Part shown: positions 1 to 37,817 of the stretch, piece after piece
Position numbering within the stretch: the stretch's first letter is position 1
Layout of the letters: each line of letters opens with the position of its first letter
Source of the DNA: a virus
Length of the DNA stretch: 37,817 bases
Direction: 5' to 3' (one strand)
Virus record (IMG/VR): IMGVR_UViG_3300045885_000389
Coordinates: 1 to 37,817 of that record
Notes under the pieces: model-generated
Seen by the model: only the letters and a program-made list of their open reading frames with translations
Databases searched by the model: none
What the model was told of the DNA's origin: nothing
Program-made: the position numbers and the translations under genes

Positions 1-111
1 AGCCTGTCCAAGAGCCCGCCGTGCCGCAGGTCCTCGAAGTTCCTCAGACGCTTTGCCGAAGGCCTCGATCAGTTCTTTGATGCCACGGACCTTGACCTCG
101 ACGAAGGCCAC
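1..111 (-). CDS. HK97 gp10-like protein, 5' fragment
   Basis: This is the first 37 codons of a gene that runs off the left edge of the window. It starts with GTG at 111, just after the stop of the head-tail adaptor gene. The visible protein begins VAFVEVKVRGIKELIEAFGK, which matches the usual opening of the HK97 gp10 family (a head-tail or tail-completion protein: a short beta strand, then GIKEL and a helix). Its place directly after the gp6-like and adaptor genes fits that order in HK97-type phages. The start codon and family are moderately sure; the remainder cannot be seen. Confidence 0.65.
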   Translation of the reverse strand, partial: MAFVEVKVRGIKELIEAFGKASEELRGPAARRALGQA

Positions 112-113
112 GC

Positions 114-455
114 CTATTCCTGCCCGCCACCTTCTACGCACACGAGCTCAAGCACCTGGTTGCGCTCGTCGAGATTGCGCACGCCTTCGATCGGCAACGC
201 GCGCTCGCCAAACAGCACACGCCAGCTGGCATCGATCGTCGAGAGTTCTGAGCACCAGCGAAGCGTCACGCGGTGCGAGACGAAGGAATGCGCCTGCGCC
301 GCGATGTTTCGCTCTGACGTGCTCGTCGGCACGACACTCGCCCAGCACGTGATCACATCGATCCATGTGGTCGATCTCTCGCCCACGGCATCGCGCACTG
401 CAGAAGGGTCTGGCTTTTGAATCGTGACGCGGTGTCGCAGCTTGCCGATCTGCAC
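114..455 (-). CDS. Head-tail adaptor (gp16/HK97 joining-protein family)
   Basis: A 113-residue protein starting with GTG at 455, two bases after the stop of the gp6-like gene. It begins VQIGKLRHRVTIQKP, the signature opening of phage head-tail joining proteins ('G.LRHRVTIQ'). It carries the family's later features: a W in the middle (TWIDVITCWASV), an R-rich strand (HRVTLRWC), and the C-terminal part with RNLDERNQVLELVC. Proteins of this family form the ring below the portal and connector that seals the head and receives the tail. Neighbours on both sides are connector proteins. Upstream codons in the same frame lie inside the gp6-like gene and have no family similarity. Confidence 0.8.
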   Translation of the reverse strand: MQIGKLRHRVTIQKPDPSAVRDAVGERSTTWIDVITCWASVVPTSTSERNIAAQAHSFVSHRVTLRWCSELSTIDASWRVLFGERALPIEGVRNLDERNQVLELVCVEGGGQE

Positions 456-457
456 GG

Positions 458-1114
458 CTAGAGCACCACGTTTTCGATCTTGTACTTCGCCATCAACGCC
501 TGCACGCTGAAGGCGAGTTCCGTTGTGATGTTGCCGATGTTGATCGGCTCTCGGTTCTCGTAAAAGTGCGCGATCATGAGATAGATCGCGCGGATGAGCG
601 GACGAGGAACGTACTCGCCTGAAGCCCCATATCCGGCGATATATCGAATCGTCACCGCGTTCGCCTGATCCAGCAGCGCAGGCCACGTGCCGGAGTTGAC
701 AGGTACGAGCCGTGCCTGTCGCCAGTCGGACTTGTTGTCGACGACAAGAGAGCTCGTGATCTGCGGCGACGCGAGCGTGCTGTAGAACGATTGCTCCGCA
801 CCATCCGCATCGAGATAGTTGAAATACGAGACCGATTGCAGCGGCGGTCTTGGCAAGTAGATCACGGTCGGTCGAGTAGGCGCAGTCAGTACGCTGCCGT
901 CAAATGCTCGAGGCGCGTCAAGCCAATCGACCGTGTATTCCAAAGTCTGAGTGATCAGCGCGCGCTGGGTCTCGTCCTCGACGTAGGCACGCGCATCCTC
1001 GATCAGTCCAGCGATGTAGTCGTCGTCCGACTCGTGCGCAACACGCAAATGGCTTTTCGCCTGTTCCAGCGTGATCGGTTCATCCGTCGGCGCAGTGATC
1101 AGGCGAAGTCCCAT
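458..1114 (-). CDS. Head-tail connector protein (HK97 gp6 / phiE125 gp8-like)
   Basis: A 218-residue protein. The N terminus (LITAPTDEPITLEQAKSHLR, then a run of acidic residues DDDY and a helix IAGLIEDARAYVEDET) is the typical opening of gp6-like connector proteins: a helical core, a long middle insertion rich in beta strands, and a C-terminal helical part (PRPLIRAIYLMIAHFYENRE). These proteins form a dodecameric ring under the portal. The start ATG overlaps the upstream stop as TGATG, so translation is probably coupled. It is unusual that this connector gene lies about 28 kb downstream of the portal gene, beyond the fibre and glycan genes. Confidence 0.82.
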   Translation of the reverse strand: MGLRLITAPTDEPITLEQAKSHLRVAHESDDDYIAGLIEDARAYVEDETQRALITQTLEYTVDWLDAPRAFDGSVLTAPTRPTVIYLPRPPLQSVSYFNYLDADGAEQSFYSTLASPQITSSLVVDNKSDWRQARLVPVNSGTWPALLDQANAVTIRYIAGYGASGEYVPRPLIRAIYLMIAHFYENREPINIGNITTELAFSVQALMAKYKIENVVL

Positions 1115-1416
1115 CAGTCGAGTCCCGAGTTCTTGGCGCGAAATTCACCCTCGTCCGCGGCCTGCCCAGACGTGACGCCCGCGAACCGATAGAGATACCG
1201 CCCCGCCGCCGCGATCAACCAATCGACGTGGTAGTTGCCGACATCGTCCTTCACGAGCTCCACGTTGGTACCGTAGACGTAGGTCGTGATCGTTCCGCCC
1301 GGCGCGCGGATCTTGAACTGCACGCCGCCGGGGTCCTGCGCCACTTCGTCGATATCGGTGAACGCAGCCGACAGCCGTATCTTGGTGCCGACCTGATATG
1401 TGTTCGGAGTAGGCAT
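1114..1416 (-). CDS. Small Ig-like/beta-sandwich virion protein
   Basis: A 100-residue protein that I do not recognise by name. It is rich in short beta strands (TKIRLSAAFTD, VQFKIRAPGGTITTYVYG, NYHVDWLI, GRYLYRFAG), with a layout like an Ig-like domain that could decorate fibres or the virion. The start ATG directly follows the TAG of the repeat-protein gene, and its stop overlaps the gp6-like start, so it sits in the structural operon. Small Ig-like proteins of this kind are common beside fibre genes in proteobacterial phages. Function is inferred from position and composition only. Confidence 0.6.
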   Translation of the reverse strand: MPTPNTYQVGTKIRLSAAFTDIDEVAQDPGGVQFKIRAPGGTITTYVYGTNVELVKDDVGNYHVDWLIAAAGRYLYRFAGVTSGQAADEGEFRAKNSGLD

Positions 1417-2853
1417 CTAGGGGACAATCGCCTCGGTCAAGGTGCAGTTGAAAGCAGGGGTGTGGCTGATCTCGCAGTTGAAAAGTTGTTCCGAAGAAAT
1501 CGCGCACGAATAGAGCGCCACGTCGCTAACCTCGGCGAGGAGGAGCAGTCCGATGGTTTCGCCATTGACCGCATCGATCGCCGCCCGGACGCCCGTGATT
1601 CCCGCGATCTGAGCTGCGCGGATGCTGTTGAGCGTGTCGGCGCCGATCGCGCCGGATCTCGCCGCCGTCTCGACGATGCGCGCGGTTTGCGCGGCAATCG
1701 CAGCCGCCGTACCCGCGATCGCCTGCAGCGCCGTCGTGCGTGCGCTGACGGCGGAGAACGCGCCACGCACGCCAGACTGTCCGGCCGCGCTGCTGATCTC
1801 TTCCTGAGATTCCTGTACCGCGGCGCCAATCGCGCCGGCCAAGCCCTGGAGCGAGGTGACCGCCTGACGCACCGCGCTGTCCGTCGCTCGAGATCCCGTG
1901 CGCGCAGCGATCGAGGACAGACGCGCGGTCGCGTGCGTGACGCTGACCAGCGCGCCGACCACCGCATTGAAGTCGGTGTCTCCAGGCGCCAGCCCCGAAA
2001 GTGATCCAAGCAGCCCGGTTACAGCCTGGAACCCGGCGGTTGCCGCCTTGGCTGCCGAGTCGGACCCTCTCACCCCCGTGATCCCAGCGATTGAGCCCGC
2101 GACTGCCTTTTGTGTCGCTCCGTCGCCTTTGATGCCGCTGGCGCCAGCAATCGCTGCCGCCACCGCCTTGACGGCTGAGTCGGAGCCCTTCGCCCCGATG
2201 ATGGCAAAGAGCGTGGTCGCAACCACCGTACTTGTCGTGGCGGCGCCCTTGACGCCGCTGACGGCAGCAATCGCAGCCGCCACCGACTTTGCGACTGAAT
2301 CCGACGCCTTCGTTCCGAAGATCCCAACGATCGCAGCCGCGATGGCCTTGACCGCTGAGTCGGAACCATTCGCCCCGGTGATTGCCGCAATCGCAGCCGC
2401 AACCGCCTTCCGCGACGCGTCGTCACCTCTTGTGCCGCTCTTGCCCGCGACGGAGCTCGTGCCGCTTCGGAGCGCGCTGTCCGATCCTGCAGATCCTGTC
2501 GAGACGCTCCCGGTACCGATTGCGCCCTTCTGGTCCGCGTCCGTGCCCGCGGTACCTGTCCGGATCTCGCCGGAACGGGTGACCGCCTTCGCTGCGCTGT
2601 CCGAGGTATTCGTCCCGGAGATCTCCGACGCCGAGATTGCCGCGAACTTCGCTCCGGCATCCGCCGCCGTGGGGCCCGTGGTCGCCGAGAGCGATGCCAG
2701 CGCCGCGTGGACTGCAGCGACCGACTTCTTGACGCCGATCTTCCCGACAACGCTGGTCGAGACGGTGCCGCCCGCGGACGCGAAGTCCCACGTGACGCCG
2801 TGCACCCCAGCTAGGTCTTGAGCCTCGAGACCGTAGCCCCACTCGATCAGCAC
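1417..2853 (-). CDS. Long 20-residue-repeat structural protein
   Basis: A 478-residue protein of unknown function, starting with GTG at 2853 behind a strong ribosome site (AGGAGG, five bases before the start). Residues 1-39 are a short head region (WGYGLEAQDL, VTWDF). From residue 40 a glycine recurs every 20 residues (40, 60, 80 through 340, then 361, 381, 401, 421). The best units read like GAKGSDSAVKAVAAAIAGAS: a Gly/Lys/Ser loop followed by an alanine-rich helix. The C terminus (447-476) holds three 10-residue repeats, each with one cysteine. The composition is low-complexity Ala/Ser/Gly/Thr with almost no aromatic residues in the array. Its place between a fibre gene and connector genes suggests a virion fibre or shaft component. 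Nothing enzymatic is visible. Confidence 0.7.
   Translation of the reverse strand: MLIEWGYGLEAQDLAGVHGVTWDFASAGGTVSTSVVGKIGVKKSVAAVHAALASLSATTGPTAADAGAKFAAISASEISGTNTSDSAAKAVTRSGEIRTGTAGTDADQKGAIGTGSVSTGSAGSDSALRSGTSSVAGKSGTRGDDASRKAVAAAIAAITGANGSDSAVKAIAAAIVGIFGTKASDSVAKSVAAAIAAVSGVKGAATTSTVVATTLFAIIGAKGSDSAVKAVAAAIAGASGIKGDGATQKAVAGSIAGITGVRGSDSAAKAATAGFQAVTGLLGSLSGLAPGDTDFNAVVGALVSVTHATARLSSIAARTGSRATDSAVRQAVTSLQGLAGAIGAAVQESQEEISSAAGQSGVRGAFSAVSARTTALQAIAGTAAAIAAQTARIVETAARSGAIGADTLNSIRAAQIAGITGVRAAIDAVNGETIGLLLLAEVSDVALYSCAISSEQLFNCEISHTPAFNCTLTEAIVP
1426..1515 (-). repeat. Three 10-aa cysteine repeats at a C terminus
   Basis: Three successive decapeptides close the repeat protein: LYSCAISSEQ, LFNCEISHTP and AFNCTLTEAI. 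The pattern is hydrophobic-aromatic-(S/N)-Cys-x-(I/L)-(S/T). Each cysteine is exactly ten residues from the next. These are probably short beta strands stacked on one another. The cysteines could form a cross-link or metal site in an oligomer; that is inference. Confidence 0.7.
1564..2736 (-). repeat. 60-bp / 20-aa tandem repeat array
   Basis: Residues 40-430 of the repeat protein follow a 20-residue period. The first 16 unit starts are in exact phase; one single-residue slip near residue 360 is then kept to the end. The most alike units lie at residues 140-279 (nt 2017-2436). The consensus is G-x-(K/R)-G-(S/D)-D-S-A-x-K-A-V-A-A-A-I-A-x-(I/V)-(T/S). The DNA units have diverged, so this is an old amplification under selection for period rather than a fresh slippage product. 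Confidence 0.8.
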
Positions 2854-2858
2854 TGAAG

Positions 2859-2864
2859 CCTCCT
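2859..2864 (-). promoter_or_regulatory. Strong ribosome site for the repeat protein (GTG start)
   Basis: AGGAGG on the minus strand lies five bases before the GTG at 2853 and overlaps the stop region of the upstream fibre gene. It fixes the start of the repeat-protein gene at a non-ATG codon. Confidence 0.7.
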
Positions 2865-4563
2865 ACGGCTCAGTGACGATCGTGATTGCCGTGTCTTTGC
2901 AGCCGGTCGCCGTGAACCGCAACGTGATCACGGTGCCGTTCAAATCGGCAGCGGCGAGATTGATCGTGTAGAAACCGTTGCCCACTTCGCTGACGGAATT
3001 TGCGCAGGCGTCGAACGTACCGCCGTCGATCCTACGGGTCGCGGTAACCGTCGCACCAGTAGCTGGGTTTCCGGACGTATCCAGCATCCGGAAGGTGAAG
3101 TTCGCCAGCGCCACATTCTTGACGACCCCCTGTGCGACGCCGGCGTGCCCTTCAGCGCTGTGCGAAAGGCTGATCGCCTTGCCGGATCCGTTCGCTGTGA
3201 TTCGCAACCCGTCGGTGTTCGGCGTCGGAGATCCGGACGATCCTGCAGAGATGGTCGCTCCGTGGCTGAATGTCGAGGAGATCTCGAGCCCAACGCCGTT
3301 GACAGAACTAATTGCTAAACCCGGTCCGGTTGCAGAAGCAAACTCCACCGCAGTTGGCCCCTCCACATAAACGGCCCTCTGCCCGTAAGAGACAAGTTCC
3401 AATGCCGAACCGAGGTTGAAACCTCCAAAGACCTGTATGCCATGTGCAAATCCGGAGGAATGTCCACCTGTAATAATTACACCGCCAGAATCCCCTTCGA
3501 TTTCTACACCGGCGCCATCAGCGGTGATCCCAAGACCGGCGCCGTTTGTAGAGGTTATCTGTAGACCTACGCCTGAAGTCGATCCAGCATTTATCTCCAC
3601 GCCGCTGCCGCTGCCAGCCCCAGAGACTTTGAATCCTGACCCATTACCGCCAGCGACCAATTCAAAAGCCGTCCCACTGGACTCAACATAGATACCGGCG
3701 CCTGCACCGCTACCTGTGATCCTAAAGCCGTGCGCTGTTTGTGTCGGAGATCCACCTCCGGCAGCGACCGATACGCCAGGTCCAGTTCCATTGCCGGTGA
3801 TCGCAAGTCCGGTCCGATTTGTCGTCGCGGCAACGATCGATATACCATCGCTAAATGAGGTCAACCCTGAAACGGTCAGCGTGGCAAACGTTGTCGCCGC
3901 ATTCGATCCGGCGATAAGCAAACCGTTCGCGGCACCAGGTACCGCCGTAGGCAGATTCACCTTCGACATCACCATGATATTGTCTGTCGCAGCCGCGGTG
4001 AACGTCGTTCCAGCGGCGAGCGTGACCGTCTTCGTCGACCCGGTGTAATCGCTTACGATTGCAAATCCGCCCTGCACTGCACTGGCGACGTCGTGGATGT
4101 AGACGACGCAGCCGTTCAGCGCGTCGTCTTCCGCGGGGCCTACGGTGAGCGTGAAGCTCGTCTGAGTCGACAGCGTCGCGATGGTCGTGTTCAGCGTCGC
4201 TTCAGGCAAGCCGATGCTGAACCGCGCGATCGGGAAGTACACCGTTTGTGAGTCCACGGTGACCGGACCGATGATCACGAGATACTCGGAGCCAGCCGCC
4301 CAAAAGCCGGCATGCGTGTTGTCGGAGAGATCAATCGACGCGAGATTGATGCCTACGATTCCGGCATTCGGCGAACCTGGATCGAAGCTCGTGGTGGCGG
4401 TTATGCCAGAGCTAACGCCGCGCCTAGTCGTTCCGTCCTTGAAAACCAGTATGTCGGCGTCGGCATAGTTGGACGCCGCACTTGATGCACCGGTCGACGC
4501 CGCGTATGACCCCCACGGGAAGCGAATTGTTAGCCCTGGCTTGACCAACCCAAGATCGATCAT
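2863..4563 (-). CDS. Large tail-fibre protein with glycine-rich beta-repeat region
   Basis: A 566-residue fibre-like protein. The first ~120 residues (WGSYAAS, DILVFKDGTTRRGV, ITATTSFD, GIVGINLASIDLSD, AAGSEYLVIIGPVTVD) form a beta-rich N-terminal domain that I recognise from many phage fibre proteins, probably the virion-anchoring part. The middle (~210-480) is a run of short Gly/Ala/Ser beta strands with recurring GxGV/GxGL turns (GPGVSVAAGGG, GAGIYVESSGT, GVGLQITSTNGAG), consistent with a beta-solenoid shaft. The last ~75 residues (FTFRMLDTSGNPATGATVTA) look like an Ig/Cna-type cap. The start overlaps the spike gene stop as ATGA. The DNA coding for the middle part is visibly more AT-rich than its flanks, which hints at domain exchange. 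Confidence 0.75.
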   Translation of the reverse strand: MIDLGLVKPGLTIRFPWGSYAASTGASSAASNYADADILVFKDGTTRRGVSSGITATTSFDPGSPNAGIVGINLASIDLSDNTHAGFWAAGSEYLVIIGPVTVDSQTVYFPIARFSIGLPEATLNTTIATLSTQTSFTLTVGPAEDDALNGCVVYIHDVASAVQGGFAIVSDYTGSTKTVTLAAGTTFTAAATDNIMVMSKVNLPTAVPGAANGLLIAGSNAATTFATLTVSGLTSFSDGISIVAATTNRTGLAITGNGTGPGVSVAAGGGSPTQTAHGFRITGSGAGAGIYVESSGTAFELVAGGNGSGFKVSGAGSGSGVEINAGSTSGVGLQITSTNGAGLGITADGAGVEIEGDSGGVIITGGHSSGFAHGIQVFGGFNLGSALELVSYGQRAVYVEGPTAVEFASATGPGLAISSVNGVGLEISSTFSHGATISAGSSGSPTPNTDGLRITANGSGKAISLSHSAEGHAGVAQGVVKNVALANFTFRMLDTSGNPATGATVTATRRIDGGTFDACANSVSEVGNGFYTINLAAADLNGTVITLRFTATGCKDTAITIVTEP

Positions 4564-5633
4564 TGGACAATCCTTGGCATAGTGAGCGCGCTACGCGTGA
4601 GCGCGCTACGCGTGAGAGGTCCGGCTGCGCCGCCGGCCGCCGCAAAGAATTCGAAACACCCGACGTCGTAGTTCACGCCGTCACGTGCAAGATCTCGTAT
4701 GTCGGTCGACACGAGCGCACCAGCGGCTGTCTGGTATAGAGAGCTCGACGTATCCTTTACAGTAAACACGCTCGATGACGTGGTGCCCGGACTGCCCCAA
4801 GCGTCTGTGGGGGCTCCGAGATCGATCTCGCCGTTCGTTGCAAGGTCGAAGTCCTCTGTGGCGTTGTCGTCGTAATTGACGGTCCCGTTAGTGCCAACTT
4901 CGATAATGTCGTTGCCGCTCGTCCCGGCAATCGCGTTGGCTTTGACGTTCTGAACTGGAGCGCCGGAGCCGCCACCGCGGTGCACGACGATGCCGTTCAC
5001 TCCGCCATAGCAGGTGTTGTGCTGGATGTGATACGTTGGAGAGAAGTTGTTGACAATCTCGCCTCGAATCTGCGAATCCTGAAACCCGACAACGAGGTTG
5101 TTCTCGAACGTTTTGGTGGCACTCCCTCCGACCGCAGACCCATCGCGGCCAATCCCTACGTCGGTGCTGCTCGTGTTCAGAACACGACACTTGCGAATAG
5201 TCACTGCTCCGGTCGTGGTGTAGGTAATGCCGGTCCCGCTTGCTCCAGTGTGAGCCGATTCGACCTGAATGCCGTCTACCGTAGAATTCGGTTCGTTGAG
5301 AACGAATCCATTGGCTGTATTGCCGGGGGTGAGCCGGTAGTGCGACGAGCTTGTGACTGCGTTACCGGTATAGAATCCTGCGGGGTCTGACCGATTCCCT
5401 CGAATCAAAAGCGTGCCAGTCGTGAGATTGACCGTGAAATCCCAAGTCACCGCCGTCGTATCTGCGGAGGTCCCGCAGCAGTCCAGGATGTAGTCATCTG
5501 TCGCCGACCCACCCATGTTGGCCTCGGCCTCGGACTGCGAGGCGTACGCGCGCGTCGCGCCGGCCGTGCCGTTCGTCGTGCCGTCTCCGCCCGCGCTCGA
5601 CGCGGTATTACAGTAGCGCTGAACGGTCGCCAA
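4560..5633 (-). CDS. Beta-helix tail-spike-like protein
   Basis: A 357-residue protein with a TTG start at 5633. The middle has the look of a right-handed parallel beta helix of the pectate-lyase/tailspike kind: recurring short strands and turns such as NSTVDGIQVESAHTG, GAVTIRKCRVLNTSS, FENNLVVGFQDSQIRGEIVN and IQHNTCYGGVNGIVVHRG, with asparagine and glycine at turns. Such proteins bind or depolymerise surface polysaccharide; no catalytic residues can be assigned from sequence alone. The C terminus carries a duplicated LTRSA peptide. It lies between a small virion protein and a large fibre, overlapping the latter's start. The start is uncertain because no good ribosome site precedes it. Confidence 0.72.
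   Translation of the reverse strand: MATVQRYCNTASSAGGDGTTNGTAGATRAYASQSEAEANMGGSATDDYILDCCGTSADTTAVTWDFTVNLTTGTLLIRGNRSDPAGFYTGNAVTSSSHYRLTPGNTANGFVLNEPNSTVDGIQVESAHTGASGTGITYTTTGAVTIRKCRVLNTSSTDVGIGRDGSAVGGSATKTFENNLVVGFQDSQIRGEIVNNFSPTYHIQHNTCYGGVNGIVVHRGGGSGAPVQNVKANAIAGTSGNDIIEVGTNGTVNYDDNATEDFDLATNGEIDLGAPTDAWGSPGTTSSSVFTVKDTSSSLYQTAAGALVSTDIRDLARDGVNYDVGCFEFFAAAGGAAGPLTRSALTRSALTMPRIVQ
4582..4616 (-). repeat. 15-bp direct repeat at the spike C terminus
   Basis: Two exact copies of a 15-base unit (gtgagcgcgctacgc on the plus strand), plus five bases of a third, lie at the 3' end of the spike gene. They encode LTRSA twice, so the frame is kept. Exact identity suggests a recent slippage duplication. 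Confidence 0.85.
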
Positions 5634-5639
5634 TCTACT

Positions 5640-6053
5640 TCACCACACCACGTCAGTGAGTTTTCTGCGGTCCGCGCGATGCGCGTACATCGCGGAGAAC
5701 TCGGCCCATGTGCAAGTGGCCTGTCGCTCTGTGAGCAGCGCCGCGGCAATCCTTCCAGGGATCAGGGAAACGTCTGCCTCATAGGCGCGCTTCGCCTGCA
5801 TCTGCGTCATTCTCTCCGGGCCGGCGAATACCTCGCGGATATCTGGCTCGCATAGCTTCTCAGCGAGCTGTCGCGCCGAATCCACTGGGCAGCCCGTGAC
5901 ATGCAGGTATCCAGTGCGCGGCGCACTCACGATTTCGATCGCGTGCATCTGATACACACACACCGGCGAGAGCACGGGCATCTTGGAGTGCGAACTACGC
6001 GAGTAGTCTGCGTCTCCTCGAGGCGGGAGCATCACGCAGATGGTGAGATCCAT
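5640..6053 (-). CDS. Unrecognised small protein between virion genes
   Basis: A 137-residue protein that I do not recognise. It starts at an ATG that overlaps the upstream stop (TAATG), so it is co-translated with the virion protein before it. The N terminus is beta-rich (LTICVMLPPRG, MPVLSPVCVYQMHAIEIVSA, TGYLHVTGCPVDSA), and the C-terminal half is helical with many charges (ARQLAEKLCEPDIREVFAG, MQAKRAYEADVSLI). No signal peptide, membrane segment or enzymatic motif is visible. A virion assembly or fibre-associated role is inferred only from its neighbours. Confidence 0.6.
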   Translation of the reverse strand: MDLTICVMLPPRGDADYSRSSHSKMPVLSPVCVYQMHAIEIVSAPRTGYLHVTGCPVDSARQLAEKLCEPDIREVFAGPERMTQMQAKRAYEADVSLIPGRIAAALLTERQATCTWAEFSAMYAHRADRRKLTDVVW

Positions 6054-6649
6054 TACGCGTTCATCGCAATGGAGGCGCTGCTGACTTGCAGCGTGCCTTG
6101 CGAGCCGAAAGATTCCGGAACGATCTTGGAGACCTTGACCTCGCCATCCGGGTAACCGGTCAACGGGATCCCGGCACCGCCTTCGGTCGCCGAAACCGAG
6201 AAGGTGTCGGTGCTCGCGCTGATGACGTAATAGACGGTGCCCTCGGTGAGACCCGTGGGCGGCGTGCCGCCGTAGAAGACCACCTTGTTTCCATTCGAGT
6301 AGCCGTGCGACGGAACAATGAGGATCCCCTCCGGGCTTCCGAGCGTGATCCCGATGATTTCCTTCTCCGACCCACCGAGCGCGAACATGCCGAGGAACTG
6401 TGATGGCGAGCCAAGGCCCCAGAGCCCGAGGAAACGCACTTCCGTCGACGCCGGCACATCGAAGGTCGGCGTCGAGCTCGACGACTTCGTTCCGCTGGAT
6501 GCCGCCGAGAAGGTGATGGCGCGGCGCGCGTAGGCCGGCGATCCGCCAGTCACTTCGTTCGCTCCGGACGAGGAGTACGCGGTGTGCAGCGAGACATCGA
6601 CCGGCAGAAGCGCGTCGAGCGCTGCATTCTTCGCTGCAGTGGTAAGCAT
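6053..6649 (-). CDS. Putative virion protein with beta-rich SNGNKV/GTVYYV module
   Basis: A 198-residue protein. Residues ~1-90 (LDALLPVDVSLHTAYSSSG, AYARRAITFSAASSGTKSSS, VRFLGLWGLGS) form a beta-rich domain of a kind I have seen beside phage fibre genes. Residues ~110-165 hold a small module read as HGYSNGNKVVFYGG then GLTEGTVYYVISASTDTFSV, a pattern that recurs in many phage fibres and virion surface proteins. The gene stands directly behind a terminator and a good ribosome site (AAAGGAA), so it opens the left structural block as an independently expressed gene. The exact role (fibre, decoration or base) is unknown. Confidence 0.65.
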   Translation of the reverse strand: MLTTAAKNAALDALLPVDVSLHTAYSSSGANEVTGGSPAYARRAITFSAASSGTKSSSSTPTFDVPASTEVRFLGLWGLGSPSQFLGMFALGGSEKEIIGITLGSPEGILIVPSHGYSNGNKVVFYGGTPPTGLTEGTVYYVISASTDTFSVSATEGGAGIPLTGYPDGEVKVSKIVPESFGSQGTLQVSSASIAMNA

Positions 6650-6664
6650 CGGAGATTTCCTTTC

Positions 6665-6692
6665 AGAAAAAGAAAAACCCGCCGAAGCGGGT
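6665..6692 (-). terminator. Rho-independent terminator ending the cargo operon
   Basis: On the minus strand the stem ACCCGC / GCGGGT with a TTCG loop is followed by TTTTTCTTTTTC. It lies between the FkbM methyltransferase stop (6719) and the next start (6649), so it ends the long cargo operon. The T-tract and following ribosome site closely match the module before the capsid gene. Confidence 0.88.
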
Positions 6693-6718
6693 CAGTGGGT
6701 GCTGCTGTTTTTAAGAAA

Positions 6719-7372
6719 CTAGAAGCCGAGGATGTAGTCGCCGCCGATTTCTTTGCGGACACTACCGCCCATCGCGATCAAGTAGTCGACCGCTGGGGTG
6801 CCTTTGATACCGAAGTTGGGCCCGAGCTTGTGCGGCTTCTGCTCGACGATCACCGTTGGGCGGAACTGCTCAAGCGTGCGCCGCGCGCCTTTCAGGATCT
6901 CGAGCTCGTAACCTTCGCAATCGATCTTGATGCAGTCGACCATCGCTGGGTAATCGATCGAGTCGAGCTGCACCATCTGGATGTCACCCGCTTCGCTGCC
7001 GACGTGCGTGCCGCCGGAGTCTGCAGGATCGATCTTCATCGCCACGTGCTCTCGCTTCTGTGCCCCGAGCGCGTAGGGGAAGAGCACGATGTTCTGCAGG
7101 TGCGCGGTGTTGCGGATGAAGCAGCGACGAAACGCGGTCACGGGCTCGAAGGCGTACACGCTGGTGAATCGTTTCGCGAGGTGCATCGACCAAAGACCGA
7201 CATGCGCACCCACGTCGATCGCAGTGCGGAAGTTCTTGCAGTGCTCCAGCAGCGCGCGGATTTTGCGAATTTGATATGTCCCACGACCATCTACCATTTC
7301 CCCATTTTTCTGCATCCACTCCGGGAAATGCTTCTCACCCTCTGGGAGCCAGATATTCTGGAACTGAAACAT
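6719..7372 (-). CDS. FkbM-family SAM-dependent methyltransferase
   Basis: A 217-residue protein. SAM-binding motif I is AIDVGAHVGLWS (about 51-62), followed by YAFEPVTAFRRCF, an acidic strand end that usually holds the ribose of SAM. The block CIKIDCEGYELEILKGA is the FkbM family hallmark. FkbM enzymes O-methylate sugars or polyketides; in surface-glycan clusters they cap or decorate sugar residues. The start ATG overlaps the stop of the 27-codon gene as TGATG. It is the last gene of the cargo operon, right before a strong terminator. The exact acceptor is unknown. Confidence 0.85.
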   Translation of the reverse strand: MFQFQNIWLPEGEKHFPEWMQKNGEMVDGRGTYQIRKIRALLEHCKNFRTAIDVGAHVGLWSMHLAKRFTSVYAFEPVTAFRRCFIRNTAHLQNIVLFPYALGAQKREHVAMKIDPADSGGTHVGSEAGDIQMVQLDSIDYPAMVDCIKIDCEGYELEILKGARRTLEQFRPTVIVEQKPHKLGPNFGIKGTPAVDYLIAMGGSVRKEIGGDYILGF

Positions 7373-7455
7373 CAGAGATGCTTCCAACGGTCGCCGCGCA
7401 CGATTTGCGCGATGCACTCGCGAGTAATGGGGTGCAGCTTCCAAATCTCTGTCAT
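7372..7455 (-). CDS. 27-codon coupled small ORF
   Basis: A very short frame (MTEIWKLHPITRECIAQIVR and seven more residues) fills the exact space between the SDR stop and the FkbM start. Its ATG overlaps the SDR stop as ATGA, and its stop overlaps the FkbM start as TGATG. That fit argues for real translation, at least as a relay that carries ribosomes to the next gene. The peptide resembles nothing I know. It may be functional, a decayed remnant, or just a coupling spacer. Confidence 0.45.
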   Translation of the reverse strand: MTEIWKLHPITRECIAQIVRGDRWKHL

Positions 7456-8186
7456 CGCATCCCACCATCGACAGGCACGATCGCGCCCGCCATGTAGCTC
7501 GCATGCTCCGAGCAGAGGAACGCGGCGACGTTGCCAACTTCGTGCGGCTGTCCCCAGCGTTGCATCGGCACGTACTTCTCCCAGAACGCCTTCGTCCAGG
7601 CCTCGTCCTGGTCGTAGATGAAAATCCCCGGCGTGTGGATCGGCCCCGGCGAGACCGCCGAGATCACGACACCATGCGGCGCGTAGATCCGGCTCAGGTT
7701 GCGGACATACGACTCGACGGCGCCCTTCGAGGAGATGTAGGGAACGTTTCCGGTCGCCAGTCGAACGCCGTTCGAACTGAAGTGAACGATCCGCCCCCAG
7801 CGCTTCTCCTGCATCTGCGGCAGGAAGACGCGGTTGATGTCGTGCGCGCAGCCGAGATTGAGCCGCCACACCTTCTCCCACTCGCTCGAGGGAAGGAGCG
7901 GATCGCGGATCCCTGCGGAGCCGCCGGCGACGTGCACGATGATGTCCGGGACGCCGAAGTTGTCGGTCACAGATCGGATGAGCCGTTCACGCTGCGTCTC
8001 GATGGTCAGATCGATCGGATAGACCGCTCCATCGAGCAACGGCGCGAGTTCGCGCAGCTTCGCCTCGTCGCGCGCGACGCCGATGACTTTGCAGCCCGCC
8101 GTCGCCAAGGCGAGCGCAACGCTCCGCCCCATGCCTTTGCTCGCGCCGCAGACCAGCGCGATCTTGCCTTCGATGCCGAGATTCAT
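7452..8186 (-). CDS. Classical short-chain dehydrogenase/reductase (SDR)
   Basis: A 244-residue oxidoreductase of the classical SDR family. The cofactor motif is CGASKGMG (TGxxxGxG type, about 13-20), a NAG-like segment is seen as VAGG, and the catalytic Ser-Tyr-Lys lies in HFSSNG and YISSKGA. The C-terminal GG end (PVDGGMR) is typical. Classical SDRs reduce or oxidise small alcohols and ketones; in this glycan operon it may act on a keto-sugar or another small intermediate, but the substrate cannot be read from sequence. The start shares one base with the stop of the zinc-ribbon gene (TGATG). Confidence 0.85.
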   Translation of the reverse strand: MNLGIEGKIALVCGASKGMGRSVALALATAGCKVIGVARDEAKLRELAPLLDGAVYPIDLTIETQRERLIRSVTDNFGVPDIIVHVAGGSAGIRDPLLPSSEWEKVWRLNLGCAHDINRVFLPQMQEKRWGRIVHFSSNGVRLATGNVPYISSKGAVESYVRNLSRIYAPHGVVISAVSPGPIHTPGIFIYDQDEAWTKAFWEKYVPMQRWGQPHEVGNVAAFLCSEHASYMAGAIVPVDGGMR

Positions 8187-8506
8187 CAGCTTCCCACTTG
8201 CTCGTCGGTCCCTTCCCACACGAACTGATCCAACGGGAAATGTTGGCGGCAGCCGACGCAGAACGTGCCGTTGTAGAACGACGGATCGCGCGCGTAGGTT
8301 TCGGCGATCGAGAGTCCCATCCGCGTCACTGTGCCGCACGTCTTGTGGACGTAGGACTCGCGCACCGGGCGAACGAACCCCTTGGCGCGCTCCTCGGCTG
8401 AGAGCACCACGTAACCCTTCTGCTGCCCGTCTCCACGGTCTTGCGTATGTGATCGATCGGCCGGCACGGGCGCGCCGTCTGTTAAGGTGACTTCCGGTTC
8501 GCTCAT
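8186..8506 (-). CDS. Small phage protein with paired CxxC-type zinc site
   Basis: A 106-residue protein. After a ~30-residue disordered start it has a compact conserved part: GYVVLSAEERAKGFVRPVR, then HKTCG, ETYARDPSFY and TFCVGCRQHFP, ending in EGTDEQ. I recognise this from phages and prophages of proteobacteria, where it occurs as a hypothetical protein near virion genes. The cysteines of TCG and FCVGC, with nearby histidines, could bind zinc. No function is known to me. It is embedded in the cargo, with its ATG overlapping the kinase stop as ATGA. Confidence 0.7.
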   Translation of the reverse strand: MSEPEVTLTDGAPVPADRSHTQDRGDGQQKGYVVLSAEERAKGFVRPVRESYVHKTCGTVTRMGLSIAETYARDPSFYNGTFCVGCRQHFPLDQFVWEGTDEQVGS

Positions 8507-9327
8507 GTCTTTTCCTTGAGATCTTCGCGCCTCACAGCGCGCTGATGGCCCAGCACGCCGACCTTCGCCGCGCCCGCCATGTTTCCGATGCGAACCAGGT
8601 CCTGGATCGAATATCCCGCCGCCGCAAATGGCGAGGAGACCGCGAGCACCGCGTCGCCGGCGCCCATGGTGTCGACCACGTGTTCCGCTCTGGCTTTCTC
8701 GCGATGGAACTCGCCATCGAATCCGATCGCGCCATTCGATCCCAGCGTCACGACAATCTTCCCGTAACCAAGACTTCGAATGACATCCTCGATCGGCGAA
8801 CAGTTGTCATGTGCCGCGAGTCTCGCCTCGAGTTCGTCGATAACGACGTAGTCCGCCCGCGGGTACTTCGTGATCAGGTTGAATCCGAAGTTGGAACTGT
8901 TCGTCTGCGCGTTGACCGCCAGGAATCTCGCCTCTGCGCTCACTCTGCGGATCGCGGCCGGCGTCATCGTGCCGTGTCCGAAGTCCGCCACGATCACAAG
9001 ATCGTAGGACGAGACATCGACCTCATCGAGACTGTAAGCCGGCTCATCTGTCGTTTCGTGCAACGTGAAGAGCTTCTTCGATCCTTCCACGAATCGCGTA
9101 TTGATCAACACCCTGCGCCCGTAGATCACGTCGATGTCGGAGACGACCCATTCCAGGTGCTTCGCAGCTGCCCAGACGCCGCCGTGGTACTTCTCCTCAC
9201 GCTCGTAGCCTACGGAGAGCACGCTTTCCTTCATCGACTTGCCGAGCGGGCGGACGAACACGTACTTGTCATAGATCGCGTCGCCAATCATCAGCACGCG
9301 ATACTGACTAACCGCGTCGAAGTTCAT
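8503..9327 (-). CDS. hldA: HldA-like heptose-7-phosphate kinase (PfkB family)
   Basis: A 274-residue PfkB/ribokinase-type sugar kinase most like the kinase half of HldE (RfaE domain I). The N terminus VLMIGDAIYDKYVFVRPLGK, followed by KESVLSV and YHGGVWAAAKHL, follows the RfaE-I pattern. The catalytic anion-hole motif DTMGAGDA is at about 219-226, with Asp225 as the base. HldA phosphorylates D-glycero-D-manno-heptose 7-phosphate at C1. It overlaps the nucleotidyltransferase gene by 20 bases and lies in a set with GmhA-like and transaldolase genes, which supports a heptose substrate. It is shorter than typical HldA (~310-330), so specificity could differ. Confidence 0.78.
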   Translation of the reverse strand: MNFDAVSQYRVLMIGDAIYDKYVFVRPLGKSMKESVLSVGYEREEKYHGGVWAAAKHLEWVVSDIDVIYGRRVLINTRFVEGSKKLFTLHETTDEPAYSLDEVDVSSYDLVIVADFGHGTMTPAAIRRVSAEARFLAVNAQTNSSNFGFNLITKYPRADYVVIDELEARLAAHDNCSPIEDVIRSLGYGKIVVTLGSNGAIGFDGEFHREKARAEHVVDTMGAGDAVLAVSSPFAAAGYSIQDLVRIGNMAGAAKVGVLGHQRAVRREDLKEKT

Positions 9328-9709
9328 TCAGCAACCCTGTGGCCGATAGCTTCGGCGTCTGGGTGAAGCGGATGGCGGTGCTGTGCGACTCGCACCAGTC
9401 CATGACCTCCAGCGCGATTCGCCCGACGTAGTCTGATCCCTTCACGAACACGTCGGGGCGGATTGAGTCCAGACCATGTAGCACGCTTGGCACCAGCAGG
9501 ACGATATCGACGCAGCGCAGTTGCAGCAGCGCACGCTTTCTCATCTGAGCGTCTAGAACTGGACGCCCCTCGCCCTTTTCCGCGCGGACATGTTCATCAT
9601 CCGTCAAGGCGACCACGAGAACGTCGCCCATCTCCTTCGCGCGCTCGAGGTGCAGCACGTGTCCAGCATGGAGCGGATCGAAGCATCCGTTCGCCATCAC
9701 CACGCGCAT
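9308..9709 (-). CDS. hldC: HldC-like sugar-phosphate nucleotidyltransferase
   Basis: A 133-residue cytidylyltransferase-fold enzyme. The signature is NGCFDPLHAGHVLHLERAKE, with the HxGH motif at 14-17. Further family marks are VALTDDEHVRAEKGEGRP (the RfaE-II loop) and a C-terminal KLSATGLLNEL that takes the place of the ISTT-type end. The closest relatives are the nucleotidyltransferase half of HldE and free-standing HldC, which join heptose 1-phosphate to a nucleotide (usually ADP). The separate kinase and transferase genes differ from the fused enterobacterial HldE. The nucleotide used cannot be told from sequence. Confidence 0.78.
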   Translation of the reverse strand: MRVVMANGCFDPLHAGHVLHLERAKEMGDVLVVALTDDEHVRAEKGEGRPVLDAQMRKRALLQLRCVDIVLLVPSVLHGLDSIRPDVFVKGSDYVGRIALEVMDWCESHSTAIRFTQTPKLSATGLLNELRRG

Positions 9710-9715
9710 GTCTTT

Positions 9716-10756
9716 TTACGCCTTCGCGTAGCGATCGGTACGATAGGACGCCAGTGGATCCTTGACCGCGAAGCCCTTCTCAGTGAGCTGTTTGACGTTT
9801 GTGAACCAGGGATTTTCGAGTGCGTCCTTGAACATCCCGATCTTGAACTTCCGGCAGAGATCCCGCACCGCGTCCTCGACACTGTACTGAGGCATGAACC
9901 CGAGCACGCGCGCGATCTTCGACGAGTTGATGTGATAGCTTCGCGTGTCCGTGCTCTCGGTCGTGACGATCGAGGGACGGAATCCCATTTCCTGGTCGAC
10001 CACTTTCGCGACGATCAGCGCGATCTCGGAGACCTTGAGGTTCTCCTGACCCACGTTGAAGGTTTCGCCCGCGATCTTCTCAGCGGGCGCGGTCAACAAC
10101 AGTTGATAGCAGGCGGTCATGTCACGGATGTGCAGATTCGGTCGACGCTGCTCGCCGCCGAACACCGTAATCTCGCGCTTCAGAACCGCGAGCATGGTCA
10201 TGATGTTGACGGTGAGATCGAACCGCTGCCGCGGCGCGTAGCCGCACACCGTTGCCGGGCGGATGATCACGCATTCGAAATCGGGCGACTGGTGCTTCAG
10301 CAGCAGCGGCTCGCACATGCCCTTGTAGCGGTTGTACAGCGTCAACGGTACCAGCGGATGATCCTCGAAGACGTCCGGGGCATCGGAGATCCCGTAGACC
10401 GAGCTCGACGAGCAGTAGATGAAGCGCCGCACGCCTGCCTCTTTCGCCGCGATCACGAGCGGCTCGAAGGCGTCGTAGTTGATCGAGGTCGACAGCGCCT
10501 CATCGAGCTGGCAGCTGTGATCGTTGGAGACGCACGCCATGTGAATGACCGCGTCCTGCCCGCGCATCGCGCGCTTGACCGCCTTTGCGTCGCGGATATC
10601 GCCGACGATCGGGCGGTAGTGGTCATTGTCTCTTGGTAGGTACCCGTCGCCAAACCATCCGATATCCAGCCCGGTGACGGCGTGCCCATCGGCGAGGAGA
10701 AACGGAACCATCCAGCTGCCGACGTAGCCGCATTGCCCGGTGACGCAGACTTTCAT
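9716..10756 (-). CDS. NAD-dependent sugar-nucleotide epimerase/dehydratase (extended SDR)
   Basis: A 346-residue extended SDR. The nucleotide-binding GxxGxxG is TGQCGYVGSW (6-15), a catalytic Ser lies in YCSSSSVYG, and YxxxK is YNRYK (141-145). The substrate-binding half has RPATVCGYAPRQRF and GGEQRRPNLHIRDM, as in nucleoside-diphosphate-sugar epimerases. It probably changes the stereochemistry or oxidation of an NDP-sugar. In this position it could act on the NDP-heptose made by the neighbours, although it is not an obvious HldD. It overlaps the transaldolase stop by four bases and is followed six bases later by the HldC-like gene. Confidence 0.8.
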   Translation of the reverse strand: MKVCVTGQCGYVGSWMVPFLLADGHAVTGLDIGWFGDGYLPRDNDHYRPIVGDIRDAKAVKRAMRGQDAVIHMACVSNDHSCQLDEALSTSINYDAFEPLVIAAKEAGVRRFIYCSSSSVYGISDAPDVFEDHPLVPLTLYNRYKGMCEPLLLKHQSPDFECVIIRPATVCGYAPRQRFDLTVNIMTMLAVLKREITVFGGEQRRPNLHIRDMTACYQLLLTAPAEKIAGETFNVGQENLKVSEIALIVAKVVDQEMGFRPSIVTTESTDTRSYHINSSKIARVLGFMPQYSVEDAVRDLCRKFKIGMFKDALENPWFTNVKQLTEKGFAVKDPLASYRTDRYAKA

Positions 10757-11430
10757 ATCGAGAATCCCTCGGCATCTTTCTTGAACTGCTGGCAGGTTTC
10801 GAGCGAGTACGCGGTGAGGTCGCGCCCGAACTTCTTCAGTTTCGCGATGAGATCTGGCGTCATCGTGATTACGCCCGCTCCGCAGCGCTCGGCCTGCACG
10901 ATGTTGAATACTTCCCGCGTGCTCGCCCAAAGCACGCTCGCCCCGCACGGCTTCGCGATCTTCGCCGCCTCGGCGACGATGGGCTCTGGATCCACGCCGG
11001 CGTCCGCGATCCGGCCCGCGAAGATCGAGATCAGCGCGCCGGGCCCGCGCAGGCTCCAGACGATCTGCTTGACCTGTGGGATCGTGAAGACCGCCGTGAC
11101 GTTGATGGGGACGCCGTCGCGCGACAGCGCCTCGATGACGGGTCCGGTGAACTCGCCTCGGCTGTTCATGACCGGGATCTTCACCACCGCATTGACGCCC
11201 CAGGAAGCGATCGCGCGCGCCTCGCGCTCCATTTCGACGGGGTCGTCCGAGAAGACCTCGAGCGAGACCGGCAGCGGCGCCGCCTCTTCCAGAACTTGCA
11301 GCCCGAAGGCGCGGTAGTCGCCGATGCCCGCCTTGCGGCAGAGCGTCGGGTTGGTCGTGTAGCCGGAGATGCCCTTCAGCGACCGGATCGCGTCGAGATC
11401 CGCGCCGTCCGCGTAGACCTTGATCACCAT
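10753..11430 (-). CDS. Transaldolase, fructose-6-P aldolase-like subfamily
   Basis: A 225-residue class I aldolase of the small transaldolase/FSA type. Motifs: GYTTNPTLCRKAG near the N terminus (TNP is family-typical), AVVKIPV with the Schiff-base Lys at about 84, INVTAVFT, and SIFAGRIADAG. Enzymes of this kind move dihydroxyacetone units and can form sedoheptulose 7-phosphate, the input for GmhA. The gene lies directly after a GmhA-like gene and before the epimerase and heptose-activation genes, as in bacterial LPS heptose clusters. Whether it feeds S7P or carries out another aldol step is inference. Confidence 0.85.
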   Translation of the reverse strand: MVIKVYADGADLDAIRSLKGISGYTTNPTLCRKAGIGDYRAFGLQVLEEAAPLPVSLEVFSDDPVEMEREARAIASWGVNAVVKIPVMNSRGEFTGPVIEALSRDGVPINVTAVFTIPQVKQIVWSLRGPGALISIFAGRIADAGVDPEPIVAEAAKIAKPCGASVLWASTREVFNIVQAERCGAGVITMTPDLIAKLKKFGRDLTAYSLETCQQFKKDAEGFSI

Positions 11431-11993
11431 TTGGTTCTATTCCTCTGCAGCGCAGGATGCGAGACCAGCAGGTGAACGATCACCATCTGCCAAGCCTCGG
11501 TGTGCGGGGTGACTCTGCCTTCGTCGACGGTCGGGATCACGATCGCCACGTCGGCGTGCTGCGCCGTGTAGCCGCCGTCGCGCCCAACGATGCCGTACAC
11601 ACGCATGCCTTGTTCTCTGGCGGCACCGATCGCCCGCACCAATGGAACACTGACGTCCGGCGTGCCGCCACCGACCGACAGCACCATCAAGCAGTCCTGG
11701 TTCGAGGCGAACTGCATCAGCTGCCCAGAAAAGATGCTATCCCAGCCATCGTCGTTGGCGCGCGCCGTCAGATCGGAGATGTTCTCGACCATTGCGCGGG
11801 CATCGATGCCGCAGAGCCTGCGGAAATCCGCGGCTGCATGGATGCAGTTCGCCGCACTGCCGCCGAGCCCGGCGAGGTACAGCGTGCCGACGAAGGACGC
11901 CAGTTCGTCGACCAAGCGCTCGATCGACGCTTTGTCGATCAGCCTCGCGACCTTGGCGGTCTCGACCATGAAATCGGCGACGTGCGCGCTCAT
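11424..11993 (-). CDS. gmhA: GmhA-like sedoheptulose-7-phosphate isomerase (SIS domain)
   Basis: A 189-residue SIS-domain protein. Marks are LAGLGGSAANCIHAAADFRR, ISDLTARANDDGW, the phosphosugar loop VLSVGGGTPDVSVPLVRA, YGIVGRDGG and TPHTEAWQMVIVHLL. These match the GmhA type that isomerises sedoheptulose 7-phosphate to D-glycero-D-manno-heptose 7-phosphate, the first committed step of nucleotide-heptose synthesis. The neighbouring transaldolase, kinase and nucleotidyltransferase strongly support that assignment. The start ATG overlaps the glycosyltransferase stop as ATGA. It is close to the usual family length (~190), with no loss. Confidence 0.85.
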   Translation of the reverse strand: MSAHVADFMVETAKVARLIDKASIERLVDELASFVGTLYLAGLGGSAANCIHAAADFRRLCGIDARAMVENISDLTARANDDGWDSIFSGQLMQFASNQDCLMVLSVGGGTPDVSVPLVRAIGAAREQGMRVYGIVGRDGGYTAQHADVAIVIPTVDEGRVTPHTEAWQMVIVHLLVSHPALQRNRTKW

Positions 11994-12880
11994 GCCGACC
12001 TCCAGATGCAGACGACGTTGCGGTTCACGGCGTGGTGCGGTTGCTTCTGCATGAATCGGTCCGGCTCATTCGGGTCCGTAGGAAGGCACGGTGGTGCGTG
12101 CCCAAGTTCTGGCGTCAGTTCTGCCACAAAGGCGGCGTCACTCGATCCGATCACGCGTTGCCTCTCCGACTGGACCAACAGCCGTGGGAAACTGTGGTCG
12201 TAGGCGCCGAATTTGTTCATGTGCTTGAACCACTCCGCGTCGCCGCGCGTCGGCTGCATCAGGTAGGCGGAGTGCTTGCGGTGAGTTATCGCGTACAGCC
12301 CATCGCCGAGGCGTCTCCAGGAAACGCCTGACTCGTACGAGTTCGTATGCCGACGCGTCGCTTCGGCTTCGGCGAACCCGCGATGCATGCGTTCAAACGA
12401 GAGTCTTACCAGTTCCGCGTTTGAGAGTGGAACGTTGCCCATCGCCTCGATGAATCCGTCTGCGATCACGCGCATCGGAGCCATGGCGATGCAGAGCCCT
12501 GGCACAGACCCGAGCTCAATAATCGATCCAAGCGATCCGTCGCCGAAGATCGAGTCGGGTGCGATCCAGAGAAACGCGCCTTTATCTCGGGTCTCGTGGA
12601 TCTCTGAGATCAGCGCCCGCTTGAGGTTCTCTTTTCGTGCCGTCCCGTCCTCCGGGGCGTGCGAATTGAAGATCCCAATGCGAAGCTCCAACGGCACTCT
12701 GCCAGCTGCGCGTCGCACGCGTGCTTCGTCTTCCGGCGTAGTCCAGATATCCCAGCCGTCCGCTGTCGCCAATGCGGCGCGGTTCTTCGGCCACAACAGA
12801 GAATGGATGCAACCCCGCTCGAACCAATCCAGGTACGGCTCGTTGTACACGATCGAGAAGATCCGCAGCGAGCGCCGCAT
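11990..12880 (-). CDS. Putative GT-A-type glycosyltransferase
   Basis: A 296-residue protein with the layout of a GT-A transferase: an N-terminal strand RIFSIVYNEPYLDWFERGC, a middle acidic strand end LWIAPDSIFGDG that could be the DxD-like metal site (P-D-S-I...D), and a C-terminal aromatic-rich part (YAITHRKHSAYLM, YDHSFPRLLV). I cannot place it in a numbered family. A sugar-transfer role fits its place between the UDP-sugar-dehydrogenase-like gene and the heptose genes, but family and substrate are uncertain. The start overlaps the preceding stop as TGATG. Confidence 0.6.
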   Translation of the reverse strand: MRRSLRIFSIVYNEPYLDWFERGCIHSLLWPKNRAALATADGWDIWTTPEDEARVRRAAGRVPLELRIGIFNSHAPEDGTARKENLKRALISEIHETRDKGAFLWIAPDSIFGDGSLGSIIELGSVPGLCIAMAPMRVIADGFIEAMGNVPLSNAELVRLSFERMHRGFAEAEATRRHTNSYESGVSWRRLGDGLYAITHRKHSAYLMQPTRGDAEWFKHMNKFGAYDHSFPRLLVQSERQRVIGSSDAAFVAELTPELGHAPPCLPTDPNEPDRFMQKQPHHAVNRNVVCIWRSA

Positions 12881-13527
12881 CAGATTTCCGCCAGCGTGCG
12901 CATGTCGCGCAGCAGGTGGGTGCTCTGCTTCCAGTCGCCGGGGTCCAGATAGGCCTGCGGCCCGATCCTAGCGTCGTGGCGGAGCACCTCGGCGATGCGA
13001 TCCCACTTCGCGCCGACTTTCGCGGCCTTGCCGGCGAGCTCGTTGGTCACCTCGACCTGCGCCGCGAGGAAGCAGTTGATCGCCATCTTGGCGAACTCCG
13101 CCTCCTCCCAGGACATCTTGAGCACCGGGCAGCGGAAGGCGTCCAGGTACTTCTGGTAGGGGTCCGGCAGCGCGTCCGCCGGGTTTTGGCAGCCCACGAT
13201 CAGGACTTCAGGCTTGCGCGCGCGATCCGCCGCGTCCTTGATCCGAAGGGTCTCTGCCTGGTGCCAGAGATTGAACCCCAGCGATCGCGTGAACCCTGGC
13301 GGCACGGCGGACGTGAGCACCACCGGGACTTTCACACGCCGCGCGACCGCGACCAGCTTACGGATCGGGTCCAGATCTCGCCGACCTGACTCGTCCGTCG
13401 GCGTGTCCATCGAGACGAAGATCAGAGTCGCGGACTTTGGGTCCGGACCGGTCCTGAATCCCTTCTCTCTTGCTGCTGCTGCGAGGTGCTGCGCGGCGTG
13501 TGTGTCGCCGAGGAAGCAGAGCTTCAT
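12880..13527 (-). CDS. Truncated UDP-glucose/GDP-mannose dehydrogenase-like protein
   Basis: A 215-residue protein, half the usual ~430 of the family. The N-terminal dinucleotide fold is reduced (MKLCFLGDTHAAQHLA lacks the usual GxGYVG). The strand IFVSMDTPTDESGRRDL and the segment VVLTSAVPPGFTRSLG match the family's CVPTP and STVPPGT regions. The helical linker EEAEFAKMAINCFLAAQVEV then TNELAG is a clear match to the central domain. At the place of the catalytic Cys loop (normally GGxCFPKD) it reads WKQSTHLLRDM, with no cysteine, and the protein then ends. It probably cannot carry out the normal two-step oxidation. Frame and coupling are intact, so it is a compact protein rather than a pseudogene. 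Confidence 0.72.
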   Translation of the reverse strand: MKLCFLGDTHAAQHLAAAAREKGFRTGPDPKSATLIFVSMDTPTDESGRRDLDPIRKLVAVARRVKVPVVLTSAVPPGFTRSLGFNLWHQAETLRIKDAADRARKPEVLIVGCQNPADALPDPYQKYLDAFRCPVLKMSWEEAEFAKMAINCFLAAQVEVTNELAGKAAKVGAKWDRIAEVLRHDARIGPQAYLDPGDWKQSTHLLRDMRTLAEI

Positions 13528-13748
13528 TTGCCCTTTTGTTGGATGCCGTTCTCGGCGAGCCGCTCGATCTCTTCGAGAGGCCACTTGCGAAGCGCATTCC
13601 AGGATGCAGCGAGACGGCGCGCTTTCTCGCGAGAGACTTGGATCGGTTCGCTCCACTCGCGATATCCGTGGTCGACGTACGCCAGCGGCGTAGATCCTGC
13701 CCGAAGCTGCAGATGCTCATCTACCCTCAGAATCGGGACGCGCTTCAT
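13524..13748 (-). CDS. Unrecognised 74-residue protein
   Basis: A small basic protein with no family I recognise. It has a short N-terminal strand (KRVPILRVDEHLQLRAGST) and a C-terminal helix rich in Trp, Arg and Glu (ASWNALRKWPLEEIERLAEN). Both its start and its stop overlap the neighbouring genes as ATGA, which supports translation. It could be a small partner of the dehydrogenase-like protein that follows, but there is no direct evidence. Confidence 0.6.
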   Translation of the reverse strand: MKRVPILRVDEHLQLRAGSTPLAYVDHGYREWSEPIQVSREKARRLAASWNALRKWPLEEIERLAENGIQQKGK

Positions 13749-14005
13749 ATCGTGATCTGCTTGTAGCCCATCGCCTTGGCGGTCCGCCAGGCGCCGCCGT
13801 AGAGCAGCGACCCGATCTGCGCATTGCCGTCGGTGCAGATGTGCCCGAGCGCGAACTCGGTTCCGTCGGCACAGAGCGCGATCACACCGTGCACCTTGTC
13901 GCCTTCGGACGCGGCGATCGCGATGTTGAACTCTCCGCGATAGGCGGAGTGCAGCGCGAAGAAGTCCTTCGCGGATTTGATGCTGATCGGTGTGAGCTCG
14001 ATCAA
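13745..14005 (-). CDS. XF1762-family phage protein
   Basis: An 86-residue protein with a TTG start at 14005 behind an excellent ribosome site (AAGGAGGGG). The order of motifs (ELTPISIKSAKDFFALH near the start, VHGVIALC in the middle, then HICTDGNAQIGSLLYGGAWR and AKAMGYKQI) matches the XF1762 family common in phages, whose core is CTDG...LYGAAWRAAKALGY. The family has no established activity that I know; its fold is thought to be acetyltransferase-like. This copy is somewhat shorter than usual and ends soon after the GYKQITI strand. The gene follows a 94-base gap, the only sizeable break inside the cargo operon. Confidence 0.7.
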   Translation of the reverse strand: MIELTPISIKSAKDFFALHSAYRGEFNIAIAASEGDKVHGVIALCADGTEFALGHICTDGNAQIGSLLYGGAWRTAKAMGYKQITI

Positions 14006-14008
14006 GAG

Positions 14009-14017
14009 CCCCTCCTT
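14009..14017 (-). promoter_or_regulatory. Strong ribosome site deciding a TTG start
   Basis: AAGGAGGGG on the minus strand lies about five bases upstream of a TTG (14005) that opens the XF1762-like gene. It lets the second half of the cargo operon be translated independently after the 94-base gap at 14006-14099. That gap holds no gene; it contains a weak inverted repeat (GACCG ... CGGTC) just upstream of the site. Confidence 0.75.
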
Positions 14018-14099
14018 CTGACCGAACCTTTAGCCGGTCTCACTTCCGGTTTCGCCACCCCGGACGGCCATTCCCCGCACGACGCGCTGCGGGTCGCAA

Positions 14100-14660
14100 T
14101 CATTTGACGGCGTCTTCCATGTTCATCGCCGCCGCTTCACGACGGATAACCTCGCGCAGCGCCGCGGCCATCCAGGGGCCCATGTGTTTGTAGTGCGCCG
14201 TGGATACGATTCGATCGTCGACGACCGCGGGCGCATCGACGTATATTCCGCCGGCGTTCTCGATGTCGTCGCGGATGCTGTAGTAGCCGGAGATCTGCCG
14301 ACCATTCACCAGTCGAGCGGATATCAGCAGCTGCGCGGCGTGGCAGATCGAGGCTATGACACCGCCTACGCGATGGTGCCATTGGATGTAGTCGAGGATC
14401 TCTCGATCCTGCCGCATGTACTCCATCGCCTTCGCGCCGCCCGGCAATACGAGCAGATCGTAATCGGGAGTGGGCTGCGCGAAGTTGACATGCGGAACAT
14501 CCCTGGTAGGGACGATCTTCTCGCCGACGATGCCGAGAACTGTCTCCTCGCCTCGCGTGGCGATATCGACTTTGAAGCCTGCCTCATCGAGGCGGTAAAT
14601 CGGGTAGTACACCTCGCGATCGGTCGCGAATTTGCCTGTGAGTATCAGGGCTTTCTTCAT
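14100..14660 (-). CDS. DJ-1/PfpI-family protein
   Basis: A 186-residue protein of the DJ-1/PfpI superfamily. It has an N-terminal strand KKALILTG, the acidic partner residue in ATDREVYYP (Glu16), the oxyanion region LLVLPGGAKAMEYM, and the nucleophile elbow VIASICHAAQLL with Cys106-His107. Members act as chaperones, deglycases, glyoxalases or amidases, so the activity cannot be fixed from sequence. Its place among sugar genes would allow a role in handling reactive sugar aldehydes or in glutamine-amidotransfer-like chemistry; this is inference. The ATG overlaps the stop of a tiny upstream frame as ATGA. Confidence 0.8.
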   Translation of the reverse strand: MKKALILTGKFATDREVYYPIYRLDEAGFKVDIATRGEETVLGIVGEKIVPTRDVPHVNFAQPTPDYDLLVLPGGAKAMEYMRQDREILDYIQWHHRVGGVIASICHAAQLLISARLVNGRQISGYYSIRDDIENAGGIYVDAPAVVDDRIVSTAHYKHMGPWMAAALREVIRREAAAMNMEDAVK

Positions 14661-14713
14661 GCAGCCACCCGAGAGGCATGATATTGGTTATTCCCACTGA
14701 ACTTCTTCATCAT
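14657..14713 (-). CDS. 18-codon coupled small ORF
   Basis: A tiny frame reading MMKKFSGNNQYHASRVAA. Its first ATG overlaps the dehydratase stop (ATGA), and its stop overlaps the PfpI start (ATGA). It fills an otherwise untranslated gap and could act as a translational relay. It resembles no known peptide; real function as a peptide is doubtful. Confidence 0.35.
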   Translation of the reverse strand: MMKKFSGNNQYHASRVAA

Positions 14714-15678
14714 GCTGTTATTTTGAAAGTTGCGTCCATGCTGAGCAGTTCCGGGTACGATCGCACCCAGTGCACCATCTCTTCGAGTCCGTGCTCGAGC
14801 GAGATCTCCGGCGCCCAGCCAAGTTCCATGATCTTGAGAGAGTCGATCCAGTAACGCGCGTCTTCGCCTGTCCGCGCCGGCACCTCCTCGACAACGTCCT
14901 GCCACGTCTTGCCAGCCGCCGAGATCGAGGAAGCGACCAAGCTTCGAATGCTGACCGGCTGTTGCGGTCCGCAGTTGTATGTTTCCCCGATCGCACCGTG
15001 CTCGATCACCGTCATGATCGCGCGCGCCAGGTCCGTGGCGTGCATGTACGATTTGCGCGCCAGCCCACCGCCCTGCAGCCTTAGCTTCCGCCCGGAGAGC
15101 GCGCAGATGATCGCGCGCGGGATGATCCTGTGCAGCTGCTGACCCGGACAGTAGCAGTTGCTGGGGCGAAGCACGTTCACCGGGAACCCGTGCACGCGAT
15201 GCATGACCTGCAGATGCAGATCGAACGCCGCCTTGCTGATCGCGTACGGACTCGTTGGCGTCAGCGCATCGGTTTCGAGTGAGGGTCGATCGACGCTGCC
15301 GTAGACCTCGCTCGTCCCGGCCTGGATGAACCGCTGCACGTAGTCGCGCTTCCGTAGCTCCTCCGCGAAGCGCACCATCCCGAGCGTGTTCGTCGCGTAG
15401 AAGTAATCGGTGTGCTCGCCGAAGGACGCCGCACTCTCGCCTTGAGCCGCGAAGTTCACGACGATGTCGGGGCGCTCACGGTCAAGCATCGCCAGGACCT
15501 CTGCGAGGTGCTCGACGAGGTGCATCACGTGATAGCGGTAGTCGTGATCCACCTGCCAGAGACCCGGCGGTTTCGGGCCGCGCCGCCCGATCCCGAAATG
15601 CTCGATGCCGAGGCTATGCAGATGGTCCGCGAAGTTCAGCGCGTAGACGTTCCCGCCGCCGAGGATTGCGATCTTCAT
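14710..15678 (-). CDS. NDP-sugar 4,6-dehydratase-like extended SDR
   Basis: A 322-residue extended SDR of the RmlB/GMD type. The active-site set is TSEVYG (Thr122, Glu124) with YAISK (Tyr145, Lys149), as in 4,6-dehydratases. The substrate half has RPSNCYCPGQQLHRIIPRAI and RKSYMHATDLARA, like RmlB and GMD. The product would be an NDP-4-keto-6-deoxy sugar, a common branch point for unusual sugars. The nucleotide-binding loop is odd: it reads GGGNVYALNF where the family has GGxGFIGS. The start overlaps the glycosyltransferase stop as ATGA. Function as a dehydratase is likely, but the altered loop lowers certainty about the cofactor. Confidence 0.78.
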   Translation of the reverse strand: MKIAILGGGNVYALNFADHLHSLGIEHFGIGRRGPKPPGLWQVDHDYRYHVMHLVEHLAEVLAMLDRERPDIVVNFAAQGESAASFGEHTDYFYATNTLGMVRFAEELRKRDYVQRFIQAGTSEVYGSVDRPSLETDALTPTSPYAISKAAFDLHLQVMHRVHGFPVNVLRPSNCYCPGQQLHRIIPRAIICALSGRKLRLQGGGLARKSYMHATDLARAIMTVIEHGAIGETYNCGPQQPVSIRSLVASSISAAGKTWQDVVEEVPARTGEDARYWIDSLKIMELGWAPEISLEHGLEEMVHWVRSYPELLSMDATFKITA

Positions 15679-16349
15679 TGAGCGGTCTGGTGGTGGATGT
15701 AAGCGTCCCACCAGTCCTTGCTGTGATCGCCGCTTGCGAAGCTCTCGTAAGCTGGAATGCCGTTGGTGTAGTGGAGCAATTTGGCGTCCGGATTGTTCTC
15801 GTATTCCCCGACTAGCCAGTTCCATTCCAGCGCAAGGTCGCCGACGCGATCCTCCGGCAGCCACTCGAATTGGTGCAGATGCGCGCCGGTCGCCTTCTCG
15901 ACGTACTCCGGCGTCAGCTGGCGGCAAAACCCGGAGGAGTTCCGGAACAGCATCACGCTGGACCAGTTCTTCTTCGGATAGGCGGTCTGTTTCGACCCGC
16001 GGAACTTGACCCTGAGCTTCGGGGTGTAGTCGTGCTTCACGACCTTCACCGCCGACCAGAGATCACCCTTGAGCTGGTCGCAGAGCTCGCCGATGTCCGC
16101 CTTCAGCACCATGTCGCCGTCGATGTAGAGACTCTCACCGACGAAGTCCGAGAGATACGGGACCAGCCACCTTGAGTAAGCGAATTCGGTCGAGGCGTCC
16201 TGGTGCGTCTCGGTGAAAATCCCGCTCAGCGAGTTGAGCGCGAGCGGCACGATCGAGACCGGGCGCTTCGCGTATCGCGCTATCGAGTCGCAGCAGACTG
16301 CGTACGCTATCGCCTCGCGCGGGTCATAGCCGACGAAGACGTTCAGCAT
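15675..16349 (-). CDS. GT-A glycosyltransferase (GT8-like)
   Basis: A 224-residue protein. It opens with NVFVGYDPREAIAYAVCCDS and continues with STEFAYSRWLVPYL and SLYIDGDMVLKADI, where Asp77 and Asp79 form the metal-binding DxD motif. This layout is that of small GT8-like transferases found in bacterial and phage glycan clusters. It would transfer a sugar from an NDP donor to a glycan or protein acceptor; donor and acceptor are unknown. It lies between the ThDP-enzyme C-terminal part, whose stop overlaps its start, and the dehydratase gene. Confidence 0.75.
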   Translation of the reverse strand: MLNVFVGYDPREAIAYAVCCDSIARYAKRPVSIVPLALNSLSGIFTETHQDASTEFAYSRWLVPYLSDFVGESLYIDGDMVLKADIGELCDQLKGDLWSAVKVVKHDYTPKLRVKFRGSKQTAYPKKNWSSVMLFRNSSGFCRQLTPEYVEKATGAHLHQFEWLPEDRVGDLALEWNWLVGEYENNPDAKLLHYTNGIPAYESFASGDHSKDWWDAYIHHQTAQ

Positions 16350-16996
16350 CTGAGATTTTCGGCGATCTCCTCCGGCGGGAGATACGGCCACGAATCCTCG
16401 AGCGCGGTCTGCACGATCTTGCCGTCGGCGTCGCGTCGGTTCACAGATTTCGGGATCTGCGCCTGGTTCGGGTCCATCATGACTTCCATTAGGAATGGCC
16501 CTGGCCCCTCCAGCGCCAGCTGGAGTCGATGCCTATTGAGCTCTGCCATCTTCGAATATGTGATGCCATCGTGCGCAAGCGCGATGTCTTCGAAATCTGG
16601 GAATGAAAGTCCGGACGAATCGTCGCTGCCCATGTAGCCGTCGAACGCGTGCGCCTGGCTCTGTCGCATCGTCAGATACCCGCCGTTGTTCAGCAGGAAG
16701 ATCTTGATCGGCAGTTGCTGGTGCGAGATTGTCGCGAGTTCCTGCATGTTCATCATGAGCCCGCCATCGCCGATGAGCGCGATCACTCGCTTGCCGCTTC
16801 CGACCGCGGCTCCGATAGCCGCCGGCAGTCCCCAACCCATTGCGGCCAAACCGCAGTTGGTCATGAGACGCTGACCGAGCTTGATGTGCCAAGCCTGGTG
16901 GCAGGTATTAAACGAAAACCCCATGTCCGTCACGATGACATCATCGGGGCCGGCCAGATCCGAAAGCACACTCACGAGTCCGTAGCTGTTTATCAC
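16343..16996 (-). CDS. C-terminal part of a split acetolactate-synthase-like ThDP enzyme
   Basis: A 217-residue protein starting with GTG at 16996, which overlaps the stop of the HNH gene as GTGA. It is the whole pyrophosphate-binding domain of an acetolactate-synthase-like enzyme: DDVIVTDMG near the start, CGLAAMGWGLPAAIGAAVG, and the ThDP/Mg motif GDGGLMMNMQ...LLNN (76-104). Joined with the part at 17631-18743 it gives about 587 residues, the normal length of one enzyme. The split lies in the linker between the middle and PP domains. Two separate chains could assemble into an active enzyme; this has to be shown. In glycan clusters such enzymes (YerE-like) can add a two-carbon unit to a keto-sugar. 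Confidence 0.85.
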   Translation of the reverse strand: MINSYGLVSVLSDLAGPDDVIVTDMGFSFNTCHQAWHIKLGQRLMTNCGLAAMGWGLPAAIGAAVGSGKRVIALIGDGGLMMNMQELATISHQQLPIKIFLLNNGGYLTMRQSQAHAFDGYMGSDDSSGLSFPDFEDIALAHDGITYSKMAELNRHRLQLALEGPGPFLMEVMMDPNQAQIPKSVNRRDADGKIVQTALEDSWPYLPPEEIAENLRC

Positions 16997-17634
16997 AGCA
17001 AGAATCCTCTGGATTGCATGAACTCGATTGGATCCTTGCGGTTCTTGCTCGTGTTGCATGGCGCGCAAAGCCACTGGATATTTGCAATCCAGTTAGAGCC
17101 TCCTGCGACCAATGGAATGATGTGATCCTTGTGCCCACCGCCGTCGAGTTTTTCGCGGCACACCGCGCAGCGATCACGCTGCTTCTCACGAAGCGCTTTA
17201 AGCTGAAGGTAGTCGTGTGCCCCTTCGGCAGTTCTCTCGCGCAATCGACCTGCGGCCTTTACTAGTCGTCGGCGTTCTGGATTGGCGTTTCTCCAACGCC
17301 GAGTCCGTTCGCGCACAATCTCTGAATTCCGCTTGTATCGCTCTGCGGCAGCGCGGCGTATTTTGCCTTTGTTGCGTGCCGCGTATTCCTTCACCCGATT
17401 CTTAATCTCTTCTTTGCGAGCTTCGTAGCGCGCCTTGTCATAGGCTCGCCGTTGTTCAGCCGTGGCGCTTCGACGGGCAGTGATCTTCTGGATGTTCCTG
17501 GCGTACGTTGTGCGTCGCCACTTTAGGATCTTCTCCGGATTCTCCGCTGCGTAGACGGCGTAATAGTGGGTCCGACACATGCCTCTGCTTCTAGAATCAC
17601 GCGTGCAACCTTCAACGGTGCATTGCTTCTTCAC
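16993..17634 (-). CDS. HNH endonuclease inserted in a ThDP-enzyme gene
   Basis: A 213-residue basic protein. The N-terminal zinc module has QCTVEGC, GMCRTHY; the middle (~40-140) is a long Arg/Lys/Glu helical DNA-binding stretch; the C-terminal nuclease has CAVC (156-159), KDHIIPL (His171), then NIQWLCAPCNTSK. That is a complete HNH core with its zinc cysteines. It starts with GTG at 17634 overlapping the stop of the N-terminal ThDP part, and its own stop overlaps the GTG of the C-terminal part. The frame fills the whole interval, so no room is left for a group I ribozyme. It is most likely a free-standing homing endonuclease that has colonised and split the host gene. Confidence 0.88.
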   Translation of the reverse strand: MKKQCTVEGCTRDSRSRGMCRTHYYAVYAAENPEKILKWRRTTYARNIQKITARRSATAEQRRAYDKARYEARKEEIKNRVKEYAARNKGKIRRAAAERYKRNSEIVRERTRRWRNANPERRRLVKAAGRLRERTAEGAHDYLQLKALREKQRDRCAVCREKLDGGGHKDHIIPLVAGGSNWIANIQWLCAPCNTSKNRKDPIEFMQSRGFLL

Positions 17635-18743
17635 GAGACTTGATCCTCTGTGACCGGCGGGTACTTCGCCTGCCATGCCTTGCACCGTTCGAGCCACGCC
17701 GTCCAATCCGGAAGCTCGACGCCCTCCAGCTGCGCATTGAGATCCACCAGAAATGCGCGCGCATCAGCTTGGATCGGAAATTTGACCCAGACCGTGTCCT
17801 TGTCAAGTTCGGCGCGATCGATATCGACCATCACGATCGTGGCGTTGCGCGCGTAGTCGCGCGCGTTGTAGCCGGTCTGCGCCAGCGAGAGTCTGGTGCC
17901 GATCGCGATGTAGAGATCGCAGGTCTGCACGGCGAAGTTCGCTCCGCGCTGCGCAAACGTGCCGGGGCGTCCGGCGTAGAGCGGGTGTTCGGAGTCGATC
18001 AGATCCGCCCCGTTCCGCGCCGTCACCACCGGGATCCCGGTCCTTTCGAGGAACTTCGCCAGTTCCTGCTCCGCTCCTGAGAGTCGAATGCCTTGCCCGA
18101 TGTGCAGCAGTGGGCGCTTCGCTTCTTGGAGCATCAGCGCCACGCACTGTAGGTCTGAGCGCTGCGGCGCTGGTCTCGCCGATGAAACCAACCCAGCCCC
18201 ATGCAGCGCCGACGGATCGATCTTCGCGTTCTGAATGTCGGCGGGGATATCGAGCCAGGTCGGCCCCGGGCGTCCTGATCGCGCCATACCAACAGCCATC
18301 TCAAGATGAAATCGGATGTCAGCCGGATCGCACACCACCGCCGCGTACTTGGTGATAGGCCTCACCATGTCGACGATGTTGATCTCCTGCACGCCCAGCG
18401 TGCGCAGCCCCGGCGCGCGGGTGTGGATCATCTGCCCGGAGAAGACCTGGCCCGAGATCGTGATCGTCGGGACGCTGTCCGTCCACGCGCCGGCGACACC
18501 GGTGATCGCGTTCGTGCCGCCGGGGCCAGAGGTTACGATCGCCAGACCGAGTCCGGTTCTGACCCTGGCGTAGGCTTCCGCCGCCATCGCCGCGGCCTGC
18601 TCGTGGTGGCAGGCGACGTAGCGCATTTTCTTCGCCTTCGCCAGCGCGTCGCAGAGGAAGATGGCGCCGCCGCCGCAAACCGTGAAGGCGTGGTCAATGC
18701 CCTGTCCTTCGAGAAACTCGATCACATAGTCAGCCAAGCGCAT
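17631..18743 (-). CDS. N-terminal part of a split acetolactate-synthase-like ThDP enzyme
   Basis: A 370-residue protein holding the pyrimidine-binding domain (about 1-170) and the middle domain (about 190-345) of an acetolactate-synthase-like enzyme. The catalytic Glu is in ACHHEQAAAMA (Glu48), followed by IVTSGPGGTNAITGVAGAW. The middle domain has RPLLHIGQGIRLSGAEQE and the strand TIVMVDIDRAELDK. The chain stops at EDQVS, exactly at the linker to the PP domain, because an HNH gene follows. Alone it lacks the ThDP diphosphate/Mg site and cannot be active. The start ATG overlaps the cupin stop as TGATG. Confidence 0.87.
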   Translation of the reverse strand: MRLADYVIEFLEGQGIDHAFTVCGGGAIFLCDALAKAKKMRYVACHHEQAAAMAAEAYARVRTGLGLAIVTSGPGGTNAITGVAGAWTDSVPTITISGQVFSGQMIHTRAPGLRTLGVQEINIVDMVRPITKYAAVVCDPADIRFHLEMAVGMARSGRPGPTWLDIPADIQNAKIDPSALHGAGLVSSARPAPQRSDLQCVALMLQEAKRPLLHIGQGIRLSGAEQELAKFLERTGIPVVTARNGADLIDSEHPLYAGRPGTFAQRGANFAVQTCDLYIAIGTRLSLAQTGYNARDYARNATIVMVDIDRAELDKDTVWVKFPIQADARAFLVDLNAQLEGVELPDWTAWLERCKAWQAKYPPVTEDQVS

Positions 18744-19180
18744 CAGTAGCCCTGCCCGGCGCGCCCGTAACGGTCTTGGATGCGCACGAGGTCTCGCTTG
18801 TTCGTCGGTGTTTCGATCTCGAGCACGACGGCGCCCTTCGGCGCGCGCGTGCGGTGGAACGCACCCTTGTTGATCGTCACGACGTCCCCGGCGCGCAGCG
18901 CCTTCGATCCGGCAAAGGTCTCAAGCACGCACTCACCCGATTCGACGATCAGCACGGTCTCTTTGGCGGTATGGCAATGCATGGAAGTCTCCGCGCCCGG
19001 GTTCAGCACGAGACGCCAGATGCTGACCGGTCCGGCGCGATAGATCTCGCTCTCGTATCCCCAGGGCTTCTCCACGATCTTCCCAGCCCAATCCGTGCCG
19101 TCGTCGATCAGCGATTCGGAGTCCACGCCCGCGCTTTTCAGCGCGTCACGATCCTTGTCGAGCTGCAATACGTGCAGCAT
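18743..19180 (-). CDS. Cupin-domain protein, mannose-phosphate-isomerase-like
   Basis: A 145-residue single-cupin protein. The core starts at KPWGYESEIYRAG, and metal ligands are in TSMHCHTAKETVLIVESGE (H-x-H...E) and the second motif GAFHRTR. The KPWG opening is typical of cupins related to type II mannose-6-phosphate isomerase that sit in LPS and capsule clusters. It could isomerise or bind a sugar phosphate; related single cupins have no proven activity. It overlaps the oxygenase stop (TGATG) and the ThDP-enzyme start (TGATG). Confidence 0.75.
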   Translation of the reverse strand: MLHVLQLDKDRDALKSAGVDSESLIDDGTDWAGKIVEKPWGYESEIYRAGPVSIWRLVLNPGAETSMHCHTAKETVLIVESGECVLETFAGSKALRAGDVVTINKGAFHRTRAPKGAVVLEIETPTNKRDLVRIQDRYGRAGQGY

Positions 19181-20040
19181 CAGGGGAGTACCTCTGGGAT
19201 ATTCAGTTTCACCGGTCGCCCGGTGTGCCGGTTCGGCACCTCGTCGCTCGCATTCGAGTACATCGACAGGAACCAGCGTCCATCGATGTCGTTCCAGTCC
19301 GGCGTCTTCGTTCGATCGCAAGGTGCCACCCCGTGGTAGACGGTCGCGTACCCAACACAGGCATCGCCGATCTCGATGTAACGCTCGATATCCATGACGC
19401 GATCCCCTACGCCAATGGCGTAGAAACCGCCGCCGTGGTAATCGACGCCGCGCTTGCTCATGTAGCCGCTGAAGAACAATCTCTGATGCAGGTGCGGGTC
19501 GGCGTGCGGCTCCAGAAACCCGATCGCCGGCGGGTAGCGCACCACTTGGATGCGATCCACCACGCCGTCCTTGGGCGTGTTCCGTTCGTACTCGTCGCCC
19601 TTGAGACCCATCAGCTGCTTGATGATGCGCCAGCGCTGCGTGACCATGGGCCAGATGCCGAGGGGATCATCATTCCAGCGGTAGAAGTACGCCGAATGCT
19701 TGCAGCACGCGAAGCTGTACTTACGCCCCGACTCCAGATCGATCGCTCGATGGAAGTCCGGCGACCCTTCGAGCATCTTGTGGAAGCTCGATGGCGCCGA
19801 GCGCATGAACGCGCTCGCCGCGTCGCGGATGTAGTGCATTTCGGCGACATGGAACGCGCCCTTCAGAATCAGGAGATCGCCGGCATAGAGGCAGCGTGCG
19901 AGCTCCAGCGCAAGCCATGAATCCTTCGTCTCGACGGCGCGCTGTACTTTGCTGAAGTCCATCGTCAGCACTTGTCGCGCGCGGCTCGGCAGATCGGCAC
20001 GCCGCTCCACCTGCTCCCAGGCGTCGCTGAATACGCTCAT
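19180..20040 (-). CDS. Putative 2-oxoglutarate/Fe(II)-dependent oxygenase
   Basis: A 286-residue protein. The double-stranded beta-helix core is suggested by the Fe ligands: H-x-D in LEPHADPHLH (His179, Asp181) and a distal His in ATVYHGVAP (His236), followed about 19 residues later by an Arg in DGRWFLSM (Arg255) that could bind 2-oxoglutarate. Spacing and order fit PhyH/prolyl-hydroxylase-like oxygenases. The N-terminal third is helical. It probably hydroxylates a small molecule, sugar or protein side chain. It lies among glycosyltransferase-like genes and overlaps the next gene as ATGA. A later in-frame ATG at about residue 27 is an alternative start. Confidence 0.68.
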   Translation of the reverse strand: MSVFSDAWEQVERRADLPSRARQVLTMDFSKVQRAVETKDSWLALELARCLYAGDLLILKGAFHVAEMHYIRDAASAFMRSAPSSFHKMLEGSPDFHRAIDLESGRKYSFACCKHSAYFYRWNDDPLGIWPMVTQRWRIIKQLMGLKGDEYERNTPKDGVVDRIQVVRYPPAIGFLEPHADPHLHQRLFFSGYMSKRGVDYHGGGFYAIGVGDRVMDIERYIEIGDACVGYATVYHGVAPCDRTKTPDWNDIDGRWFLSMYSNASDEVPNRHTGRPVKLNIPEVLP

Positions 20041-20747
20041 ACCCAACGCCCCTTCAACCACGCGTCAAAGTGCTTGCGAATGTTCTCCAGGGTGTCCGGC
20101 TCGTAGATCTGCCGATGCTGATCCAGCAGGTACGGATACGGCTCGCCCATCGGGATTCCCAGAGGGATCATTGGCGAGTTCTGCACGTCGAAGCCCATGC
20201 AGGGATACTCGCTGAGAAAGCAGAGCATCACCGGTCCGTTGGTGACGAAGAAGTTCATCTCCGCGCCGGCGTAGAGCGCCATGCGCTCGTGGAGGTGAAT
20301 CGGCTGGACGTCGTAGTCCTCGATCACCTTGGCGCCGATCTCGACGGCGAAGGTCCGCCAGCCGTCCTCGCGCGAGTTCCGGTTCGGCCAGCGGCGCGTG
20401 CGCCGCAGCGTCACCGTGTACTTCTCCTTCCCTGGCGGCAGCACCGATTTCAGGCGCGGGAATTTCTTGCCGGCCTTCGCGAAGTCGACGAGCTCCTGCT
20501 GTCCGCCCGGCGCGTAATAGATCCCGTCGTGGGACTCAAGGCTCGCCATGCCTGCCAGCGCAGGACCTGGCTTCAGGATCGACTGATAGCGGCGCGCCAC
20601 TTCGTCGAGCGTGAACTTGCCTGAGCGCGGCTCGCGGATGTCGAAGGCAACCGCTTCGGCGCCGGCGGCTGCCTGAAGCACCAACCATGGAAAGAAATCG
20701 AATCCGGCAATCTGTCGGCTCAAGCTGTACTGGGCAGGAGGTTTCAC
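20037..20747 (-). CDS. Glycosyltransferase-like protein, copy B
   Basis: A 236-residue protein with a GTG start overlapping the previous stop as GTGA. Its C-terminal half shares a pattern with the protein at 21945-22820: VTLRRTRRWPNRNSREDGW against LTLRNQTTDPARNTNAEEW, then RMALYAGAEMNFFVTNGP against LALYERAAINVIGNNGP, and a short hydrophobic strand ending in CMGFD or LIVGL. This is the layout of the donor-binding half of a GT-B enzyme, and I infer a glycosyltransferase, but no numbered family can be assigned. The first ~70 residues (SRQIAGFDFFPWLVLQAAAG) are shared in type with other phage cargo proteins. Confidence 0.55.
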   Translation of the reverse strand: MKPPAQYSLSRQIAGFDFFPWLVLQAAAGAEAVAFDIREPRSGKFTLDEVARRYQSILKPGPALAGMASLESHDGIYYAPGGQQELVDFAKAGKKFPRLKSVLPPGKEKYTVTLRRTRRWPNRNSREDGWRTFAVEIGAKVIEDYDVQPIHLHERMALYAGAEMNFFVTNGPVMLCFLSEYPCMGFDVQNSPMIPLGIPMGEPYPYLLDQHRQIYEPDTLENIRKHFDAWLKGRWV

Positions 20748-21511
20748 GCGATCAGCTTCTTGAGTTCCGCGAACACCAGTTCCGGCGTGATTTGGTTCAT
20801 CGCGCGCACGCAGTGATCACACATGGCGGCTCGCATTCCGCACGGTTCACCACCGGTGAACAGGTTCGTTTGGGTCCGATATCCAGTCTGCCGTGGCGAG
20901 ATAAAACCGCCGAAGATGACCACGCTCTTCACGTTGAGTGCCGCAGCAGCATGATGCAGTCCGCCTTCAGGCAGCACCGCTGCTTTTGCACGCGCCAGCA
21001 CCGCGCACGCGGCGCGGAAGCTGTCGGTGCGAATCAAACGCGCGCCTTTGAGCGTCTCGGTTGTCGGAGGCCCGAGCTGCACGTACTCAATGCCATCTCG
21101 ATACAGAAGTTCCGCCAACCGCGCCCAGCGGTTGCGTCCCCAGTCCTTGTTAGGCGACGCCTTCGGTTTGATGTTCGGCTCGAGCACAACGCCGATCGGT
21201 CCAAATAACTCCGCTACTTGCCGCTCAAAACGGGACAGGTAGATCTCGCCCACCGGCGGATCGAAGTTCTTCCACGTCCACTTCGTCTCGGTCTTGTCGT
21301 CGATGTAGGGACGCATCCCGGGGCCGTTCTCTAGCTGCTGAAACCCTGGCTTCGGCTCACCGCCCTCGCCGTTCCAGATCCGAGGATTGTTCATCCAGAT
21401 CGTGTGCGTTCTCGGGCGACCGTTGCGATCGATGACGACTACTCTTCTCGGGTCTTTTTGCTGCATCACCCGCGCTTGGCCGGTGACCATCAGTTCGTCT
21501 CCCCAACCCAT
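20744..21511 (-). CDS. GT9-like (heptosyltransferase-type) glycosyltransferase
   Basis: A 255-residue protein. The opening MGWGDELMVTGQARVMQQKD and the following strand VVVIDRNGRPRTH resemble compact GT9-related proteins. The donor-side half has GVVLEPNIKP, YVQLGPPTT, AVLPEGGLHHAAAALNVKSV, VIFGGFISPRQTGY and a small Cys cluster, as in ADP-heptose:LPS heptosyltransferases (the GG.HHAAAAL region contacts the donor). It is smaller than enterobacterial WaaC/WaaF (~320-350). With the heptose-activation genes in the same operon, an NDP-heptose donor is a reasonable inference. It starts two bases after the HAD gene stop. Confidence 0.68.
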   Translation of the reverse strand: MGWGDELMVTGQARVMQQKDPRRVVVIDRNGRPRTHTIWMNNPRIWNGEGGEPKPGFQQLENGPGMRPYIDDKTETKWTWKNFDPPVGEIYLSRFERQVAELFGPIGVVLEPNIKPKASPNKDWGRNRWARLAELLYRDGIEYVQLGPPTTETLKGARLIRTDSFRAACAVLARAKAAVLPEGGLHHAAAALNVKSVVIFGGFISPRQTGYRTQTNLFTGGEPCGMRAAMCDHCVRAMNQITPELVFAELKKLIA

Positions 21512-21513
21512 TT

Positions 21514-21951
21514 TCAGATGATGGTTCCCCAGGGCAGACCTAGCGGATTGAGGCTTGACGGCGGAGACAGCAGCCGCTTCAGTTCTTCGATCGTCGCGAA
21601 CGCGGAGCGATGCAAAATGAATGTGCCGCCGCGCTCGATCCACGGATCGCGATGAGCTACGCTGTCATCGATCAACAGATGCCCTGGCGCGGAGTGCGGG
21701 AACTTCCCATCCTCGCCGTGCACCACGATCAGCGGCACATCGCGTCCGAGCTCTCTCTCGACCCAGATGCGCTTCTCGTGTCGCGACACCTCCCAGATAT
21801 CGATCATGAGCTGCGACAGGATCGTCGGCTGGTACGGCTTGATGAAGTTCCAAAGGAGCTTCCCATCCGTCGTCCAGTCCATGAGGTCGAAGCGGATGCG
21901 CCCGACTTGATGCACCAGCACGCCGTCCATGTCGCAGTGGATCTTCAGCAC
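21514..21951 (-). CDS. HAD-superfamily hydrolase
   Basis: A 145-residue HAD phosphatase-like protein with a GTG start overlapping the previous gene. Motif I is IHCDMDGVLV (nucleophile Asp7, acid/base Asp9); motif IV is HLLIDDSVAH (Asp95, Asp96). The segment LLWNFIKPYQPTIL resembles the cap of small 5'-nucleotidase-like HAD proteins of phages. In the operon a phosphatase is the missing step between the HldA-like kinase and the HldC-like transferase (the GmhB role), so it could remove the 7-phosphate of heptose bisphosphate. It lacks the DxDGT opening and the zinc loop of true GmhB, so this is only a possibility. Confidence 0.75.
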   Translation of the reverse strand: MLKIHCDMDGVLVHQVGRIRFDLMDWTTDGKLLWNFIKPYQPTILSQLMIDIWEVSRHEKRIWVERELGRDVPLIVVHGEDGKFPHSAPGHLLIDDSVAHRDPWIERGGTFILHRSAFATIEELKRLLSPPSSLNPLGLPWGTII

Positions 21952-22820
21952 GCCTGCAACGCCTCGCGCATCACGTCAAACGAATCCTGTTTATAGAGAA
22001 GCCGCTGATTCGGCTTCGCCCACGGCAGCTGGTCGCCCGGCTCCATGTGGAAATACTTGCGGAAGTGATCCTTCCACCCATCGCTCAATGCCAGTCCGAC
22101 GATGAGGTACGGCGCGTCGCTGAACTTCAGCAGTTCCTGCGGTCCGTTGTTGCCGATCACGTTGATCGCCGCGCGCTCATAGAGCGCGAGTCTCAGATCC
22201 GGATCGAGCTCGACGAACCCACGCCCTTTGCCGAGCGCCACGTTCGAATCATCGAGCGTGATCACTTGGTAGGAGCGGCTGTGCAACCAGGCGCCGAGAC
22301 GGCGCCACTCTTCTGCGTTGGTGTTTCTCGCCGGGTCGGTCGTCTGATTGCGCAGTGTCAACGTGGAGATCGGGAGATCGACTCCCTGCAGCCACGTATC
22401 GATGTATCGTTGTGCTTGCGGCGTCGCCTTGAGCCGCGGAATTGCTTGCCCGTCCCTCGCAAGCCTGACCAGTGGCCCCATGAAGTGCGCCTTGCCGTCC
22501 GGCCACCAGGAGTAAGCGGCAGCTGCCTGCAGCGTCTTCGCCATTTCGCGAGAACTCGCAACCGTGACGGACGCTCCCGCGAGCGGACAAGATGCCACCA
22601 CGATGTGCCAAAGGCGCCAGCGCGTCGCGGACTCGTCGTGCTCGCCCCAGTGCCGCGCGAAACCGCCGAGACCATCCTCCTTCGGTACGATCACCACGTG
22701 CAGGGCGTCGCAGTCGTATGGATAGCTACGCATCGCGTGCCGCGCTCGCACCAGCCACGTGACAAAGTCGTAACTCACCGGCCCGTAGGCCAAGTCGTAG
22801 AACGCCGTGAGCGTTTTCAA
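21945..22820 (-). CDS. Glycosyltransferase-like protein, copy A
   Basis: A 291-residue protein with a TTG start that overlaps the methyltransferase stop as TTGA. It opens with FYDLAYGPVSYDFVTWLVRA and DALHVVIVPKEDG, a beta/alpha start. In the C-terminal half LTLRNQTTDPARN, then RLALYERAAINVIGNNGP and LLKFSDAPYLIVG parallel the protein at 20037-20747. The arrangement resembles a GT-B donor-binding domain. It ends with a YF.MEPGDQLPWA segment often seen after such domains in phage cargo proteins. A glycan-transfer role is inferred from layout and neighbours only. Confidence 0.6.
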   Translation of the reverse strand: MKTLTAFYDLAYGPVSYDFVTWLVRARHAMRSYPYDCDALHVVIVPKEDGLGGFARHWGEHDESATRWRLWHIVVASCPLAGASVTVASSREMAKTLQAAAAYSWWPDGKAHFMGPLVRLARDGQAIPRLKATPQAQRYIDTWLQGVDLPISTLTLRNQTTDPARNTNAEEWRRLGAWLHSRSYQVITLDDSNVALGKGRGFVELDPDLRLALYERAAINVIGNNGPQELLKFSDAPYLIVGLALSDGWKDHFRKYFHMEPGDQLPWAKPNQRLLYKQDSFDVMREALQAC

Positions 22821-23398
22821 GCAGGCATCAGCCGGCGCCAGTATTCGACGGCTTCGTTATGCGGCGGCACGCCTTCGGCGAGATGATCCATCTCGAAGCC
22901 GAGTTCGCGCATCAGTTCGTGTTGGTCGACGCTGTTCGCAAAGTGCTTGCTGCGAATCACGCCATCCGTCTGCCGGAGTCCTCGACGAAAGAGCACGAGA
23001 TCCTTGCTGTATCGCGCGGCGAGCTCGATCCCGTTTCTCGGGCTCTGCAGCTTGTGAGAGACACCGAGCGCCAGCACGATATCGTACTTGCCAACGGCGA
23101 ATGGGTCCGGCAGCGGCGTGTTGATGAACGCTTCGAGACTCGCGACGGTGAATTCCATCGGCAGCCCATTGCACTGCTCGCGCGCGACCTTGATGTGATC
23201 GGCGAGGTTGTCGACGCCGAGCACGCAGCGCGCGCCGGCCTTGGCGAACGCTTTGCCGATCAGCCCCTCGGCGCAGCCGAGATCCAGGACAGTCTTGCCT
23301 TTGCAGTGATCGATAGCGACCTTCAGCGCGGCGCACTGTTCATCAGCGGTGCGATCTCCGGTCTGAACGCCAGGGATTACGAACCAGCCATGCCTCAT
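22817..23398 (-). CDS. SAM-dependent methyltransferase
   Basis: A 193-residue class I methyltransferase. Motif I is TVLDLGCAEGLIGKAFAK (36-53); motif II is the acidic end of CVLGVDNLADHIKVA; a later strand YDIVLALGVSHKL is motif IV. There are no DNA-methylase motifs (no DPPY or NPPF). It probably acts on a sugar or another small molecule made by the operon. Its start overlaps the previous stop as ATGA, and its own stop overlaps a TTG start. Confidence 0.82.
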   Translation of the reverse strand: MRHGWFVIPGVQTGDRTADEQCAALKVAIDHCKGKTVLDLGCAEGLIGKAFAKAGARCVLGVDNLADHIKVAREQCNGLPMEFTVASLEAFINTPLPDPFAVGKYDIVLALGVSHKLQSPRNGIELAARYSKDLVLFRRGLRQTDGVIRSKHFANSVDQHELMRELGFEMDHLAEGVPPHNEAVEYWRRLMPA

Positions 23399-24156
23399 TG
23401 CGTCTCCATCAAACGTTTCCATGCTTTGCCGAGCCGGAGCTCGTCCAGCGTCCATTGGTGCGCGGCAACGGCGGCAGCCCACTGCTCGCGCCCGTCCGGC
23501 ATCGAGGGTTGTTCGATCCTGCTGAGGTCCGAAGACCCCATCGCGCTCGCCGCACATTCACCGGTGCAGAACACCGGCACGCCGGCGACGAGCGCCTCAT
23601 TCGCCGCGGCGGAGGTGTGCGCCACGAGTGCCCACGCACCCTTCAGCGCCTCCGCCAGCGATCGCCGATCGCCTTTCCGGCGGATGATCAGGGGTCGCGT
23701 CGTGTACTTCCGAAGCGCGTGGCAGACGTGCTCCGCCCAGTCGCACGTCCATCCGGCAACCACGCTCATGAACTCCGTGGTCTGGGCGCACACCACGACG
23801 TGCTCGCCTTTCGTGCGCCACGGCGCGATCGGTCGCCCGAAGCGCGGGTAGTCGCCAGCGCGAAAGGCCGACAACTGCACGCAGTTCTTGGCGACTCGGA
23901 ATCGCTGTTCCCTCGAATCGTCGAAGAAGGCGTTGTCGATGTACCAGACATCGCGGCCTTCAGCTTTAGCCTGCATCCAGAGACGAACCCAGCCGGGTCT
24001 GACGCCGTAGAACACCGCCCCGCCCGGTTCCAAGACCAGAGCATCGGTCGTCGCCATCCGCGCGCCGCAACCGGCGGCGAACGCTTCAAGTACCAGACGA
24101 CTCTTTGCCTTGGAGGCCTGCGCGTAGCACGTTAGTGCAGCTGCTGCGCTTTCCAT
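23395..24156 (-). CDS. Capsule-synthesis-like glycosyltransferase, paralog 2
   Basis: A 253-residue protein. The pattern VFYGVRPGWVRLW, DVWYIDNAFFDD, RVAKNCVQLSAF, PWRTKGEHVVVCAQTTEF, RPLIIRRKGD, then WALVAHTSAAANEALVAGVP and VFC resembles the KpsC/KpsS-type capsule transferase fold (two Rossmann halves with an S/T-rich loop before ALxxGxPV). It is a distant paralog of the neighbour at 24308-25102: the order of motifs and the terminal AHTSAAANEALVAGVPV block are shared. Donor and acceptor are unknown. The start overlaps the small 59-residue gene by 25 bases. Confidence 0.62.
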   Translation of the reverse strand: MESAAAALTCYAQASKAKSRLVLEAFAAGCGARMATTDALVLEPGGAVFYGVRPGWVRLWMQAKAEGRDVWYIDNAFFDDSREQRFRVAKNCVQLSAFRAGDYPRFGRPIAPWRTKGEHVVVCAQTTEFMSVVAGWTCDWAEHVCHALRKYTTRPLIIRRKGDRRSLAEALKGAWALVAHTSAAANEALVAGVPVFCTGECAASAMGSSDLSRIEQPSMPDGREQWAAAVAAHQWTLDELRLGKAWKRLMETQ

Positions 24157-24311
24157 GCCAGCAACTGTCGCAACGCCTGCGCCCTGGCCTTCGAGCCGAT
24201 CTGCTCGCTCAACACCTGGAGGATCAGTTCATGCTCGGTCAAGAGCCGATGCTCGAGCATGTCGTAGCTTTCGATTTCTCGGAGACGAGCCAGAAGCTCG
24301 TCGGTGGTCAT
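24132..24311 (-). CDS. Unrecognised 59-residue helical protein
   Basis: A small, almost fully helical protein (TTDELLARLREIESYDMLEH, then TEHELILQVLSEQIG and ALRQLLAWKA). Its start overlaps the transferase stop as ATGA, and its end overlaps the next transferase start by 25 bases, so it sits between two paralogous transferase genes. It may be a small coiled-coil partner of one of them. No family is recognised. Confidence 0.6.
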   Translation of the reverse strand: MTTDELLARLREIESYDMLEHRLLTEHELILQVLSEQIGSKARAQALRQLLAWKAQQLH

Positions 24312-25102
24312 TGCTGCAGCAGCCATCGGAATGCCTGCCCGCTGGCGATCTCTGGTACCGACCACTGCGCATATGCGAGATCGTGCAGCGCCGCGAGTCT
24401 GCGACTCCCGAGATCGGCGAGGTCCGCGCTGAGCGCCTCGGCGAGCGTCGGCGACGTCGCCGACTTGCAGATCCAGAACGGCGCCTCGCACACCACCGGG
24501 ATCCCGGCGAGCAACGCTTTGACACCGACCGACGAGCTCCAGATCACTACCGCACGCGCGTCTTCGAGATCTTCGTCCAGCGGCACCGCTGGTCTGTTGT
24601 TCCCAGGATGCAGCCGAACCCTAACTTCGAGCTTCGTCTGCGCGCGCAGCCGCTTCTCGACGTCCTGCGCCCAGTCGTTGGGCATGATGGTGCCGCGCAT
24701 GCCGAAGGGGCGATTGGCCGCCACCAGGATGTGATTGCCTTCGCTGCGCCACGGCTTGAGCTCGACGCCAAGCGAATGCCAGCGCTCCGTACCGCCGCGC
24801 CGCCACTGCCCGCTGCCGTTGTGTCCGTGCACGGCGATCGCGTAGTAGTCGCCGTCGTCATGCCGTCCACGAACGTATCCGTTCTCGGCGATCAGGCAGG
24901 TCCCGCCCTCGCGCTCGAAGCGTTCGCAGAGCTGATCGCGATCGAAGTAGCGATTCCATGAGACCAGCAACTCTCCAGGTTTCACGGGAAACATCGGAGA
25001 GGCGTCGATCGCTTCGTAGCCGGCAGCGGCGAGCCCGCCGAGGAACGCCTCGTGCCGGTAGGCGGGCTCTTTTCTGATCATGCTGAACGCTCTCAAGCGC
25101 AT
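24308..25102 (-). CDS. Capsule-synthesis-like glycosyltransferase, paralog 1
   Basis: A 264-residue protein. Motif order: an N-terminal AFLGGLAAAGYEAID, LLVSWNRYFDRDQLCERFE, CLIAENGYVRG, KPWRSEGNHILVAANRPFGM, EVRVRLHPGNN, then ARAVVIWSSSVGVKALLAGI and PVVCE. This follows the same plan as the gene at 23395-24156 and resembles capsule polysaccharide transferases of the KpsS type. The RLHPGNN strand fits the usual (R/K)xHP(G) motif that binds CMP-sugar or similar donors in such enzymes; this is inferred. The start overlaps the upstream gene's stop by ten bases. Confidence 0.65.
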   Translation of the reverse strand: MRLRAFSMIRKEPAYRHEAFLGGLAAAGYEAIDASPMFPVKPGELLVSWNRYFDRDQLCERFEREGGTCLIAENGYVRGRHDDGDYYAIAVHGHNGSGQWRRGGTERWHSLGVELKPWRSEGNHILVAANRPFGMRGTIMPNDWAQDVEKRLRAQTKLEVRVRLHPGNNRPAVPLDEDLEDARAVVIWSSSVGVKALLAGIPVVCEAPFWICKSATSPTLAEALSADLADLGSRRLAALHDLAYAQWSVPEIASGQAFRWLLQQ

Positions 25103-25791
25103 GCGAGACTCGCGAGCGGCACCATGGGGAAGGCCTCAAGATCGCTGTCGGCAGACGCGTTCAGGATCTTCAGCCCCAGACGCTTCGCCGTCTCCGCCAT
25201 GCGTTTGAACTCCTGCCGGAACTGGTACAGGCTCGCCGGGTCCGTGCGATACGGCGCCGGGTGGTCTCCGAAGAAGTGCGAGTCACCGTTGCTGGAGACC
25301 TTCATATCGTAGGCGACGAGCACGATCGGATTCGCGCCGCGCAGTTGCGCGAGATCCACTGCCTGGTATCCGCTGTTCATCCCGGAATAGATCCCGGAAT
25401 AGTCATCCGATAGCTGACCGTCAGTAACCGATTTTTCGCTCAAGTTCTTCAGCACCAACACCCCTGGATCCGAGACGCGCGCGTTGTGCCCGCTCTCGAT
25501 CGAGATCTTCTCGCCGGCGAATCCTCGAAACGCTTCGCGCACCTGCCGCGCCGAGAGGCCCAGGCGAGGAATGTCGACGCCGTCGTTATGCCAATCGAAC
25601 CAGCGCACGTCGGCGAAGTAGAGAACGTCCGCCCAAGGCGCCCAGTGGTACGCGTTGTTGACCGCGATGACCTTGCACCCACTGCGCTCGCGCCACGCCT
25701 TGACGAGCCCGCACTGCTGAAGCGAAAGACTTGGACCGGTGGCAATGCAGACTGCGGTGCGACCTACCCAGTCGCGACTAAGCGTTCTCAC
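25093..25791 (-). CDS. GPSL-motif protein (DUF115 / GT42-like)
   Basis: A 232-residue protein beginning with GTG at 25791, inside the end of the previous gene. Marks: RTAVCIATGPSLSLQQCG (GPSL at 19-22), VIAVNNAYHWAPWADVLYFA with DVRWFDWH, and later GMNSGYQAVDLAQLRGANPI with LVAYDM. The GPSL...N..Y pattern is shared by DUF115/MptE-like proteins and GT42 sialyltransferases, where it forms the nucleotide-binding site. This type is common in phage genomes near virion genes. It could be a glycosyltransferase or another nucleotide-dependent transferase. Residues upstream of the GTG are out of family and belong to the previous gene's shadow. Confidence 0.68.
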   Translation of the reverse strand: MRTLSRDWVGRTAVCIATGPSLSLQQCGLVKAWRERSGCKVIAVNNAYHWAPWADVLYFADVRWFDWHNDGVDIPRLGLSARQVREAFRGFAGEKISIESGHNARVSDPGVLVLKNLSEKSVTDGQLSDDYSGIYSGMNSGYQAVDLAQLRGANPIVLVAYDMKVSSNGDSHFFGDHPAPYRTDPASLYQFRQEFKRMAETAKRLGLKILNASADSDLEAFPMVPLASLACA

Positions 25792-26137
25792 CGTCCTGAA
25801 CCACGACCACCTCGTCGACCAGCGTGACCGATGGATCATCGCTCGGCGCGATCACTGGGTCCGGCAGTACGCCGATAAGGCTCGGCCCAACCATAACAGG
25901 ACGCACCATTTCCGCTTCGGACGGCGCCGGCGGAACCGGACAATCGTGCCGCGCCAACCAGACGCGCCCTTCCTCGTTCGAGGTGATCTCGAAGATTGAG
26001 CCGACATTCGCCTGCGCGGCGAGAATGCGCAGCGAATCCAGATCGAACTTGATGCCGTCAACCTCGATCGCGCCGCTCGGATCGCAATCGATCTCGGTGT
26101 AGTTGCCGGAGTATCCGAGGTGCACTGTCACCAGCAT
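25778..26137 (-). CDS. Unrecognised 119-residue protein after the collagen-like fibre
   Basis: This gene follows the large collagen-like fibre gene and has a good ribosome site (AGGAGA, five bases before ATG). The N-terminal half is a small beta/alpha unit (TVHLGYSGNYTEIDCD, IKFDLDSLRILAAQA, VGSIFEITSNEEGRVWLARH), the C-terminal half a Pro/Val-rich tail. It may be a small virion or fibre-assembly protein. No family is recognised. It opens the coupled cargo run. Confidence 0.6.
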   Translation of the reverse strand: MLVTVHLGYSGNYTEIDCDPSGAIEVDGIKFDLDSLRILAAQANVGSIFEITSNEEGRVWLARHDCPVPPAPSEAEMVRPVMVGPSLIGVLPDPVIAPSDDPSVTLVDEVVVVQDGENA

Positions 26138-26142
26138 GCTGC

Positions 26143-26148
26143 TCTCCT
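26143..26148 (-). promoter_or_regulatory. Ribosome site at the head of the cargo operon
   Basis: AGGAGA lies five bases before the ATG at 26137 and overlaps the stop of the fibre gene. It is one of the few strong sites in the central region, where most genes rely on overlap coupling. Confidence 0.65.
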
Positions 26149-28702
26149 ATTTCTCTTCGTCTTTGGCAGGCGCGCGCAGAGACTTCAGCCAATCGTCGAC
26201 TGAACCCTTGAAGCCGCGCTGCACCGCGATGTCGTATGCGGACTTCCCGTTGCCGTGATTGCCACGTCGAACGGCGAGCTGCCAATCCTTGTTGTTGTCC
26301 GCGGGCTTCGATTGCGTCGTCTCGGCGTTGCAGTGCCAGACCGACCCATCGTAGGTGACCATGTCGCCGCGTTCGTAGGTCACGTCGGTCTTGTAGAAAC
26401 CGAGCCACAACGGCAGCGCGATCTTGATGCTGAGCGATGAAACCGTGCCGTCGGTGTGTTCCGTCTCGATCGCGAATTCGCGCTGACCCAGTTGGTTGAA
26501 TCGCGTGGCAGCCGTGCCGTTGGTGATCACGTCGAACCCAGAACTCGTAACGCGAACGAGTCCGCCGCGGTGGCGCGCGTAGGTACCTGTCGGATAGGTC
26601 TTCTCGGGATCGAGTGACGGCAGGATGTCGAGCTGAACGGCGTCACGACCGTCCTTGCCGTCGCGTCCATCGCGCCCATCGGTGCCTCTATCGCCGTCGT
26701 TACCGCGCAGTGAGGCGAGCCACTGGATCTCGGTGCCAGAGAATCCTTTCTCGACAGCGAGACCGTATGCATCACGTCCATCTTTCCCGTCGGCGCCTTT
26801 GCTTCCGACTTCTCCGCGCAGCGACGCGAGCCATTGGTCGAGCGTGCCGACGTAGCCTCGTTCCACCGCAAGCGCATACGCGTCCTTGCCGGCGGCTCCA
26901 TCGACACCAGACAGTCCATCGACACCATCGCGCGCTCGAGGAATCTCGGCGATCGCACGCTGCACCTCGGCGCGGATCTGTTCGGGATCTGCATCCACGC
27001 CGTCACGCCCATCCCGCGGCTTGGGCAGTTCAGCAACCGCGCGGGCGATCTCGGCGCGGACGAACTCCGGATCAATATCTTTGCCGTCGCGACCTGCCGC
27101 TCCGTCAGCGCCGTCTCTTGGTTTCGGGAGCTCCGCAATAGCGCGCGCGAGTTCTGATCGGACGAACTCCGGATCAACGTCCTTGCCATCCCGACCGTCC
27201 TTCGGGCGCGGGATCTCCGCCACGGCGCGCGCGACCTCGGCCTTGACGAACTCAGGGTCGGCATCTTTTCCGTCTCGACCGGGTGCCCCATCAGCAGGCT
27301 TAGGGAGTTCCGCGATCGCACGCTCGACCTCCGCACGAATCAACGCTGGATCAGCGTCTACGCCATCTCGACCAGGCGCCCCGTCCCTTGGCTGCGGAAT
27401 CTGCGCGACGGCCTTGCCAACCTCCAATCGAATGAATTCCGGGTCGGCGTCCTTGCCGTCCGCGCCGTCCTTGCCGACCAGCGAGTCAACCCATGCATCC
27501 TCAGATCCAACGAATCCACGCTCGAGCGCAATCTCGTACGCACTCTTGCCTGCCACACCATCGCGACCAGCCGCACCGCGCAGCGACTCGATCCACTCGT
27601 CAATTGATCCGCGAAAGCCGCGATCAACCGCGAGTGCGTAGGCGTCCTTGCCGTTGACGCCGTCGAGCCCATCCTTCGCCGGCGGAATCTCTGAGACCGC
27701 ACGTCGGATCTCGTCACGAACCGCTTGCGGGTCGGCGTCCTTGCCGTCACGACCTGCCGCACCATCGATCCCATCTTTGGGTCTCGGGATCTCGGCGACC
27801 GCGCGTGCAACTTCGTCGCGAATGACTTGCGGATCTGCATCGACACCGTCCCGCCCGGGCGCGCCATCGGCACCATCGCGAGGCATCGGAATTGCCGCAA
27901 TTGCGCGCGCGACTTCGGCGGTGATAACGGCAGGATCAGCGTCTGCGCCATCGCGTCCTGGCGCCCCGTTTGAACCAGGAGCGCCGCGCAGTGACTCGAT
28001 CCATTGATCGACAGTGCCAGCGTATCCACGCTCGACTGCGAGCTGATAAGCGTCTAGCCCATCTTTCCCGGGCTCGCCGTCCTTACCGTCGCGACCGTCC
28101 AGTCCAGCGCGCCCGTCGCGACCGTCTGCTCCAGTTCGCCCAACGAGCGACATGAGCCAGTCGGCCTCATTGCCGGCAAACCCGTTGCCTTTGGCGATCT
28201 CGAAGGCGCTGGCGCCATCCTTCCCTGCCAGCCCTTGCTCGCCGGGGTCGCCCTTGATCGAGTCACCTTTCGGACCAACCGGTCCGATCGGCCCTGGGAT
28301 ACCATCCTTCCCTGCGGCGCCCACCGGCCCGACGTCGCCGCGCAGCGATTCAACCCACTGCGCTTCCGTACCTGAGAATCCGTTCTCGACGGCGATCTGA
28401 TACGCGCTTTTCCCGTCTGCGCCATCGCGTCCTGCCGCTGGCGGTGGCAGCAGCGCAACAGCCGCCGCCACTTCTTCCCCGACGAGAGCCTTGACTGTCG
28501 CCGGGTCGGCATCCTTGCCGTCGCGCCCGCTTTCTCCGGGCGCTCCAGCGGGGCCGCGCAGAGAGGCGAGCCATTCGCCGATCGTCCCGGCGAATCCATT
28601 CTTGACTGCGAGCTCGTAGGCGCTCTTTCCCTTGGGCCCAGTCTCACCTATGCCTGGTTCGCCGGCAGGCCCACGAATGTTTCCGACACGTAGCCACGCC
28701 AT
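26147..28702 (-). CDS. Large collagen-like tail-fibre protein
   Basis: An 851-residue fibre-like protein built from short collagen (Gly-X-Y) stretches such as GRDGRAGLDGRDGKDGEPGK, separated by two other repeat types. The first is a ~26-residue unit like GKSAYELAVKNGFAGTIGEW (nine copies), the second a ~24-residue unit like DADPQVIRDEVARAVAEIP (about ten copies). The C-terminal ~150 residues contain VRVTSSGFDVITNG and a Trp-rich module (YERGDMVTYDGSVWHCN) that resembles a small carbohydrate-binding module. Collagen-like fibres trimerise and project from tailed phages to bind hosts. The two non-collagen repeats probably act as trimer clamps or registration points; that is inference. No ribosome site is obvious. 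Confidence 0.85.
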   Translation of the reverse strand: MAWLRVGNIRGPAGEPGIGETGPKGKSAYELAVKNGFAGTIGEWLASLRGPAGAPGESGRDGKDADPATVKALVGEEVAAAVALLPPPAAGRDGADGKSAYQIAVENGFSGTEAQWVESLRGDVGPVGAAGKDGIPGPIGPVGPKGDSIKGDPGEQGLAGKDGASAFEIAKGNGFAGNEADWLMSLVGRTGADGRDGRAGLDGRDGKDGEPGKDGLDAYQLAVERGYAGTVDQWIESLRGAPGSNGAPGRDGADADPAVITAEVARAIAAIPMPRDGADGAPGRDGVDADPQVIRDEVARAVAEIPRPKDGIDGAAGRDGKDADPQAVRDEIRRAVSEIPPAKDGLDGVNGKDAYALAVDRGFRGSIDEWIESLRGAAGRDGVAGKSAYEIALERGFVGSEDAWVDSLVGKDGADGKDADPEFIRLEVGKAVAQIPQPRDGAPGRDGVDADPALIRAEVERAIAELPKPADGAPGRDGKDADPEFVKAEVARAVAEIPRPKDGRDGKDVDPEFVRSELARAIAELPKPRDGADGAAGRDGKDIDPEFVRAEIARAVAELPKPRDGRDGVDADPEQIRAEVQRAIAEIPRARDGVDGLSGVDGAAGKDAYALAVERGYVGTLDQWLASLRGEVGSKGADGKDGRDAYGLAVEKGFSGTEIQWLASLRGNDGDRGTDGRDGRDGKDGRDAVQLDILPSLDPEKTYPTGTYARHRGGLVRVTSSGFDVITNGTAATRFNQLGQREFAIETEHTDGTVSSLSIKIALPLWLGFYKTDVTYERGDMVTYDGSVWHCNAETTQSKPADNNKDWQLAVRRGNHGNGKSAYDIAVQRGFKGSVDDWLKSLRAPAKDEEK
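26174..28627 (-). repeat. Interleaved KSAYxxAV and DADPxxIR repeats
   Basis: Within the collagen-like gene there are nine copies of K/D-(S/D)-A-Y-x-x-A-(V/L)-x-x-G-(F/Y)-x-G-(T/S)-x-x-x-W-(L/I/V)-x-S-L and about ten of D-(A/V/I)-D-P-x-x-(I/V)-(R/K)-x-E-(V/I/L)-x-(R/K)-A-(V/I)-A-E-(I/L)-P. They alternate with short Gly-X-Y segments. DNA similarity between units would favour recombination that changes fibre length. Confidence 0.85.
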
Positions 28703-28748
28703 AGCGTTATCGCATCCTGTCCGTGTTAACCTTGTGGTCCACTACGAT

Positions 28749-28754
28749 AGGAGG
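28749..28754 (+). promoter_or_regulatory. Ribosome site for the plus-strand HNH gene
   Basis: A consensus AGGAGG six bases before the ATG at 28761 decides the start. The longer frame beginning near 28632 lies inside the collagen gene on the other strand and is rejected as the start. Confidence 0.75.
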
Positions 28755-28760
28755 CGTTGC

Positions 28761-29195
28761 ATGAAGAGGGCTACTCCAGAAGAGATCGAACGGTTTAATT
28801 CGAAGTGGACAGCTGTCGGCGATTGCCATGTATGGCAGGGCTACAAAGACAAGGACGGATATGGCGTGCTCACGTTTCGACGTGCGAGCAGACGCGCAGC
28901 GCGAGTCGCCATGTTTCTCGCTGGTCGACCTATTCCGCCCGGCAAGCTGGCGAATCACACGTGTCGCAATCGCGCCTGCGTGAACCCTCAACACATCGAA
29001 CCCGTCACGAAGCGGCAGAACTCGTTGAAGGACTCGACCTCGGTTGGATACCTGAACTCGCAAAAGACCCATTGCAAGAAGGGGCACGCATACGATCGAA
29101 AGTACGGCAAGCAGCGCTACTGCTCGATCTGCGAGTCCGTCAAGAGCAAGCGGCTCCGCGCGAAGTGGAAGATTGAGGGCATCGACCGAATCTAG
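28761..29195 (+). CDS. Plus-strand HNH endonuclease between collagen-like genes
   Basis: A 144-residue HNH_3-type homing endonuclease. The core is [20 protein letters not shown] (His66, Asn75, His78), preceded by a conserved [14 protein letters not shown] strand and followed by VTKRQNS. A second zinc module follows: HCKKGH and YCSIC. These are typical of small phage HNH enzymes. The gene is opposite to all its neighbours, has its own AGGAGG site, and ends in the same CTAG palindrome that gives the stop of the collagen-like gene on the other strand. It looks like an independent insertion between two fibre genes. It differs in family from the endonuclease at 16993-17634. Confidence 0.85.
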
Positions 29196-29572
29196 AAGCA
29201 TCGGTAGACGTCTCCGGTTTTCACGTCGAGGTATAGGTCTTCTGCCCTTCCCAAAGAATCTCCAGGCGCGCCTTCTCCAAGATGAATTGACGCGCCTCGC
29301 TCGCCCTGTGGGCCGACGTCGCCACGCATTCCTGGCGCGCCGTCCTCGCCCTTGAGTCCTTCGCCCTTTTCGCCTTGCGGACCGACCGGGCCTTGAGGTC
29401 CCATCGGGCCGATCTCGCCGCGCTCACCCTTCTCGCCCGCAGGGATGGCGTTCACCCGCTTGATGAGGTTCTCGATCTTCTCGTTCAGCTGCTGGTCGCG
29501 CTCGCCGATGAACCCGCGCACCTCTTCCGACAGCGCGTCGATCAATACGGCGACGTCGTCTTTGTCCATCAT
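29192..29572 (-). CDS. Short collagen-like protein with coiled-coil start
   Basis: A 126-residue protein. Residues 1-42 form a helix ([20 protein letters not shown], then [12 protein letters not shown]) that could be a trimeric coiled coil. Residues 44-95 are Gly-X-Y collagen ([20 protein letters not shown]). The C-terminal end ([17 protein letters not shown]) is a small beta unit often found at the end of phage collagen proteins. It starts by overlapping the portal stop as ATGA. It is probably a fibre or adaptor trimer, perhaps a partner of the larger collagen-like fibre. Confidence 0.8.
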
Positions 29573-31005
29573 GGGCGCGGAGCTCTCAGGCGGTCACCGA
29601 AACGTGATTTGGCGAACTGGGCAATGACAAGGCGATGCGCTGCGGCTTTCTCTGGATCAACAGACTCAGCTGCGGTTTCTTCCGATTCTGCTGGTGCCGG
29701 AGTCTTGGCGGATTCTTTTGCGCCGAAAGGATTGTCCAACGCATCGCGCTTCGCCAGCGCAGCTAGGCTGTAGTTCTGTTCCTGCACCATAGGCGATTCA
29801 CCGCCTGGCACTGGCGGATAGTTCTCTTTGAATCTCGCCTCGTTCGGCGAAATGACACCGGACTGCATGAAGATCTGCGTGGTCTCCGCGCGCGACTTCG
29901 GGTCCATGCGCAGCAGCACTTCCTGATCCAATTGGATGCCCATGCCGCTCGGCAGCGCGAGCCCGAATCGGAGCTTGTTCTCGATGTCCTCGATGTGCTT
30001 GAGCAGACAGCAGCGCAGGTAGTCGAGGATCATCGCGCCGTAGTTGTTGTAATTCGGCTGCGTGCCGGCGCCGATCATGTAGCCAGGCATATTGAAGGCG
30101 CGCGCGCAGTCCTCCACTGTCCATTTTTGTTGTTCGATCAGCTGCGCGTCTTCGGCGGGGATCGCCATGGGCTCATATTTCATCCCGCCCGTGGTCACGA
30201 AGAGACGACCGAGATTCCCGCCACCGAACCCGGCTTCGAACTGATCGCGGATCACCTTCACTTGCTCTTCATTCAGCCCGGCGGGGGCGGAGAGGTGTCC
30301 ACCCGGGCGAGAGAGATTGTCGAAAAATTTCGACGAGTTCGTCTGGATCTTTCGACCCTGGGACGCGCTCAGCGCGCAGGCGAAGATCGGCGACACGCCG
30401 CAGAGCGGATGGAACAACGGCGAATAGCGATCGTGAATGATCTCGCTTGCCGGCACGGTAATGGACTCCGTGATCCCGTTGAGCGTGTCCTGGTTCAGGC
30501 TATAGAAAACGTCGCCGGTCCCGTTGCTGAAAAGCGGCGTGACGTATCGAGGATCGAGCACGAAGAGTCCATCGACCACGTTGCGGCGATCGCGGCGCTT
30601 GAAGACGTAGGTATTCCCGTAGATCAGTTTAGACAGCATCCACTGCTGAAGAAACTCGATGATGGATTGATAGTCGTTCGGCTGGCGCAGCACCGGCAGA
30701 AATGCGGTGTTGCCTTCCTCGATCTCGGTCCAGATCCCCTTCTCGATCCGCATCAGCATCGGGCGAAGGATCGAGATGTCGTTGGAGATCTTCGTGATGC
30801 ACGACCAGACCGCGCTGAACGCGAGGATCGATTGCGTCGAGTCAATGCGGAGGTCGGATTGGAAGGCGCCGGCGAACGGCTCCATGATCCACGACCACCA
30901 CGATCCGCTTCTGACCGGCGAGGGCTGCGCGACCAGCTGGGTAGGCAATGCCTTGGTCTCGACAGGGGCGCGATCGCGCCATACCTCGAGACCGAAAATC
31001 TTCAC
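29569..31005 (-). CDS. Phage portal protein (HK97 family)
   Basis: A 478-residue portal protein. Family landmarks are [20 protein letters not shown] near the N terminus, [20 protein letters not shown], the [13 protein letters not shown] strand, [20 protein letters not shown], the wing/stem region with [19 protein letters not shown], and [15 protein letters not shown] followed by [16 protein letters not shown]. The C-terminal ~60 residues are Ala/Glu/Pro-rich. Portals form the dodecameric DNA entry ring at one vertex of the head. The start is GTG, with the upstream TAA two bases before it. In typical HK97-type phages the portal precedes the protease and capsid genes; here it follows them. Confidence 0.92.
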
Positions 31006-31007
31006 GG

Positions 31008-31283
31008 TTATTCGACTGGCGCCTTGAACGCTTCGCTGACCGCCTTCTCGGCAGTCATGTTGCGTGTCTTGTATTCGTGCTTGCGGTCCTTCGCCTCCGC
31101 CTTGGGCTCGACTTTCGTCTCGCTCTTCTCCGGCGTCAGGGACTTCGTTTCTGGTTTCTGCGCAGCGCGCTTCGCGTGGCGGACAGTTTCGAGCACATGC
31201 GCGTCGCTCTCGCTGACGGCATCGAAGCGATCGTTCTTGCGCAGCGACTTCATGTTGTAAGGGAAGTCGGTCAACGCAATCAT
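31008..31283 (-). CDS. Small head protein between capsid and portal genes
   Basis: A 91-residue protein. The conserved part is the first ~45 residues (MIALTDFPYNMKSLRKNDRF then DAVSESDAHVLETV), a small beta/alpha unit that I recognise from phages, where it lies next to head genes. The rest is a Lys/Glu/Pro-rich, probably disordered tail. An in-frame TTG at 31298 behind GGAG would add LITIP, completing the first beta strand, and is a plausible true start. It follows the terminator after the capsid gene and ends two bases before the portal start. Confidence 0.7.
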   Translation of the reverse strand: MIALTDFPYNMKSLRKNDRFDAVSESDAHVLETVRHAKRAAQKPETKSLTPEKSETKVEPKAEAKDRKHEYKTRNMTAEKAVSEAFKAPVE

Positions 31284-31321
31284 CGGGATGGTGATCAAGA
31301 GTGCAAATTCTCCAGAGGCAG

Positions 31322-31354
31322 ATGTGAAAACAACCGGGCGCCCGAAGGCGCCCG
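31322..31354 (-). terminator. Terminator after the capsid gene
   Basis: On the minus strand a strong stem CGGGCGCC / GGCGCCCG with a TTCG loop is followed by GTTGTTTTC. It lies in the 97-base gap between the capsid stop (31381) and the next gene. The T-tract is broken, so read-through into the portal genes is likely. Confidence 0.75.
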
Positions 31355-31380
31355 ATCGTTCTCGGTGAGACGCTGACCTA

Positions 31381-33339
31381 TTACTTGTAGTCGGCGTTGC
31401 GGATGAAGGCGCACGCGTTGGTGCGACGCTTCGCCCAGTTGACGTACCGGACCGCCTTGATGGCTTCCGATTGCGTTTGGAACATCGAGACCATGGTGGT
31501 CGCGACGGTCGCGCCGGTGGAAGCGTTGGTCGGGTTGTCGAGCAGCTGGATCGAGGCCTCGCGGCTGATCTCGATCGTGACCTGTCCATCGTCCGCGAGG
31601 AACACTTCGCGCGGATTCAGGAACACGATCATGTGCCCGTAGTTCGGCGAGCCGGAAGCGAAGTACGCCGATTGCGACACGATCACCGGGTATCCCAGCA
31701 GGGTTCCGCCGTTGGGCGTCATCTGCGGGAACTGCGGCACGCCGAGCGAGGTGACCATCAGGGACATCTTCTGGGCACTCGATGCGGACATGATCCACAC
31801 CGAGGGCGACAGATCGATGTTGTCCGTGATCATGTCGGCGGTCAGGGTCGTGAAGTCGGTCTTGAACGCCGCATAGTCGGTGCCCGTCGGGGTGACCGGG
31901 GTCAGACCATACGTGAGCGCGGCCGGCTGCACGTTCGAGGTGCCACCTTGCGTCGGGTCGATCAGGCTGCGATCGAGCAGATACACGATGGCTTCGGCGA
32001 GGTCGTTGCGGACCAGGAGTTCGGCCGACGGAGAGGAACTGCGGACCAGTTCTTCGTCCACCGCCACGAGACCCGCGGCCTTGGCGATACCGAGGCTTGC
32101 GCTGGTTGTGGTCAGCTTCGAGACCGGAACCGGCAGACCTTGCCCGACCCAGTACCCGGTGCTACCCGCGCTCTGCCCGCCGACACGCATGTTGAACGGC
32201 ACACGGCGCCAGCTGCTGATACGACCCATGATGCTCATCGGACGCAGGTACTCGATGAACTCGTTCGCGAGGTTTTCCGCGTAGACGAGTTCCGAGGCCC
32301 AGCCCGAAGTCGTGGTGTCGCCAGCCGCAACCGCGGCGCGCAGCACCATGGCAAGCTCCGGCGTTTGATCCATCCAGTGCTTGTTGGCGAGCGTCGAGTT
32401 CAGCGCATCGGTCAGGTTGCCGCGCGAGCGCTTCAGCGCCATTGCGTACCGCGCGAAGCGGACGCCAGGCTCGAGATTCGCCTTGACGGTGATCTGACGT
32501 GAAGGAACACGGCGCGCCGGTTCGTCGGCAGCCTTCGTCGCCTCTTTCGTGGCGTCGGTGCTGTCGTCGGCTTCGCGAGATTGACGCGCCTTCAGGCGCT
32601 TCAGGTGGGCGGATGCCTCCTTGATGTCGCCGTCCAGTTGGTCGTACTCGGCTTGCTGCTCGTCGTTGAGAGTTGCCTCGTCCGCTTGATCCAGGAGTTC
32701 GTCCTGACGAACGGTCGCGGCCTTGATTCGCGCTTCCCATTGCGCGATAAGCTCGGAGAGCTTCTTCATGGTGGTGTTACTCCGTGTTTCGGGTGCTGCT
32801 GTGGTCCCCGGAACACCGGGCAGAGGAGAGGACAAGCTGATCGCTTTGCTGCGTGCGTAATCGCCGGACACGGCGCGCCGCTGCTGAAGATCGAACTGCT
32901 TGACCGAAGTGATGGTGGCTTCTGCGTTCGCGGGGATCGTGACGGCCGAGAGCTCCAGCCAATCCCATTTCGTGAACCGAAGTCCGTATGTGCCTTTGAT
33001 GTCGCTCCATTCGAGCGGGTTGAACCCGATCGACAGACCGCGCACCAGACCTTCCTTGATCAGCGCCCAGGCGCGATCGATTTCCTGCGTCACGCCAGCG
33101 CGCGCGATGCGCGCACGAATCGTGATTCCGTCCTTGGTCGCCTTGACCTGCTCGACCCAGCCGATCGGCTCGGAGTGACGGTGCTGCCAGAGCAGCGGAA
33201 GCGGGAGCTTGAACTCGGCGCCCATGGGCTCGACGATGTCTTCCATGCGATCCGTCGCCGGCGTGCTGGCAATGCCTTCGAGAATTCGCTCGTCATCGTC
33301 GACCGCTTTGAACACGATCGTCGAATAAGCTCGCTTCAT
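31381..33339 (-). CDS. Prohead protease fused to HK97-type major capsid protein
   Basis: A 652-residue fusion. Residues ~1-150 are the HK97-type prohead protease (serine protease S78-like): IVEPMGAEFKLPLPLLWQHR with the catalytic His, then EGLVRGLSIGFNP with the catalytic Ser103, and LELSAVTIPANAEATI. Residues ~191-260 are a helical, charged delta-domain-like scaffold (MKKLSELIAQWEARIKAATV). The HK97 capsid fold follows from ~290 (PELAMVLRAAVAAGDTTTSG, LRPMSIMGRIS, LLDRSLIDPTQGG). In most relatives protease and capsid are two genes. An in-frame ATG at 32769 with GGAG ten bases upstream would give the capsid precursor alone. The gene is framed by two terminators, indicating separate control. 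Confidence 0.92.
   Translation of the reverse strand: MKRAYSTIVFKAVDDDERILEGIASTPATDRMEDIVEPMGAEFKLPLPLLWQHRHSEPIGWVEQVKATKDGITIRARIARAGVTQEIDRAWALIKEGLVRGLSIGFNPLEWSDIKGTYGLRFTKWDWLELSAVTIPANAEATITSVKQFDLQQRRAVSGDYARSKAISLSSPLPGVPGTTAAPETRSNTTMKKLSELIAQWEARIKAATVRQDELLDQADEATLNDEQQAEYDQLDGDIKEASAHLKRLKARQSREADDSTDATKEATKAADEPARRVPSRQITVKANLEPGVRFARYAMALKRSRGNLTDALNSTLANKHWMDQTPELAMVLRAAVAAGDTTTSGWASELVYAENLANEFIEYLRPMSIMGRISSWRRVPFNMRVGGQSAGSTGYWVGQGLPVPVSKLTTTSASLGIAKAAGLVAVDEELVRSSSPSAELLVRNDLAEAIVYLLDRSLIDPTQGGTSNVQPAALTYGLTPVTPTGTDYAAFKTDFTTLTADMITDNIDLSPSVWIMSASSAQKMSLMVTSLGVPQFPQMTPNGGTLLGYPVIVSQSAYFASGSPNYGHMIVFLNPREVFLADDGQVTIEISREASIQLLDNPTNASTGATVATTMVSMFQTQSEAIKAVRYVNWAKRRTNACAFIRNADYK
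32780..32783 (-). promoter_or_regulatory. Internal ribosome site for capsid-only product
   Basis: GGAG lies ten bases before the in-frame ATG at 32769 (residue 191, MKKLSEL), exactly at the start of the scaffold/delta domain. It could yield a free capsid precursor in excess over the protease fusion. Spacing is slightly long, so strength is uncertain. Confidence 0.5.
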
Positions 33340-33356
33340 TTGAGAAAAGTTCCTTC

Positions 33357-33386
33357 AGAAAAAGAAAAGCCCGCACGAGGCGGGCT
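33357..33386 (-). terminator. Terminator between large terminase and capsid genes
   Basis: On the minus strand the stem AGCCCGC / GCGGGCT with loop CTCGT is followed by TTTTCTTTTTC. It separates the terminase gene from the protease-capsid gene. The sequence after the stem, through the AAGGAA ribosome site, is nearly the same as that at 6665-6650. Confidence 0.88.
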
Positions 33387-33411
33387 GGGAGGAGGCAGCT
33401 ACTGGCGACTG

Positions 33412-35112
33412 CTAAATCACAAAGACTTTGAAGTCCTGCTGGGGCGCTGCAGTCGCGACCATGGCGCGAGATATCGCCATCATCAGCGCAACGGCGCCGT
33501 CGATCTTTTGAGCATTCTTGTTCTTCTCTTTGCGCGGAATCCCAATCCCATTGCGCTCAGCCACCCGCACGACGTTGCTGATCATCCAGGCGAGACATTC
33601 GTTGCCATCGTGATGTAGCCGCCCGGTCTTGGCAGCCGCCGTGAGTTCGTCCATGGCCTGAGAAATCGCAACATGCTTGCCTGAAGCCATTTCGACGCAC
33701 GTTGCGCCGTTCTGCCTCAACTGATGAGCGAGTTGGGTGGCGCGCCAGGGGTCATAGACGATTTCGCGGACCTGCACCTTGCTGGAGAGTGCAAGCACGT
33801 CGTCCTTGACGTAGTCGAAGTCGATCTCCGCGCCGTCGGTTGCGGTGAGTTGGTTCTTCGCGACCAGCTTTCGATAGAGACTGGTGTTGACCTTGCTCTC
33901 GTCGATCGTGATCTCCGGCAGGTAGTATTTGCCGAAGACGTACCAATGGTTTTGCCCGTTCAGCTTCTTGAGGAAGAGCTGCACGAAGGCGCAGATATCG
34001 GTCTTGCTCGCGAGGTCGAGGGAGAACCAGGATTCTTGCCCGAGGAACTCGTCGATGTTCAGCATGGGATCCGCGCAGAGATTCCACCACTGCATATTCA
34101 TCCATGCGCTAGACGCCGAGCACCAGATATTGAGGTGCTTCGTCTTGAATCTGTTCTGGTGCTGCGGGTTCAACACGGCTTCACGCTGCCTCGCAATGAG
34201 AGTCTCTGGCTCGACGCTGACGCCGTAGTTCGGGTTCGCCTTGATCAACGACTTGGGATCCGCCCAGTCGTCCTCTTCGTCAATGCTGAAAATGATCCCG
34301 AAGAGTTCTTCGTTAGGCGTGGTGCCATCGAGCATCTTCTTGACCTCAAGATGCTTGTCGTAGCATGGGCCTCCCATGTTCACGCCGGCTGTCGTGATGA
34401 TCAGGATCAGCGGCTGAATACGCCCCACCATGCCAGTCGCCATGGTGTCGTAGAGATCCGACGTGTCGTGCTCGTGGAACTCGTCGATGATGGCGCAGGA
34501 GGGAGACGCTCCATCACCAGGACTTCCGATCACCGGCTCGAATCGCCCACCATCTTCGGTGACAAGTGAGCGCGCCAGAACTTCGATGCCGAGCGCAGAG
34601 CGCAAGGTTGGGGTTCGTTCTGCCATCAGCTTGGCAGGGCGAAAGACTTCCCACGCCTGATTTTCGGAAGTCGCGCCGCTATAGATCTCCCCACCAAATT
34701 CCCCGTCGGCGCCTAACATCTTCAGCCCGATGGCTGCCGCTATCGGACTCTTTCCGTTCTTTCGAGGGCACTCAAGGTATGCTTCCCGGAAGCGGCGCAC
34801 TCGACGCCCACCTCTCATCCACCCGTAGATGTTCGCGACGATAAAACACTGCCAAGGTCGCAACACCAACAGCTGACCCTTGAAAGAAGTGCCCTTCACG
34901 TGAGGGAGGCACTCGATGAACTCACATGCGTCTTCCGCGGCATCGAAGTCGAACCAATACTGATCCGACTTCTTCTTCCAGCGCTTCCTGTCGGCAAGGA
35001 ATCGCTCGCACGCGAGACGCGCGTACTTCCCCGCCGGGATCGTGCCCTTGACTACTGCGCGTGCGTATTCGATCCCGCGATGAACTCGCGGGTGCTTGAT
35101 CTCTCTCGCCAT
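33412..35112 (-). CDS. terL: Terminase large subunit
   Basis: A 566-residue packaging motor and nuclease. The ATPase has an adenine-binding block LVLRPWQCFIVANIYGW, a variant Walker A CPRKNGKS (115-122), Walker B CAIIDEFHEH (206-215) and a coupling motif LILIITTAG. The nuclease domain begins at SWFSLDLASKTD, whose Asp residues bind metal, with further conserved strands at VREIVYDPWRATQLAHQL and QKIDGAVALMMAISRA. This is the HK97-type TerL family (Terminase_1). It cuts concatemeric DNA and drives it into the head. It lies 12 bases after the small subunit gene. Confidence 0.95.
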   Translation of the reverse strand: MAREIKHPRVHRGIEYARAVVKGTIPAGKYARLACERFLADRKRWKKKSDQYWFDFDAAEDACEFIECLPHVKGTSFKGQLLVLRPWQCFIVANIYGWMRGGRRVRRFREAYLECPRKNGKSPIAAAIGLKMLGADGEFGGEIYSGATSENQAWEVFRPAKLMAERTPTLRSALGIEVLARSLVTEDGGRFEPVIGSPGDGASPSCAIIDEFHEHDTSDLYDTMATGMVGRIQPLILIITTAGVNMGGPCYDKHLEVKKMLDGTTPNEELFGIIFSIDEEDDWADPKSLIKANPNYGVSVEPETLIARQREAVLNPQHQNRFKTKHLNIWCSASSAWMNMQWWNLCADPMLNIDEFLGQESWFSLDLASKTDICAFVQLFLKKLNGQNHWYVFGKYYLPEITIDESKVNTSLYRKLVAKNQLTATDGAEIDFDYVKDDVLALSSKVQVREIVYDPWRATQLAHQLRQNGATCVEMASGKHVAISQAMDELTAAAKTGRLHHDGNECLAWMISNVVRVAERNGIGIPRKEKNKNAQKIDGAVALMMAISRAMVATAAPQQDFKVFVI

Positions 35113-35124
35113 GCCACGATGGGC

Positions 35125-35589
35125 CTACGCCGCATTGTTGCGCTTGAACTTGGTGAAGGGATTCGCCGGCTTCGCGCCATCGCCAGTGGCAGATACTTTG
35201 CTGCGCGAGGACGGCGTCATCCCGAACTCGATGAGTAGCTTGCGCAGCTGTTCTGAGGCTCGGTGCTGGATCGCCAGGTACGGGTTCGGCATCGGGTAGC
35301 CCGACGGGGCTCGCACGACCATGCCCGACTTCGCTAGTGCGTCTGTGGCGGTGCGCCAGTTCGAAAACGCCTCGCAGTACAGCGCGAGCGCCTGCGCGTC
35401 CATCTGCGTCAGCACGCCGACGCGCTCGAGCTGCGCGGCGATCTTGGGCCAGTGCTCCGCCGCTTTGGGCGAGAGTCCCTCGGGCATCGTCGCCCCGAGT
35501 TCCGGCTTCGGCTCGTTCTTGTTCATCGGGCGATGCCCAGGGTTGCCTCTGAGCAACTTCAGCGCAGTCGGGACGGGCTTATTCGGCAT
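35125..35589 (-). CDS. terS: Terminase small subunit (P27 family)
   Basis: A 154-residue protein starting at the ATG at 35589 (MPNKPVPTALKLLRGNPGHR). The opening K-L-L-R-G-N-P-G and following NEPKPE are the P27-family hallmark, as is the helical region PKAAEHWPKIAAQLERVGVL followed by CEAFSNWRTA. The C-terminal KPANPFTKFK is also typical. The small subunit recognises the packaging site and loads the large subunit. An upstream in-frame ATG would add 16 residues with no family similarity and lies in the divergent intergenic region, so the shorter start is preferred. Confidence 0.9.
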   Translation of the reverse strand: MPNKPVPTALKLLRGNPGHRPMNKNEPKPELGATMPEGLSPKAAEHWPKIAAQLERVGVLTQMDAQALALYCEAFSNWRTATDALAKSGMVVRAPSGYPMPNPYLAIQHRASEQLRKLLIEFGMTPSSRSKVSATGDGAKPANPFTKFKRNNAA

Positions 35590-35648
35590 AGGGCGAGCCG
35601 CCGGTAAAAGTGGTTGACGCCGATGGTCGGCGACCAAACAATGGCTGC

Positions 35649-35939
35649 ATGGAAACTCCTCCTCTATTCATCCCGCTCAAGAGCGAGTGGTTCGATCTCT
35701 TCGCGTCCGGCGCGAAGACTGTCGAATGGCGGCTGGTCGGGCACAAGTGGAACGTCAAGACGTGCGTCCCAGGGCGTCCCGTAGTGCTCAGCCGAGGCTA
35801 CGGTCGACGCCACCGACTGAGCGGGACAGTAGATCGCGTGTCCATAGTGAGCCGCGACAAAGCACCACGGGCAGCGCGCGAACTCTTCCCCGGCGGGCAG
35901 ACTTTCATCGCCATCAAGATCTCGCTCGATCGACATTAG
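35649..35939 (+). CDS. ASCH-domain protein on the plus strand
   Basis: A 96-residue protein. IPLKSEWFDLFASGAKTVEW near the start and the later strand RLSGTVDRVSIVS, followed by ELFPGGQTFIAIKI, match ASCH domains (a PUA-like RNA- or nucleotide-binding beta barrel). ASCH proteins are thought to bind RNA; some hydrolyse modified nucleosides such as N4-acetylcytidine. It is divergent from the terminase genes and ends in a four-base overlap (TTAG) with the GNAT-fusion gene on the other strand. The ATG at 35649 is chosen because upstream codons lack similarity; no strong ribosome site is visible. Confidence 0.7.
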   Translation: METPPLFIPLKSEWFDLFASGAKTVEWRLVGHKWNVKTCVPGRPVVLSRGYGRRHRLSGTVDRVSIVSRDKAPRAARELFPGGQTFIAIKISLDRH

Positions 35940-37045
35940 CCGATCACGAGCTCAGCTTCGGCACGGTCTTCGTGCGCGGGGCCGCAGTATTCAAACACCG
36001 CGCACGGTCGCGCGCCGGGGCGCCATCCCGACATCGCATGGTGGCGCGGCGACATGTGATAGCCCGGCTTGATCTTCAGCGCCCAGAGCTTCGAGTGATC
36101 GAACGCCCTGATCAGTGCTGGGTGAGCGGGATAGGTGCGAATGCGCTTGCCGAGGGCGGCATACATCGCGCCGATACGATCGATCAGCACGAACGCGAGT
36201 CCGAGTCCTTGAAAGTCGGGCAGCGTCACGAGACGCGAGCAGCCCCAGAGCGTTCCGCCCTTGAGATGGGGGTGGGGACGATGCAACATGCCGGCGAACG
36301 CCGCGATGCGCCCGTTTACGCTCAACGCGAAGCAGCGCGCGGCACGGTGCAAGTCGGACGTCAGATAGTGAAACGGAGCGAAGATTCGCCACGTGTCATA
36401 CGGTACACGTGCGAGCTGGCACTCAACTTCTGGTCGGCGTCGAAGTGACCTCCGCGTGAAGGTCATCGTCGCCGGCTCGAGCATCCAGTCCGGCTGCAGC
36501 CAGTCGATGATGTCGTAGTGACAGGACGCCGCTACGAATTTGAGATTGCGCCTTCTTGCGTACTTCTGAACGGCGTGGGCACCGATCTGCGCAACCTGGC
36601 GATCCACGACCGAAGTGAACTCGTCGACCACGATCGTGGCGGAAGACTCGATCAGTCGGCGCGCGAGATCGACGCGGAACTTCTCGCCGTTCGAGAGCAC
36701 GGCGTACGGGCGCACCCAGGCTGGTATGGTGTTGAATCCGACAGCCTGACAGACTTCGCTGATCTCCTGGATGGAGATGTCTTGGCGAAAATCATCGATC
36801 ACGCCCGCGGCGCCCCACTCCAGTTGGGTCTGGTCGCCGAAGACTTCGCGCAGAATCGTGCTCTTGCCGCACCCGGAAGGCCCAACAATCAGACCCACGT
36901 TCCAGTCGGCGTCGTCGTACGGAAACTCGCCGGCGAGCGTGAGGCGCGCCTTCTCGATCGCCGGAACATCGAAGATCGCCTGCAGCTGCTGCGAGCGCGT
37001 GGACTGAGAGACCGGGCTCTCGATCAGGATATTGACGGACGGCAC
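35936..37045 (-). CDS. ABC-type ATPase fused to a GNAT acyltransferase
   Basis: A 369-residue two-domain protein with a GTG start. The first ~200 residues are an ABC-type ATPase: Walker A GPSGCGKST (55-63), signature LSNGEKFRVDLARR (117-130, one change from LSGGE), Walker B ATIVVDEFTS (136-145) and a switch-like His in AASCHYD. There is no membrane part. The rest is a GNAT-like domain with RLVTLPDFQGLGLAFVLIDR (the acyl-CoA loop). Fusions of this kind occur in phage genomes near ParB-like genes. A role in DNA or tRNA base modification is possible (phage Mu Mom is a GNAT-fold DNA modifier), but this link is inference. It overlaps the ParB-like gene by 22 bases. Confidence 0.82.
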   Translation of the reverse strand: MPSVNILIESPVSQSTRSQQLQAIFDVPAIEKARLTLAGEFPYDDADWNVGLIVGPSGCGKSTILREVFGDQTQLEWGAAGVIDDFRQDISIQEISEVCQAVGFNTIPAWVRPYAVLSNGEKFRVDLARRLIESSATIVVDEFTSVVDRQVAQIGAHAVQKYARRRNLKFVAASCHYDIIDWLQPDWMLEPATMTFTRRSLRRRPEVECQLARVPYDTWRIFAPFHYLTSDLHRAARCFALSVNGRIAAFAGMLHRPHPHLKGGTLWGCSRLVTLPDFQGLGLAFVLIDRIGAMYAALGKRIRTYPAHPALIRAFDHSKLWALKIKPGYHMSPRHHAMSGWRPGARPCAVFEYCGPAHEDRAEAELVIG

Positions 37046-37599
37046 TTGAGGCCCTTTGCCTTCATCTCTTCGAGGATGCTGCCTTGGTGCAACTCGCTGT
37101 CACACTCGACGATCACCATGTACTTGAGCGCGTCTCCGAGCTGCGGAGAGGTATCCTCTGGCGCCTCGTTCGGCGTGCCGATCAAGTCGTTCAGTTCCTT
37201 CTGCTCGAAGCCCAGCGACTTGAGATCAACGCCGAGATCCTTGAGCTCGTCGAGCTCGACCGACAGCATCTCCTCGTCCCACCCGGCATTCAGCGCTAGG
37301 CGGTTGTCCGCGATCATGTAGGCGCGCTTCTTCGCGTCCGACCAGTTCACGGCGATCACCACCGGGATCTCCGCCCAGCCGAGCTTGCGCGCGGCGAGAA
37401 CGCGTCCATGCCCGGCGATCAGCGTGCCGGACTCGTCGACCAGCACCGGGACGGTGAATCCGTACTCCTTCAGCGACGCCGCCAGCTGCGCAACCTGCTT
37501 GTCGGAGTGCGTGCGCGCGTTGCGCGCGTGAGGGATCAACTTCTCGATGGCCCAATGCTCGATCTTGTCCGCGGGCCAAGCGGACTTCAGCTCACTCAA
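37024..37599 (-). CDS. ParB/Srx-fold nuclease-like protein
   Basis: A 191-residue protein with a TTG start at 37599 behind GAGG. The N-terminal ParB-like domain has PHARNARTHSDKQVAQLAAS, YGFTVPVLVDESGTLIAGHG and the R of GHGR, followed by ARKLGWAEIPVVI. A second part (KKRAYMIADNRLALNAGWDE, then VELDELKDLGVDLKSLGF) is the usual companion in phage ParB-like proteins, often fused to DNA methyltransferases. Here there is no methylase; instead it is coupled to the ABC-GNAT gene. Such proteins bind DNA or NTP and may guide a modification enzyme. It is the first gene visible in the minus-strand run. Confidence 0.82.
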   Translation of the reverse strand: MSELKSAWPADKIEHWAIEKLIPHARNARTHSDKQVAQLAASLKEYGFTVPVLVDESGTLIAGHGRVLAARKLGWAEIPVVIAVNWSDAKKRAYMIADNRLALNAGWDEEMLSVELDELKDLGVDLKSLGFEQKELNDLIGTPNEAPEDTSPQLGDALKYMVIVECDSELHQGSILEEMKAKGLKCRPSIS

Positions 37600-37817
37600 A
37601 TGTTGCCTCGCAATAATTGCCTGACGCCGTGCATCAGGAGACGGTCGGGACGCAGAGAATCCTCGCGGTACCGACGGGAAGGCGCGCGAAAACGCGCCAA
37701 AAACGGCGAAATCCGCCGCGCTTGACTCAGACGCGATTCTGAGTGTCGCCTAACTCGTTGACCCTACGTGTGTTCCCGATACCCCTATGAGTCGAAGTGC
37801 GCCCGAAAAAAATGCAC
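37600..37817. other. Non-coding region upstream of the ParB-like gene
   Basis: These 218 bases hold no convincing gene. On the minus strand there are two small hairpins. One is CGGCG / CGCCG at 37704-37718 followed by TTTTT, a possible terminator for transcription entering from the right. The other is GGCGCG / CGCGCC at 37681-37698. An inverted repeat ACTCAG ... CTGAGT with an eight-base spacer lies at 37725-37744 and could be an operator. I see no certain promoter. Confidence 0.45.

Follow-up and report, generated by a model that had tools for sequence, protein, structure and literature searches.

A ThDP carboligase gene of an uncultured phage is split by an HNH endonuclease gene, most likely a freestanding one of the homing type, and the insertion has probably turned a one-chain YerE/AHAS-like enzyme into a two-chain one, in which both chains would assemble into an active carboligase and the endonuclease would be mobile. 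The virus record IMGVR_UViG_3300045885_000389 was analyzed over its whole length of 37,817 nt (positions 1 to 37,817, hereafter the window); it encodes a terminase large subunit, a portal, and a head protease/major head protein, and the split locus is surrounded by sugar genes recognized with Pfam, in line with the sugar-cluster setting described in an earlier note on this DNA. The coordinates that the earlier note had assigned to the N part, the HNH gene, the C part, and the GTGA overlaps at both ends are exact to the base. The features of the locus are the following:

17631-18743, minus strand: N chain of the ThDP enzyme, PYR and central domains, 370 aa (Pfam TPP_enzyme_N and TPP_enzyme_M)
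16993-17634, minus strand: HNH endonuclease gene inside the ThDP gene, 213 aa (Pfam HNH_5 and HNH)
16343-16996, minus strand: C chain of the ThDP enzyme, PP domain, 217 aa (Pfam TPP_enzyme_C)
17631-17634, minus strand: GTGA overlap of the N-part stop and the HNH start, with CAGAGGAT and its AGAGG upstream (from the sequence)
16993-16996, minus strand: GTGA overlap of the HNH stop and the C-part start, with CAGAGGAT upstream, where it encodes SRGF of the HNH tail (from the sequence)
18743-19183, minus strand: cupin gene directly upstream (Pfam Cupin_2), syntenic in the phage relatives L003 and L001
19180-20061, minus strand: conserved neighbor gene without Pfam match, homologous by eye to L003 540-1400 and L001 1262-2155 (syntenic)
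14710-15678, minus strand: GDP-mannose 4,6-dehydratase/epimerase-like gene (Pfam Epimerase and GDP_Man_Dehyd)

The N part ends with ...GAG GAT CAA GTC TCG TGA, and the GTG of the HNH gene occupies 17634-17632; the HNH gene ends with ...TTC TTG CTG TGA, its TGA being at 16995-16993, and the C part starts with GTG ATA AAC AGC TAC, its GTG being at 16996-16994. Both junctions had been read in this way before (EDQVS with TCGTGA leading into the HNH gene, CTGTGA into the C part), as had the frame shift expected on removal of the unit between them: the GTGA-to-GTGA distance of 638 nt equals 2 mod 3, and the N and C frames differ. Since stop and start codons overlap at both ends of the insert, the production of the enzyme as two chains is the most likely outcome. 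The 8-bp element CAGAGGAT lies upstream of both GTG starts and brings AGAGG to each of them (the chance expectation for such a match, estimated from the lengths compared, is ~0.1); its copy in the HNH gene encodes part of the SRGF of the conserved tail, and CAGAGG is also present upstream of the cupin start. CAGAGG occurs 12 times on this strand and lies within the counted upstream range at 2 of 248 NTGA sites, and the anti-SD duplex energy at both GTG starts is unexceptional, within the best 17-27% of NTG sites. Excision through the two copies of the octamer was considered and discarded, since it leaves the N and C frames out of register, and both octamers are SD-like sequences lying ahead of the GTG starts.

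The relatives carry the gene in one piece. Phage relatives from other IMG/VR contigs (L001, L003, L004, L005, L095, and L096) are uninterrupted at the split point of the window, and L003 shares the upstream gene order (homologue of the 19180-20061 gene, cupin, ThDP enzyme). A genome scan found the bacterial relatives uninterrupted as well wherever this could be judged (for example L097, Gallionella MAG), and in L097 the ORF with the C match also holds the N match. In L098, L100, L102, and L108, the best N or C match fell on a neighboring paralogue, and the orthologous ORF, complete at 595-614 codons, can be aligned over the split point; L105 holds the last part of the gene only, yet it is contiguous there. 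L094 begins within the gene and was left out of this judgement, and L113, a weak match, was left out of the alignment. The identity of the relatives to the window enzyme reaches 67%. Given relatives that read through this point, the split is a derived state. The earlier note had proposed that relatives with an intact gene be sought to locate the insertion point, and that close relatives with both parts always separate and devoid of the HNH gene would speak against its reading; those found, phage and bacterial, have contiguous ORFs.

The linker from KYP to NSY, 13 residues long in most relatives, is down to 10 in the window (8 ahead of the stop, 2 from the new start), so that ~9 nt, about three codons, were lost or replaced at insertion. 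Hence, the view that the two parts join into one normal acetolactate-synthase-like enzyme holds for their order, since the single PHROG 11199 is matched by the N part at 12-360 and then by the C part at 375-562, and fails for the length, the linker being ~3 residues short. The AlphaFold model of the L003 enzyme (pLDDT 87.9, pTM 0.90) has a helix at 342-354, a short helix at 360-363, a loop at 364-370, and a helix at 371-381; the N chain of the window ends at the equivalent of residue ~364 and the C chain begins at ~368. In the model, the cut thus falls in the loop that joins the central and PP domains, which agrees with the interdomain position proposed earlier.

The two chains together retain the makeup of the enzyme. 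All three TPP domains (PF02776/PF00205/PF02775) score above cutoffs and are spread over the two chains, with TPP_enzyme_N (1.5e-34) and TPP_enzyme_M (9.4e-37) in the N part and TPP_enzyme_C (1.6e-30) in the C part. The catalytic Glu (HHEQA) belongs to the N part, and GDGGLMMN and LLNNGGY, which form the GDGG...NN ThDP/Mg motif, belong to the C part. In both fold and sequence, the intact L003 enzyme is best matched by JanthE/YerE-like carboligases (8rph, 8rpi, 8rpj; E 6.7e-128), and its model superposes on JanthE 8rph, the closest solved relative, with a TM of 0.91 and 38% identity; the model of the C chain matches the C part of JanthE and of AHAS. The enzyme is most likely a YerE/AHAS-like ThDP carboligase. 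YerE-like enzymes attach two-carbon or longer units to (deoxy-)keto sugars in branched-sugar pathways (PMC12247030). The similarity to JanthE and the GDP-mannose dehydratase-like neighbor (14710-15678) suggest keto-sugar carboligation of the YerE type; because this neighbor sits two genes downstream of the split locus, the predicted role in branched-sugar synthesis is plausible, and its product is a possible source of the keto-sugar acceptor. In the phages collection, the best ThDP matches of a protein search are merely 36% identical, and a DNA search with the window gave no match.

The insertion could instead have inactivated the carboligase, the halves being still open since the event was recent. 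We consider this unlikely. The split occurs once, the gene, a sugar gene, is probably accessory, and the C part has a slight surplus of window-specific changes with some outgroups (26:11, 27:12, and 29:12 in triplet counts), but with the outgroup L097 there is no such excess (15:23). Both frames are open, and 71 of the 72 columns nearly invariant in the other relatives are kept (44 in the N part and 28 in the C part), the sole change being L to A. Identity to the intact L003 enzyme is 68% for the N part and 67% for the C part, with similar divergence (dN 0.27 and 0.31, respectively; dS about 1.3), and at 1.10 the C/N distance ratio of the window falls within the range of intact enzymes (0.84-1.12). 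The halves do not clearly decay, by these measures, and a recent slight relaxation may have occurred. The precise start/stop overlaps with SD-like AGAGG at both ends and the position of the cut, predicted to be in a loop, also argue against a dead enzyme, as does another fission that the family appears to have tolerated.

That second fission is found in the phage contig L090, where an enzyme of this ThDP family reads as two ORFs of 177 and 399 aa (3992-4525 and 4512-5711). The cut is at the linker between the PYR and central domains, the second ORF begins at an ATG within the end of the first, with 14 nt shared, and no endonuclease accompanies the cut. As L090 is one contig, a sequence error is possible; its linker is ~25 residues shorter, which favors a real deletion. 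L090 thus suggests that this ThDP family tolerates the two-chain state.

Other variations of the family were observed among the relatives. L001 (3855-5765) has an in-frame, cysteine-containing insertion of ~30 residues (EKPCPHDSDGAASGSCPSCLAISKAPHNKIRG) directly before GDGG that is absent from the relatives aligned, and L004 (5371-7761) has the cupin and the ThDP enzyme fused into a single ORF. In the bacterial loci L098 and L108, the first ORFs (~780-790 aa) resemble the ThDP C domain and directly precede a second ThDP gene, which suggests tandem ThDP gene pairs.

Splicing to a single chain, with the HNH frame belonging to a group I/II intron or to a fractured-gene split intein, is very improbable. 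Phage introns commonly carry HNH genes, and the folding of the insert RNA is slightly better than that of shuffled sequences (z -2.3), a value that alone is not evidence of a ribozyme. Nevertheless, a search for Rfam introns in 3 kb around the locus returned nothing up to E=5, and the whole window returned nothing at gathering thresholds. Moreover, the HNH homologues align through the final residues RGFLL, and therefore the 3' end of the insert is protein-coding and conserved; the coding frame fills the interval, and the earlier remark that no room is left for a ribozyme is borne out. As for inteins, Pfam finds no intein domain in the proteins of the locus, the N and C parts are in different frames across the insert, and the N chain stops two residues past EDQ, at EDQVS. 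Both the intron and the intein were accordingly rejected as candidates, and a freestanding endonuclease gene is preferred.

The inserted gene belongs to a broad HNH family (Pfam HNH_5 1.5e-10, HNH 4.5e-9) and conserves the HNH motif and the zinc CxxC pairs (H168, D170, H171, N185, C156/C159, C190/C193, N194). Its GC3 of 0.60 is below the 0.69-0.84 of the split gene and of the other genes measured in the sugar cluster; because two genes elsewhere in the window reach 0.64-0.67, the difference counts as supporting evidence only for an insert compositionally foreign to the gene that it splits. A single-sequence scan found no viral relatives of the HNH protein, which were found with an alignment as the query; 80 HNH relatives were fetched, with a best-segment identity of at most 54%. 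Those whose flanks were examined sit between genes, as in L019, L046, and L058 (Cas4 exonuclease, HNH, ResIII helicase) and in L021 (major tail protein, HNH, tail chaperone). Local tblastn of the flanks against all loci, which detects only genes whose uninterrupted relative is among the fetched loci, singled out this window among 61 HNH loci as the one with flanks contiguous in a relative (L002 is a copy of the window), and neither flank Pfam/PHROGs nor local tblastn revealed further split genes adjoining the HNH relatives. Since the examined relatives lie between genes and the flank comparison singles out the window, the landing inside a gene looks like an exception. One pair of loci presents an HNH relative in the occupied (L017, ~4001-4573) and empty (L018, ~2034) states, and the genes at the empty site meet at TAAATG.

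The split is carried by one contig only, and the absence of a second copy among the records searched (near records may lie outside the search) would fit an assembly or chimera artefact of this metagenomic IMG/VR contig. Such an artefact is, however, hardly credible: a 4-nt overlap marks both ends of the insert, which lies at a domain linker; the upstream flank has the gene order of L003; and this HNH family typically has such overlaps and such a tail.

Side observations concern the HNH genes themselves. In L006 (2770-3588) and L019 (1809-2954), the HNH protein starts with or includes an apparent copy of the N-terminus of the downstream helicase (LRPYQERCLADLWHWFE), as if the HNH gene had landed in the helicase gene and the helicase start had been regenerated afterwards. 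The 9-kb contig L149 has two HNH genes, at 1294 and 5823, both with the FMQSRGFLL-stop NTGA tail. A role of the HNH 3' tail as a DNA recombination site was rejected, as its codons are not generally conserved and only a few tails (L029, L021, L044) are close.

It is conceivable, and here proposed tentatively, that the family carries its own translation-preserving ends, so that an insertion between phage genes, or within one, would leave the part downstream expressed. Specifically, the NTGA start may couple the HNH gene to any upstream gene, and the codons of the conserved G-x-L-L-stop tail may hold a Shine-Dalgarno element and an NTGA restart. Among 62 relatives, SD-like tails are commoner with ATGA/GTGA ends (12/24 versus 5/38; Fisher p=0.002, kinship ignored), and compared with synonymous shuffles, the tails bind the anti-SD better in the ATGA/GTGA group only (Wilcoxon 8e-6, kinship ignored). 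A further set, overlapping the first and selected for a fixed FMQS-x-G-F tail, has a weaker trend (14/19 versus 12/23, p=0.13), with a GGA/GGG glycine codon in 18/19 versus 15/23 (p=0.02). The association between SD-like tails and NTGA ends is thus a lead rather than a result. If this proposal is true, the HNH family can convert one-chain enzymes into two-chain ones.

Taken together, the most probable course is that a freestanding homing-type HNH gene inserted in the interdomain linker codons of a phage ThDP carboligase gene, replacing about three of them. The N chain would then end at the TGA within the GTGA start of the HNH gene, whose own terminal TGA would fall within the GTGA start of the C chain, and a polycistronic mRNA would be translated in the order N, HNH, and C by start/stop coupling, with AGAGG ahead of each GTG. 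The chain with the PYR and central domains and the catalytic Glu (N) and the chain with the PP domain and GDGG...NN (C) would assemble into an active two-chain enzyme. This suggests how such insertions are tolerated, namely through start/stop overlaps at both ends that sustain downstream translation. ThDP carboligases, which are useful biocatalysts, would be a new enzyme class for endonuclease-made gene splits, and the split site, along with the fission point of L090, is a concrete candidate for trans-complementation. To our knowledge, known examples of a mobile endonuclease turning a single-chain enzyme into two chains are few.

Several known systems resemble parts of this arrangement. Phage HNH proteins of the PHROG 1035/2118 type (e.g., of Synechococcus phage Ssp-JY40) have the same HNH core and G-x-L-L-stop tail as the window, and their genes frequently have an NTGA overlap with the next gene as well; the relatives of this type that were examined lie between genes, whereas the window HNH lies within one. 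Naturally split ThDP enzymes exist, such as the sulfopyruvate decarboxylase ComDE, which has PYR and PP domains on separate chains, as does the window enzyme, but ComDE-type systems are ancient pairs of genes that lack a central domain and an endonuclease. A literature search found no report of a ThDP enzyme split in the present manner. JanthE is one chain with CDG (PMC12247030), while the window enzyme is in two chains with GDGG. The closest precedents are phage genes split by freestanding endonucleases: the parallel drawn earlier with nrdA of phage Aeh1 is documented, this gene being split by mobE (HNH, freestanding) to give an active two-chain enzyme, and further cases are T4 gene 60 with mobA and gene 43 of phage 25 with a seg gene, the halves of gene 43 likewise giving an active two-chain enzyme (PMC2988022). 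In T4-like phages, mobE overlaps the upstream stop codon, like the window HNH gene. In comparison with Aeh1 nrdA/mobE, the gene split in the window codes for a ThDP carboligase and has 4-nt GTGA overlaps on both sides, with no gap.
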